Shown: piece after piece, positions 1-64,000 of the stretch | Numbering within the stretch: position 1 is the first letter of the stretch | Layout of the letters: every line of letters starts with the position of its first letter | Assembly: GCA_026874595.1 (NCBI GenBank) | Contig: CM049320.1 | Location: 19,415,714-19,479,713, forward strand | From: Sipunculus nudus | Taxonomy: Eukaryota; Annelida; Sipuncula; Golfingiida; Sipunculidae | Direction: 5' to 3' | DNA: 64,000 nt | Made by a program: the position numbers and the translations under genes | The notes under the pieces: model-generated | The model's database searches: none | Told to the model about the DNA's origin: nothing | What the model saw: the letters and a program-made list of their open reading frames with translations, nothing else

Positions 1-2517
1 AACATATGTTCAATTATTTTTTTATGCCTGTGACTGTATGCTAATCTACAAATTACAAATATGTATGCATCTATTTTTTCATTACAACTTACACAAATTT
101 AGTTTGTAACTCATTATATAAAAAGTATATCTGTTTGATTTGTGAAAAATATCACTATATGTATTTCCTCAATTCTCTAAGGGCAATAAAGAATTATAAA
201 AATATGAAAAAGATGAATTGATACACTTGGTTCAAATACAAATGACAGGAAGTGAACAGAGACAGAATTTAAATAAAAATATAACTGTGAATTATTTATC
301 ATCTTAATGCAGTAGTTACAAATTGTGTATATTGAATCGATATTCATGATCGATGAGGCGTAATATATTTAATTCATTACATAATACACATTTTCTTTTC
401 ATTTCAAATTTTATTATCACACATCATTTACTTACCATGCATTTACAATACAACAATACAAAACACAAGAAACGAGTCTAAAATAGAACATGAACTCGGT
501 AAGTCTATGCATTTTTCGCCAATCATTATATACAAGATTTAAGTTGATTTCTGTAAGATATAACTTAAGTTCATATGTACACTGTCCTCAGGCAGGGTCG
601 CACGCGTTTTTGCAAGATCGTTAACAGTGGAAATCTGCGTGCATGTGTGCTTGCACGCATGCGTGCACCCGTTTTAGTAATATACGACGACCTAGACTAT
701 GACGTATGGGAAATCCCCTAAGAGTTGTCCAGGAAAGTCCTCCTGTCAACCACCAGTACTGTGATGTGAAGAACAGTAACTCTTTGACCTTCTCAGGTGT
801 CGCCAGTAATAGAAGGTATGGGCATCAGACAGTATACATGCAGTTCTAATTACTAAAGTCCAACGTTTTCCCTTTTCCATCATAAACTGGGCGGCTAGGG
901 TGTCAGTATGATCAGTGTCACCGCACTGTCCAATATGCCAGCACTAAGTTGGCAACAGCCTCACTCTATACTCCAAGAACCACTGACACTGACTAAGAAC
1001 AGTCATTCTCCACACTTGATATCTGTCCATGAAGTTCCATGATTGATCTCAAGCACACATTCGTGCGCACTGCACGTTTTCAAGCTGAAATCAAGCCGTT
1101 TCGCCTGAGAAGCCTAACTTGCGTACTATTACCCATTAAGTAAATAAATTAATGGAGCAAGTAATGAGGATAGCTCTAGTATGCTTCGGCAACATCCATT
1201 TAAAATGTAACCAACAAAAGGTATTTGTCCCTGAAACAAATTTATATATTGATAAACCTGACTGTTGATCTATTTTACCTCTGTTATACCTGTGACGCGG
1301 TATTGTAAATATAAATAAACACCTTTATTCACACACTATGCGTATCATACCTTATACACATGAAGACATCAAATAACCCCTACATATTAACATTTATACA
1401 GGTGTTTAGACTCCATTAGGACAAAACTAACTGCCAAATGATAATTTGTCAAAAAGTTTTGCAGAAAGAAATGGTGATATTGCTACTTTTCTACGGAGCT
1501 TTCATTATATATTCAAGTTGTCACATAGCACTACCTCATTTTCCTTGCAGTATGTGCCCATACTTTTGGACATGCTGAATAAAGCGGTGTCAACCATTTC
1601 TCTTTTCCTGTGTATGTGTTCATGCTAGGCAGCACCGGGCAGGTGCCCATGCAGTGTTTCTTGGCGCCTGGGACATGACTGGAAGGTGTCAATGCCTGGC
1701 GGACAGTAATTTTTTTAAGACATAAAAAAATACATGTGTGTACCCTTACCTCACAATGTATTACCTGTATTTATAGAATGCAGTGGCAAAAAGGTTAGTG
1801 TCACTTGCAAGGACTGTCTTTTGGCACTCAAATTATACTGGGCACATCCCTGTTTTTCCACAAGATTATTTTTTTTATGAGAAAAATGATTTCCATTCAG
1901 ATTTGCTGTGACAGTAGCAGAGACTTATATGCCAGGGGGAATCTTCACATATTGTTGTTAAATTCAAGATGTCTCCTAAACATAGCATTACTGCTGCAAA
2001 ATGCTGCTACTGTTGCCCTGTTTGTCACATATATGTGTAATTTTCAATTGCAGCATCACAGCTGTTTGTTCTAGTTGGAAAGAATGTAGAGATCTGGCAA
2101 TAGTATTTATACAGAGAAAAATTATATTTTCTGCTTTTGTGGAAACTGTCATCTTTGAAGTTAAAACTTATCAAGTATAAATTAATTACAAATTCCTGAC
2201 ACAACTGAGGGGTCCAACTGTTTGTGTTACATAAGTGAGAAGTAATTCAAATTTGTTGTAGAATCTCTCACAAAAGTCCTGTATGATAGGTCCAGGTCCC
2301 CGACTGACTTAAATGGTACATGTAGCACAGTGTGAGCCCATGTATCAGAATGAAGTCCCTTCCCCCCCCCCCCCTTCCCCCCCCCCCCTTTATCTACAGA
2401 TCATGGACATATTTTTAGTTGCTTACTTGCATTGGTTGTAGACATAAATTGTGTAAGTAGCTCAGTAAAGTGAAACTCAATTTACAGGTATGTTCCATGG
2501 ATGAGCTGTAATGAAGA
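1..2517. other. No gene recognised; upstream flank of the caspase gene
   Basis: I see no convincing coding exon here. A C-rich low-complexity tract lies at 2362-2388. A possible 3' splice site (TTTACAG, ending at 2487) lies 30 nt before the caspase ATG, so the gene may have an upstream untranslated exon in this stretch. I could not fix that exon or a promoter. Confidence 0.5.
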
Positions 2518-2655
2518 ATGGCTGAGAATCACAAGAAAACACTAATCAAGAACCTAGTGTTTATTGTACAAAATGTAGACCTGATCAACACATTCTTGTG
2601 GGACGCCCTGGTCAGTGAGGGGGTCATATCAAACATACAAGTGGAGAGTATTAAG
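2518..2655 (+). CDS. Caspase exon 1: first half of the CARD
   Basis: The exon encodes residues 1-46, ends in phase 0 at a GTATGT donor, and covers CARD helices 1 to about 3 (pattern [20 protein letters not shown], then a hydrophobic helix and [12 protein letters not shown]). Joining directly to exon 2 gives normal CARD helix spacing. The start codon context is AAGAATGG. Confidence 0.88.
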
Positions 2656-5600
2656 GTATGTTCATCAGATGTAGGCTTTGTCAAAAGTACCTTAATAGAA
2701 CTTGTAATATTTATATGAAATTCAAAAGCAATGGTTTAAGACACAATATAGTTGAGCCCCATGATAACGACCACCCTGGGGATTGAGTAAGGTGGTCATA
2801 ATTTTGGGGTGGTTGTATTTGTGAAATTCTTACCCTGGTCGAATTTCCAAGATTGCATATAACACACTGATGTTTAATGTGTGTCAGTGTGTATCAATTG
2901 CATATCTTTAATGTTTATCATAAAATGTTTTATTTTGCAGAGGTCTCCTAATTAGGAATTTGTGGTGTGTCATTGAAATAAAACAAAATTGCTATAAAAT
3001 ATTTATTCATGGCAAAAATAAATATACATGTACATATGTAATGCCTGATGACTAACAGATAATTTCACTATAGGCAATATGAAAACAACGTACTGAATAC
3101 ATATCGAACATTATAATAACGTGGCAGAATACATGTACTACAGACATGTGGAACTTAAAATGTTGAAAGCACTATGTACAGAATATCAGTGGATGTTAAT
3201 TCTTTAAAGAAAACGTGTGCGATTTGCCCCAATGCAAGCTTTATAAATACATTTTACTGACTGCCCAATGCTCAGTGTAAGTAAGGAAATCTGCCATTAT
3301 TCTGAATTCAGGGATTGTCGTAATTTTGAGTCATTTATAAATATTTATATATAACACTAAAATATATTCAGGACCAAAAAAAGTGGTGGCAATTGTGGGG
3401 TGGTTGCAAGACAGAGTTTCAATGTGTTTGTTTTTAGCCCAGCTGACCATAGGTTATCTGAGCTTTAGCGATTGCCCTTTGTCTGCTGTGCATCCATTAA
3501 AATCCGTCCATTAAAAGGGCACAAATCATATTGATTTGAACTAGAAACTTTTACCTTGACATCATGGTAGCAGTAACTCCTTGGTTTATCTCCTCTCATA
3601 CCAAAAAGTAGGTCACTATGATGTAGATACTGCAAGTTACACCTTTTTAGGTGTGATTTAGCACTTGAAAAATCAGACCTGTGTCAGTGCTATGTGCTGC
3701 AAAACAGACATTTTAATAAAAATAAAAGCAAAAATAAAATAGTTGGCAACATCTGCAATGTAACATTGTTACCATGAAAAACATGATGGAATTGGCTCAG
3801 TCAGTGATTCAGAATTGTTGTGGACACAGTTGCAAAATTTTAACCTTTTTGCCTGATGATGTATCAAATTCATACATTTAGATAAATCATCTCAGTAATA
3901 ATTGTATTGATCTTTCTGAAATATGGTAAGCATATTGATCATGGATGGCCCTTTGTGCTGTGGAAGACTGCTGGCACCACCTATATATTCCTTATTTTCA
4001 CACATTTTTATACACCTGTCATATGATGAGAATATTATGGTATACCCACTGTCTGTTAGTCCATCTATTAAACTTTAGTGTTGCCACGATAACTTACCGG
4101 GGCTTTGATGGATTGTCATGAAACTCACCATAACTACTTACCAACAGATTATATCACCCAAGTTCAATTATGAGCAACATCCCCACATATTTAATAAGAT
4201 CATGGGTCACTAGTCTACTTTGTGGTGTCTCCGTGATAACTTATGAAGAACTGAAGGATTTTGATAAAACTCAACAGAAAAGTTATTCAACAAAATATTT
4301 TGCCTAAGTTCAATTTCCAGCAAAATCCATGCATATTTAATTAGGTCAGAGGTCACAACACTTTGGAGGCACCTTGGTGACTTACCCAAAATCCTATGGA
4401 TTTTCATGAAACTCATACATATTTACCAACAGTTTTCTCACCTGAATAACCTTCTCATCAAAATTCACACATATTTAATGAGGTCAGAGGTCACCAGATA
4501 CACGACGGGTGTATTATGCATGTTTGTGGTGCTCATGTTAATTATATTTTTCAGACATAAAAAACAAGCTTGACATGTCGTAATAAGAGGTCAGCATTCA
4601 TATTCTATGCATTGTATGCACACATTAAAAGAATATGCATAATTGATTTACACATATATATATCTATCACTATGCAAAGTTTGAAGATAAATTTATTCAT
4701 AAATTGCCGCAGCCTCATCTGCTAAAATGATAGCAATCTTAAGTTGATAGAATTTCTCCATTTCATGGATCAACTGAGTGTCATAACAACTGGGTCATTT
4801 TTTTTTTCAGTTGATTCTGAATTGATAGGCAAATTGTATATTTATTGTTAATTTTAATAAATAATTGTGCCCATGACATCAATTTTTTGTCTCTGCCCTA
4901 AAAAGAGATTGATCAAATTGCAATTGGGTCTGATAGTACATATGTCTGTCTTTCTGGATCTGTAACTCAAAAACTACAGTTTTTTCCACTAGGAATTTCT
5001 AGACATGTAGGGAAGGTCTCTGCAATATCTCTTTTCTCTGCAAACTTAAAGATTGGTTGGATCTATAAATTCATATAAAAAAAAAACATTTAATTGTAGT
5101 TCACTATTCTCTCCCTAGATGGTGCCAAAAGCAGAGCCTTTTAAAGCTGACAACAACAACCACCATTCCTACCAGGACCCCCCCCCCCTCTGCAAAAACC
5201 CCCAGAACGAATTACATTTTCATCATTGTGCCCCTAAGCCCATGAGATATTAACAAACATGCATTTTTTAGCTCAGCTGACTTTCAGTCATGCTGGGCTA
5301 TAGTGATGGGTCTTTGTCCGTCGTTCTTCCGTCTGTCCTCCGGCTGTCCGCTGTTAGCAGGGCACAAATCGTAACCGTAGGGGCTAGGGCCATGAACCCT
5401 ATGCAGAGGTTCTAAAAAGATCTCCTTGAAAACCTGAAATTAGGTCACTGCAACCTATATTCTCGAAGTTATGGGGTGTGTTTGCACCCCCCAGAAATAA
5501 TTCTTTTAGCCAAAATTTTCATCCCAAACCTTCCATCTTTCACATACAGCTCACCTACCAACAGGGGAAGAACTATAATTATTTTGAGGTCACAAGGTCC

Positions 5601-8137
5601 AAGGTCAAGGTCACAGAACCAAATTCTTTGAAAAGCCTGTGGATGCATTTTAAGCCAAACCTTTCATCCCAATTCTTTGATCTTTCACATATAGCTCACC
5701 TACTAAGTGGGAGAAGAATCCTATAGATGTTGAGGTCACAAGGTCAAAGGTCAGGGTCACAGGATCCACTTATTTGAAAAGGTTGTGGACACATTTCAAG
5801 CTAGACCTTTCATTCAAAACTTTTCAGCACTGATATCTCTTCTCTGCCAACAGGGGAAAAGACCTGTTGATTTTGAGGTCAAAGGTCAAGTTCACAGCAC
5901 CCTCCTCTTGCGAGGAGTAATTTTCAGGCAAACTTTTCAATCTATACTTTCCATCTGTCATATATGGCTTACCTACCAATAGGGGAAGAAGCCTATTGAT
6001 GTTTAGTTCAAAAGGTCAAAGGTCAAGATCACAATATTGTTCTCAATATTTCAAGTGAATTTGTTCAACCCAAACCTTCATTCTTTCACATATGCCACAT
6101 CTATGTATCACTCAATGTGATTCAAACTTCATATTTATGGGTCTTTTTGCATGAAGAAATAACTAATTGATTTTGAGGTCAGCTGGTCAGGAGGTTAAAG
6201 GTTGCAGGTCTTAGTTATTCATTCACTGGTTGCCAAGTAATTACACCCGGCCAGATGTAAGTGGTTAGTAGTTACCCATCATTTAGAAAGAATCCAGTTG
6301 ATATGTGGGCAAAGGCCAAGGTCATAGGTCAGATCAACTTATCTTGTAGACCATCTCTGTTTTTCTTGTATATATAAGCTTGCACTCCAGCTGGTACATC
6401 TCACCCTGTGGCTGTAATTGTGAGTGACACTGGTGACATATGACTCCCTTTTGTATCAGGCTATTAAGTGATAAGGCTGAGTGATAAGTACCTCATTACT
6501 GCATAACAAAACACTGTTGCTGGAATACTTCAGCCAGGCATTAACACTATGAGAGTATAGAATTAAGGTTTAGCTACTGATTTATAAGATGATGGGAACA
6601 TTTTGCAGTTTATTTTATGGAATCATAGCAATAAACTTAGTTTCCTAGATATCTGAATATTTTTATATAAATCACCACATATAAAAGCAAGTGTTTGTTC
6701 TCATAATATGTGGATGTGTACTTGATTTAGGATGGCTTTATTTTATTACAAGACTCTTAGTCATGCTTTCTGCATTTCTTTTCTTTCAGGTTTTGCAGTT
6801 TACCAACCCTGCTGACCCCATTGAAAAGCAGAGTGATAATAAAAAATACTGGACCTACACTTTTACATTTGCATATCTATAAATCTGAAATGAGCGCCTG
6901 AACATGCCTTTTGAATTGTTTTGGACATTCATTACTGTAACATCATTTGGAGAATTTGCCCCAAGTTTGGTCTCTTATTGGAGGATGTGTGATATCAAAT
7001 GTCAGACTTGTCAGAAATCCATTATGTCTGCCAGTTAGCCACCTTAGAAATCCTTTTTTCAGTGCAGTTTCAGTAATTTTCCTTCAATGTTTGTCCGATT
7101 TAGAGAATGGTTGTTGTGTGATTTCAGACCTGTCAGAAGTCCAAAATGGCCACCAGGCAACCATCTTTAAATTCCTTTTGATCATATCATCTAAAGAACT
7201 GTTAAAGTGAAGGCAGTCGGACGTATATTAATGTAATCTTGCAAAGGATTGGGTCAAATATTTCTTAATAAATATTATCATCATATATGAAAGTGCAGTA
7301 CAGTTGGCTTGTATTGAATAAAAATTGATACAGAAGCACCTGTTTCTCAATAATTCTTGCATGGATTTCCTTGATTTTTTGCTATATATTTTGATCTTAT
7401 ATTTGCCCTTTGTGGTGTTCCTTTTGAGACTGACAGGTATCAAGTAAGCTATGGGAATAGTTCTGGATACCTTAACAATCATACATTTTCCTCAGACCAT
7501 CAATTCACTGTGTTTTAACCAGACATAGGTGATATATATTTCTGTTGTCGTAGAAAATTTCAACAAATTGGCAAATTGGTTCTTCAAAATTTGACTGGAA
7601 GTTGTGAATCTCAGCCCATGATGTCACAGGTCATGCTTGGCAGCTGAGCGTCATGACCCATGGGTCACTTGTTTAATACACATCGTGTAGTTAGGTAAAT
7701 TTCATGCCACCACAGATCAATTGTTTGTGTAACCAGCATGAGACATCATGCAACTGAGCATCATTACCCATGGGCCACTTTATAGGCATGAATGTGGTAT
7801 TTGCAAACATGTATCTTTTGAACCTTTTTACATATGATACAAATATATGTATTTCATATCTTCACAGTGCAGGCATTTTAGCAACCACCAGCAGGTGTCA
7901 GCACTCATCAGCCATCTGGAGAGGCGGCCGTACTCTGACTTCCGGCAGTTCCTAGCAATACTAAGAGAATATGATCATGAACATGTAGCCGACAGACTTT
8001 CAGGTTTGTGTGTGATAATGTGACTAAAAGAAAAGTGAATGAGTAGTTCATTCAAGTTAATTGGCTAAATGAATATACAGCCATATTGTCCACAGACTTA
8101 GAAGTTCAGAATTCCTTATATTAAATTCACCTAAGTC

Positions 8138-8177
<40 letters not shown>

Positions 8178-8273
8178 GTATGAATAGCCATGCTGGTTCA
8201 TTGTTTTATAGATGGAAAGGGTATACACAGAAAAGTGGTTCACTGCCAGGGTGGTCGTAATTGTGGGGTTCCA

Positions 8274-8362
<89 letters not shown>

Positions 8363-8848
8363 TGAATGAATGAATGAATGATGAATGACAGTAGAGATTA
8401 CATTCTAGAAGTAGAGATCATTATTGGGATCTCCACTGCATTTGGTCTAGTGGAAATCACAATTGTAATATCAGCTAAGAGAATTTCCAATCTTGCTAGG
8501 ACAATTTCCAATGCTACTAGGTTAATTTGAAATCCTTCTAGGAGAAAATCATATCAGAATTAGTCTGAATGAATGACAAGATTTTCATAATATATTCATT
8601 TAGCATATTCAAACAAATTATATTTTGGAATGTATATTACATTTAAATGTATGAACACCTTATCACTATTCAATCACAATTCATTGATTTTTTTTCTTAA
8701 AATACTTAATTATAAATAAATATTGGCTTTTAGCAGGATTTTAATTTCTCCCAGTAGAGTTTACAATTGTAATTTCTATTAGACTCTTCCCCATTGTGAT
8801 CTCTCCTGGTGGAATTTTAATCTTTCTTGATTCTCTACTTTGCCATAT

Positions 8849-8882
<34 letters not shown>

Positions 8883-11800
8883 TTATATTGTTATGGGGTG
8901 ACATTAAAGCAGACTGAACTGTCTCGCTAGTAAATCTTGCTGGAACACCAGACATGTGGTTCAAATTCCTGATCAGCCCAATATTTTGCCCTGAGCAATT
9001 TGTCTTCATAACAAATGGTGGCTCGTCCGGGTTGATGGCAAACTTTGTGGCTCGAAGAATGGTAGTTTGAAGTAATAGAGTAATTGCTGCCACCTATTTG
9101 AGGCTGGTTCACCAAAAGTGTGACTCCTGGGATAGTTAATCTTGTTCTTATAGCAGAAGGCTCTTAAAAGGGGGTGTGTTATGGGGTGACATAAATGCGG
9201 ACCGAACTGTCTTGCTAGTAAAGCTAGTGAAGCTAGTGAAGCTGGACATGTGTGCCACCAACGTGGGTTCGAATCCTGGTTCAGCCCAATATTTTCCCCT
9301 GAACAATTTGTCTTTGTAACAATATATGTATATATTCTTATTTACTTTTTACCAGAACTGATGTTAATTTATGCCAGCAAGTCAATGCTGAAGAATATTT
9401 ACAAAATCACAAAAGGAAGTTGTGAAGATGACAGTGCACTAAGGGCATCAAAGTGAAATGTAGTCAGAGGAGAAGGTCAATTATATATTAAATTGAGAGT
9501 TTTCCATTAAATGCACTTATTATTTGATGCATTGTTTCAACTCTTATTGAAAGCACCAATTATTGGATTATTTATGTAGTCTGTCCTGATGATTAAATTA
9601 TTTATTTAAGATGATAAATAAGTGATATTATTGGTAAAATTATGTTATATCACCACTGTGCAGGTTATGGTGCTACAGAACATATTCTTTACTTATTGCA
9701 GGACAATCCCCTGCTCAGACTTCCCCACCACCTACAGCTTCAACCCTACCACCAGTACCCCTTGGTAAGTAATGTAACTTCCTGGGTTCAGTGGTCCGGG
9801 TATTAATAAGACATATAGTCTTATACAAAGTGTTACGCTGCTTTTTATACGCCTGTCTTATGACAGGAGTGTTATGGTATACCCACGTCTGTCCGTCCTT
9901 TAACTTTTAGTGTCACCACAATATCTTACCGGGGCTTTGATGGATTTTTTGCGAAACCACCATATTATCTCACCTGAGTTTGATTGTTTGCAAAATCCAC
10001 ACATATTTGTATTGTCGCAATGTTAATCAATAAAATCTTGCCAAAATTTGAATTCCAGTGAAATCCATGCATATTTAATGAGGTCAGAGGTCACCACACT
10101 TTGGAGGCACCCTTGGTGACTTACCAAAAATCCTATGGATTTTTATCAAACTCATTACACATATTTACCAATAGAGTTTCTCACCTGAATTACTTACTTA
10201 TCAAAATTTATGCATATTTTATGAGGTCAGACGTCACCAGATACAGCATATTATGCACATTTGAGGTCCTCTTGATTAGTAGTCATTTGGTGCTCTACCT
10301 CTGGGATTTCTACTAGACTCATCCCCAATGTTGTCACTCCAGGTGAAATTTCCAATCCTACTGGATTGTAATCTCTACATATACACAGTGAAACCTTGTT
10401 GTGTCGAAGTCGAAGGGACCCTCAGTAAACTTCAACACATCTAAGATTCAACACAAGCGGGTTTTATTTGGTAATCATTTAACTGGACAATCTCCTGCTC
10501 AGACTTCGCCACCACCTACAGCTTCAACCCTACCACCAGTACCCCAGGGTAAATAATGTAACTTCCTGGGTTCAGTGGTCTGGGTATTAATTAGACATAT
10601 AGTCTTATACAAAGTGTTATGCTACTTTTTATAGGCCCTCCCGACGTCTTATGATAGAAGTGTTATGGTAAACCCACTGTCCGTTTGTCCTATAACTTTT
10701 AGTGTCACCACAATATCTTACCGGGGCTTTGATGGATTTTTTGCGAAACCACCATATTATCTCACCTGAGTTTGATTGTTTGCAAAATTCACACATATTT
10801 GTATTGTCGCAATGTTAATCAATAAAAATATTTTGCCTAAGTTTGAATTCCAGTGAAATCCATGCATATTTAATGAGGTCCGAGGTCACCAGATACAACA
10901 TATTATGCACATTTGAGGTCCTCTTGTTTTGTAGTCATTTGGTGTTCTACCTCTGATTACTCTATCTCTGATTTACTGGATCCTTCAAAATGTTGATGCC
11001 TGTTGCACACAAGCAAGACTGACTGGATTTTATGTCATGGATTTATCCCACTGAGAAAACAAAGCAACAAGCAATTAAAATTTGAAATCCATCAAAACAA
11101 CCTAAAATGCTGTCTATAATACAAATGATTATCATTAATATTAAGTCAAATCAAGGTATACTGCCAGTCCTCAGGTAAGTGCCTACTTATGGAGACAGAA
11201 AGTTGCTATGGCTACTATAAGCCTTGCTTATGCTAAATTTATTCTTCTTCATCTCCTGTTCGGGACTCTACCACCCATTAACCCCTTTCCCAGGTTGGGT
11301 AACCTGTTGAAAGAGTCCAGTATATATGTAGGGGTGTATATGTGTAAGGGCAGATGGAATATCCTAAATTGGCCCTTGGTTCAATTCCTTGTAAATGTGA
11401 ACTATTTCATTTCATACCAATTCTTTTATACATATCCCGGTATGTATATACTCTACAATTTGACATGGACCATATTCTGAGGTAAAGGACTTTATCATAG
11501 ACATTTTAGCGAAGCTTTGAGCTCATGCGATGGTGCGACATTGTGTGTCGTGTGTCGTGCGTCATGCGTCGTCTGTACGTTAACCATAGCTATTTCAAAA
11601 ACGGCAGAAGCTAGCATCACCTAATTTTTTTGCAAATAATCAGTCAACTGAAAAACTCTATCGGATTTTGTTTATTTTTTTTTGCTGACTGCATTTCTCA
11701 GATTTTATAGGGAAAAAGCTAAAAAAGCTTTAAAAATCTTCTTCTCCAAAACTGTCCAGCCAAATTGTCCAATATTTCACAGAAATGATCCCTGGAACAA

Positions 11801-14800
11801 TCAATCCCAAGTTTGTACGAATGGTTCCAGTTCGGAGATTTTTGGCCAAGTTACAGAAGGTTGAACTTAGTCATCTGCCCAAAAAGCACACTAAAATTAA
11901 AATCTCAGAAACGGCAAGAGCTATAATCACTAAATTTTATACCAATGTTTGTCGCATATGTCATATCTGAAATTGAGGTAATGGTGGTGCTACCTACATT
12001 GATGTGTTTTTTTACAAGCGAAAATGTAATTTTAAACTCTTCTAGCTTATACACTGATTTATGATTAAACTGTTAAGCTGATTGGTTTAAACTTTACAAG
12101 AATTATTCTATGGTAGGGTTCTGCCAGTTTTATAAGAATAGATTGGGTAAATACAGCTTTAAAAAAGCATTGTAGCCAATTGAAAAAGGCTTTCTGTGTT
12201 TGAAAACAGATTTGACAACATGCTGAGTTTCAGCAGCCAAGTCAAGAGGTTACTCAGTACAAACAGGTGGGGTCCAAACATCACCATGGCAACTGATCTG
12301 GCTCTAGCAGGTGTCTAGACAATGTGTCTAGACATCTAGACACAGCGTCTAGATGTCTTAACACAATGTCTAGATGCAGAATTCCCAGATTATTGGAACT
12401 ATATCTTTCAACTGTTTGAAAAAACATTTTAACCAAATCAGGTTTATCATCAGGTCACATGTAAACTGCTGCTCCCTCATTTTTGGTTGACCTCTGACCT
12501 TTCCTTGCTGCCCAGCGTCCATTTGTGTGTCTGTTTTCACACATAAACCCACATGTGTATAAATCTCACATAGCTCTTCATCATAGGCAAAACTGGTGGT
12601 GCTACCTGCAACCACTTATGAACAGTGTCCATCTGTTTATCTGCCTTGGGATAAAACACTCATATCTTAGAAGTGGTTTGACTTATCCACCTGAAATTTT
12701 TACAGGTTTATATATCCTGGACAGCTTTCTTGATTGTATGACAGGTGGCGCCACCTACATTCACGTTTACTCTGCAGACATCCAAGCTCATATCTCAGGA
12801 ACCTTTGACCGATTGGGCCAAAATTGTGCTTGTGTATAGATCTCATATAGCTCTTCATCATAGGCAAAACTGGTGGTGCCACCTGCAACCATTTATGCAC
12901 AGCGTCCATCTGTTCATCTGCATTGGGATAAAATCACTCATATCTCAGCAGTGGTTTGACTTATCCACCTGAAATTTTGCAGGTTTATACATCATGGACA
13001 ATTTTCTCGATTTTATGACAGGTGGCACCACCTACATTCACGTTTACGCTGCAGACATCCATGCTAATATGCAACACACCTCACTCTATTCCGCTTGCCA
13101 CTTAATCCATGCCTCACTTCACCCGTCCCACTCTGATTTTTGCGGATACACAGAGTCGCTTGTCCACTACCCATATTCTAGTTTTAAAATGTCCTAGTCT
13201 GATACTTGCAGGTCCGAAACATCCATTTTGCTGAAATCATAATGACTAAGGTAGATATGCAGGACTTAAGAGGATCAATATTAAATTATAAAATAAACCT
13301 CCATTCATACTCCCAAACTTTGCACAGGCTGCATTAGGCCTGTAGGCCTTGTTTATTTTGGGATCATGTAGAATAAATATATAATACTATATTTGTATTT
13401 ATTTGATTGATCTGCAGTTAATGATTATGATATATTAAGTGAACATATGGAAGAAGAATTCATTGTACATGTATTTTTATCTCTCAACAGTGCAACCACT
13501 GACGCCATCTGCGCCACCCCCACAACCAGTCATCCAAGGTAAGACTCCTGTATTTCCTATGTTTTCCTATTATCAAATTGTCTCCTATAATTTTCTGTAT
13601 TAAGACCATAATCTCCTATATTTTCCCATGTGTTTTTTTCCACTGCACAATCATGTTTGTGATATAAGTGTTATTACTGAATAATTATTGTTATTCAAAC
13701 CTGTTATTATTGAACACATTCAGCTCTTGTATATTATTAACTCAGCAAGTGTTGCAGTAATACATGTGCAGCCTTCTTAACCACTTCAACAGACTTTTGG
13801 AATCTGCTTGCAGAACTGATGGTCATGGAAAGTAACAAAGTAAAACATAATTGTGCAGTGAAACTCCTATATTTTCCATATATTTTTTGCTGAAAAATCC
13901 AATAATTCTGACTCAAGTGCTTCTGTAAATTTCTATAATACTTCAGGAGACTGGTGGGAGCCCTTAAAATTAATATAAATATATATAATCTTATGTGTGT
14001 GAATATGTGCAGAGAAATACCACAGTATTCATAGCAGCAGCCTGCCATCCAAAGGTAATTTATCAATTACCTGAAGACGTTTGGGTGGCAGTACAAGCAT
14101 TTGGGTGTGCATCAATGCTAGTACATAACAGTACTTTTTCATTTTCATCTGCTTGTCATACTCATTTTTCCGACGTAAGACAAAAAGTTGACTTGCACAA
14201 GATTATGCAGCAGTTATTAATAAAGAGGCTCATTTACTCAAAAAGTTTGTCTTTGTGTCAGTCATGATGGCTTGGCAGTTTTGTGTTGAACAGTGCCATA
14301 GAGAAGAAAAGAAGTAACTTATGTAATTAATTGTTTGTAACAACATTTTTTCATCATAAGTTAGCAAATATACACAAACATATAAGCCTCTGATGTCAAA
14401 TACTACCACACAGCAAATATTTTGATCTGACCCTTAGAATGGGTGTTCTGTTATGACTTGCACCATGACTCGCAGGCCCTTGTCAGTTATGTTGTCATGG
14501 CTACAGTATTCAGTGCATTATCTGATTCAGGCATTCCAACTTAGATTATGTTTGCCTTACATATGCATTAATATATATTTTAAATTATTTTGAAAGACTT
14601 TGCATTTCTGTATTTTTAAGGTAATATTAAAAAAGTGCCATCTACAAAGCAACATCCCTTGGCATTCAGTAGGATTAATTTACCTACAAATAGCCATTCT
14701 AGCTGGTTGAATAATTTTTGGTCTGTCTTATAGCCTCTATATTGACATTAGGGTATTTAAATTTTATCAATTCCACAAATTGTCACTGACATCTGATTTC

Positions 14801-17800
14801 CTTTTACAGGTGGACCAGTCACACAAGTAACAGACTCTGCAGGTAACACCATTCAGTCTACATATATTGAACTGACCTCTCTTTCATATTCCTTACACCT
14901 GCCCTTAAATAGATCTGTGTATATCACTAGTCTATAGTTTATAGTTTGCCCATTGATTTGTTTTCAGTTACAAAGTTGTTTAATTTAAAAAAATAATTAT
15001 CTAGTCTGTGTCATTGGTAAGACAAGTGCACCAGGTTTAATTATTTAGAAGGAAAACCAACATCAAATCTTCAAGTTGTAAGCAAAGTGAGTTTGCAAAA
15101 CATATAATTTTTGTATGTGCAGACTCATATTAATTATAGTGTAACTTCACACAGGAACAAGAAGGAACATTTTAAAAACTAAAACTGATGGCAGCAAGAA
15201 TTGTAACTAGAGGATTAATAGGAACAACATCACTGAATGGAAATGCCTCATGCATTTAGAATCAGGGAAACTCTCCCCAAAATAGAAAAAGCAAGGAAAT
15301 CCTCCTGCATTAAAAAAAATATTGGCAGCCCCAATGTTTTCCGAATTTTTCTGCCTTCCCAATGTAACAACCTGAATGGAACAAGATGTAAAAAATCTTG
15401 CAATAATTTGAGGATTTGGGCATGGTAAAAAAAGCGTTATTCCTCCTTTATGTTTGCCAATACAGGTCCCTGATACCAAATTCTTTTGTGAGAGAGATTC
15501 TCCTCTTGATGCTGTCCTTCCAGTACTTTCTGCCTTGTTTACACCTGCGTCAGAATTACCTTATCAGTAAAGTCACAACAAAAACTCCTGAGGAATGATG
15601 TATCCACAAATGTTTTAATCCCAGAAATGGGTTTACATGTCAAACCACAGAATTTTGAACCCACAAGCTGTCGCCATCATATTGATGACACAAAAATAAA
15701 TGCCATTATAGACATGGTCATTCATCAAAAGATCTTTACCACTACCTACTGGTTGCAGTGCCACCTCTAGATCTGTGATTCTGTTAGGGAAAAAGTACTC
15801 AGCAAATGATATTGCATTCAGGGTCTCCACCATGTACAAAATATTGAAAGATATTTAGGAAGCATTTTGAAAGAAAAAAATATGTGTGGCCAGGCGGATT
15901 TATAATAAAAAAGTTTACAGAACTCTTTGAGTCATGCATGATCAGCTGTGTTGATATTTTGTCAGTAAACAGACAACAAGCCATAATGTGAACATTACTG
16001 TGTAATACATAATCTTATCTATAAAAGATATAGATATAAGATATAGGTATATGGACTAAATAATATTATTTATTACTTATTATAAATGCACATCTCATAT
16101 ACGATGGCAATAATGTTATATTATTTGATAAAAAGATATTACCTGTTTATGACAAGGATTTGAGGTGATTTTTTAATACCATCCAGCTATCTGATAAATC
16201 TTTGGACTTTCTTATAGATGGGGCTTTAATGTACTTAGGAATGTTTTTCCATGTATTTATAGATTTTCATAATATTTATCCTAAATAACAGAAATTCAAC
16301 TTTTTTTAGATAGGCAAATCACAGAGAAGAAAGTGCATCTTTAAGGTGAAAAAAAGCATTAGCGGATAATGATATACTGGTAGTGCCAGTGAGTTATAAT
16401 TTATAGACATTACAACAAATTGTACTTCATTCTAAATACATAGAGTCATATCATATCATATATTCTATTATCCAGATGATACAGGTATCTCAGTTACAGG
16501 TATCTCAGTTACAGGTATCTCAGTTACAGGTATATCAGTTCAAGCAAATACACAAACCTTTAATGGCTCCCTTGGCCCTGGGGTGTAGTTAGGTGGTCAA
16601 AGAGGCCCTGGGATCAATGAAATTGATATTGTGTTCTACCCTGGATATGACAAAAGTATCAAGCATATTTCATATACATCATTTAAATCAACATAATGTA
16701 CAATTAAATATCAATTTATATTTAGAATAAAAGTTACTGTATGTATGATTGATAACATTAAGGATCATTTATAAAAATACTGCTTGTATGAACCATGTTG
16801 ATTGTGTTGTCTTATTGGTCTTCAGGCAGCTGTGTTTACCCTAATAGCTACATGAAAGCAATACCAATCTAAGAAGTTCATAACATATATGTATTATATT
16901 TATCATGTCACTATATGTTGTATAGCAATGTGTCTTATGTGTCTTTATGTAACTTTAGTGTTATTAAGTATTATTTCATCATGTTACATCATATTATGTA
17001 AAAATGTATCATGATTTATATGTCATTGTGTTACATAGATTCTGCCGGGTCGCGAGGTGCAGTACAGCAGCCAGCGCACAGAAACAGAGAAACTTATGAT
17101 AATGCTGAACCAGAAACAAGACAGAACCAGAATCAGGTGACATCTGTTACAGATGCTGTGCAGAACCTCCAAATTGCTGTGACAGAAAGAGATGGGGTCA
17201 TTCAGTGCACTAAACAATTCTATGAACATCATATGAATACAAAGAAAGTGAGTATGATAGTCTGAGATAATGATATAAATATGTTAATCTCAACATTAAG
17301 TCTCCTGTATTTTTGTGAAATATGGTTGGCACCACCATCTTCTACATCCCTCTTCTCCTCAGACATTGGAGCTACGGGTCCTTAGTTTGAATTCCAGCAG
17401 TGCCTTAGTGTCATATTAGTGAAATCTTGCTAGAATCTCATCTCAGAGATTTGCACTAATGTCTTCATGACAGGTTATGACTACTAGATTATTCCTGGTC
17501 CCTTGAATATAAACCTGAAATCCAGAAGGCTTAATAGTAACATTTTATTCTTATCATATTTTTATCTTCATCTTTGTTCACTAGGCAGTGGCACCAGCAT
17601 GATCTTCACCAATCCTTCACAAAAAAAGGGGGGAAAACAGATTCACCACAAGTGACTGTGAATAAGTATATCCATAATATGCATTATAGTTCTTGCTGTC
17701 AGCTGAGCATCTTGACCCATGGGTTACTGTTTGTATATATAAATAATTTTGCCAATTACAGTAAAGTTTGTGAGACTAACATCCACCTGAAAAGCTGAAT

Positions 17801-20800
17801 GTAAGGTATATATATGTAAACGGACACATAAAACTGTTCCTACTGACCCTGCTAGTGAAGCTTGCTTTATTAGCGAAGCGGTAGAATATGTGTGACTTAT
17901 GTGTCACAGGTTACGGGTTCAAACCCACATTCGGACCTGGTTTCTATTTTCACCCGTTACAGATTGTGGCAGCGGTGGGATCCGGGGAGTTGGGGTCGTG
18001 GCATGATGCCCCACCCAATTCATGTGTGTGACCCCCGGGATAGATCCCACTTTCTGGGGACAGAACGTCCTCGGAGAGGGGATGAATGTAAACGGACACA
18101 TAAAACCGTTCCTACTGACCTTGCTAGTGAATCTTGCTTTATTAGTGAAGCGGTAGAATATGTGTGACTTATGTGTCACAGGTTACGGGTTCAAACCCAC
18201 ATTCGGACCTGGTTTCTATTTTCACCCGTTACAAATTGTGGCAGCGGTGGGATCCGGGGAGTTGGGGTCGTGGCATGATGCCCCACCCAATTCATGTGTG
18301 TGACCCCCGGGATAGATCCCACTTTCTGGGGACAGAACGTCCTCGGAGAGGGGATGAATGTAAACGGACACATAAAACCGTTCCTACTGACCTTGCTAGT
18401 GAATCTTGCTTTATTAGCGAAGCGGTAGAGCGTCTGACTTGTGTGTCACAGGTTATGGGTTCGAACCCACATTCGGACCTGGTTTCTATTTTCACCCATT
18501 ACATATATATATAAATGTTATTCTGATATTCACTTTTATTATACAGTCTTACCCAGTGTCTTCATCACCAAAGGGAGTTGCTCTGATTGTGAATATAACA
18601 GAAGTCCGTGAACCATCAGGAGAGATCAAGGGCCGCAGTGGGAGTAAAACTGATCGAAAGTTGATGATGGACTTGTTTAGAGACCTAGATTACCAAGTAT
18701 GTGTGTACGAAGATGTAGATCCAGAGGTAAGATTATGTTGGTGATGTTGATCTTAAAACATGACCTAGTGAAACCTAGTGGTAGGATGTAACCTGGTGGT
18801 AGGATGTGACCTAGTGGTAGGATGTAACCTGGTGGTAGGATGAAACCTGGTGGTAGGATGTAACCTAGTGGTAGGATGTAACCTGGTGGTAGGATGTGAC
18901 CTAGTGGTAGGATGTAACCTGGTGGTAGGATGAAACCTGGTGGTAGGATGTAACCTAGTGGTAGGATGTAACCTAGTGGTAGGACGTGACCTAGTGGTAG
19001 GATGTAACCTGGTGGTAGGATGAAACCTGGTGGTAGGATGTGACCTAGTGTTAGGATGTAACCTGGTGGTAGGATGTAACCTGGTGGTAGGATGTAACCT
19101 AGTGGTAGGATGTAACCTAGGTAGGATGTGACCTAGTGGTAGGATGTAACCTGGTGGTAGGATGTAACCTGGTGGTAGGATGTGACCTAGTGGTAGGATG
19201 TAACCTGGTGGTAGGATGTGACCTTGTTGTAGGATGTAACCTGGTGGTAGGATGTGACCAAATGGTAGGATGTAATCTAATGGTAGGATGTGACCTAATG
19301 GTAGGATGTAACCTAATGGTAGGATGTGACCTTGTTGTAGGATGTAAACTAGTGGTAGGATGTAACCTAATTGTAGGATGTAAACTAGTGGTAGGATGTG
19401 ACCTAATGTTGTAACCTAGTTGTAGGTTGTAACCTAGTGGTAGGATGTAACCTAATGGTAGGATGTAACCTAATTGTAGGATGTAACCCAGTGGTAGGAT
19501 GTAACCTATTAGCAGGATGTAACCTAATGGCAGGATGTAACCTAACGGCAGGATGTAACCTAATGGCAGGATGTAACCTAGTATTAGGATGTAACCAAGC
19601 GGTGGGCTGTAACCTAATGGTAGGATGTAACCTAATGGTAGGATGTAACCCGGTGGTATGATGTAACCTAATGGAGGCTGTAACCTAATGGCAGGATGTA
19701 ACCTAGTGGTAGCATGTTACGTAGTGGTAGGCGGTAACCTAAAGGTAGGATGTAACCTAATGGTAGGATGTAACCTAATGGTAGGATGTAATCTAGGGTG
19801 AGGATGTAACCTATTAGCAGTATGTAACCTAATGGCAGGATGTAACCAAATGGCAGGATGTAACCTAATAGTAGGATGTAACCTAGTGGTAGGATGTAAC
19901 CTAATGGTAGGATGTAATCTAGGGTAAGGAAGTGACCCGGTGGTAGGATGTAACCTAGTGGTAGGATGTAACCTAATTCTAGAATGTAACCAAGTGGTTG
20001 GCTGTAACCTAGTGGTAGGCTGAAACCTAGTGTTAGGCTGTAACCTAATTGTAGAATGTAACCTAGTGGTAGGCTGTAACCTAATGGCAGGATGTAACCT
20101 AGTGGTAGGCTGTAACCTAATGGCAGGATGTAACCTAGTGGTTGGCTGTAACCTAGTGGTAGGCTGTAACCTAGTGGTAGGCTGTAACCTAATGGCAGGA
20201 TGTAACCTAGTGGTAGGCTGAAACCTAGTGTTAGGCTGTAACCTAATTGTAGGATGTAACCTAGTAGTAGGTTGTAACCTAGTGGTAGGCTGTAACCTAA
20301 TGGTAGGATGTAAACTAGTGGTAGCATGTTACCTAGTGGTAGGCAGTAACCTAATGGTAGGATGTAACCTAATGGTAGGATGTAGCCATAATGGTAAGAT
20401 GTAACCTTTTTGTAGGATGTGACCTTGTGATTAAGGTGTTGGATTTCTGAGCAGGAGGTCCTGACTTCAATCCCTGTTGATACCTTAAAATAAAATGGAA
20501 TGGTGAAATCTCAGTTTAACCTTGGAAGTTTACTCTAATGCCTTTATGAAAGGTTTTAGGGAACTGGATTATTCATGATCTCATGCATATAAAACCAGAA
20601 ATCAAGAAGGAATAAAAAATCCTTCTAATCTTGTGGTTACCTACATTCTCTGCATATGCCACAAACAGACAGAGAGTAAAGGACCTATCCTTAAAAACAT
20701 CTTGTCCCCATTTATGTCAATGTGCACTTTTTAACTTATCTGAATTTTAATCATGCTGAACTAAAATAATAATTTTGTTATCAAAATGATCTGTTTTATC

Positions 20801-23800
20801 CAGACGTACTGAAACGATTAGTAATTGATCACCAACAGGTTGGCTCAGTTTGATAATGATATAGGAATTCACTCCAACAGCTATCAAAGATATCACAGTT
20901 TATGTGGCAGCAGGGGCTTATCAATGCACTTTCAATTTCTTTGCAGAAATTCAGGTGTGCTCTGGATAAGTTTGTTAAGAAAGCTGTCAACATGAAGGCC
21001 TCTAGTATCTTTATGGTATTAATGTCCCATGGAGGAACACGTGCGAACAGGCAGTTTATATGCCTGAATGATGGGACAAATTTTTACGTCAGAGAAACAA
21101 TCGAAAAGTACTTCGGTTCAAGAGCAGCTGGTGCCCTGGCTAAAATACCAAAAGTGTTCATCATCCAGGCATGTCAAGGAGGTAAGAAAAAGGTCAAAGG
21201 TCAAATGAACATTTCTTGTACATAATACTTCTGGTATTATTCCTGTGACATCCAGGTTTTAGTGTGTATACAAAATGGCAGCCCCAGGAGCAATAAACCT
21301 GCAAGGGTTCAATAAGGGTGAAGGGATGTAACACAAAAGTTCTCTGCAGAGAGAGATTGGTGACGAGGTGATGTGTATTGGCAAAGTTTACAGCTGTATA
21401 ATACCTTTGTTACCACACCCAAATCTTCAAATTACAGTAGGATGTATTGGTTTATGCATAGTCAGCAAATTTATGCTAATATGGATAATAATATATCTGA
21501 GCAAATATTTACCAAATGAACTGACGTGATTTGAATGAATTAAACTATACTCCAATGGGCAGTTGAGTACAGTTCCCAGTTCTTATGTGTGCAGACAAAA
21601 TGGCATTTTAATAACAGTCACAGACAGTTTAAAATGAATCACAAATTATCATATTTTTAATCTACAGAGCCTGCCCACTGGTGGTTCATGAATGATGTGA
21701 TGCTAACTTTGTAGCAGATCTGTTAAAGTGTTTCAGTGAGAGATAAAATAGTGCATTGTGTTAATTCTGAACAAGTTAGCATTAACAATATAACTCAAAA
21801 TTCATTCAACAGATTTCTTTGAAATTCTGTTTAGTTACAGATTAGGGTCAGTCAACAGAGTCTGTTTAAATCGGGTCATAACCTTTTCTATGAGTGTGGA
21901 ATTAACTTTGAATAAAACTTATAAATGCACAAAAAAATGGTTGTATGTCCTTAAAAACTTAAAAATTCTGCCTATGATGAATCTGTGTCAATAACTCTTC
22001 AATATTTACAGATTCTGCTGACACAGGGGTTAAAATCGAAGAACGATTGTTTGAATCCCAGCAGGATACCATTGTAGTAAAACGGGAGTCACCACCAGGA
22101 CCTTTTGAAAGAGTTGCTTCATTTCAGGACTACTTCTTTGCCAATGCTACTCAGCCAAGTAAGTATGTAAAAAAGCATACATTCTAGTGCCCCTCATCAT
22201 GAAAACTACAGGTATTCAATACTTTTCAGATAATTTGAACTACAGCCATACTGAGGTTTAGGGAAGGGTTTGTGTCTGCTGATCTTCTGTCCCTTGGATG
22301 ATATTCAGGCCTTTATAAAATAAACTGATAGGGGCCTGTGAGTCATGATACAAGTCATAATAAAACATCAATTCCAATGGTCGGGTCAAAATATTCGCTG
22401 TGTGGTATTATTTGACATCAGAGGCTTATATTGTCATGTTTTAATTGCTAAATAAAGAAAAAATGTTGTTGCACCAAATTTGTAGTGGCTACCATGGCAG
22501 GGGGAACGGAAGTTTGATGCAGTTTCAGCTACAACAGTTTTCGATGTCATGATGGACAGAGAAAGCTTTCCAAGTAAAATCAGCCACGCTTTTAATAAAA
22601 ACTGTTTGAATACACATAATTCAGCTGTGAATATTATTTTTTTTATTTTTCCTAACAGCATTATGTCACTTTAATCTCACTTTGGAAAAAATGACAGCTC
22701 AACAAGTAGATGAAAATGAAAAAGTACTGTTATAAATGGGGTGCACACTATATATTATAGAATTGATCCAAACTGTATAGCTTGTACTGTCACCTTAATG
22801 TCTTCTGTTAATTAAAAATTTATGTTTGGATAGCAGGCTACTACTAGTCTGTTCCATCCCCTCATAACCACCTATTTTGTGCTGGGAAAATGTTATTAAA
22901 ATTGGTAATATATAATAGATAATTTATGGACCTAATACGGAAAATAAACACCTACCTTACACAATATTTAAGAAACATAATAATTTTTAAAGTATGATGA
23001 AAACAGTGTACTTTTTACAACATGTCAGGTCACCTACAACATATCCCTCATGGTGGTCCAGATCATTGATCCCAATCAAAAAGGGCCTCAGCTGACAGCA
23101 GCTGATTGGATGATGTTGCTCTAACAAATATGATTAGCCGAACAAAGATGGTTACTCAAGTAGAAACACATCAGATCTGTCAGGTCATTATCAAAAAAGT
23201 TTGTAAAACCTAAACTGGAAATTTATTTTATAATTATTGGTTGCCATATTTGGTTGTCACTTCCATATTCAGCTTAAGAGGAAATATTACAAAAAATAAC
23301 ATTTTAAGAAAATTATCTCGTATAAGTTATATCCAGATCCTGATGAAAAATTACAAACATTTAACAAATGAGATCTGGAATGACTAGTGTATCACTAGGT
23401 AATGATTGTACCTGCCAACATACAGCTTCAGACATAACAACGGGTAAATTGAATAAAAATGCAATGTCAGTTTATCTTCTTCATGGCCAGTTTTGACACC
23501 CAGCAAATCATCCCAAACCTGAATTAAAGGTCTGACAGTAACAAAATAAATACACTTTCATGTTGCTCAGTTGGCTGTAGCAAAACTTTGATAATTTTAT
23601 TTATTTTATAAGATCAGTGCTGCCACCTTTAATTCCATTTTCATTGAATTATTCTTGAGCCAGACACATAATATTCATCACATAGCAGTCACATATGTTG
23701 TATTGAATTGTAAATGTAAATTCATTATTGGACTTAAGTCAGACATGTTTATCATCCTCACGACCAGTTTGAACTAATGTCAGCAAATCATTTTTTAAAT

Positions 23801-26800
23801 AAAATTTGTGTACTAATATTGGTCTATAGAGAGTAAACATTCATCCATAGGGTCTACAGATTGCATTTTCATGTTTGATATCTATATCTGTTGCATAAAA
23901 TTAGTGGTGCTGCCCATGATGAAAAAATCATAACTTTTTAAGGAATCAAACAAATACTGAAGTTCTCAGTATGGAATATCTGCATCACGCGCACTGTGCA
24001 AAGATTAAATAAATCACATGTATCACTTTTCTCTTCCTGTGTGTGGCACAAGTTTGATTTATGGTTGATATCCAGAATGTATGCTGTGCTGCATATATTA
24101 TTATTAGTTTGAATCCTTTCTTTCCCTTCTAAAGTTCTCAGTTTATATCATTGTGACAGTTTATATGCTCATTATATTAGAGCTGGAGCCCATTGGATAC
24201 TTGTTGTAAAGTATGATATATCATTCATCATATCCATTGGATACTTGTTGTAAAGTATAATATATTTAGAGAACAGTTTTTTTTTACTTTTCTTTATGTT
24301 TATTCCATCAATATTTAATGAGGTCAGAGGTCATCAGGCTACTTTGTGATGTCACTGCAATAAGGTACTAGGAAAATGATGCATTTTAATGAAACTCAAC
24401 AGATATATTAATGAATGTTATATCTCACCTAAGATTGATTCCCAGCAAAACCCATGCATATTTAATGAGGTCAGAGGTCATCAGACTTTGGTGGTGCTGT
24501 GATGACTTACCAAAAATTTGATGGCTTTTCATGTTAGATTTTCTAATCTTTATTAATTCTCAGCTAAAACCATGCATATTTAATTAGGTCATAGGTCACA
24601 ATGGGAGTATTATGCGCCCTTGCATTGCTCTTGTTGATTTGAAACTCTTTCATTCTTCATATTGTTGTCAAACAGGAAATATTTGTGTGCATGTAATTTT
24701 GGCAAATTACGCCAGGAAGCCTGAATTTGTGTAAAATTAAATGCACGCGAATATGCAAGTGTAGTTCTTGATACAGTGACAAAGATGTGATTGTGACTTT
24801 CAGTAATCATTTTGATATTCTTGTCAATGACACTGGTGTTTATTCATTTTGTTATATTAGTACATTGTGACTCATTACTAGTATCATGTAAATGTTTATA
24901 AAGATTTTATCTTTTAAAAGTGTAAATCCTGTAATGATGAAGGACTTATATAGCAGTTTTATTTGAATTATCAAATAGAATGAAAATGATGAAATAGCTG
25001 TGACACAACTAGTCTACTTAAACAAACTTTTGATATTAACAAATGCTATTATTGTATCCACCAAAACAGTTTTGCTGATACTATGTTTTTGCACGGGTTT
25101 TGCTGCTCTCGCTGCCGCCATATTCATATCCGGAGAACTCCTCTGAGACACTTGGACCGTTATTTCCAAAACCCGGCATAGATGTTCCCTCTCCTATGTA
25201 GTTGTGCATAACAAAGACAGGTGGTGCCACCTATAATTCATTGTTTGTAGTTCAAATCTGATTATCTTTTAGATTACAGCCCATATCTCAAGAGTAGTTC
25301 AATGTGTTGAGCTGAAATTTTGCATGTCCATAGAACTTGGATTTCTCCATTTCGTAATGGAGACTGCTGGTGCCACTGGTAGCTCTACCTACAATACTGT
25401 TTGCGTAGTGTCAATCTTTGCATTTGCCATCTGTTTGTTGCAGTGGTTGTTTAGTGTATTGGGTTGAAATTGTGCATGTCCATAGATTCTCATCACCCCC
25501 ATCTAATAAACAAAACTAGTGGTGCCATCTGCAATCATTTTTGCATGGCGTCCAACTGTACATTTTGCTACCTTCCCATTTTTGGTAGAATAAATTAATG
25601 CCCTATTCTCAGGGTTGATTTGCCGTATGGGCCTGAATTGTGCATATCCGTAGATCTTGGACTCCTTCATGTTGTACTCAAGACTTGTGGTGCCATCTGC
25701 AATCATTTTCCGGTGGCATCTATTCATACATTTGCTTTGGGTGAAAATTGCTCATATCTCAGGAGTGGTTCAGTGTATTGGTCTGAAATTTGGCATGTCC
25801 ATCCATCTTGGAAAGTTTTCTCATAAACCAGACAGATAACACCAACTACCTTCCCGTTTTCCTTGAATAAATTAATGCCTTTTTCTCAGAGTTTTAGTGG
25901 ACCTAATTCAGGAGTGGTGTGACATATAGGTCTCAAATGATATATGTCTGGGATTATTTATGTCATATTTAAAGAGTGATGGTGATACTAAGCTGCCTTC
26001 ATGTGGCTTCCTCCTGTACACTGTTTTACGGGATAAAATTTGGCCTACCGTTCATGATGGTTTCATAGTTTATTTCTAATCAAACTTCTACTAATTTCCA
26101 CCTACAATTTCTTTCAATTTTTTGGAGGTTATTCTTATTTTGCCCTGTCTACTCACTCTATTTTCCTTTACCACTCAATACATCCCCCACTTCACCTGTA
26201 CTACTCTGATTTTGGCAGATACACGTTGTTTGTCAAATACCTGTACTTAGTTTGTTATAGAGATTAAATACTAATGTTCAAAGATGCAAAGGCTTCCTTG
26301 TTCAGCTTTCTATCAGAATCAATAACAATAATATTTATAAAATATATGATCTTCATTCTTCACACATAGAATCATCACATAAAAAGCAACCATTCCTTGC
26401 AGTAATGACCAATTGTGAACTAGTACACACTATGAGAAAGGCAGTTACAGTTAAATGTAGTTATATCAAGGGTCGGGTTGTTTGTACAAGAAAGTGTGAT
26501 AAACCAGAAGAGGACCCTGGAGGCCCAGTCACAAAACTGCCCCTTGATGTGACGTCCAGTCAGCTAAGCAAACAAAGGGAACCCCCTTGAAACATCAGAA
26601 ATAATGAGACTTAATGAAAGGAAACATGTGCGGGGCAGTACCAATAAAATTGTTATGACAAGCCCGAGTAGAGGCCCAGTTTGTACAAGGTGTGATAAAT
26701 TATGAGTGGGCCATAGAAATTGATTTAATGACTGATACCTTGAAATGCAGGCAAGCTGGCCTAAAAAAAACACCCTGTACTTCATTTAAACATAAAAGGT

Positions 26801-28391
26801 GAGCCAAAACTGAGCACAAATGAAAAGCAATAGACCCTAACTGATAATTTCCATTTCATACGTTTCAATCAGTTTAGCAAATGCCAGTCAGGTCTTCAGG
26901 GCCACTCCCTGTGAGGTAGTCAGGCTTGGTCGGACACTCATTATATAGAACTCTTTTTGTCAAGGCTGACACGGGATATCCACAAATTTTGGCAACTATC
27001 AGGGGCAAATATATTATGCTCATGGAAGGTCGAGGCTTCGGGTTTGGTGAAAATTATATGCATGCTAAAATTTCCTGTTTTACATTGTATTTTCATACCT
27101 TCATACAAGACTGCATTTTGTGGCAAAGTCAGTCCCTTGTTTTATTTTTCTTTTCCACTAATTTCTCTTCCAACCTTAAGTGCAGGATGATGGTTTATAA
27201 CTCTTCAAGCTTCCTATTCTGTTTTTAACTTCCGACAAAGCTACACATCATGGCAATATCTGCTGAGCCCCATAACCCATGGGTCCCTTGATTTGTTTTC
27301 TTACTTTTTCTCACCTGTATGTATCATGTACTCTCTCCAACTTCATGTGCTTGATGGTGATTTATAACTCTTCATGCTTAATGATCTGTTTTCATACCTC
27401 CAGACATGGCAGCCCATCGTGACACTTACTGTGGCAGCTGGTTTATACATGCCATCAATGAAGTCTTCAGGAAGAAAGCAGCTACACGCCATATTGCTGA
27501 ACTTTTTGCAGAGGTAAGCTTCAACCTTCTGCCTGAGGCTGTTTCTACTTGAAACAAATCTCTTCTAGATAGGCACTGTAGGACAGCAGGGATTACTTGT
27601 CTCAACTGTAAAACTATAAAATAAAAATTTGTTACATTTCAAGGAAATATCTTTTAATTATATTTCTCATGCATATGCTCACAACATATTACTTATTTTG
27701 TGAAGTCTCCCACAAAACACCCATTCTCACCTAAGCTGCCGGTTGAAGCCGCGGTACCTTGTTGGGGGTAAGATTGTTACCCCAATAAACCCTAAACAGA
27801 AGAGTAATACTCTTGAGAGTCCGAGTCTGTGAAATATGAGGTAAGCTTAACAACTATGCATTAGTCAATGACATGTTTTAAATGTGAAATTAATATAATT
27901 TAAGGGGCATGTGAGACTTTACATGTCTTTTATATTTTCATGTGTTCAAATATGTATATTTATGTGTTTGTGTAAAATGATTGTCGGAGCAGATACTGGT
28001 ACAGACAAACCTCACCCAATGACCATCTCAGTTTAGGAACCACCTCAAAAGAATGACCTTTTTTTCATTGTCCCTATTCTCTTTTGCTCCTGTATATCAG
28101 AACTCACTAAGATGACCACCTCGAAAATGTGACCATTTTATCAAGGTCCTGTTGGTGGTCATAATTTGGAGGGTTCACTGTACTTATGATAGGCCTTAAG
28201 TCATACAGACACTTGAGCACATGTTTGAATATTTAATTATTTCTCTGCTTTTTCAGGTCAGGGATATAGTTCGTGCCCATGAAAGTGAAGAAGGGACAAT
28301 GCAGTTTCCAGAGTCAACAGATGGACTTAGCAAAACATTTTACATTTTCCCAGGAATACCTGAACAGACTGGCTTACACGCAAACAGATAG
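2518..28391 (+). CDS. CARD-containing initiator-type caspase, complete gene, 11 coding exons
   Basis: Joined exons: 2518-2655, 7868-8003, 9702-9764, 13491-13538, 14810-14842, 17039-17247, 18547-18726, 20947-21181, 22012-22158, 27404-27513, 28257-28391. They total 1434 nt, giving 477 aa and TAG, and every junction keeps phase with GT..AG borders. Residues 1-91 form a CARD, 92-139 a Pro/Thr-rich linker, about 217-365 the p20 subunit and about 385-470 the p10 subunit. His297 (SHGG) and Cys345 (QACQGD) form the catalytic dyad. Arg239 and Arg402 sit where the S1 and substrate-binding arginines lie in caspases, and GSWFI is at 407-411. Likely processing Asp residues are 348, 351 and 366. Caspases of this layout (caspase-2, caspase-9, Dronc) are cytosolic Cys proteases activated by CARD-driven clustering in cell death. 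The start is chosen because TGA precedes the ATG in frame at 2512. Which paralogue it is cannot be settled here. Confidence 0.92.
2656..7867. other. Caspase intron 1, repeat-rich
   Basis: About 5.2 kb with no exon I can support. It holds a MITE-like block at about 2750-3420, a dispersed repeat at about 4010-4540 (ACTTACCGGGGCTTTGATGG and AGGTCAGAGGTCAC, also seen near 9850, 10630 and 24300), a tandem block of about 145-bp units at about 5440-6210, and a family end (CAGCTGAGCGTCATGACCCA) at 7641. Confidence 0.6.
5440..6210. repeat. Tandem block of about 145-bp units with GGTCAAAGGTCAAGGTCAC cores
   Basis: Related segments recur at about 5586, 5731, 5875, 6004 and 6174, each with GAGGTCA..AAGGTCA..GGTCAC after text like CACCTACCAACAGGGGAAGA. 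Units diverge by point changes and small indels, so this is an old local amplification. Repeated AGGTCA half-sites resemble nuclear receptor elements, but the motif is probably just part of the repeat. Confidence 0.6.
7868..8003 (+). CDS. Caspase exon 2: second half of the CARD
   Basis: The acceptor is TATCTTCACAG and the donor CAG|GTTTGTG; phase 0 in, phase 1 out. It encodes residues 47-91, with [20 protein letters not shown] and [11 protein letters not shown], matching the last three CARD helices (LLDxLxRRGxxxFxxFxxxLxE...HLAxxL). Open reading in a second frame over this exon is a shadow. Confidence 0.9.
8275..8359. repeat. (TA)n microsatellite, about 42 units
   Basis: Near-perfect TA repeat followed by a short run of GAAT units at 8360-8380. 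It lies in caspase intron 2. Confidence 0.9.
8889..9321 (+). mobile_element. TRIM-like miniature LTR retroelement A
   Basis: Two direct repeats, 8889-9013 (125 bp) and 9177-9321 (145 bp), each begin TGTTATGGGGTGACA and end in ..TAACA, giving TG..CA termini. Just inside the first, 9016-9032 reads TGGTGGCTCGTCCGGG, close to the tRNA-Pro primer binding site TGGGGGCTCGTCCGGG. Just before the second, AAAAGGGGGTG at 9166-9176 is a polypurine tract. The internal region is only 163 bp and has no coding capacity, so any copying would need enzymes from another element. The LTRs have diverged by substitutions and a gap of about 20 bp, so the copy is old. Both flanks are TA-rich, so the target duplication cannot be read cleanly. 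Confidence 0.7.
9177..9321 (+). repeat. Right LTR of TRIM A with a tRNA-like box B
   Basis: This LTR carries GTGGGTTCGAATCCTGG at about 9263-9279, matching the RNA polymerase III box B consensus GGTTCGANTCC. The upstream CTTGCTAGT/AGCTAGTGAAG repeats sit where a box A would lie. The left LTR has a degraded version (GTGGTTCAAATTCCTG). Confidence 0.55.
9702..9764 (+). CDS. Caspase exon 3: Pro/Thr-rich linker
   Basis: 63 nt, phase 1 in and out. The acceptor is TTATTGCAG and the donor G|GTAAGT. It encodes [20 protein letters not shown], a flexible linker between the CARD and the protease. The exon and its downstream intron are duplicated at 10486, but the copy has lost its acceptor. Confidence 0.85.
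10486..10548 (+). pseudogene. Dead duplicate of caspase linker exon 3
   Basis: The 63-nt exon is almost identical to 9702-9764 and is followed by the same intron text (GTAA..AATGTAACTTCCTGGG), so a segment of several hundred bases was tandemly copied with an offset of 784 bp. In the true exon the acceptor reads TTGCAG; here the matching position reads TTAACTG with no AG. The donor side keeps GGGTAAAT. Without an acceptor the copy should not be spliced in. Confidence 0.75.
12564..13060. repeat. Tandem pair of about 277-bp repeat units
   Basis: TAGCTCTTCATCATAGGCAA starts at about 12571 and again at about 12848, each followed by ACTGGTGGTGC..ACCTGCAACC and later GACAGGTGGCRCCACCTACA. Related text recurs at 25200-25830 and 31850-32000, so this is a dispersed family with a local duplication. 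Confidence 0.65.
13491..13538 (+). CDS. Caspase exon 4: Pro-rich linker
   Basis: 48 nt, phase 1 in and out. The acceptor is CTCTCAACAG and the donor AAG|GTAAGA. It encodes [16 protein letters not shown]. Composition and phase match exon 3, so it is probably part of the same linker and skippable without frame loss. Confidence 0.83.
13539..14809. other. Caspase intron 4, no feature seen
   Basis: AT-rich, with no recognised gene, repeat array or inverted repeat. Confidence 0.5.
14810..14842 (+). CDS. Caspase exon 5: small linker exon
   Basis: 33 nt, phase 1 in and out. A strong pyrimidine-rich acceptor (TTTCCTTTTACAG) precedes it, and the donor is CAG|GTAACA. It encodes [11 protein letters not shown]; with exon 6 the junction reads DSADSAG, a possible Asp cleavage stretch. 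Confidence 0.8.
14843..17038. other. Caspase intron 5
   Basis: Mostly unique AT-rich sequence. The only structured piece is the 15-bp repeat at 16481-16540, preceded by a good acceptor at 16475. Confidence 0.5.
16481..16540 (+). repeat. 15-bp tandem repeat, 4 copies (ACAGGTATCTCAGTT)
   Basis: Four units, the last with one change. TTATTATCCAG ends just upstream at 16475, and each unit carries an ACAG|GTAT junction that could serve as acceptor or donor. If read as an exon in phase 1 the text is open ([17 protein letters not shown]...) to a TAG at about 16590, so an alternative linker exon is possible but unproven. Confidence 0.6.
17039..17247 (+). CDS. Caspase exon 6: pre-protease region
   Basis: 209 nt, phase 1 in, phase 0 out. 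The acceptor is TTACATAG and the donor AAA|GTGAGT. It encodes about 70 residues rich in Gln, Asn, Glu and Arg ([16 protein letters not shown] at the start, EHHMNTKK at the end). The region is polar, with a heptad-like middle, and links the CARD-side linker to p20. No separate domain is recognised. Confidence 0.85.
17815..18503 (+). mobile_element. TRIM-like miniature LTR retroelement B: three LTRs, two internal regions
   Basis: A strict 272-bp period gives LTRs at 17815-17961, 18087-18233 and 18359-18503, separated by internal regions of 125 bp. LTRs start TGTAAACGGACACATAAAAC and end CACCCRTTACA (TG..CA termini, imperfect inverted ends). Five bases inside the first LTR, 17967-17982 reads TGGCAGCGGTGGGATC, the complement of the 3' end of tRNA-Leu (..CCCACCGCTGCCA), a primer binding site. 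Before each following LTR is a purine-rich CGGAGAGGGGATGAA. No coding capacity. LTR-internal-LTR-internal-LTR arrays are known for TRIMs and can arise by unequal recombination. The two internal copies are nearly identical, so the array is recent. Flanks on both sides are TATATA. Confidence 0.8.
18359..18503 (+). repeat. Third LTR of TRIM B with a tRNA-like pol III promoter
   Basis: Within this LTR, TTAGCGAAGCGGTAGAGCG (18414-18432) fits box A (TRGYNNAGNNGG) and GGGTTCGAACCC (18457-18468) fits box B, about 35 bp apart as in tRNA genes. LTRs 1 and 2 keep the same layout but have TAGAATATGTG after box A and TTCAAAC in box B, so LTR3 is the most tRNA-like. A complete cloverleaf cannot be drawn; the anticodon stem is poor. 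Confidence 0.6.
18547..18726 (+). CDS. Caspase exon 7: N-terminal part of p20
   Basis: 180 nt, phase 0 in and out. It encodes residues 210-269: [12 protein letters not shown] is the first beta strand of the caspase fold, [20 protein letters not shown] corresponds to the RRxGTDxDxxxLxxLFxxLG motif including the S1 arginine (Arg239), and [12 protein letters not shown] is the next strand. The acceptor lies only 43 nt after the end of a TRIM-like element. Confidence 0.92.
18761..20430. repeat. 18-bp minisatellite, about 90 copies
   Basis: The unit is GGATGTAACCTRGTGGTA with variants. It starts about 35 bp after the exon 7 donor and fills most of intron 7. Because 18 is a multiple of 3 and the unit lacks stops in some frames, long open frames appear on both strands (VVGCNL on plus, LPLGYI on minus). 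They are artefacts of the repeat. Confidence 0.95.
20431..20946. other. Remainder of caspase intron 7
   Basis: Unique AT-rich sequence with no feature beyond the exon 8 acceptor tract. Confidence 0.5.
20947..21181 (+). CDS. Caspase exon 8: p20 catalytic core
   Basis: 235 nt, phase 0 in, phase 1 out. The acceptor is TTTGCAG and the donor GGAG|GTAAGA. It holds both catalytic residues: His297 in MSHGG and Cys345 in FIIQACQGD (the Asp codon is split across the next intron). Animal caspases use QAC[RQG]G at this site; the Q form is also found in caspase-8. The SHGG form is slightly off the common SHGE or SHGL, but the His and Gly are kept. Confidence 0.95.
21182..22011. other. Caspase intron 8, nothing seen
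   Basis: AT-rich, with no repeat array or candidate exon. Confidence 0.5.
22012..22158 (+). CDS. Caspase exon 9: p20 end, inter-subunit linker and p10 start
   Basis: 147 nt, phase 1 in and out. It begins DSADTGV, the usual continuation after QACxGD. Acidic and Gln-rich linker sequence follows, with Asp366 as a possible inter-subunit cut. The exon ends [10 protein letters not shown], which matches the conserved DFLxAYATxPG strand of p10. Confidence 0.9.
22159..27403. other. Caspase intron 9
   Basis: About 5.2 kb. A short direct duplication lies at 24190-24260 (CCATTGGATACTTGTTGTAA twice). A copy of the AGGTCAGAGGTCA repeat family lies at about 24300-24630, and blocks of the CATGTCCATAGA family at 25200-25830. 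A family end (CCCATAACCCATGGGTCCC) occurs at about 27268. Small open frames at 26405 and 26926 have no family resemblance and no exon borders I trust. Confidence 0.55.
27404..27513 (+). CDS. Caspase exon 10: p10 core
   Basis: 110 nt, phase 1 in, phase 0 out. It encodes [20 protein letters not shown] and a following helix. HRD aligns with the SWRN/SYRN substrate loop (Arg kept, Asn replaced by Asp), and GSWFI is the hallmark of p10. The preceding intron is the gene's longest, about 5.2 kb. Confidence 0.92.
27514..28256. other. Caspase intron 10
   Basis: A partial copy of the GACCACC-type MITE-like family lies at about 28010-28180 (ACCTCACCCAATGACCATCT ... GTCATAATTTGGAGGGTTCA). Nothing else was recognised. 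Confidence 0.5.
28257..28391 (+). CDS. Caspase exon 11: p10 end and stop
   Basis: 135 nt including TAG at 28389-28391. It encodes [20 protein letters not shown] and later SKTFYIFPG, matching the final p10 strand (KKLYFFPG) with a short tail after it. The acceptor is TGCTTTTTCAG. Confidence 0.92.
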   Translation, partial: VRDIVRAHESEEGTMQFPESTDGLSKTFYIFPGIPEQTGLHANR

Positions 28392-29588
28392 AGAGTAGCA
28401 CAAACATTGCAGTTATAAATAGCAACAATTGTGATATATTTAACAGTGATTAACTGCTAACTTCAGAATTAGAATACAGTTGTGTATTGCTGTAGATAAG
28501 CTGTTATGTCAGGATTCTGAATTAAGATGGTGGAAATAAGATAAAACAATTATGGTACTTTTCCATTGCCCTGAAATCTATACATTGTGAAGCTGAGTAC
28601 TGTCGTTGCCTTTTTATTCACAAGGGTTTTAATTTCATTATTACAAATGTGATATAATCACGAATATGAAACCATCTGGAATAAGATGTCCCATCAACTA
28701 AGATGACCTCTGAAACAACCTAATCAGCAACCTAATCTGTGCATGGTATCAAAACTGGCCCACATATCCAAACATAAATTACTGTAAAACATGCCATACT
28801 CACATAGGCTATATTGACTGTGATACAAGTCATAAGTTACTGACTGAACCAGTAATTAGTGAGGTATTGTAGCATTCATTTAAACTTTAAAATCAATACA
28901 AATTCTACCGTACTTAGATTTCATAGGTTCTGGTACAATTGTGAAAGTGAAACCCTTGTGAATATTAAGCCGACCACAGTATTTGAAAAGTGAAAGTAGG
29001 TCACAGGGGCAAACAATCTGTTGGTTGCTGGATGATAACAGACCATTCTGACAGTCACAGAATGATGAACTACCATTTGTGAATGTTGATCATTATCAGG
29101 TCATTGAATCAATTTCCTGTAGAGAATAGATTTCCAAAAACTGACAATATGGAATGCCTGGATGAAACATGGAAAAAGTTTCCAATGTATATTGTCTGAC
29201 AGGATGACATTATGGTGCCATATCATGTCACAGTATGAAGTGTTTAAATACATTTCTTAGGAGTTATCACAGATATAAAGTAATTTTTATGTATATTTGA
29301 GGTATGTTGTAAAAAAGTTATCAAAATTACATAATGATTTGAGTTGAAAGGCACTTTGGGAGAAGCAGTTATACCCATTATGACCTTGCGATTGTGATAA
29401 TGATATACACCTGCTGCCAGATTTTTGTCAAAAGCATTTTTATTGCAACTGATATTTGATGCTTAGTAACATAATTTTTATCAGCATTTTTATTTACATT
29501 ATTATCATCTTTTTTATTTCAGTTTCCACCATTACTGTGATATTTTTGTCTGTTAAGAAACCCTTTTTTGTTGCTTATATTAGCTTTG

Positions 29589-29589
<1 letters not shown>

Positions 29590-29632
<43 letters not shown>

Positions 29633-29645
29633 TATATATATATAT
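29590..29645. repeat. (CA)n(TA)n compound microsatellite
   Basis: A CA repeat of about 20 units runs into a short TA repeat, giving false Thr-His and Cys-Val open frames on the two strands. Confidence 0.9.
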
Positions 29646-30036
29646 GATAAAATATTTCATCTGTAATAACTATGGTAATAGCTATTTTACTGGTTATAAG
29701 AGGGACTGTTGAAAGTATCAGTAATTTTGTATTCCTGTCCAAATTCACTGGTAATTTGGGGGCCATCAGAGAAGTAAAAACTCTTTCCACATATATCTCT
29801 CTGCCATGCCATGCAAAATACATATATATAAAACACCTTGGGTTTTCCTGTATGAATGACTACTCATTGTAAGTGTCATAATGAGAATGTTGACAACTGA
29901 GAATTCATTTTTGGGCCCTTGTTGTCTAGATATATTTTCCAGTGATTGAGGACTTTCTAGTCTGGACTTGAGTTGACATAATTAGGGACTCAGACTTGGA
30001 CTCGGCAAAAGGGAAGCTCTTTCACATGACATGAGA

Positions 30037-30049
30037 CATTTATATATAT

Positions 30050-30101
<52 letters not shown>
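30037..30101. repeat. (TA)n microsatellite
   Basis: TA repeat with a single internal TACATG interruption, followed by GTGCATGTGTGTG. Confidence 0.9.
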
Positions 30102-30104
<3 letters not shown>

Positions 30105-30533
30105 CATGTGTGTGTATATACAGCAAACTACTAACAGCATTTAAAAAAAAAAGACTACACACAGCTTTGTTACTTCATCGGAAGCTTATTTAATGTAATT
30201 AAACCTTAAAATAAAAGAAATGTGTAAACTAAAATAAAAATACTTATGGTAATCTCATTTAAGTTTAAAATTTCTTTTAATTACGAGATTATTTTTGGAC
30301 TCAAAACTTGGATTCAAAAAGGTGGACTTGGACTCGAACATTAAGGATGGTATGGCTTGGCAGACTTCCAAGTATTTTAGATTTGGCAACAGGCCTAGTT
30401 TCAGTCTGGATCTATTTTTAGCTTTGGCAGACGGTCAACTGTATCAGATTTTGCAACAGGTCAAGAGTTCACTCAGTGCTGTCAGGTACAGGTTAAGAAT
30501 AAGCACTTAGCTTCGCCTGACTTGGGGCATTTG

Positions 30534-31771
30534 CCGGGAGGGTATAATTCGCTGATCAGCGCGCTGATTAGCGGTCTGTAGTATAAAACGCTGATAAGCG
30601 CGCTGATCAGCCACCTTTCAATTAGAGTTTTAATTTCAGGCAAATTAGCACCCATAAAGCAACCTTCGACTATTTTGTGATTATATATGATTAAAAGACA
30701 CCTTCTCTATCAGCATTGCGTATTTTCAAACATATCCATATATTTTTACTGTGTTAAATTATTATTCATGAAACGTAACCTACCTGCCAGTGACTTTGTC
30801 GCTGATCAGGTTCGCTGATCAGCGATCTTTCAATCCAAGCATTAATATCAGGCAAATTAGTCCACATATAGCAACCTCCGACTATATGTGATTAAATGTG
30901 ACTTAAAGACACATGTTCTGTAAGTGTTACGTATTTACAAACATACGAATACATTTTAATGTGTTACTTATTATACATGAAACCTTTCTATCACTTACTG
31001 TTTCGCTAATCAGCAAAATGCGCAATCGCGTGACGCTGTTAACTGCTCATCGGCAATGATTTACGTATTTCTTGACCATGATACCTGTCATCAGTGATTC
31101 TCTATGGTAACACATAGAGCTCTCAGTTGTTTTACTGATTTCCTGAGAAAACAAAATGATTGCTTATACATTGCCCCTACCAGACTACCGCATAAAACTT
31201 TCAAACATTCGTTCCCCACCGACCACTCGGAGAACAGCTAACAGTAGGGGGCACTGTAGAAATTTGCTGGTAGGTGTTCATCGGCCAGTTGATAGAAGTA
31301 GCTGAGATATACACTTAGTATGAATGCATATAAAGTTTGAATTTATTAAAAATTAAATATGTTAAATGTATATCGCAAAGCGCATAAAGGAGTACCTTGG
31401 GTTTAATGTAATTACTAAGTATGCAGTTGACTTCCTATACACTATTTGTCTTTCCCAATGAGCCAGTGCATTTATTTAGTTTTCCCGATAGTAATGATTT
31501 TTTTTTTCACCCGAATGAAAACTGACACCATTTCACAAGCCACAGATTAGTGTCTCAAACAGAATGAGTGAAAGTTTATTAAAAATATCACAGATAACAT
31601 GTATTACAGTGTAAAAAAAAGTATGCGCATGACTTACAAAAAAAGCATTCTGTGAAATCCCAATGCAAAATTGAAACTTTCAGAAAAGAGAAAGACAACG
31701 GGATCATAATAAATTCAGCTGATCAGCGTTTTATACTTCAGACCGCTGATCAGCGAATTATACCCTCCCGG
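30534..31771. mobile_element. Non-autonomous DNA transposon with long TIRs, 1238 bp
   Basis: The left end CCGGGAGGGTATAATTCGCT... is matched by the reverse complement of the right end ...TATACCCTCCCGG, with the outer 28 bp identical. After a 12-bp insertion in the left arm, the match continues through GTCTG(T/A)AGTATAAAACGCTGAT. ATTTG flanks both sides (30529-30533 and 31772-31776), a 5-bp target duplication. GCTGATCAGC palindromes cluster in the TIRs and again near 30800. Inside, text starting CTTTCAATTAGAG (about 30616) is repeated near 30828 (CTTTCAATCCAAG..GGCAAATTAG). There is no transposase frame. The superfamily is not recognised; a 5-bp duplication argues against Tc1/mariner (TA) and typical hAT (8 bp). 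Confidence 0.8.
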
Positions 31772-32575
31772 ATTTGCCTGCCTCGCTGAGCTTGGTCAGC
31801 CTTATGCACCTGACTCAAGTGTAGTTGAATGTATCATCCTGAATTATTGGCCTGTCCATGCATATTTGATGGCTTTCTCGTACACAAGACTGGTGTCGCC
31901 ATCTGCAATAGTTTTTGCACAGTGTATGTCCCTGCTTATTTCTTAGGAGGGATTTGATATATCAGCCTGAAATTATGCATGTCCATACATCTCGGATATT
32001 TTTGCGATGGTGCGGCGTTGTCCGTCGTGCATCGTCTATACGTTAACCCATATACTATCTAAAAAATTGGCAGGAGCTAGCATCGCCAAATTTTATGCAA
32101 AAAACAAGTCATCTAAAAAAACTCTATCGGATTTTGTTTAATTGTTTAGCTATCTGCATTTACTTAGATTTTATAGGGGAAAAGCTTTATTAAAAACCTT
32201 TCAAAATCTTTTTCTCCGAAACCATCCAGCTAAATTGTCCAATATTTCACAGAAATAATCCCAGAAACAATCTCTCTCAAGTTTGTTCGAATTGTACCAG
32301 TTTTTGGCCGAGTTACAGGGAGTTGAACTTAGTCATCTTTCTCAAAGATGCATACTAAAATTTCAGTCTCAGAAACGGCTGGAGCATTCATCACCACATT
32401 TTATGCCAATGTTGGTCACATGAGTCTCATCTGAAATTGAGGTATTGCTGGCGCCACCTGTATCTGCCATCTTGCCCTTATGCGACAACTCCTAAACAAG
32501 GGTAAGAACCTTGGATGTTTTAGTTACAAGGTGGTTAAGGATCGATTGGAAAAACAGAAAGCATCTTGTTTTTTT
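31772..32575. other. Dispersed repeat region
   Basis: 31850-32000 belongs to the CATGTCCATA family also seen at 12564 and 25400. 32000-32470 is a diverged copy of 11500-11990 (both have GCGATGGTGCG, ACGTTAACC and AACTCTATCGGATTTTGTTT). No gene seen. Confidence 0.6.
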
Positions 32576-33391
32576 AGCTCAGCTGACTGTAAGTCATTTG
32601 AGCTATAGTGATCACTCTTTGTCCGTCTGTCTGTCCGTTAACCAGGCACAAATTGTAACCTCTCGACCTAGAATCTTCTAACTTAATATTCTGAGAGGTC
32701 CATGAAAAATCTCCTTGGAAACCTGGAATAAGGTCTCTGTTACCCGTGTCCTTCGAGCTATGGGGCCCCAAAGTACCCCCAGAATAGTAAAAAATTTCAT
32801 ACAAAAACTTCAAAAAATCTTATAATTTTAATGTTAAATAAATTCTTGTTGATCAGACTTGGAAAATTTTTATATTTTTTAAGAAAAAAAATTCAGGAAC
32901 TTAATCCTAATGTTCAAATGTGATAAAATATTAGGATCTAATGTAAGTGCTAACTAACAAGATTTAAGAAGATATACTTTGTAGCATTTCATTCATATCT
33001 CTTAAAGTTGGTGGGGCCTAGTTGTGAATAACACTGTTTACTTAGTATTAAAATTAAGAATATTGGTCAAACTTTGTGGGATTAATTTTTAACTCATATG
33101 GCCATATGTTTAACTTTTGAAAACTTAATTACCTTCACACATTATTTGTTTATGAAATGTTACTTTTATATAACACTTACCGTAGGCCTATTTGTTCCCT
33201 CGGTGCATCACTAAATGGTTTAGCTCATGTCCATTATTCTATAATTTACAGAGTTTCATTTTAGCAGGGCCATTTTCTCATAGCTTTTCTAATGATAATA
33301 TACATGAAAAACCAAAAGAAATAAAAATATTTTGCAGTTACTAATATTTTCCAAAATTCAGCTGAGCGATGTAAACGATGGGTCCCTTGTT
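32576..33391. mobile_element. AGCTCAGCTGAC...GGGTCCCTTGTT repeat element, short copy
   Basis: It begins AGCTCAGCTGACTGTAAGTC and ends TTCAGCTGAGCGATGTAAAC then GATGGGTCCCTTGTT. The first 11 bases are roughly inverse to the internal TCAGCTGAGC near the other end, so the element has short inverted terminal segments. Other copies or ends of this family lie at 5270-7674, 36368-37498 and 39394-41921. No protein is coded. Confidence 0.6.
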
Positions 33392-35090
33392 CTCTATTGT
33401 TGAGACCTTTAAGGATGTAGTTATCAGTCAACAGGGTACAAAATGTAACGACTGGACCTAGAATCTTCATTCTTGACACACTGGGGGACCCAAGAATACA
33501 TGGAAACTCGAAATTAGGTCCCTGTTACCCACATCCTTTGATCTATAGGACTCCAAAATACAGCTCAGAATATTTTAAAATGTGATACAAAAGCTGATGT
33601 TTCTCAACAACTAATGCAGAGATAACCATAATTGTTTGCATGGATATTGATCATGGAGTGTTTCATTCAGTTTCGCAGACTGGTGGTACCACCTGTATTT
33701 GTTCGGGATTTTTACGAATTTGTTTCTCTATTTTTGAGACCCTTAAAGATGTGAACATCTGTTAACAGGGCACAAATCCGAACAACTGGACCTAGAATCT
33801 TCATTCTTGACACAAAAGGAGACCCATTAAAGTCTCCATGGAAACCTGAAATTAGGTCTCTGTTGCCCATATCCTTTAAGCTGTATGGCTCCAAAATATA
33901 CCCCCTCCCCCCAGAATAATGAAAAATTTCATACAAAAACTTCAATATCTTATTAACTACATCACTGAAGGTCATGATTTTTGACATGCGTATTGATCAT
34001 GAGATGTTTCATCAGTTTCTACAGAATGGGTGCGCCACCTCTATTTTTTTTCAAATTTTTACGAATTTTTTTTCTCTATTTTTGAGACCCTTAAAGATGT
34101 GAACATCTGTTAACAGGGCACAAATCCTAACAACTGGACCTAGAATCTTCATTCTTGACACAAAAGGAGACCCATGAAAAGTGTCTGTGGAAACCTGAAA
34201 TTAGGTCTCTGTTTCCCATATCCTTCAAGCTATAGGACTCCGAAGTATCCCTCAGAATAATGGACAATTTGATACAAAAGCTGAAGTATCTGAACAACTA
34301 ATGCAGAGATCACCATGATTCTTTGGATGGATATTGATTATGTATTTAGTGCTTCATCAGTTTCTGCAGACTGGTGGTGCCAACCTATATTTTATTCAAT
34401 TTTTCGAATTTTTTTCTCTATTTTGAGACCTTTAGGGATGCTGGTTAATCTGTTTACGTGGCACAAATTGTAACAACTGGACCTATAATCTTCATTCTTG
34501 TCATGCAAGGAGGCCCATGAAAAGTGTCTGTGGAAACCTGAAATTAAGTCTCTGTTACCCATATCCTTCAAGCTCTAGGACTCCGAAGTATCCCTCAGAA
34601 TAATGGACAATTTGATACAAAAGCTGAAGTATCTGAACAACTAATGCAGAGATCACCATGATTCTTTGCATGGATATTGATTATGTATTTAGTGCTTCAT
34701 CAGTTTCTGCAGACTGGTGGTGCCAACCTATATTTTATTCAATTTTTCGATTTTTTTTCTCTATTTTGAGACCTTTAGGGATGCTGGTTAATCTGTTTAC
34801 GTGGCACAAATTGTAACAACTGGACCTATAATCTTCATTCTTGTCATGCAAGGAGGCCCATGAAAAGTGTCTGTGGAAACCTGAAATTAAGTCTCTGTTA
34901 CCCATATCCTTCATGCTATAGGACTCCGAAGTATCCCTCAGAATAATAGAAAATTTTATACAAAAGGTGAAGAATCACCATGATTCTTTGCATGATATTG
35001 ACCATTAAGTGTTTTTATTAGTTTCTGCAGACAGGTGGAGCCACCTGTATTTTTTAAAGTTTACGCATTTTTTCTCTTTTTTTGAGATAT
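33392..35090. repeat. Tandem array of about 333- to 351-bp units
   Basis: The anchor TTGAGACC(C/T)TTA(A/G)(A/G)GATG recurs at about 33401, 33735, 34083, 34434 and 34767. Each is followed by an AACTGGACCTA(G/T)AATCTTC block and later CAGACTGGTGGTGCCA. The last two full units are nearly identical, so amplification there is the most recent. The array abuts the end of the preceding element exactly at its CCCTTGTT tail. Confidence 0.75.
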
Positions 35091-35614
35091 ATAAATACAC
35101 ACACAATCTTGGCCTGTTGGTTAATCTGTTTGATGCTTCAGTTGAATGGGTGTATACTACCATTCAGATGATAAAATTTCCTTTTGCGAATCTCTTCCCA
35201 GTCAGCTGCATGAGCGTCATGACCCATGGGTCACTTGTTAATTACGGCCACCGGATGGCGTGCGTGTTATGTTTATATTTCGCTCCAATGCACATTTATT
35301 TCTTCTTGTGTACAGGAGTAAACAAGGTTAAGGGGTTCCGCACAAAAATATTGGCAGGTACCATATTAATCACGGAGGAACACTACATTCCCTGTTTCTT
35401 GAACATACATGTCATGTGAATAGATCTTTTAATTAATGTATATAAGATGCTTTAAGTTTAATGTAACTATAACTGTCTTTAAATTTATAATTTAGTATTT
35501 CGTTGTAGGAATAATTTCGGAGCATGAATACCGATACAATTGCTGATGCTGCCTTAAGAACGATTCTTAGTCGTTCATTTGAATCGTTGAAAATAATGAA
35601 GTGTTTTTTTAGGA
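35091..35614. other. Spacer downstream of the Cys-rich gene
   Basis: It includes a repeat-family end (GAGCGTCATGACCCATGGGT at about 35210). The plus-strand open frame over 35009-35419 starts in repeat sequence and has no family resemblance. Confidence 0.5.
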
Positions 35615-35620
35615 TTTATT
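35615..35620 (-). terminator. Poly(A) signal of the Cys-rich secreted gene
   Basis: TTTATT on plus is AATAAA on minus, 125 nt after the stop codon. It is the nearest canonical signal downstream of that gene. Confidence 0.55.
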
Positions 35621-35744
35621 CTGGTATATTATCGGATTTGACACAGCAGCTCTCTGTAATGAAAACATAAAATGAAAATTAAAATGAATAGCAAGAAATT
35701 AATATGGTAAAGATTACTAGAGAGGTTTTTAAGTGTTTTTAATT

Positions 35745-37578
35745 TCAAAATGAAGGACTACAGCCAAGAGTTTCCTCCGACACACAGCATGCGGCCCACG
35801 TAGTATTCTCTCCGAAGTAGTTTGCACACACGAGGTCGTATTCGGCGCTTGGTCCCGCACAATCAAATGTATCTCCTGTGGCAGCGGCATCGAAAATGTC
35901 TTGGCAGGGCTGCAGGAGTTCATCAGCTTCGTAACATGTGCCTTCGGGGCCATTCCCATTATCTGGCCCGCACTGCTGCCCATATACACCTGCAATATAG
36001 GAGATTTTCAAGATCATATACCCATATTCATTCCATGTATGGACTGAGCACCAGCGGACACCGTTATATTAACCAGTTATTATGTTCAACGTAAATGATA
36101 TTTTAGTGTATACATATATTTGAAAATTAAAAATACATCTTGGGTAAAGGTAATGTACGAAACATATGCCTGTAATGCAAAAATATTCCATATATGCTTA
36201 AGTCATATAAGTCTAATCATCAGTAAAGTTTACAAAATTGCAGATATATAGAAAAATTAGGTTTAAGAAACTGTTAAACATTTGATCATGTCACATGTCA
36301 CTGATATCGGCAGATTCGGGACTTATTTCAACATTTCATTAGGTTTGATCCTGCAAACATATTTGTGGCTCAGCTGACTAAGATAATCTGAGCTATAGCG
36401 ATGGTCCTGCCGTCCGTCGGTCAACCGGTTAACTGTATGAAATTGCTGGAGCTAGGAATACAAAATTAAAAACAGTTAGATGTCCTTAAGTTGTCCTACC
36501 AAACCCAAAACAGGGTTACTGCGACTGTGTTTCCTCGAAAAAAAAATTAAGGAAAAACCTGTTTAGAGGTTTACCAGTAAAAGCCTGCTGTTATACTTCA
36601 AGAGTTTCATTTTTAAAACAAAAAACGTTTTGTTTATACTTGGCATAGATAATCCTCTATCAGTTTCCTGTGTACATGCATACAATTAGTCAATACAAAT
36701 TAGCATAATTTTTAAAAGTTATGGATCTGAATATAATGTACCTTGTCAAATCATCAGGAAATATATTTTCTCAATAAACAAGGAAACTGTTAAAGCTTAA
36801 AGCTTTTTCAAGGATGAAAGTTTATCTAATCAAACTTTAATCATATGGCAGAAGTTAGATTAGATTTTTTTTCAAATTATTAGCATAAATATAATACTAG
36901 TAACAATACCTTAAATTTTCCCCAAATTTGACCATGGAAATTTTTTCCCCTGTAAGAACTGATCATTTAATTTTAAAGAAAAAAACACATGATTTATTCT
37001 ATTGAAATTTGAAATAAACTCTTCAAATACAGTAGATTTTATTTAGGTTTTCAGACACCATTTGTAGTATAGTTTATATCTAGTCAACCCAGCCCGGTGG
37101 TGTGCAGTAAGTGTCAGAGCCCTCACATAGTCACCTGCATTGGAACTTACTCAAGTCAACGCAGCTAGCTCCCGATGCTCAGCAAAGCAAAGTTTTCCCT
37201 ACAGCCCCCCCCCCCCCCCCCCATGTCTAAATAAGTTGTTATAATTTTTTTGTAAATATTTCATATGAAACATGCTATCTCGAAAACCTATACTGCATGG
37301 TTTTTCCGTGGTAGTCATGTCAAAGTATAAGTTTGGCAATCATATATTTAGTTTTCGATTTTCACCAATAACAGGACCATTTTCTCTAAATTTTGGTAAT
37401 AATAATACATAAAAACAATAATAATGGGAATTAGTATATTCTGAATTGCTGAAATTTTACAAAATTTACCTGAGCGCCGTGACGCATAGGTCCTCCTTTT
37501 TTGGTTTATTCATCTTGTACAACTGATATTTCTTATTGAAATTAAACATCAGTAAATTGTGAGGAATTATTGTAAGGT

Positions 37579-37642
<64 letters not shown>

Positions 37643-37865
37643 GTGAATCAATTGCCTTTTCCAAATATATCGACCCCCTCTCCTCCCTCAATCCTGGCTA
37701 TGCCCCTGAATTTATCTGAATTAAGAAGCATATGGTGAAATGTAATATGAGCTAGTCACTTGTCTTAATAATGAAACATATCTCAGTTGTTAACTTGTAT
37801 ATTGTGATAAAATGAAAGACACTCTTACCTGCACACAGTAGCACACTCAACACGAATAATTTCAT
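35745..37865 (-). CDS. Small secreted cysteine-rich protein, 2 exons, 93 aa
   Basis: Exon 1 (37865 down to 37829) encodes MKLFVLSVLLCA, a typical signal peptide core, and ends in phase 1 at G|GTAAGAG. Exon 2 (35989 down to 35745) follows a TATTGCAG acceptor and begins GVYGQQCGPDNGNG. The joined frame is 282 nt including TGA. The mature chain of about 75 residues is acidic with eight cysteines (QC, TC, PC, DC, VC, CC and GC), enough for four disulphides, and has an N-glycosylation sequon (NTT). It ends GCSPSF. I do not recognise the family. It is probably extracellular; nothing in the sequence says whether it is a matrix, defence or signalling peptide. The intron (about 1.84 kb) contains a copy of the AGCTCAGCTGAC repeat. 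Confidence 0.8.
36368..37498. mobile_element. AGCTCAGCTGAC repeat element inside the Cys-rich gene intron
   Basis: It begins GCTCAGCTGACTAAGATAAT and ends near CTGAGCGCCGTGACGCATAG. Its internal text (TTAGATGTCC, TCCTCGA, AACAGG) and a C tract at 37204-37222 match the larger copy at 39394-41921. No coding potential seen. Confidence 0.6.
37577..37637. repeat. (TA)n microsatellite
   Basis: Near-perfect TA repeat of about 28 units in the intron of the Cys-rich gene. Confidence 0.9.
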
Positions 37866-37929
37866 ACTGATTGGTGCAATTGAATACAGTGTTGATGGAA
37901 AACTGAAATCTCATATGCCTTGCCCGATA

Positions 37930-37936
37930 TTATATA
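37930..37936 (-). promoter_or_regulatory. TATA box for the Cys-rich secreted gene
   Basis: On minus the sequence reads TGTATATAATAT, 65 nt before the ATG at 37865. With the usual spacing of about 30 nt, transcription would start near 37903 and give a 5' UTR of roughly 40 nt. Confidence 0.55.
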
Positions 37937-37937
37937 C

Positions 37938-38107
37938 ATTCAAACATATGGCAGATTTCCCACCGTGGTTTCCGGCCACCTTGACCACTTTGATATCCTA
38001 TTAATCGGGATGGGCTAACAGCAACTTGCTACCCATATAGACTCTCTGATAAAATGATATGATATCAAGTGGCCCGATGAAAAGGGCACCTTGAGAAACT
38101 TCTCTTA

Positions 38108-38155
<48 letters not shown>

Positions 38156-39393
38156 TTTATATTTGAATGAATGTATGTACGTATGTATGTAACATAAGTA
38201 CACAGAAAAGTGGGTTTCCTCCGGATAGGAATCGCACCCATTTCCACCGAAGATAACCATGAAGGTCAGGGTTTTGTAGATGATTTAAGTATGCGTGTTC
38301 CGATATTATTTGTTAGTCCAATCTGGGTACGGAAGAACCAGCCACAGGTTTGACACGTGATGGGTAGTTGCCGCTGAGGTAGTTGCCATCCACCCCTTTC
38401 GTACCTCGCGTTTCCTTCTAGACTCCGCCAGTTGTGCTATCTCAGCGTCTTTTTCACCTTTGCATGCCACGCTAGACTTTTTCACGTATCTGTGCTGATG
38501 GACATTTTTTTCAGAGATGATCTGAAACTGTCCTTGTAGCGCCTTCGCTGACCTCCGACAAAAATCTTTTACGAGATGCCAGTTCTTTATATAAAATTTG
38601 TTTTGAGAGTGTCGTTTCTGGCATGCTGCAAATGTGATCTGTCTAGCCTACCTGGAATCGATGCAAGATGGTATAGATTGATGAGAGGTTAACACCCTGC
38701 GTATTCGCAAGGTTTAGGAAACTGCGACATGACGTCATAGTAATGACGTCAGGATACTAACTGAAACAACGGATTGCATGAGACAGAGAGAACTGATGGT
38801 CTTATATGGAGTGCAATATATATATATATATACATATAAATAGCGATGGGTGTTCAATGTATATATAGAGAGAAGGAACATGAGTTCACACCCTCTGCAA
38901 GGTCGCCTTTTCGTCCGTTGTTATAGGCACTTCGTCGCTTACTTGATGTGATGTTAACTAGTGTAGTTTGTGTAGTGTATTATATGTGTCCTTATATGAG
39001 TATAATAAGTATAGAAACAGTGCTTTAAAGATCCAAAAAGATTTTGCCAACTAATTTCTGTAGAAAACCCTTGTCTCTGTTAAAATCCCAAGATCAAGCC
39101 CGGTAGTCGGAGTTCATTGCAGATTAGGAAAATGCTGGTAGTTACCATTCTTATATCCCATTTTATTAGTAGGACAATTTTGAGAGAGGCTGACGTGGTA
39201 AAGGCCCTCATCGGTGACAACTACATAAATTTCAAAATTGAAACGACCTGATATCTTTCACAAAGACCTTATAAGAACTTTTCACAATCCAAAGTACCCT
39301 AAGCTCATTAAAATATACAGAGAGGAATCCAGAAATCACATAAATTCTCATTCAAAAGATAATTGAATGGGCCTCTTTAACCTATACCTTTAA
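37938..39393. other. Spacer upstream of the Cys-rich gene
   Basis: It contains TA tracts at 38110-38152 and 38816-38832. CRE-like TGACGTCA-type text occurs near 38731-38750 (GACGTCATAGTAATGACGTC). No gene recognised. Confidence 0.5.
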
Positions 39394-41921
39394 AGCTCAG
39401 TTGACTATAAGTTGAGCTTTAGTCCATTGTCCGTCGTCCGTCCGTCTGTCTTGCCGTCAGTATGTCCGTCTGTAAGACTGGCACGTGTCGACACCATTGG
39501 ACCTACGAATCTGAAATTCGGCATACAGTTAGATGTCCCCAAAATCTCCTACCATGCCGAAAATTGGGTCAATAGGACTTCGTTCCTTCGAGATATTAAG
39601 GAAAAACCTCAATTTTTTTTATTAGAAATCTATTTTTACACTTCAGGACTGCCTAATATCAAAACCACTCATCTGGTTTTCTTCATATTTACCATAAATA
39701 TTACTCTATATAGTTCCTATGTACATGCCAGAAATTAAGTCAGTATTATTTAATTTTTTAAAAGTTATGGGCCCAAACATAATGGACTTTGTAAAAAAAT
39801 CAGGAAAGATATTTGGTCACTTGAGACCAAAAGTGTTAAAGGTAGGGACTTTTTTTCAGTAATACAACTTTAATTAATCAAAATTTAATTGTATACCAAA
39901 AATTAGATCAAAATCTGTTAAAATTTTTAAAGATTGGCAAAAATATAAAATTGGTACCTTAAATTTTGCCTACTCTACCAAAAATTGGGTCATTAGGACT
40001 TTGTTCGTTCGAGATATTAAATAAAAAAACCTCCGTTTTCCATAAAAAAAGCCATTGTTACACTTCAGGGCTGCCTTATATCAAAACCACTGATCTGTTT
40101 TTGATTATATTAAGTATTCACATTCTGTTGTGTATTTTCTATGAACATACCAAAAATTAGGTCAGTATTGGGTATTATTTTGAAGTGATGGGCCAAAATA
40201 TAATGCAATTTTAAAAAAATCAGGAAATATATTTACTCACCTAACATGAGAATTGCTGAACCTAGAGACTTACTTTTCAAGAATATAACTTTATTTAATC
40301 AAGATTCAGTTGTTTACCCAAAATTAGATCTGAATTTTGCCAATTTTTCAAGTTATTAGCATAAATAAAAAATCAATACCTTAAATTTTGTCCAACTTTG
40401 GCAATGGCACGTTTTTTTCCCTGTAAGCACTGTTGATTTAATTTTCACAGCAAATATACATCAGGAAATCTGAAATTTCAAAGAAATTGATTGGAAAGAA
40501 TAGCTTTTATTCACGTTTTCATACACCATGTCAAGTGTTGTTTACATCTAGCCCGCCTAGTAGTACAGCCTTCACTTGCATTATGTAACCCACCCCAGGC
40601 AGCTTGCCTTGGCTCAGCTTGGCCACTACCAGCAGGCTTCCCCTCTGCCCTGCACCCCCCCCCCCCCCCCCAGAAGGTGCATAAACTAGATGAATGTTAT
40701 TATTTTCTGTATTTGATTCATTCTTATTCTAGGCTATGCTACATTTTAGATTTTGTATTGTACCACCAGGGTTACAATGATTAAAGTGAACATTTAATTG
40801 TGTCCACAAAGTGGTGTATTGCTATGAAAGTGTGGATGTTCATCAGATAAGTAATTCCTTACTTCAGAAGAGTAAATACTTCACCAGGTGTGAAATTGAC
40901 TATTAATTCCAGTAATAAATTAAAACTGGGATAGTAATTAGCACAATGATATTGTTTGTACCTCATTCAACCAACAGTGTGTATACTTTTTTAAAAGATT
41001 TTTTATTTTATCAAATTTAGCATGTACTGAAAACTCCAATGTGCAAAACTTTTTAATAGTGATTCAAGGAATATTCTTGTAGATGCCATGTTGTGGCATT
41101 ATCTTCTTTTAAATTCAGTTTAAACATTTATGATTTAAAAATAATAAAATATATGTGTATGCATATTATGACCCTAATGAGCTACACTCTGGATATATAA
41201 TGATTGCAACTTTTGCAACAATTCTAATATTTTAACTTATAGTTTCACTTTTTTTACTCTGTATATATAATGATTGCAACTTTTGCAACAATTCTAATAT
41301 TTTAACTTTTATTTTCAGGGTTTTTTTTATTAAAAATCTATAAAACCTGTAAATAAAAAAATGATTCAGATAAAAGCTTCTTAATGGAAAAAGTGGATAT
41401 GCTTAAAAATAGGCTTATATATAAACTTAAATGCATTATTCCCTTGAAAGTGAAATAAGGGTATTAGTCCATTCTGTCCACTTACCTGTCCATCTGTAAA
41501 TATTCATATGCATCACAGTATCTCAAAACTTTTACTGTTTTTCTTCATGACAGTCTTGTCAGAGTATTAGTTTGCAATCATATATTTAGATCTTTACTAT
41601 AACCAAGTAGGAGGGCCCCTTTCCTCTTAGCTTTTCATATTCTTATATAAATGAAAAACATTACAATAGAATATTTCTACATCACAATTTTCAACCCCTC
41701 CTAAATAAATAAAAAATAAACCACTATATTTTACTCTTATAATCCATCAGTCAGGTAATTTCATTTATCATTTACTCACATATTACATTACATTCCTTTA
41801 TAAAAGCCCAACATGTCCATGATATTCATAAGCTTTATCGACTCGATATAGTATCACAGTGAAGAAACATTTATAGTCCAATCACGATCAGCTGAGCGCC
41901 GTGACCCATGGGTCCCTTGTT
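39394..41921. mobile_element. AGCTCAGTTGAC...GTGACCCATGGGTCCCTTGTT repeat element, long copy
   Basis: It starts AGCTCAGTTGACTATAAGTT and ends ATCAGCTGAGCGCCGTGACC then CATGGGTCCCTTGTT. Inside are two related blocks (39510-39800 and 39966-40240, each with CTACC..AAAATTGGGTCA and GAGATATTAA), a C tract at 40655-40672, and a direct duplication near 41195-41310 (AATGATTGCAACTTTTGCAA twice). Short open frames have no family match. Confidence 0.55.
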
Positions 41922-42501
41922 TTCAACAGGCGCCAGTACCCTTTGAGTCAGGGACCAAAAAACTTAAATGTACAACAAAAATCTCTTACACAAACACATC
42001 TGAATCGCTTCATTGACAGCTGTACGTCCCAAAGTCATTTCCAGTGAAAGCTCCTGACAATATGTGAAGATATGTGTAGTCTCAGAACAACGATACGACC
42101 ACTACAGCAAGCTGATTGTTCACCCTCGACCTCATCATTGAGTAATGGCAAGCTAATTTGTACTAATAATCATCATAATATACATATATACATATGAGCG
42201 TGTGATATGTTATGATTATAAACGAGAAACAAACTTTCAGGGCTGACTATGCACTCTGAAATTCTGAAAAAAACAGAACTCTTCCAAGTGGCATTACAAT
42301 TTAAGTTGCATTGTATTTTTTTTTTTTTGTCAGGAAAAAGTCTAAATTCTATATATTGTTCAAAAGAATACGAAATAAGCCAGAACAAGAGAGTACGAAT
42401 TAAATAACATAATTTAAATTGTTAAAATTAAATATATTATTGAATATCCATCATGGCAAACAAGGATGATGTCCAGGTCATGAGCTAAGCATTGTTTTAT
42501 G
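41922..42501. other. Spacer, nothing recognised
   Basis: AT-rich, with no repeat array or exon. Confidence 0.45.
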
Positions 42502-42549
42502 TCAGTCATCAATACCAAGGTTTGCAATCATTCCGGGGTATAGGGGGTA

Positions 42550-42602
<53 letters not shown>

Positions 42603-44050
42603 CATGATGTGATTGGTCCTGCTGTCCAGGATCCAGTTGAGGTTGTACTGTGTCCTGATGAAAAGGGTCCAATTGAGGTGGCGTAGAGTCCTGCTGAATA
42701 GAGTCCAGTTCAGGTGGCTCAGTAGGCTGCTCGCCAGGGACCAGCTGAGGTGGTGTTGGGTCCTGATCATAAGGGTCCACTTGAGATGGCATGGAGTCCT
42801 GCTGACTAGAGTCCAGCTGAGGTGGCGCAGGGTGCTGCTCGCCAGGCCCCACTTGAGGTGGCTCAGTAGGTTGCTGGACAGGGCCATGCTGAGGTGGTGT
42901 TTGGTCCTGATTGTTAGGATCCACTTGAGATGGCAAGGATTCCCGCTGACTAGAGTCCAGCCGGGGTAGCGCAGGGTCCACTTGAGGTGGCTCAGTAGGC
43001 TGCTGGGCAGTTCCAAGCTGAGGTTGTGATGGGTCTGCTTGAGATGAGGCATTGTCCTGCTGGCTAGGCTTGTACTGAGTTGTTGCTGGTTCCTGCTGGT
43101 TAGGTTCCAGTTGGGGTAGTGCCTGGTCAGAGACCAGCGGAGGTGATCTCTTTTCCTGAGTGCTGGGATCAAATTGAAGTGGTGCTGGGTCCTGCTGTCG
43201 TGAGTATAGTTGAGGTGATCCTAGATTGTGATTGACAGTTTCTGGTAGAGTGTGGTGTTGACCCTGTAACTGACCAGCATTTTTGGCATTCAGTAGTTTT
43301 GTTTTCTTGGTTTGTCCACATCTTTTCTCCTTATGAACAGGTATATCTGGAAGGAAGAAATACATCAAATAAAAAATAATATCAACACTAATACCCCTTA
43401 TGTCATTTAAGCGAAACGTAATTGTTAAAGAAAACAAGGGAAATTACTGAGAAATCATAAGAAACCACATACCCTCAGATTCCAAGAGTAATCGGCCCTT
43501 TGACTCTGGTGGCAGCGGTGCCTTCTGTCTCACTTCGGAATGAATCACTGTAACCTTGCATTTGGTCTTTCTTCTTCTTCTACGCCGTTTTCGATTGGCC
43601 ACAGGTGTATCTGAAACATGGTAATGCCATCATTATATAAGAGGTAGTACATTTTGGGGATAAAAATACCAACACTGAGTATAATATGGAAATTATATTT
43701 TAATTGAAAATATTGCATACCATTATAATCTGAAGTTCCGCTGGTCTCGTCTGATTTTGGTTTATATTCACTGCCACGGCTGTTATATTCAGATTCATCT
43801 CTCTCTCTTTTTTCTGCTTCCATGATCATTTGTTGGGATGGCAAACTTACTCTTAATGGGATGGTACGACTACAGAACCTTGGTTCACAATCAGTATCTT
43901 GGTCATCACCAGAATTACTAGACGCTGACACATCATCTTGAAGTGGTTGACAAAATCTGAACTTTTGCATGGATAACTGTAGCATTAGTTGACCCCTGCT
44001 TGCACAGTGCCCACGCCAATTCCTCTTCATCATTGTTGCTACACGTTGAG
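42502..44050 (-). CDS. Gln/Pro/Asp-repeat protein with a basic segment, 5' end not found
   Basis: Three linked exons on minus share phase 1-1 borders: 44050-43721, 43610-43473, and 43346-42502 with TGA at 42504. The first encodes a mixed polar region (SGDDQDTDCEPRF, EAEKRERDESEYNS). The second starts DTPVANRKRRRRRRKTKCK, a strong nuclear-localisation-like basic run. The third encodes about 280 residues dominated by units like PPQLDSSQQDS and PSQVDP with PTEPPQ, and its frame runs through a TA microsatellite (YIYIYI..) before the stop. A further 5' exon probably ends at a GTAAGT donor at 44350; the start codon is not fixed. The family is not recognised. A nuclear role is inferred only from the basic run. 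Confidence 0.6.
42551..42599. repeat. (TA)n microsatellite within the terminal coding exon
   Basis: About 24 TA units read on minus as alternating Tyr-Ile. Any change in unit number not divisible by 3 would change the C-terminus after it. Confidence 0.9.
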
Positions 44051-44350
44051 CTAAAATACAGAGCACTTCTTTAACATGCAAAACCTGGTATCTCTCACAG
44101 TAAAAATCTTAGGTTAAAATCTATTTTTTAGACACAAAAATTATAGGAGGCACTATATATCCAGATAAATAATAAATAATGGAAAAGTGTTACAGTGATT
44201 TACTGTTAGGGTACTGGTTTGGACTGTGGATTGTTCTGGATCACAAAATTAATTCCATAAGTAAAGGTTAAAACCGTTCAATATCTGAGCTGATGTGCTA
44301 TATATGTGGTTTATGTGAGAATTTAATAACATTAAATATGAATACTTACA

Positions 44351-45117
44351 GTCAATCAGATTTCTTTGAAGACTGTCTGATTTGATGACTCACGTGCACT
44401 ATTATCATGGCTTCCCATGAGATACAAGTTTTTGTCAGGACAACTTTGTTGGCCAATCAGCATACGAGGTAAGATCAGAGGTTTTGCAAGGACAGAAATT
44501 CGGCCAATCATGATGCGAGGTTTTGAACACATGACAATAGACATCATTTTCATTGGCTTTCTGTTACAAGGTTTTGTCATAATAAGAACAGCACTTATAG
44601 CTATTAATTGGTGTGAAAAACCCATATTACCCCTCAGGTGATCGAGTTACGAGGTTTTGACTCGACAGCGACGAAAAGCTGTGATTCAATGTACTCAAAA
44701 TCCTGCACACAGCTCTGTCATATATAACGTGTTTTTCATGGAATTTTACATTTTATTTTGTATTTTCAGACACTCTGACTCTGGAGAAAACATCTTCGTT
44801 ACCAGGGAGGGACCAGGGCAAGTCTATTGTTCAAGTGCAGAAGCAGAAAATGAAGTGAGAGCTATATTCTCGTCACGTGGGTAGCCGTGAACCCAACTTT
44901 GGAGTGGTAAACTACTTGCTAGAGAGGAAGCCGAGATGGATGACGATATAATAAAGCTACACATGTACTCTTTATGTGAACACTGAAACACTCAGACAGA
45001 ACCCTGTCCACAATGCAAGGAATAATCAGTCGTAAAACTGTTGCAGACAAATAAACTTATCACAGGTACATGACCACTTGGTTTTAATAAATATACGTTC
45101 TACTTGAAAAAGTCTGT
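44351..45117. other. Possible upstream exon of the minus-strand gene, otherwise unassigned
   Basis: A GTAAGT donor on minus lies at 44350, with short open text before it (SLQRNLID). Plus and minus open frames over 44356-44884 overlap each other and none shows a known motif. Confidence 0.35.
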
Positions 45118-45227
<110 letters not shown>

Positions 45228-45268
45228 TACGGATGAATCTGACAGGTCCATGACAACCCATAGGTTGT

Positions 45269-45408
45269 CACAGTAAACATTTGACAACACTTTTCACAAC
45301 TCTAGAGGGTTTTCAAATTGAAATTTTGACAACCTGGGTTGTTGTTTTAGGTACACCCATTTGACAACCCTAAAGTTGTCGATTTGACAACCCTGTGTTT
45401 TCACTGTG
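45269..45408. mobile_element. Short MITE-like inverted repeat, 140 bp
   Basis: The left end CACAGTAAACATTTGACAAC resembles the inverse of the right end GTTTTCACTGTG with GACAACCCT inside it. The middle has several TTGACAAC / GTTGTC inversions. A clear target duplication is not visible. Confidence 0.4.
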
Positions 45409-46759
45409 ATTATTGACGTACTACCTCATATAGATCGAAAATGTGTTACATGCGTATGTGAAATATACATTATCAATAATTTTCGGCCAAACGTTTCGAA
45501 ATTTTGCATTTTAAACGCATTTTAATTTCTTTTGCTTTGTTTATGTTAGGGCAAAATAAAAGGCAGGGGACCAGTAACGATGTAGAAATATGTACATATA
45601 ACGTGTATTTTTTTATAAATAATACTCTTCAATATTTACTCGTTTATCTTGGTTAGTTAAGGATAACCAGTTTTGTTTAGGAATTATATTGATACTTAGT
45701 TTGTCAATTCTAAATACAAATGAATCATTTCTGTTGGTGGATAAATAAAACGTGTTATGATCTAATGTTTAACAGTTTCTTTAACCTAAATTTTCTATAT
45801 ATCTGCAATATTGTAAATTTTCTGATTAGACTAAATATAGGCTTAAGCATACATAGTATATTTTCGCATTACAGGCATTTGTTTCATACATTACCTTTAC
45901 CCAAGATGTATTTTTAATTTTCAAGTATATGTATGTTGCAGTCAATGTGTAAAATCAGTCAATTTGTAAACTGCCTGAAATTTTCAGTAATTTTACTAAT
46001 AGCTATTTTACAAAATGACTCAAATCTTCAAACATTTTTTTCAAAATTGACTGATAATCAGTCCAATTATTTGACAGATTGGCTGAAATTTTGAATTGGT
46101 GTAAGACAAATCATTTATTTAAAATAGATTATTATTATGATATAGATATATTCTAATATGGTATATCTTGCTAATTTTGAATAAACTTTATATTTTTTTC
46201 ATCTTCCTTCTTAAGCTACATGTGTTATAATATGATATGAAATATTATATGTATTCTAATATGGTATACCTTGTTAATTTTGAGTCAACTTTATATATTT
46301 TTTCCTTATGTCTTGAACTATACATGTGTAATAAATTGATGTGAAATATTTGATAAAGAATGATAAGGATATTCACAGTTAAACTAACAAAAAGTCACAG
46401 TAATATTTCACATTAATTGTTACATATGTAGCTTAAAAAGAGAAGAAAAACGTACAAACTGTTCTCAAATATTTTACAACCTGCTCCTTTTGAGAAAAGT
46501 GCATATTTTTGTCTTTTTTTAAGGTATGTGTGTAATATTTTGATGTGAGATATTTGATAGATAATGATGAGGATAATCAGTATTAAACAGATTTATAATA
46601 AGATTTAAGATTTACGCATATGCGCAAGATCCGACCTCCAGTCTTTATATGGTGAGCTGACATATTTGAGCACAGAGAACCCGTAACCTGGTGAAATACA
46701 GGAGATTAGAGATGAATCGGAATCCGAATGCATTATTGTGATTTCTGGCTTACCCTATC
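45409..46759. other. AT-rich spacer with a local duplication
   Basis: Segments near 46140-46220 and 46220-46330 are similar (TCTAATATGGTATA(T/C)CTTG). No gene seen. Confidence 0.5.
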
Positions 46760-46859
46760 CAGTGGCGGATCCAGAAATTCGAGAACAGGGGGCGCTTATA
46801 TAAGTTAAGGGCTGACGGGTATTATTAAAACGAAGTTATTGAATTTATTTTTTTATAAT

Positions 46860-46925
<66 letters not shown>

Positions 46926-47134
46926 ATATATTTATATATATATCATTACTACGTAACATTAGTATATGAAAAAAAAATTATGATCTAGTTTCTAGGAAAC
47001 AAAGCAGAAATATGAAAAATATGAAAATTAATTACTAATAAATGGAGAAAGAAATAGATAAAATGAGGGTTAAAATTTCAGCATAAATGCAGCGGGCGCC
47101 CCCCCCCCCCCCCCCCCCCCCGGATCCGCCACTG
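46760..47134. mobile_element. MITE with CAGTGGCGGATCC terminal inverted repeats
   Basis: CAGTGGCGGATCC at 46760 is the inverse of GGATCCGCCACTG ending at 47134. CAG(T/G)GGCGGATCCAG ends are typical of hAT-like non-autonomous elements in invertebrates (general knowledge, not searched). Inside are a CT tract (46862-46903) and a C tract (47100-47121), and GGGGGCGC next to the left end is mirrored by GGGCGCCCCC on the right. No coding sequence. An 8-bp target duplication is not evident. Confidence 0.65.
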
Positions 47135-47751
47135 CTTTGTGAATTGCTAATTAAAGTTCTTATAACGTTTCAGTGATTGGCGCATTAGCGTGTTTAACAA
47201 TGTGACCAGAGTTGATTATTTATACACTAGGTTTTGTTGTTAAAGGCGTGCGAGGCAACATCAACTTCACCAAACTTCTGATCCGTCTGTTTGCCGCTAG
47301 ATGTCCTTGTTGTTACGCACGGCTGCCACTGGCGGGCCTCCCACATGATAAAAACGCGTGGATATAAAGAAGAGGAGTAGCCTGTACACTGTGGGACTAG
47401 CACATTTTATCTTATTTTTAAAGGTTCGATAACTTATCTTTACTAAATACAAGTCATAGGCTTCTTTTCGTCGCAAAAAGTAAATCATCGTGTTCTATAC
47501 CACACCTATAAAGCCATTCATTTACGGTGACAAATCTAGTCAGTATGATAACCTGCAATTCTTGATTATTTTTACCTAAAGTAGCTTGTGTTACTCACTT
47601 GGAAATTGATTAAGCATTTGCTATCTTCAATGGCATAACTTTTGGAATAGAATTATTTGAAACAGCAAATAAATACGACTGTTTTCGTTTATGTTTGATT
47701 CATAGACTAATTTAGGTGATATTGTAGGTATCAATAGTTACTGTGATATAG

Positions 47752-47858
47752 TTATTCAAAGTTGTGAACATTTGTTCCATCTATAATAGATTCCCAAGCA
47801 TTGCACAAGAACACAGGCGTCCCATTTGCAACCCATGCTTTGTATGGAATAATACCGC
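47752..47858 (-). CDS. Candidate terminal exon, gene unknown
   Basis: On minus a good acceptor (TTTTTATAATATTGTAG) precedes 107 nt that are open to TAA, encoding GGIIPYKAWVANGTPVFLCN and then AWESIIDGTNVHNFE. The amino acid mix looks like real protein rather than random AT-rich frame. I find no matching upstream exon or signal peptide, so this may be an orphan or decayed exon. Confidence 0.3.
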
Positions 47859-48214
47859 CTACAATATTATAAAAATTTAAAACGTATATTATACATAAAG
47901 AATACAAAATGCTGTTGAGAATTGTTTTCCCTTCTATCAATATTTATTCACTGTTCGTATTATATGTAACTTTTTTCTGAAAAACAATAAAGTAAATACA
48001 ATTCATACTCAGTGTTAGACTACACAGAATGTAAATTAACTGTATATTAGACTCACAAAATCTTTGTTTTGCCTAAAACATATCTCTTTCTAAAATTCAT
48101 TTTCTGTCCATCAATTATTTCCTTGAGCATCTTTTGACCCCTCCATCTTCATGAATGAAATTCAAAAAATCTCTTTCATCCTACGCTTCAAATGGATAAA
48201 TATAATAGATTACT

Positions 48215-48249
<35 letters not shown>

Positions 48250-49740
48250 ATATGACTGATTATATATACATAAATATATGTGTGTGTAAATTTTTGGAGT
48301 ATCCATAACCGACAGCGTCAGAGTATATACCATTTTATGTAAGGCTCCGTATTCTCCATAAGGTTAAAGTATTCATAGCTATTTCAATAGAACTTTGAAT
48401 TGCTTCTCAAGAGGCACCCGGAATGACAGACTGCAAACCAGCCGGCTCACCTGTTTTTCAACATCGGTGTTATGGTATATGTGTATTATGGTATCTGTGT
48501 ATTCTGGTATCAGTGTATTATGATATCTTTACTTGGGTCCATGGATGTTGATGTTTACTGCTGTTGCTTTGGTTACAGTCATGGCATCTACAATTTACAA
48601 AAGCTTGATTATGGAGTCCTGTAAGTTTTATATTATGGTTCAGATTTCTGGAATCGTTTATATATGACATTATTGTGTCTATGTTTTTTTTAATTAGAGT
48701 GATATATATATGTGCATTTGTAGTTGTTGCATGCATCATATTTGGAATCCCTTGCGTTCTAGATATAAAGGAATTATCATGAATATGCAAATCCTTCTCG
48801 CAATGCTGCTTCTCATTGCATCTTCTCAATGAAAATGACTTGGATATACCTTATTTAATATGATGAGTATAATTTAACTTTTTGAAAATTACACAAACTA
48901 ATGTTTTATTAATCCTAATATATCTCTATTGAAAGTACGATACAATCATGTGCAAACACACATGGTGATAGCTCTGATGACATTCACTTCATAAAAGTAT
49001 ATATCGTATACCTGTCCCTATAACCTTACCTGATAGCATTACACTATGTCTATAAACCGTTGTATACCTTTGTCATGTTATCAGGTTACTGTTTGTCTGG
49101 GACCTACTGCTGATGCGATCACAACAGTTCTTGCCTGCTATTACCTGAACCTGGAAAGCTTAATGGGACACACGTGGTTTGTGGTCAGCCTTATGCAGAG
49201 TGATCATGAGATATGCAAATATAAAAAAGTGATAGCAGGGTTCATTTCAGCGACAGGAGCCCTTGCTATGTTTTGTGCGCCTTTTGTTTTGTTGATCATG
49301 TATACCAAATGCCATTCTTTATGGAAAATCTAAGAGAATCATTCACATAATTTATTACATGTTCAGAGAATGAAGAGATGATGACGGTGGGAGAAATAAT
49401 TGATACTTGGTCACGTATAACTTATTTTTTCAAGAAACTGATGTATTTAATTTTTTATGAATAGTCTATACAGGCACAACACAACACAGCTTGATCACAC
49501 CTCAATACACAAACTATGAATTATCTCTTAAAATTTAACATGAACTACTTTCTAAAAGGGGTGTCACTGTCGTATTTCTAAGCCCTGTTTCGGTTACTGG
49601 TACAGGACATTATTTAATCTTGAAATGTTCACTTAACCAACAGGATGAAATCTTTAATATTGAATATCTTCATAACTCGCGACGTATAACTTGGTCATGT
49701 GGTCTGCCCCTAAACTGTCCATATTTTTTTTTTTCATATT
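47859..49740. other. No supported gene
   Basis: A TA-rich tract lies at 48218-48252. An open plus-strand stretch at 49085-49333 follows a TTATCAG acceptor and has a hydrophobic segment (ATGALAMFCAPFVLLIMYT). It could be an exon of a membrane protein, but nothing links to it. Confidence 0.4.
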
Positions 49741-50604
49741 TTATCCTGCGTTTTTATCATCTACTTTACACAGCACAAGCATAGCATTTACTCCCGAGTT
49801 TCGGCGAATGTCCAACACCTCCCAGATTGCTGTCACGTGCTGCAGCAGAGAGAAACCTTATAGACGGCGAGAGTTCCATACACTAGAACAAGTGTTGTTT
49901 TGTTTCTTCATCGGAAGTCCAAGGAAAAATACTCCTCCTGGTTTAAGCATGCACCACACCTGAGCCACTGCTTCCAGGTCGCCAAACGGATCCAATGAAT
50001 CACCGTAACCCACTGTGTTCAATGGAAGAGAACCTCGCAGCAAAGTCAAACGGCTCCAGCTGCCCTGACTTAAAGCGTTTGGCAACTTCAATTGGATGAT
50101 ACAAATGCAACTTCGGATGATCCAAGTAAAGCGGATAATATTCTGACGTGGTCACGTGACTCGCGTTTAGATTGAGAAGCATCATCTCAAACCAAGGTCG
50201 CAAGGTTCCGATAACAAGGCCCCGCCTCTAGCTTATATATCTCTTATACAGATGCAGCGTATTTCGAAAAAGGTGAGAATCGTGGTAGATGTTAATATTT
50301 TCCCCGTTTCTGTCTCTGTCGAGCAGGGTATTTATTTCTTTCCGAGATGCAGTTTTCTCAATAGGTTTATAGTTCGGCTTACAAGGAATCATATACCGTG
50401 TTGTGTTGGGACATTCTCCATTTTGAGTTAACTCCTCCTACGTCGCACTGGGAATAAACTTTGGTGCTGGGTATACCACTTCTGACTGAGGGTTCGCCAT
50501 CCGTGATAAAATATTTGGGCAGTTCACCCGTTTTGTTAAGTACGGGTAATACTTTCCTGGTTTCGCCTTGCCGTTATAGCAGCATACCTCTCCACAGCTG
50601 TTTC
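49741..50604 (-). pseudogene. Decayed DUF268-family exon
   Basis: Reading minus from a TTTCAG acceptor at 50605, one frame gives NSCGEVCCYNGKAKPGKYYP and YLTKRVNCPNIL, then HVTTSEYYPLYLDHPKLHLY and EPFDFAARFSSIEHSGL. After a frame change come GDSLDPFGDLEAVAQVWCML and KPGGVFFLGLP. SSIEHSGL..GD.L.P.GD followed by the KPGG strand is the signature of the DUF268 family, a Rossmann methyltransferase-like group. Breaks visible: TAG at 50438-50440, TAG at 50228-50230, a frameshift near 50005-50010, and TAA at 49858-49860 before a last open stretch ending at 49741. The 5' acceptor suggests a copied or orphaned genomic exon rather than a processed retrocopy. It is not expected to make a working protein. 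Confidence 0.8.
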
Positions 50605-50816
50605 CTGAAACAAACGAACATTTAATGGATTATGTAGAGTGTGCCATATTGTGCCTTATTTAACGAAAGATGAAGGTGAATGATGGGGCAATGTGTTATT
50701 AACAACCTCTATTTGAAACAAGTGTTGTATGCACCAGGCCAGTAAAAACCAGGAGGCAATAATTAAATTTATTTGCTGGCGTCGGTCTACATAAGCAAAG
50801 GGATTTTTTATCTTAA

Positions 50817-50860
<44 letters not shown>

Positions 50861-51945
50861 TTTTAAGCAAAATTTTGGTAGAATAAATTAAATACTATGA
50901 TTTATATATATATATATATATTTTTTGCTCGTCTTGTTTTCACTGGTAACTATACGATCCTCCCTATGACAATATTTTAGAGTAGTGTTGGTATTACCGA
51001 TAAACGTGTAAATATATAGACAATTTTTAACTTTTATAGATATTTCAACACAGTTTCGTTGACTTTTGACTTATTGTGGATTTATATGCTGAATTGGATT
51101 TTTACTAGCACAATGTCTCCATATATTCTGTCACGAAACTCGATACTGAATGACCAGGTAAGGACAACTCAGTGGATAATCAGTTATTGATGGAATCTAA
51201 CCTGAACTACCAGCTGAAATCTGCTTAAGGAATTCACCTTTCATCTGACCTTAAGAATAAACAAAATGCTTCTTTAAATTATACGGATCAGAATGTAATT
51301 ACCGTATATGACGTAATGAGCACTTCCCCGTGGAGTTTTGGTTGACCCCTTTGAGGAAACGGAAGAATTGACCATTCTCAACCTAAAAAGCTTTAGCAAT
51401 GCTAATATTCTCCGCCATTTTCCCACCTCGTTTGATCATTTTGATGGTAAATTATGTCAACAGTTTCCCAAAGGCTATAAATATTATCTAGCGAAAGATT
51501 TTCCATAGGTTAGTACCTAAAAAACTCCCAAGAATCCTCAAAGATGGTTATTTTAGCCTAGGACAGCAATACATTGTTACGATGAAATCGCACATACCGT
51601 ATTTACTATTAACACGGCTGCTTAGACCATTCTATGGTTTTTTTTTATATTAGAAGTAGGTATATTTGCTATTTAAATACTGTGCTTATGCAAAGCGTTG
51701 GTCTTAAGATGTCAATATATCGTTTGGGTAAGTAATATTTATTTCATAATTTTGTACAAACATAATTCTGGCTCGTTGGCTTACCTTGATCATGCTGCGA
51801 TTTCAAACAGAAATGTGAATACCAGCAGATCGTAAAACGCGGCACAAGTGAAACTTAGTTACGGTAGAGTAGGGAGGGGCTATTGTTTTTTTTTAATTTG
51901 TCTTAAAAGCACTTTTTTATGTCAAATACGATATATAGATTACTT

Positions 51946-51995
<50 letters not shown>

Positions 51996-54335
51996 TGAAA
52001 AATAGCCGGATAATTAGAAACCGACAGTTATAAACCATAAAGAACAACTAGCCTGGAGTGCCAGCTGCAATCTTGATAGGTAGCACACCTTTCATTTGAT
52101 CTAAAATATCAACAGAATGCTATTTTAAAATATAAGCATTACAACATAATCATATAGATTTTTTGACAAATATTTATTTTTGCTCGATAACTATATATTT
52201 TTTCGGTATTTATTTTTTCATCATTTCACTATACATTAATTAAGCTTTAATACTTATATTAACATGCATACATAGGGGATAATGTAAGAATTAATCGAAA
52301 TATTGTTTTTTTTTCTTACGCACTCGGTCCCGTTTTGCAACAGTTACTTTACTCCATTTAACCTAATAAAAGTATGTTAACATTAGTGGTGGTATTAACC
52401 AGACACATATTTAAAAAAGTATTTTGCTTACATTTTAAGGGTTTGCCAAGATATGCCAAGATCATTTTAACACAAATCAGTTCTAACTTAAGAGATAAAT
52501 TAAGCTTACATCATTGTCATAGTTTTGCAGACGACTGGCTGTCTATCTGATAATTAAACAGTTATCTTTCATATATAAGGCTAATGCGATTGTTCCTCTC
52601 ACCTCGAGTTTGCCAATACCTAGCGTAATAAACCTCATTCTTAGCTGTGATACAGAAATGTGATTATATGATTATAAAAAACGGTTGAATTTCTGATGGT
52701 CTCAAAGACATTATAAAAGATATCTTACCTTCACCTGTCTTTTGCTATCTAACAGTGAAGAAATTAAGTACGTTTTATAAACCGTTTAGTTGCTATATGA
52801 TAATACCAGTGTGTGTTGCAAGAGACACTGACTATGCCACCGAAAGCTTAAACCCAGACCCCCTCCAGCCCCATAGGCCAAAGGTGATGTCAGGAGGTGA
52901 GAAGTAAGATGTTTGGGCATCAATTAAACTGCACTGACGTCTGGGTTGAAGACACAGTCTATCAGGGTGTCAGAGTCAATTATGTTTTTTTATGAGTTTA
53001 TCAATTTATGAAATTAGAATCTCATCGGCACAGAGTGGCAAGCCATTGAGTGCCTTGTCGTGTAGGACGTTTCACCAATGTGTAAGAGTAAAAAGTCTGA
53101 GGGTGCCAGCGAGACTTACGCCGAATAGATAAGTAGTTGATGGTCATCAATATCTCTACTCATCCATTGTTCCAAGGACGATTTTATACTTTCTTAATTG
53201 TGTAGAGTACACAGACCCTCATATCATAACTGTCGAGCGATCACAGTTTAGTGCACACGGACCATAACATTGAGTTGTCTAATTTGACATTTACTGCCCT
53301 TTTACTAAGGTTTAAAGTTATGATTGAGGCTTAGCGATCTTCTACATTATATCTAGATCAGGAGATCAGTCAGATATTGTCAGAGCTCGGCATCATTAAT
53401 TTTTGGTTCATCAATCCCTAAATCTGATTATTTACCCAATCCACGCTTAAGCATTCTGCTGCCACACGAATAAATGTGAAGTCTCTGCAATCAAATATCT
53501 TAATGTTATTATCAATGTCATCACCTAAGCATATTTAGAGTACATTAGATTCCATGTAACAAAAGCTTGCACCATACTCTGGGCATATGGGAACACTATG
53601 TTTCCCTGTTTTCAGATAATTTTGAATGCAGAATATGTTCAAACAGAAAACTGTCCTATAAAGACCGTTTTATTTGAGTGTTGCAATATTTATAAATATG
53701 TACTATGTGTAAGGAATCAAACGATTGCAAGCATATATATATAAATTACCTTTCATATTGCAGCATGAATGAATTGCCATTTCAACTGACTATTTTACAG
53801 GCGATGAATAGCTAAAATGACTGGCCTCAATCAATCTTTTAATTTATGGTATAATCGTTCACTCGATGTCAGCACCTTATTTCCCTGTGAGGTCATTGCC
53901 TTTACGCAAAGTAATATCACGCATTAACGGGGTTATTACCAAGGGAAATAGCAAATGAAAAGTGTCTGATTATATCCTTAATATATCGAATCTTTCTATA
54001 AGGTCACCATTGCAAAAGGAATGATAAGGACACGTGTACTTTCTCACCTCGTCCCATCTAGTATCCAGGAGGCATCATACCGAATCCGTCTGACTCTTTC
54101 TTTCTGGTAAGGAGTACGATTTATCACTCTTTGAGACTTTATGCGTCGTGATATATTTCCCATGCTATCAAAGATATATAGGACTATTGCTTACAAAAAC
54201 TTACGTCTGCCATTTACAAGGTATGCCATTCCTCACATTTAACGGTGTAAATCATTTATGTTGCGTATCCACAATGGTATAACCTCAAAGCTCTCGCACC
54301 GCACATGACACTAGATATCGACAGCATAGATTAGC
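50605..54335. other. Gene-poor spacer upstream of the lipocalin-like gene
   Basis: TA microsatellites at 50820-50857, 50906-50921 and 51951-51991. The rest is AT-rich with no exon, array or inverted repeat that I can support. No clear TATA box precedes the lipocalin-like ATG. Confidence 0.5.
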
Positions 54336-57300
54336 ATGATGCGTGCGTTTATATTTGTAGCTGCCGGACTTTGCTTCCTTTGGAGCACTGCTGAAGGTAA
54401 AACTTTCATTTGAATTTAACAAATGCCATACCTTTAAAGAAAGTTGTCGTGAAAGCTCTAGCAAATGAAACTTTTTCCATTATGCTGCACCGGCAATTCG
54501 TTATATTTTCCAAAACTGGAGCTATCATAATTTACATTATATTTGATGGCTTCCAGTTCATCATGTGACATTCAGTCTTAAGCAGATAAGTTTAATTAGC
54601 AATTATCGGGGGATTCTAACGTCAACGTTTTTCATATTTGCATTTCAGGCATATGTGACGTAAATGATGTGCCGGTTGATCCGAAATTTAAGGAAAAAAA
54701 GGTAAATAAAATGTTTATTATTCATATTTGTAAAGGACAATCGTACGAAAGTATAGGTTATACCTACCAGTTGGCGATTTCTAGTCTAACAAAAGACAAT
54801 GTAAATACAATTAGAAATTTATCAAAGAAACTTAAAATTTTCATAAATGAACATTTTTGAGATATTCAATGTTAATCACACAAAATTCATTTTATAACTA
54901 ATGTTTACATCAAATGCATCAGAACTATTGCAGTAGCTATAATCAGACACATCAACGCTTGCCCATCCCTGGGGGTTTTAAGGCTTCTATGAATAGCGGA
55001 TAGGTCATTCGCACAACACCAAGTGAATATACAGAACATGAAAGGGAGACTGAACCATATTCATTTGTTTTAAGTCGAATTTTTTTCTACTGTAGGCAGG
55101 TTTAGTCACTTGAAATTGTTATATTTCTTCAATATCACTGGGCAAGTTTGAAAAAAACATTAATTCGATTCATCTGCGATAAAGATTGGTATCATTTGTT
55201 CTTATCTGTTATTTGCTGTTCCGCAAATTTCTTAAATGACCACTGCTCTTTATATTGGAAATTTTTATTTTCTATTAAACTTATTTTCAGTGGAGCGAAT
55301 ATTTATCCATTAATATAAGTAATGCTTGTGCCAGTTAAACACCTATGCTCTTCAATTATTATACGTTGTTACCTTACCCTCTGATGTACACATTATATAT
55401 AAATTGTGCAAGAGATAATCCCTAACATATGCCCTACACCGAACAGAAATGTATGAATTTGACGTTATTTTCGAGAGTTCGCAATTTTAGTCATTCAACC
55501 AGAGACCAGCTAGAAGTACAAGGCTTTATCACTGAAGATAATATTATCATTTATCTTTATTAAGCAAACATATTTACTAGGTATGCGGTGTCTGTTGTAA
55601 TGTATAGTTCAAATAACAAAATCAGCTGACTCAACAAGTTTTTGTATGTTTAGTTCTTTGGAGTATGGATCAGATGGAGGACCTGGATGTCCAGCCCAGT
55701 GGACAATAGCTACGATTATGTGTTGAATTTGCACAAGGACGAAAACGATGCGATCCTTTACACCGACTACAAAAGGTGGGCTATGAATCACTTATAGCAG
55801 AGATGTTTATTAATCATTTGGGATAAATTTCTGTGAAAAACTCTACTGAAACATAGTGGGGTTTTATGCGATTCAGGGGTAACACTAAAACACCGAATCA
55901 ATTATTCACCGTGGGTGTAATATTGATAATCAAGATATTGTTGAATGAAAATAATCTTTACCATTGTCCGGCAGGAGTCATGCACTGGTATTAGGGCAGA
56001 CAGAGCATATGGATAAGTGTTCTTGCGGAGGTTTATATGTGATTTCTGGGTACAATCAAACTTTGATATTATCATTTTTTTAACCGGCTTGCTCAGTATT
56101 GCTGCCGTATTTACCTTAAAGCAGCGTATCGGCGCAAGGATATGCGGAAGTCGAAGGACGATACGGTAGTCCGAACGCCAATAGGAAGACAATACACAAC
56201 ACGCTTGGCACAGTATTGTCACACAACCCATTATGCTTTTCGATGTCATTCCGGGTGGTGCTTCATAACGCACAAGTCATGGGAATGTCTGATGTAAATT
56301 CGTATTAACCAGCAGCGATATGAACTGACAATTACGTGACATATTTCATGGGACAGGGGCCCAGTATCCAGTTGAAAAACATTCTTGGCCGGTGAATAAT
56401 GTTTTAAATCACCACGTATTATGAAAACCAGAAGTTAACAGAAAACGAATCATTCCTTTTTTGTTGGACAAAATTTAAAAAAAGTGGCCACGTAAAAATA
56501 CTTGCGTTTTAACTCCAGTTTGCCAAATAACTTGATGACGACGGTTTTACTTTTATCAATATTCATTATTTTTGCATTTTGTATGGCTGTAAAAATTGCA
56601 ACAACAAAAAGTAAAAGTAAAATTTACTCAAATCAACTTGGATGACGTGTTTTGCGACAAAATCCATTTCTTATGAAATTTGTTTTATGTTATTGAAAGA
56701 CTATTATGATGAAAGGTCGACTCAGCACAATAAAAATGAACAAAACATTAGAAAAGAACATGTAAAACTGCCAGTTATTTGTTTATTGCAAAAAAAATAA
56801 TTTGTTATCTTCATTAGATATTCATCCACCCATTCCAGAAGATGTTCAGTATGTGATTGTCGTTCACAGGACTAATGTGACATCTGGTTGTGAGGTTCTT
56901 GGACCGTTCATTGTGATACACAGAACAAACACGCCTGGAGATTACTTGGTTCCGATTGCCGGTAATTATACAAGCGATCACGATTTGCACTGATTCTCGA
57001 ATGATTTAGTTTACTTGACACATTGTAGCGTATAATATTTATCTTAAGAGGGCACCTACGACCTACGTTTCATAATGTTATATGTGCAGTGGTTTTGGTA
57101 ATACAATTGATTTCTATTAGTCTGGTAATATTGTTTCATATTTGGAACTTAAATCAGGTGCATCTCAAGGTAAACTTGTGTTTCAATGGATTTCTATTTA
57201 GCTTCTTCAAGTGAAGCCTTTCTTTTGACATGTAATCATACATAAGTAAACTCAAGAAACAACACTTTTCAGAAATATATGCTTACAACCGTACCTGATA

Positions 57301-58143
57301 ACGCTAATCTTTTGAAATTGACATAAAACTTACTTGTACTAGAATGTATTTGTTATACATTGATATAGGAGGGAATGTATTTTTGTGATGATTAATTATT
57401 TTTATATTAATTTAATATTAACCCCACTCACTGTTTTAACTTTTGGGAGAATCATTTAAAATATTTTACAGCTGGTGTCGCCAGAATCATGGAAATAAAA
57501 AAGAACTACTTTGTGATGTTCTATTGCAACGGGGTTGCATCGGACGGTATATGCGAGTCACCAATATTTGAAGTCTACTACCGAGCCGGGACCAAAGCGA
57601 ACGAATGCAAGTGGATGGAGGCGGCAGCGAGACACATAGGAGATGCTTGTGTTGATCCGAACTATGTGGCGAGCAATATTGTCACAAATGGTAAGTAAAC
57701 AATATAACCTATGTTCATTTCATTTCATCATGAATATATATCATTCTTATAATATGAAAATGAATTGTTTACCGTCCCAAATCTTCATTGTAAATAAAAA
57801 AGATACTGGTTGATAATGATTGCTATATACTATAGTTGCTCTTTTAGGTCCCAGGAGAGAATTAAATCAAATGGCATAAATCTCCATTGTAAAATGTAAT
57901 GTATATTTTTCAACATGTTTTGTAAATGACAGGTCAGGTAATTGTACAAATGTAATATATCCGCTACCATGCAAACTAAACTGGTAGCATTTTTTTTAAT
58001 AAATAAAATAATATCAGCATTGGATTCGATTTAACATAGTGAATTGCATCTATAGTATTTATCTACTTGCATTCGCAGCATGTGTCCCCGGTGCCTCTGG
58101 AAACGGATGTGATTCAAGCAGCGGTAGTAGTGAGGACGACTAA
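54336..58143 (+). CDS. Secreted lipocalin-like protein, 7 exons, 234 aa
   Basis: Exons: 54336-54396, 54649-54701, 55654-55775, 56125-56165, 56818-56961, 57472-57690, 58079-58143. The sum is 705 nt, 234 aa plus TAA, with matched phases. Residues 1-20 (MMRAFIFVAAGLCFLWSTAE) are a signal peptide. FFGVWIRW at 39-46 holds the lipocalin GxW motif at the first strand. AEVEGRYDIHPPIPEDVQYV and GDYLVPIA follow the usual lipocalin order, then NYFVMFYCNG and FEVYYRAG as later strands. Eight cysteines remain in the mature chain, and the C-terminus is a Ser/Gly/Asp tail (DSSSGSSEDD). Lipocalins are secreted beta barrels that bind small hydrophobic ligands; the ligand here is unknown. The 41-nt exon 4 was found by phase: without it exons 3 and 5 do not join. 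Confidence 0.75.
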
Positions 58144-58168
58144 AGGACGGAGAAACGATAATATTATC

Positions 58169-58174
58169 AATAAA
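58169..58174 (+). terminator. Possible poly(A) signal of the lipocalin-like gene
   Basis: AATAAA lies 26 nt after the stop. A second AATAAA lies at 58578-58583, which would give a more usual 3' UTR and include the hairpin at 58238-58354. Which is used cannot be told. Confidence 0.4.
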
Positions 58175-58237
58175 ATAATATCCCGGGAGAACTTTTCAGA
58201 ACACATCTTTAAACTTACAATCGACGCTCCTCATGCA

Positions 58238-58354
58238 GCGGTAATACACTGGAGTCGTCCCAGACATCTTTTTGTGTTAGCGCTGCATTGTATGGCAAGG
58301 TTCTCTGGGCTCGTTTTCGAAATAATGTCTGGGACGACTGCAGTGTATAACCGC
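58238..58354. repeat. Imperfect inverted repeat, 30-bp arms, 57-bp loop
   Basis: The left arm 58238-58267 and right arm 58325-58354 pair at 28 of 30 positions (core CAGACAT / ATGTCTGGGACGACT). It lies 95 bp after the lipocalin-like stop, probably within its 3' UTR if the distal poly(A) signal is used. It may be a small fold-back element. Confidence 0.75.
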
Positions 58355-60652
58355 TTTGGGATGAGCGGCTTCCTATCATGTTCCCCGATGGTGTTGGTTT
58401 ATTTGACGGCAAAATTCGTCGAAGCAGCATTTATTCAAGAATGATATTGATTCATATATATTTCCCAGATATTTTTAAACGTGATGTGTTATTACTTATT
58501 TACATAACTCATGAATATATAGTCTGTTATGAAAATATGTATGTAAATCCAAGGGAAACAAATATGTTAATTAAGAAAATAAAAACGATAGTTACAATAA
58601 TGAAAAAGAATCATATAATTATGAAATATGGATATAAATATTGATACTTTCGATATACCACTCTAAACTAGGGAAAAACTCCACATGACCCGCAACCAGC
58701 GAATTTTTACGATCATGATAGATAATTGATTCGTGAGGTATCACAGGTACTGGTTATTTCTCGTATATTTGCCTGACAAAAAAATGAGATGAACCAATTA
58801 CAAATCCAGTTACACAAAGGCGGTGTTATACGACCTCGGTTCATTGTATTTTGATCTGTGCTTATTCCTTTTGGTGTTGGGTATCCTTTAAATATCAAAT
58901 TTTGCACAGATTGTATCTAGTGTGCCTGCTTATATGGCCATTGACGTTTGATTTATCTATAAATAAGATACATGGTCTGTGACAGTAGTTTAAACTCGCG
59001 GTGACTGTGTTTTTGCTATATTTTATACTGCGGTTTCAGGTAACACATAATATGTATATTGGATTGCAATAAAGGTCAAGGTGACAAACATCTGACTAGT
59101 CTTTATATACCTGTTCATTCCAAATGGATCAGGAGATTGCCGAATCGCAACTGCTTGCATGTCCATTTTTGTTGATGTAAAATTTATTCTCTGGACGGCA
59201 GCCAAAGTTATGCCACCCACGTGGTAATGAAATATTTTACTATTTGCAAAGCGATAGCGTGAGTGTTGAGCGTCTGGTGGATGTACACACTAATGCCAAC
59301 ATCTATATACAAATATTTAAAAAAAGTCACAGCCACAATAACTTCTTTTTACATCTACACACATATATATAAAGTACAAAATGGTCGATATTATTGCATT
59401 CTAAACCAAAACCCGAGTGTGCCTTTTTTCTTGTGGATTAACGGAATATCTAAAGAGAGTTCCGTTTAAAAATAAGAAACCCTTTAGCTTGAATATCACA
59501 GTGTTCGTTCTAACGTTTATGAGTTCTTCATGAACCTAACTTAATTCGTGTGCGGTTATTGATACTAACTATTGCAGTCCGATAGGAGTGTCCCTGCACC
59601 CTTTTACGTTGGTTAAATGACTAGGCACACAAGGATGGCTCCTTCCCCTAGAGCTCATAACAGACGTCGTATTTATATTCGAAGCGTACAATCAACCCAA
59701 CAGAGGATATCGACGCAAGGCACAAAAGCAGGGTTTCTGTCAATTGTCAATTAGACCTGTATTGCCGTGTATAATTTAATATATGACTACGAGGTACGTG
59801 TTTCCGAACGGGTTTCCTTGTTTGAGAGGTGGAGAGGGTCCCGGACTGTTTTCGTGAGTAGAACTCCAAAGAGGTGACCGTAGTGTTATCTTTCTATTAC
59901 AATAACATTGATTTCGTGGGGATATACTTTAAACTTTTCAATTTTTCATAACTTGAGTGGAATAAAACATGGAGTCTTTTGAACCACTCTTATTACTTAT
60001 GAATGATTTTGCGATATATCTGGTGCATGTCTTCCTTTTTAAAAAGTTGGACAATAATCCATATATTATTCTTAGGAATGATTTATCCGGATTTTCACTA
60101 CAATATTGTACATGTTAACAAAAGCTGATAGCTTATTCCCTTTGTATTTTCCTTTCCTAATACATAACATCAATGACATAGCAAGAAATACAAACTTGCA
60201 ATAGTCCTTGTTTGAAGTACGCTTGCACGAGAATAAATATACACTTTATGATCCTTCGGCGATGATATAGACAACAAACATAAAAGTTTGTGGTCCACGT
60301 AATGGCTTTTATAATTTTTTTAAAGTTGTGTATATAACGTAATATTTATGCGACACCGGTGAAGCACATCATGAGCTAAAATATAAATGACAGTGTAAAC
60401 GAGATGAGTAGCTTCTAACGAGTAGTACCTAGGTTTTTTGCTCCGGCCTGTCTAGACAATTACTGACGTCATGGCTGAATCAGAGGTAAAAAAAAATGAA
60501 ATGTGTGCCCTCCGAATCAATAAATGAAAATGTAGTATGAGACCACATTCATACACCTCCGTTGAATGTGCATCTCAATAATGCAAGAGATATATCAATG
60601 AATGTGTGTCAGGGTTGACCAAAACTATTGTAGCATCAGCTCTGCGGGTCAG
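58355..60652. other. No gene recognised
   Basis: AT-rich sequence with short unrelated open frames on both strands and no array. Confidence 0.5.
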
Positions 60653-60660
60653 TATAAAAG
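60653..60660 (+). promoter_or_regulatory. TATAAAAG promoter-like site
   Basis: CAGTATAAAAGCTCCC lies 58 nt before an ATG in a good context (GTCACAATGG at 60718). That ATG opens only 16 codons before TAA at 60766, so the site may drive a gene whose first exon is short or non-coding. Confidence 0.35.
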
Positions 60661-60791
60661 CTCCCTCATATCAGTGATTAAGTAAACTTAGTTCGTGAAT
60701 TAAAAACTGCCGTCACAATGGCCAAAAAAGCATTTAAACAAGACATATTAAACAAGAAATCCTCGTAAAATCTGTTTGTTTGAATTTTCAG

Positions 60792-60963
60792 GATTGCAAA
60801 ACATCAATTTGTGTTTCACCTTGCCAACAACCCAGTTTTACGTTTTACTATGGCAAACGTTGGCACCGAAATTGTCATATTTCTTTGACAGAGTATGCTT
60901 GTACTAAGTATACTAGTATAGTATACTAGTATACTAGTATACTATACTAGTATACTAGTATAC
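60792..60963 (+). CDS. Candidate Cys-rich exon fragment
   Basis: After a TTTTCAG acceptor one frame reads DCKTSICVSPCQQPSFTFYY and GKRWHRNCHISLTEYAC, with six cysteines in about 40 residues, then runs into a CTAGTATA repeat. No donor or partner exon is clear. It may be a decayed extracellular domain exon linked to the promoter-like site just upstream. Confidence 0.25.
60904..60963. repeat. Self-complementary ACTAGTATA repeat
   Basis: Units of ACTAGTATA and its inverse alternate over about 60 bp, so nearly any part can form a hairpin. Confidence 0.8.
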
Positions 60964-61969
60964 AGACAAAGACTGCTGGCACACAGTACACTTGTCAACG
61001 ATCGTGTCTTATTTCAGAGGTAAATAGGCCAGCACTAAACAATGTATTTAATTCCTGAAATTGAAAGCTCAGACTTTCTTTTTAACGTGGGAATAATCAA
61101 CGGCATCAGGCCTGAGGTCTGACTAGGATAAGACCCCTGACTACGTAATTGGAATCATAACTAGTAGCATCGCTCCCGCCTGGTTTAGTTACAGCTGACG
61201 TCATGACATATCCGCTATTTAAATTTTAACGTGAAGTCTCCCCTATCTATAAACCAGAGAGGCAACCGAGACCAAAAATGTACCTCCGCTAGGTGTGTAA
61301 AAATGTTTCAGTTATTTTCATTCTACAAAAATAAGAATCAATTTTAAGCCAAGGGGAGAGGGGAATCTAGTCATGGTTCAACACACTCATAATTGCATCA
61401 AAGGCAATGGTTGCGGCCGAGAAGAAGAGCCCCTGCCCCTCAGTACCCATAATTAAGTAAATACCTCTCACGCTAGGCGAAGTTTAACAAATATCTTATC
61501 TCATGACTGTTTGGATTCTTTTTTAGTAAAACATCATACGGACAGTCAAATATACGCCGAGTAACTACCCGTTTATCAAATACAAATAAAAAGCCTACTT
61601 TCCCCAAAATAAAAACTTAATTGAAAATATGTTAATATTGCTTTCGTGGATGTTTATATATCCGGCACTAGAGGACTTCTGATAACAATTTGTGACAAAG
61701 ATTTATGCAGATTGTAGGTCTTCGGTCCATTTTGTAAAGCAATTATGGGGATTGTAAGTAAACCCTAACGAGGTGGTCCGGGAGGATTTAACTATGACAG
61801 AACGAGTCAGGGAGACACTTGTTTGAGACTAGAGACAGTTAAACAAATGCTAATTTAATTAATTTGATTTTGAGAGTTTTGATAGACACCAGAAGATGGT
61901 TAGCACCAGAAGTCGTTTAATAACGATATGAAATAATGATAATATCGTATTGTTCTCAGAGGACAATGT
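60964..61969. other. No gene recognised
   Basis: Unique AT-rich sequence; nothing supported. Confidence 0.5.
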
Positions 61970-62960
61970 ATGATTATGACATGAAATCGGAGAGGGTATG
62001 ACCACGACATGAAATAGGAGAGGATATGACCACGACATGAAATTGGAGAGGATATGACCATGACATGAAATTGGAGAGGATATGACCACGACGTGAAATT
62101 GGAGAGGATATGACCAAGACATGAAATCGGAGATGATATGACCATGACATGAAATTGGAGAGGATATGACCATGACATGAAATTGGAGAGGATATGACCA
62201 CGACGTGAAATTGGAGAGGATATGACCAAGACATGAAATCGGAGATGATATGACCATGACATGTATTGGAGAGGATATGACCATGACATGTATTGAAGAG
62301 GATATGACCATGACATAAAATTGGAGAGGATATGACCATTACCAGCATTTGGAGGATTTGACCATGACATGAAATTGGAGATAAAATTAGCACGCATGAA
62401 ATTGGAAAGGAAATAACTATGACAATAAATTGATGTGGATCTGACTTTGACATAAGATTGGAGAGGATATGACCAAGACATGAAATTGGAGAGGACATGA
62501 CCATGACATGAAATTGGAGAGGATATGACCATGACATGAAATTGGAGAGGATATGACCACGACATAAAATTGGAGAGGATATGACCATGACATGAAACTG
62601 GAGAGGATATGACCATGACATGAAATTTGAGAGGATATTACTATGACATTAAATTGATGAGGATCTAAATTTGAGAGGAAAATGGAGAAGGCGTGTTTGA
62701 CATAAAATTGGTATGACATGAATTCGGAGAGGGTCTGCCTATGACAGGAAATTGGTGAGGATATGACTTTGATATAAAATTGCAGAGAATATGACCACGA
62801 CAGAAAATTAAAGACGGTATGACCACGACATATAATTGGAGAAGGTCTGACTATGACGTGAAATCTGAGCGGATATGACCGCGAAAGGAAATTTGTGAGG
62901 ATATGATTATGGCATGATATCGCAGAGGGTATGACTATGATATGAAATCGGTATGACATG
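61970..62960. repeat. 28-bp minisatellite, about 35 copies
   Basis: The unit is ATGACCATGACATGAAATTG + GAGAGGAT, with units more diverged toward the right (62630-62960). Since 28 is not a multiple of 3 and the unit lacks minus-strand stops, all three minus frames are open for long stretches (SWSYPLQFHV, VISSPISCHG, GHILSNFM). Three overlapping frames of equal quality mark them as non-coding artefacts. Confidence 0.95.
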
Positions 62961-64000
62961 ATTATAATATGCATAAATTCAGTAACATTATTTAATGTGT
63001 AATTTAACCATTGTTTTGGATATCGGTTACCTCACGAAGTTGTGCAAGACTAATGATGTATTGATATTGTGGTTGACAATGTATTATTGATATACAGTAT
63101 ATTTTGCTTATATGCACGGGTAGTTGGTCTCAAGCGCATATCAAGATATTTGCTCGATGTTGATTTTAAGGTAATATTCATAGCATTTATCCGAATGACT
63201 TTGTTGGTACTAGCATCAAGTATTCAATATCGAATAAAATGCAATAAATCTTTATGCTTTATGACAATTTCCGGAAATTTTAAATTTGGATGGGGAAAGT
63301 GTCATTTATCTCCTCGCATTAAATTTTATAACACGTGTTTTTTTTCAGCACTGCTTACAAAGTTATATAATACAGCTTTATTTCTGCATAACGTCTACAT
63401 TCTATGTTGAATGTTATCCAGTAATGAAGCCTTGTAAAGCTAAAATAAAGATATATGCAGATAAGTGCACAAATTTCATTAAGCTTTTCTGGTGTATTTT
63501 GATTATTTTTCAACTTAACCGAGACATCTCATTATAAAATAAAATTCCTTTGTAAAATGTGGAAGATCAAGCACACAAACAGAATATGCTTAGAATATTC
63601 AAGTTGTTGATAGTTTATTGCGGCATTTTGCTGATTTCAACTCCCAATATGTAGGTGTAATGCATCAAATATCATAGGACCGGCTACGAATGTCATGGTA
63701 ACATTGTTCAGCATGTAAGCTGCAACAGGTGGCGCCAAGTGTAATCACCTGTTTCTTTTTTTCGAGCCAAATCGTCATATTCCACTTTATCCTAGGTTAA
63801 TTTGACTATATTACAATTTAGTTTTCATACCGTTACAATTTATTCTTCATGTTGTGAAAATATTTTGAAAAAGTGTTAAAACATAATTATGAATATTGCT
63901 TTTACAGAACTTGCTTATCACAGGTTTTTTTTTACAATTTCATGTGTCCGGGTATGTTATGTTGTGCTTGCTTACAATTATCCCAGAAAATTAGATGTAA
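62961..64000. other. No gene recognised
   Basis: AT-rich, with two overlapping short plus-strand frames and no motifs. A GCAACAGGTGGCGCCAAG fragment at about 63723 recalls the dispersed GGTGGCGCCACCT family. Confidence 0.5.

Follow-up and report, generated by a model that had tools for sequence, protein, structure and literature searches.

The 64-kb stretch of Sipunculus nudus DNA analysed here (hereafter, the window) carries a tandem array of TRIMs in whose LTRs tRNA-type promoter boxes are embedded, and the array probably belongs to a Helenus-type TRIM (TRIMp3), a non-coding element of about 414 bp in which a degenerate tRNA within the LTR would act as an internal pol III promoter. A preliminary description had flagged the boxes in the LTR at 18359-18503 and proposed a Cassandra-like design, with a tRNA instead of 5S, in a mollusc. 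The observation is confirmed, and the Cassandra-like reading is borne out by the sequence, the copy number, the primer site, the polypurine tract and the target duplications; two parts of it fell, namely the mollusc host, the animal being a sipunculan annelid, and the idea that such a design was undescribed.

The array spans 17815-18503 in the order LTR-INT-LTR-INT-LTR, with a TATA target duplication on each flank. Its features, all on the plus strand, are the following:

17811..17814, plus strand: left TATA, 4-bp target duplication
17815..17961, plus strand: family-1 LTR 1, 147 bp, with box A at 17871-17881 and box B at 17916-17926, both strict and 34 bp apart
17962..18086, plus strand: internal domain 1, 125 bp, with a tRNA-Leu-type primer site at 17964-17981 and a polypurine tract at about 18073-18086
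18087..18233, plus strand: family-1 LTR 2, 147 bp, with a box A-like stretch at 18143-18153 (one mismatch to strict box A), box B at 18188-18198 and TTTT at 18219-18222
18234..18358, plus strand: internal domain 2, 125 bp, with the primer site at 18236-18253 and a polypurine tract at about 18345-18358
18359..18503, plus strand: family-1 LTR 3, the feature originally flagged, 145 bp, TGTAA...TTACA
18415..18425, plus strand: box A of LTR 3, TAGCGAAGCGG, strict consensus match
18458..18468, plus strand: box B of LTR 3, GGTTCGAACCC, strict consensus match
18489..18492, plus strand: TTTT in LTR 3, a possible pol III terminator whose placement alone is no better than chance
18504..18507, plus strand: right TATA, 4-bp target duplication

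Strict boxes were scored against the consensus of tRNA promoters, TRGCNNARYGG for box A and GGTTCRANYCC for box B. The two boxes of LTR 3 lie 32 bp apart, a spacing inside the range of 30-40 bp stated in a review for type 2 promoters of pol III (PMC7279448). Chance is a poor explanation of the pair, because simulations hardly ever yield one: a strict A+B pair appeared in none of 100 simulated 64-kb sequences and in one of 20000 simulations at LTR composition. The placement of TTTT was rejected as evidence of pol III, since 55% of simulations have at most one TTTT per unit. The stretch is not a tRNA gene in the sense of a cloverleaf recognised by tRNA models: ARAGORN found no tRNA gene in the whole window, and Rfam, run on 17700-18600 at E<=1, returned neither a tRNA nor a 5S rRNA match. 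Two Rfam H19_2 matches in the same interval (E 0.0068 and 0.055) were well below the gathering score and were taken as spurious. Around the array, a long 18-bp tandem repeat lies directly 3' of it, at 18769-20430, and caspase-like coding stretches recognised by eye (about 17046-21181) flank it on both sides, which suggests that the array may be intronic.

The family to which the array belongs (family 1) is dispersed in the genome. A search with window positions 18200-18700 gave 772 candidates, the best 40 of which were scored, and 39 fetched loci together with the window copy form a set of 40 loci; truncated LTR pieces were left out of the LTR counts in this family and in the second one described below. 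The commonest form is LTR-INT-LTR, and 5 of the 40 loci have three or four LTRs in the same orientation. With LTRs of 145 bp and an internal domain of 124-125 bp, the element stays under 1000 bp, has two LTRs and, judging from its length, is non-coding, as expected of a TRIM. The 4-bp target duplications expected in animals are present at 27 of the 40 loci (by eye, 20 are TATA and 7 are other sequences). On average, the 85 full-length LTRs are 97.2% identical to their majority; the outermost two LTRs of a locus show a median difference of 1.4%, and no difference in 9 of the 40 loci, a low divergence that points to a young family. Strict box A is found in 82 of the 85 LTRs, strict box B in 84, both at proper spacing in 81 and TTTT in 79, and neither AATAAA nor ATTAAA occurs in any of them. 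In box A just one column falls below 85% identity, and there the consensus itself permits either A or G (60 A, 25 G). Neither the LTR nor the internal domain had a match in a 200-kb genome sample made up of 20 evenly placed fixed stretches, and among 136 LTR-sized direct repeat pairs in this sample plus the window, two had box B at no more than one mismatch, namely the array and the second TRIM of the window described below.

These counts bear directly on the simplest alternatives. A SINE inserted into one LTR before the array formed, which the preliminary description had named as a possible refutation, is excluded because the 85 LTRs from 40 loci align across the LTR and 81 of them keep both boxes. 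A chance match, or a single local SINE insertion into the 17815-18503 array, is likewise refuted by the dispersed copies: the tRNA-like stretch taken by itself gave 536 candidates, the best 40 of which all match at 95-100%, and these copies, the simulations and the recurrence of the boxes leave this explanation with practically no credit.

A scan for tRNA-type boxes revealed a second TRIM of the same design in the same window (family 2):

8889..9321, plus strand: family-2 TRIM, with a partly deleted LTR at 8889-9013, the internal domain at 9014-9176 and an LTR at 9177-9321
9266-9276, plus strand: box B in the LTR 9177-9321
9016-9033, plus strand: primer site, taken as Pro-type
8885-8888 and 9322-9325, plus strand: ATAT duplication around the element

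This family is larger, with 3074 candidates genome-wide, and the full-length rows among the best 40 scored are 71-80% identical to the window copy; window positions 9101-9500 found no match in the 20 evenly placed stretches of the 200-kb sample. Twenty of its loci were fetched. The LTR is about 156 bp long, and the majority of 41 LTRs has TAGCGAAGCGG as box A at position 58 and GGTTCGAATCC as box B at position 101, each one base further than in the family-1 LTR (57 and 100). A mean identity to the majority of 90.8% indicates that family 2 is older than family 1, and its 41 LTRs have strict box A in 16 cases, box B in 27, TTTT in 30 and AATAAA or ATTAAA in one. Duplications of 4 bp were seen at 8 of 20 loci, a count that excludes the remaining one of the 21 family-2 loci (L079, with one LTR incomplete). 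The primer site begins AATGGGGGCTCGTCC in 12 of 23 internal copies, which we take to be of the tRNA-Pro type.

The two families allow the conservation of the boxes to be considered at two levels, and the expectation of the preliminary description, that the boxes would be conserved beyond their surroundings, holds at one of them only. Within family 1, box B is high in conservation (3.7% of 11-bp windows are as good) and box A is not (82%); within family 2 the value for box B is 14%, and 98.6% of 11-bp windows are at least as good as box A, which is among the least conserved stretches of the LTR. With CpG excluded, no excess conservation of the boxes is found in either family, and within-family conservation was rejected as a sign of selection. 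This test reveals little on the source elements, because copies decay freely after insertion. Between families, instead, the LTR majorities are 72% identical overall and the boxes agree at 21 of 22 bases (11/11 in box A and 10/11 in the box B window, 99-109), compared with 18/21 in the stretch before box A, 20/31 between the boxes, 23/35 in U3 and 6/11 in U5. Random window pairs equal the identity of the boxes in about 1.3% of draws, a figure slightly too low because overlapping random windows were counted as failures, and this result gives modest support to selection on a putative promoter. Upstream of the boxes, too, the LTRs of the two families resemble each other (score 47, against a maximum of 23 in 1000 simulations), from which we infer a common ancestor of the two families and a switch of the primer tRNA; their internal domains have one 18-bp motif in common, identical at 16 of 18 positions.

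As to where the tRNA-like stretch came from, the family-1 version shares 45 of 65 aligned bases with a host tRNA-Lys (L071) and 43 of 66 with the tRNA-like core of another dispersed repeat (L052), and in neither case was any of 2000 simulations as good. The majority of family 2 also resembles tRNA-Lys better than chance, the window copy of that family alone doing no better than chance (761 of 2000 simulations). Since tRNA-Lys is the only host tRNA compared, a different tRNA parent is possible. A 14-mer, AACGTCTGACTTGT, is common to family 1 and five of nine aligned copies of the L052 repeat. In that repeat the tRNA-like core (L052:4230-4450) sits within a larger, AACCAA-rich dispersed repeat with 267 candidates, and it was rejected as a stand-alone SINE because similarity continues across the 680-bp stretches compared in the nine aligned copies. 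The genome also holds a tandem array of tRNA-Lys(TTT) genes at C9:40605435-40699894, with a spacing of about 1.67-1.68 kb or multiples.

Two further explanations of the tRNA-like stretch have to be weighed against pol III transcription. The elements might be transcribed by pol II as ordinary TRIMs are, the tRNA-like stretch being a passenger left by a SINE that had long ago inserted into the founder LTR and become fixed there. The boxes without excess conservation inside families speak for this explanation, and so do two other animal TRIMs with 4-bp duplications and a primer site of the Leu type, PbTRIM, which has a TATA box (PMC3532108), and ta-TRIM, which is discussed alongside pol II LTRs. 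The near identity of the boxes between families that differ at more than a quarter of their positions overall tells against a passenger, as do the absence of AATAAA and ATTAAA from the 85 family-1 LTRs and the persistence of the boxes while the tRNA fold is largely gone: in a manual comparison, the stems of the D, anticodon and T arms of the stretch are mostly broken and the boxes intact. We therefore regard pol II transcription with a passenger tRNA as rather unlikely.

The stretch might otherwise be kept for another task, for example as a tRNA mimic binding reverse transcriptase or Gag, or for chromatin insulation. Its predicted RNA fold, somewhat better than that of shuffled sequences (z -2.2; 6 of 200 as good), would agree with such a role; however, the fold consists of three hairpins rather than a cloverleaf, ARAGORN and Rfam fail to recognise the stretch as a tRNA, and the parts best shared between the families are the promoter boxes and the stretch preceding box A, so that a task of this kind appears quite improbable.

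The family-1 primer site, TGGTGGCAGCGGTGGGAT, occurs in 39 of the 48 internal copies and is complementary to the final 18 bases of the host tRNA-Leu including CCA, and, as described, the internal domain also carries a polypurine tract. The 3' end of the host tRNA-Leu has 51 exact matches in the genome (control 0), and the 17 examined comprise 12 complete tRNA-Leu genes recognised by ARAGORN (6 AAG, 6 TAG), one 3' fragment and four copies with CCA. A genome search with CCA attached to the tRNA-Leu end found exactly those four (control 0), so that the remaining 47 matches are without CCA. Three of the four CCA-bearing copies lie directly 3' of family-1 LTR ends (L022, L119 and L120), and the fourth (L121) adjoins an unrelated LTR-like repeat:

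L022:1002-1060: tRNA-Leu copy of 58 bases from the 3' end, 1 mismatch, ending a three-LTR array
L119, about 448-491: tRNA-Leu copy of 47 bases, 1 mismatch, in the internal domain of an otherwise complete LTR-INT-LTR
L120:337-390: tRNA-Leu copy of 54 bases, 0 mismatches to the TAG form, after one LTR, its last bases falling in a T run
L121:383-409: tRNA-Leu copy of 27 bases, 1 mismatch

Three LTR ends that run into 47-58 bases of CCA-tailed tRNA-Leu argue strongly that tRNA-Leu primes the reverse transcription of family 1. In our own numbering of the tRNA, the L119 copy ends just before G37 and the L022 copy just before position 26, whose modification (m2,2G) is a block to reverse transcription. 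According to a review, plus-strand strong-stop DNA normally ends before m1A58, with a minor product ending at position 37, and m1G37 is found in tRNAs reading C-starting codons (PMC13191261); the captured copies fit an extended plus-strand strong-stop DNA made from mature tRNA-Leu. The lone mismatch of L022 is at the wobble base, a G in the copy versus A (AAG) or T (TAG) in the genes, and looks like a read-out of inosine, but one mismatch in 58 could be an ordinary mutation; in the work that the same review cites, I34 exceeded 90% in tRNA-Leu(AAG). By title, none of the literature matches listed is an earlier report of captured primer-tRNA copies. The LTR-like repeat at L121 (C2:86311950-86312750) combines a Leu primer site with AATAAA motifs and may be an LTR element transcribed by pol II, of a kind able to supply proteins. 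The genome has a tRNA-Leu gene cluster at C5:52590729-52636311, with AAG and TAG forms among the genes examined; the sole ARAGORN tRNA-Leu call in the 200-kb sample (L060) was examined and set aside, and bacterial-looking tRNAs on the small contigs C115, C121 and C61 (L068, L069 and L072) may stem from a symbiont or from contamination of the assembly.

Under the preferred, pol III-driven reading, boxes A and B of the 5' LTR would recruit pol III, and the RNA would start slightly upstream of box A, near LTR base 40-50. Part of the transcripts would pass the first TTTT and stop at that of the next LTR, and an R region bounded by the pol III start and stop would make a poly(A) signal unnecessary. 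As the sequence supports, mature tRNA-Leu primes reverse transcription at the site adjoining the LTR, the polypurine tract lies ahead of the 3' LTR, and integration yields the 4-bp duplications. Proteins would be supplied in trans by an autonomous Gypsy-type element, and multi-LTR arrays may arise by recombination or template switching. A search for an autonomous partner by means of the internal domain returned, among the best 40 of 212 candidates, near full-length internal domains only. In its fullest form, which we advance tentatively and with somewhat less than an even chance of being right, this would be an LTR retrotransposon driven by pol III, its R region delimited by a pol III start and a TTTT stop rather than by cap and poly(A), with two related families keeping the promoter and differing in primer tRNA (Leu and Pro), and with integrated primer copies that extend past A58, one of them with an inosine-like wobble G, as a record that a mature tRNA was reverse-transcribed with its modifications in place.

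Several known systems share part of this design. Cassandra of plants is likewise a TRIM whose LTR contains a pol III promoter and which forms tandem arrays, but its promoter is that of 5S rRNA, in contrast with the tRNA-type boxes found here (PMC7215508). The biv-TRIM of bivalves is similarly small, with solo and tandem forms in lophotrochozoan hosts, and differs in its TDRs of 202-218 bp and in a primer site that is not clear, and the text available mentions no pol III promoter (PMC6934838). PbTRIM, from an ant, also has a primer site of the Leu type and 4-bp duplications, with ATAT the commonest, and is set apart by the pol II type of its TATA-box promoter (PMC3532108). A tRNA-derived SINE stands alone, without LTRs or primer site, unlike the boxes described here, which lie in paired LTRs accompanied by a primer site and 4-bp duplications.

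The closest counterpart is Helenus, the tRNA-promoter TRIM that Kojima described in 2024 and of which pteriomorph bivalves have 51 families (PMC10886601), so that the design does have a described case in molluscs, contrary to what the preliminary description had supposed. Kojima reports Helenus in six animal phyla, infers Gypsy elements as the mobilisers of the animal families and regards the pol III promoter function as unproven. As in Helenus, both LTRs contain a tRNA-like stretch that carries boxes A and B, and the element further has a primer site complementary to the 3' end of a tRNA, a polypurine tract and, in animals, 4-bp duplications, and tandem arrays are known there for one fish family; this likeness rests on described features rather than on sequence letters. 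The Leu primer of family 1 is listed there for hymenopteran and vertebrate families and not for bivalves, whereas the Pro type of family 2 is in the bivalve list. The literature from 2023 on TRIMp3/Helenus comprised, among the matches listed, Kojima 2024 and a 2026 meeting report, and no annelid tRNA-promoter TRIM was among the matches listed in this or the wider literature searches; a first case in annelids is provisional, because Repbase and most subscription papers lie outside this search. Within a kind already known, the Sipunculus nudus case looks new: Annelida, in which this sipunculan is placed (PMC10212961), is absent from the table of PMC10886601, and tRNA-promoter TRIMs would thus be extended to annelids. 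A genome with two related families that have the same promoter boxes but different primer tRNAs makes the pol III-dependent life of an LTR element directly testable, and the captured tRNA-Leu copies are evidence, preserved in the genome, of exactly which primer is used and hint at its modification state.
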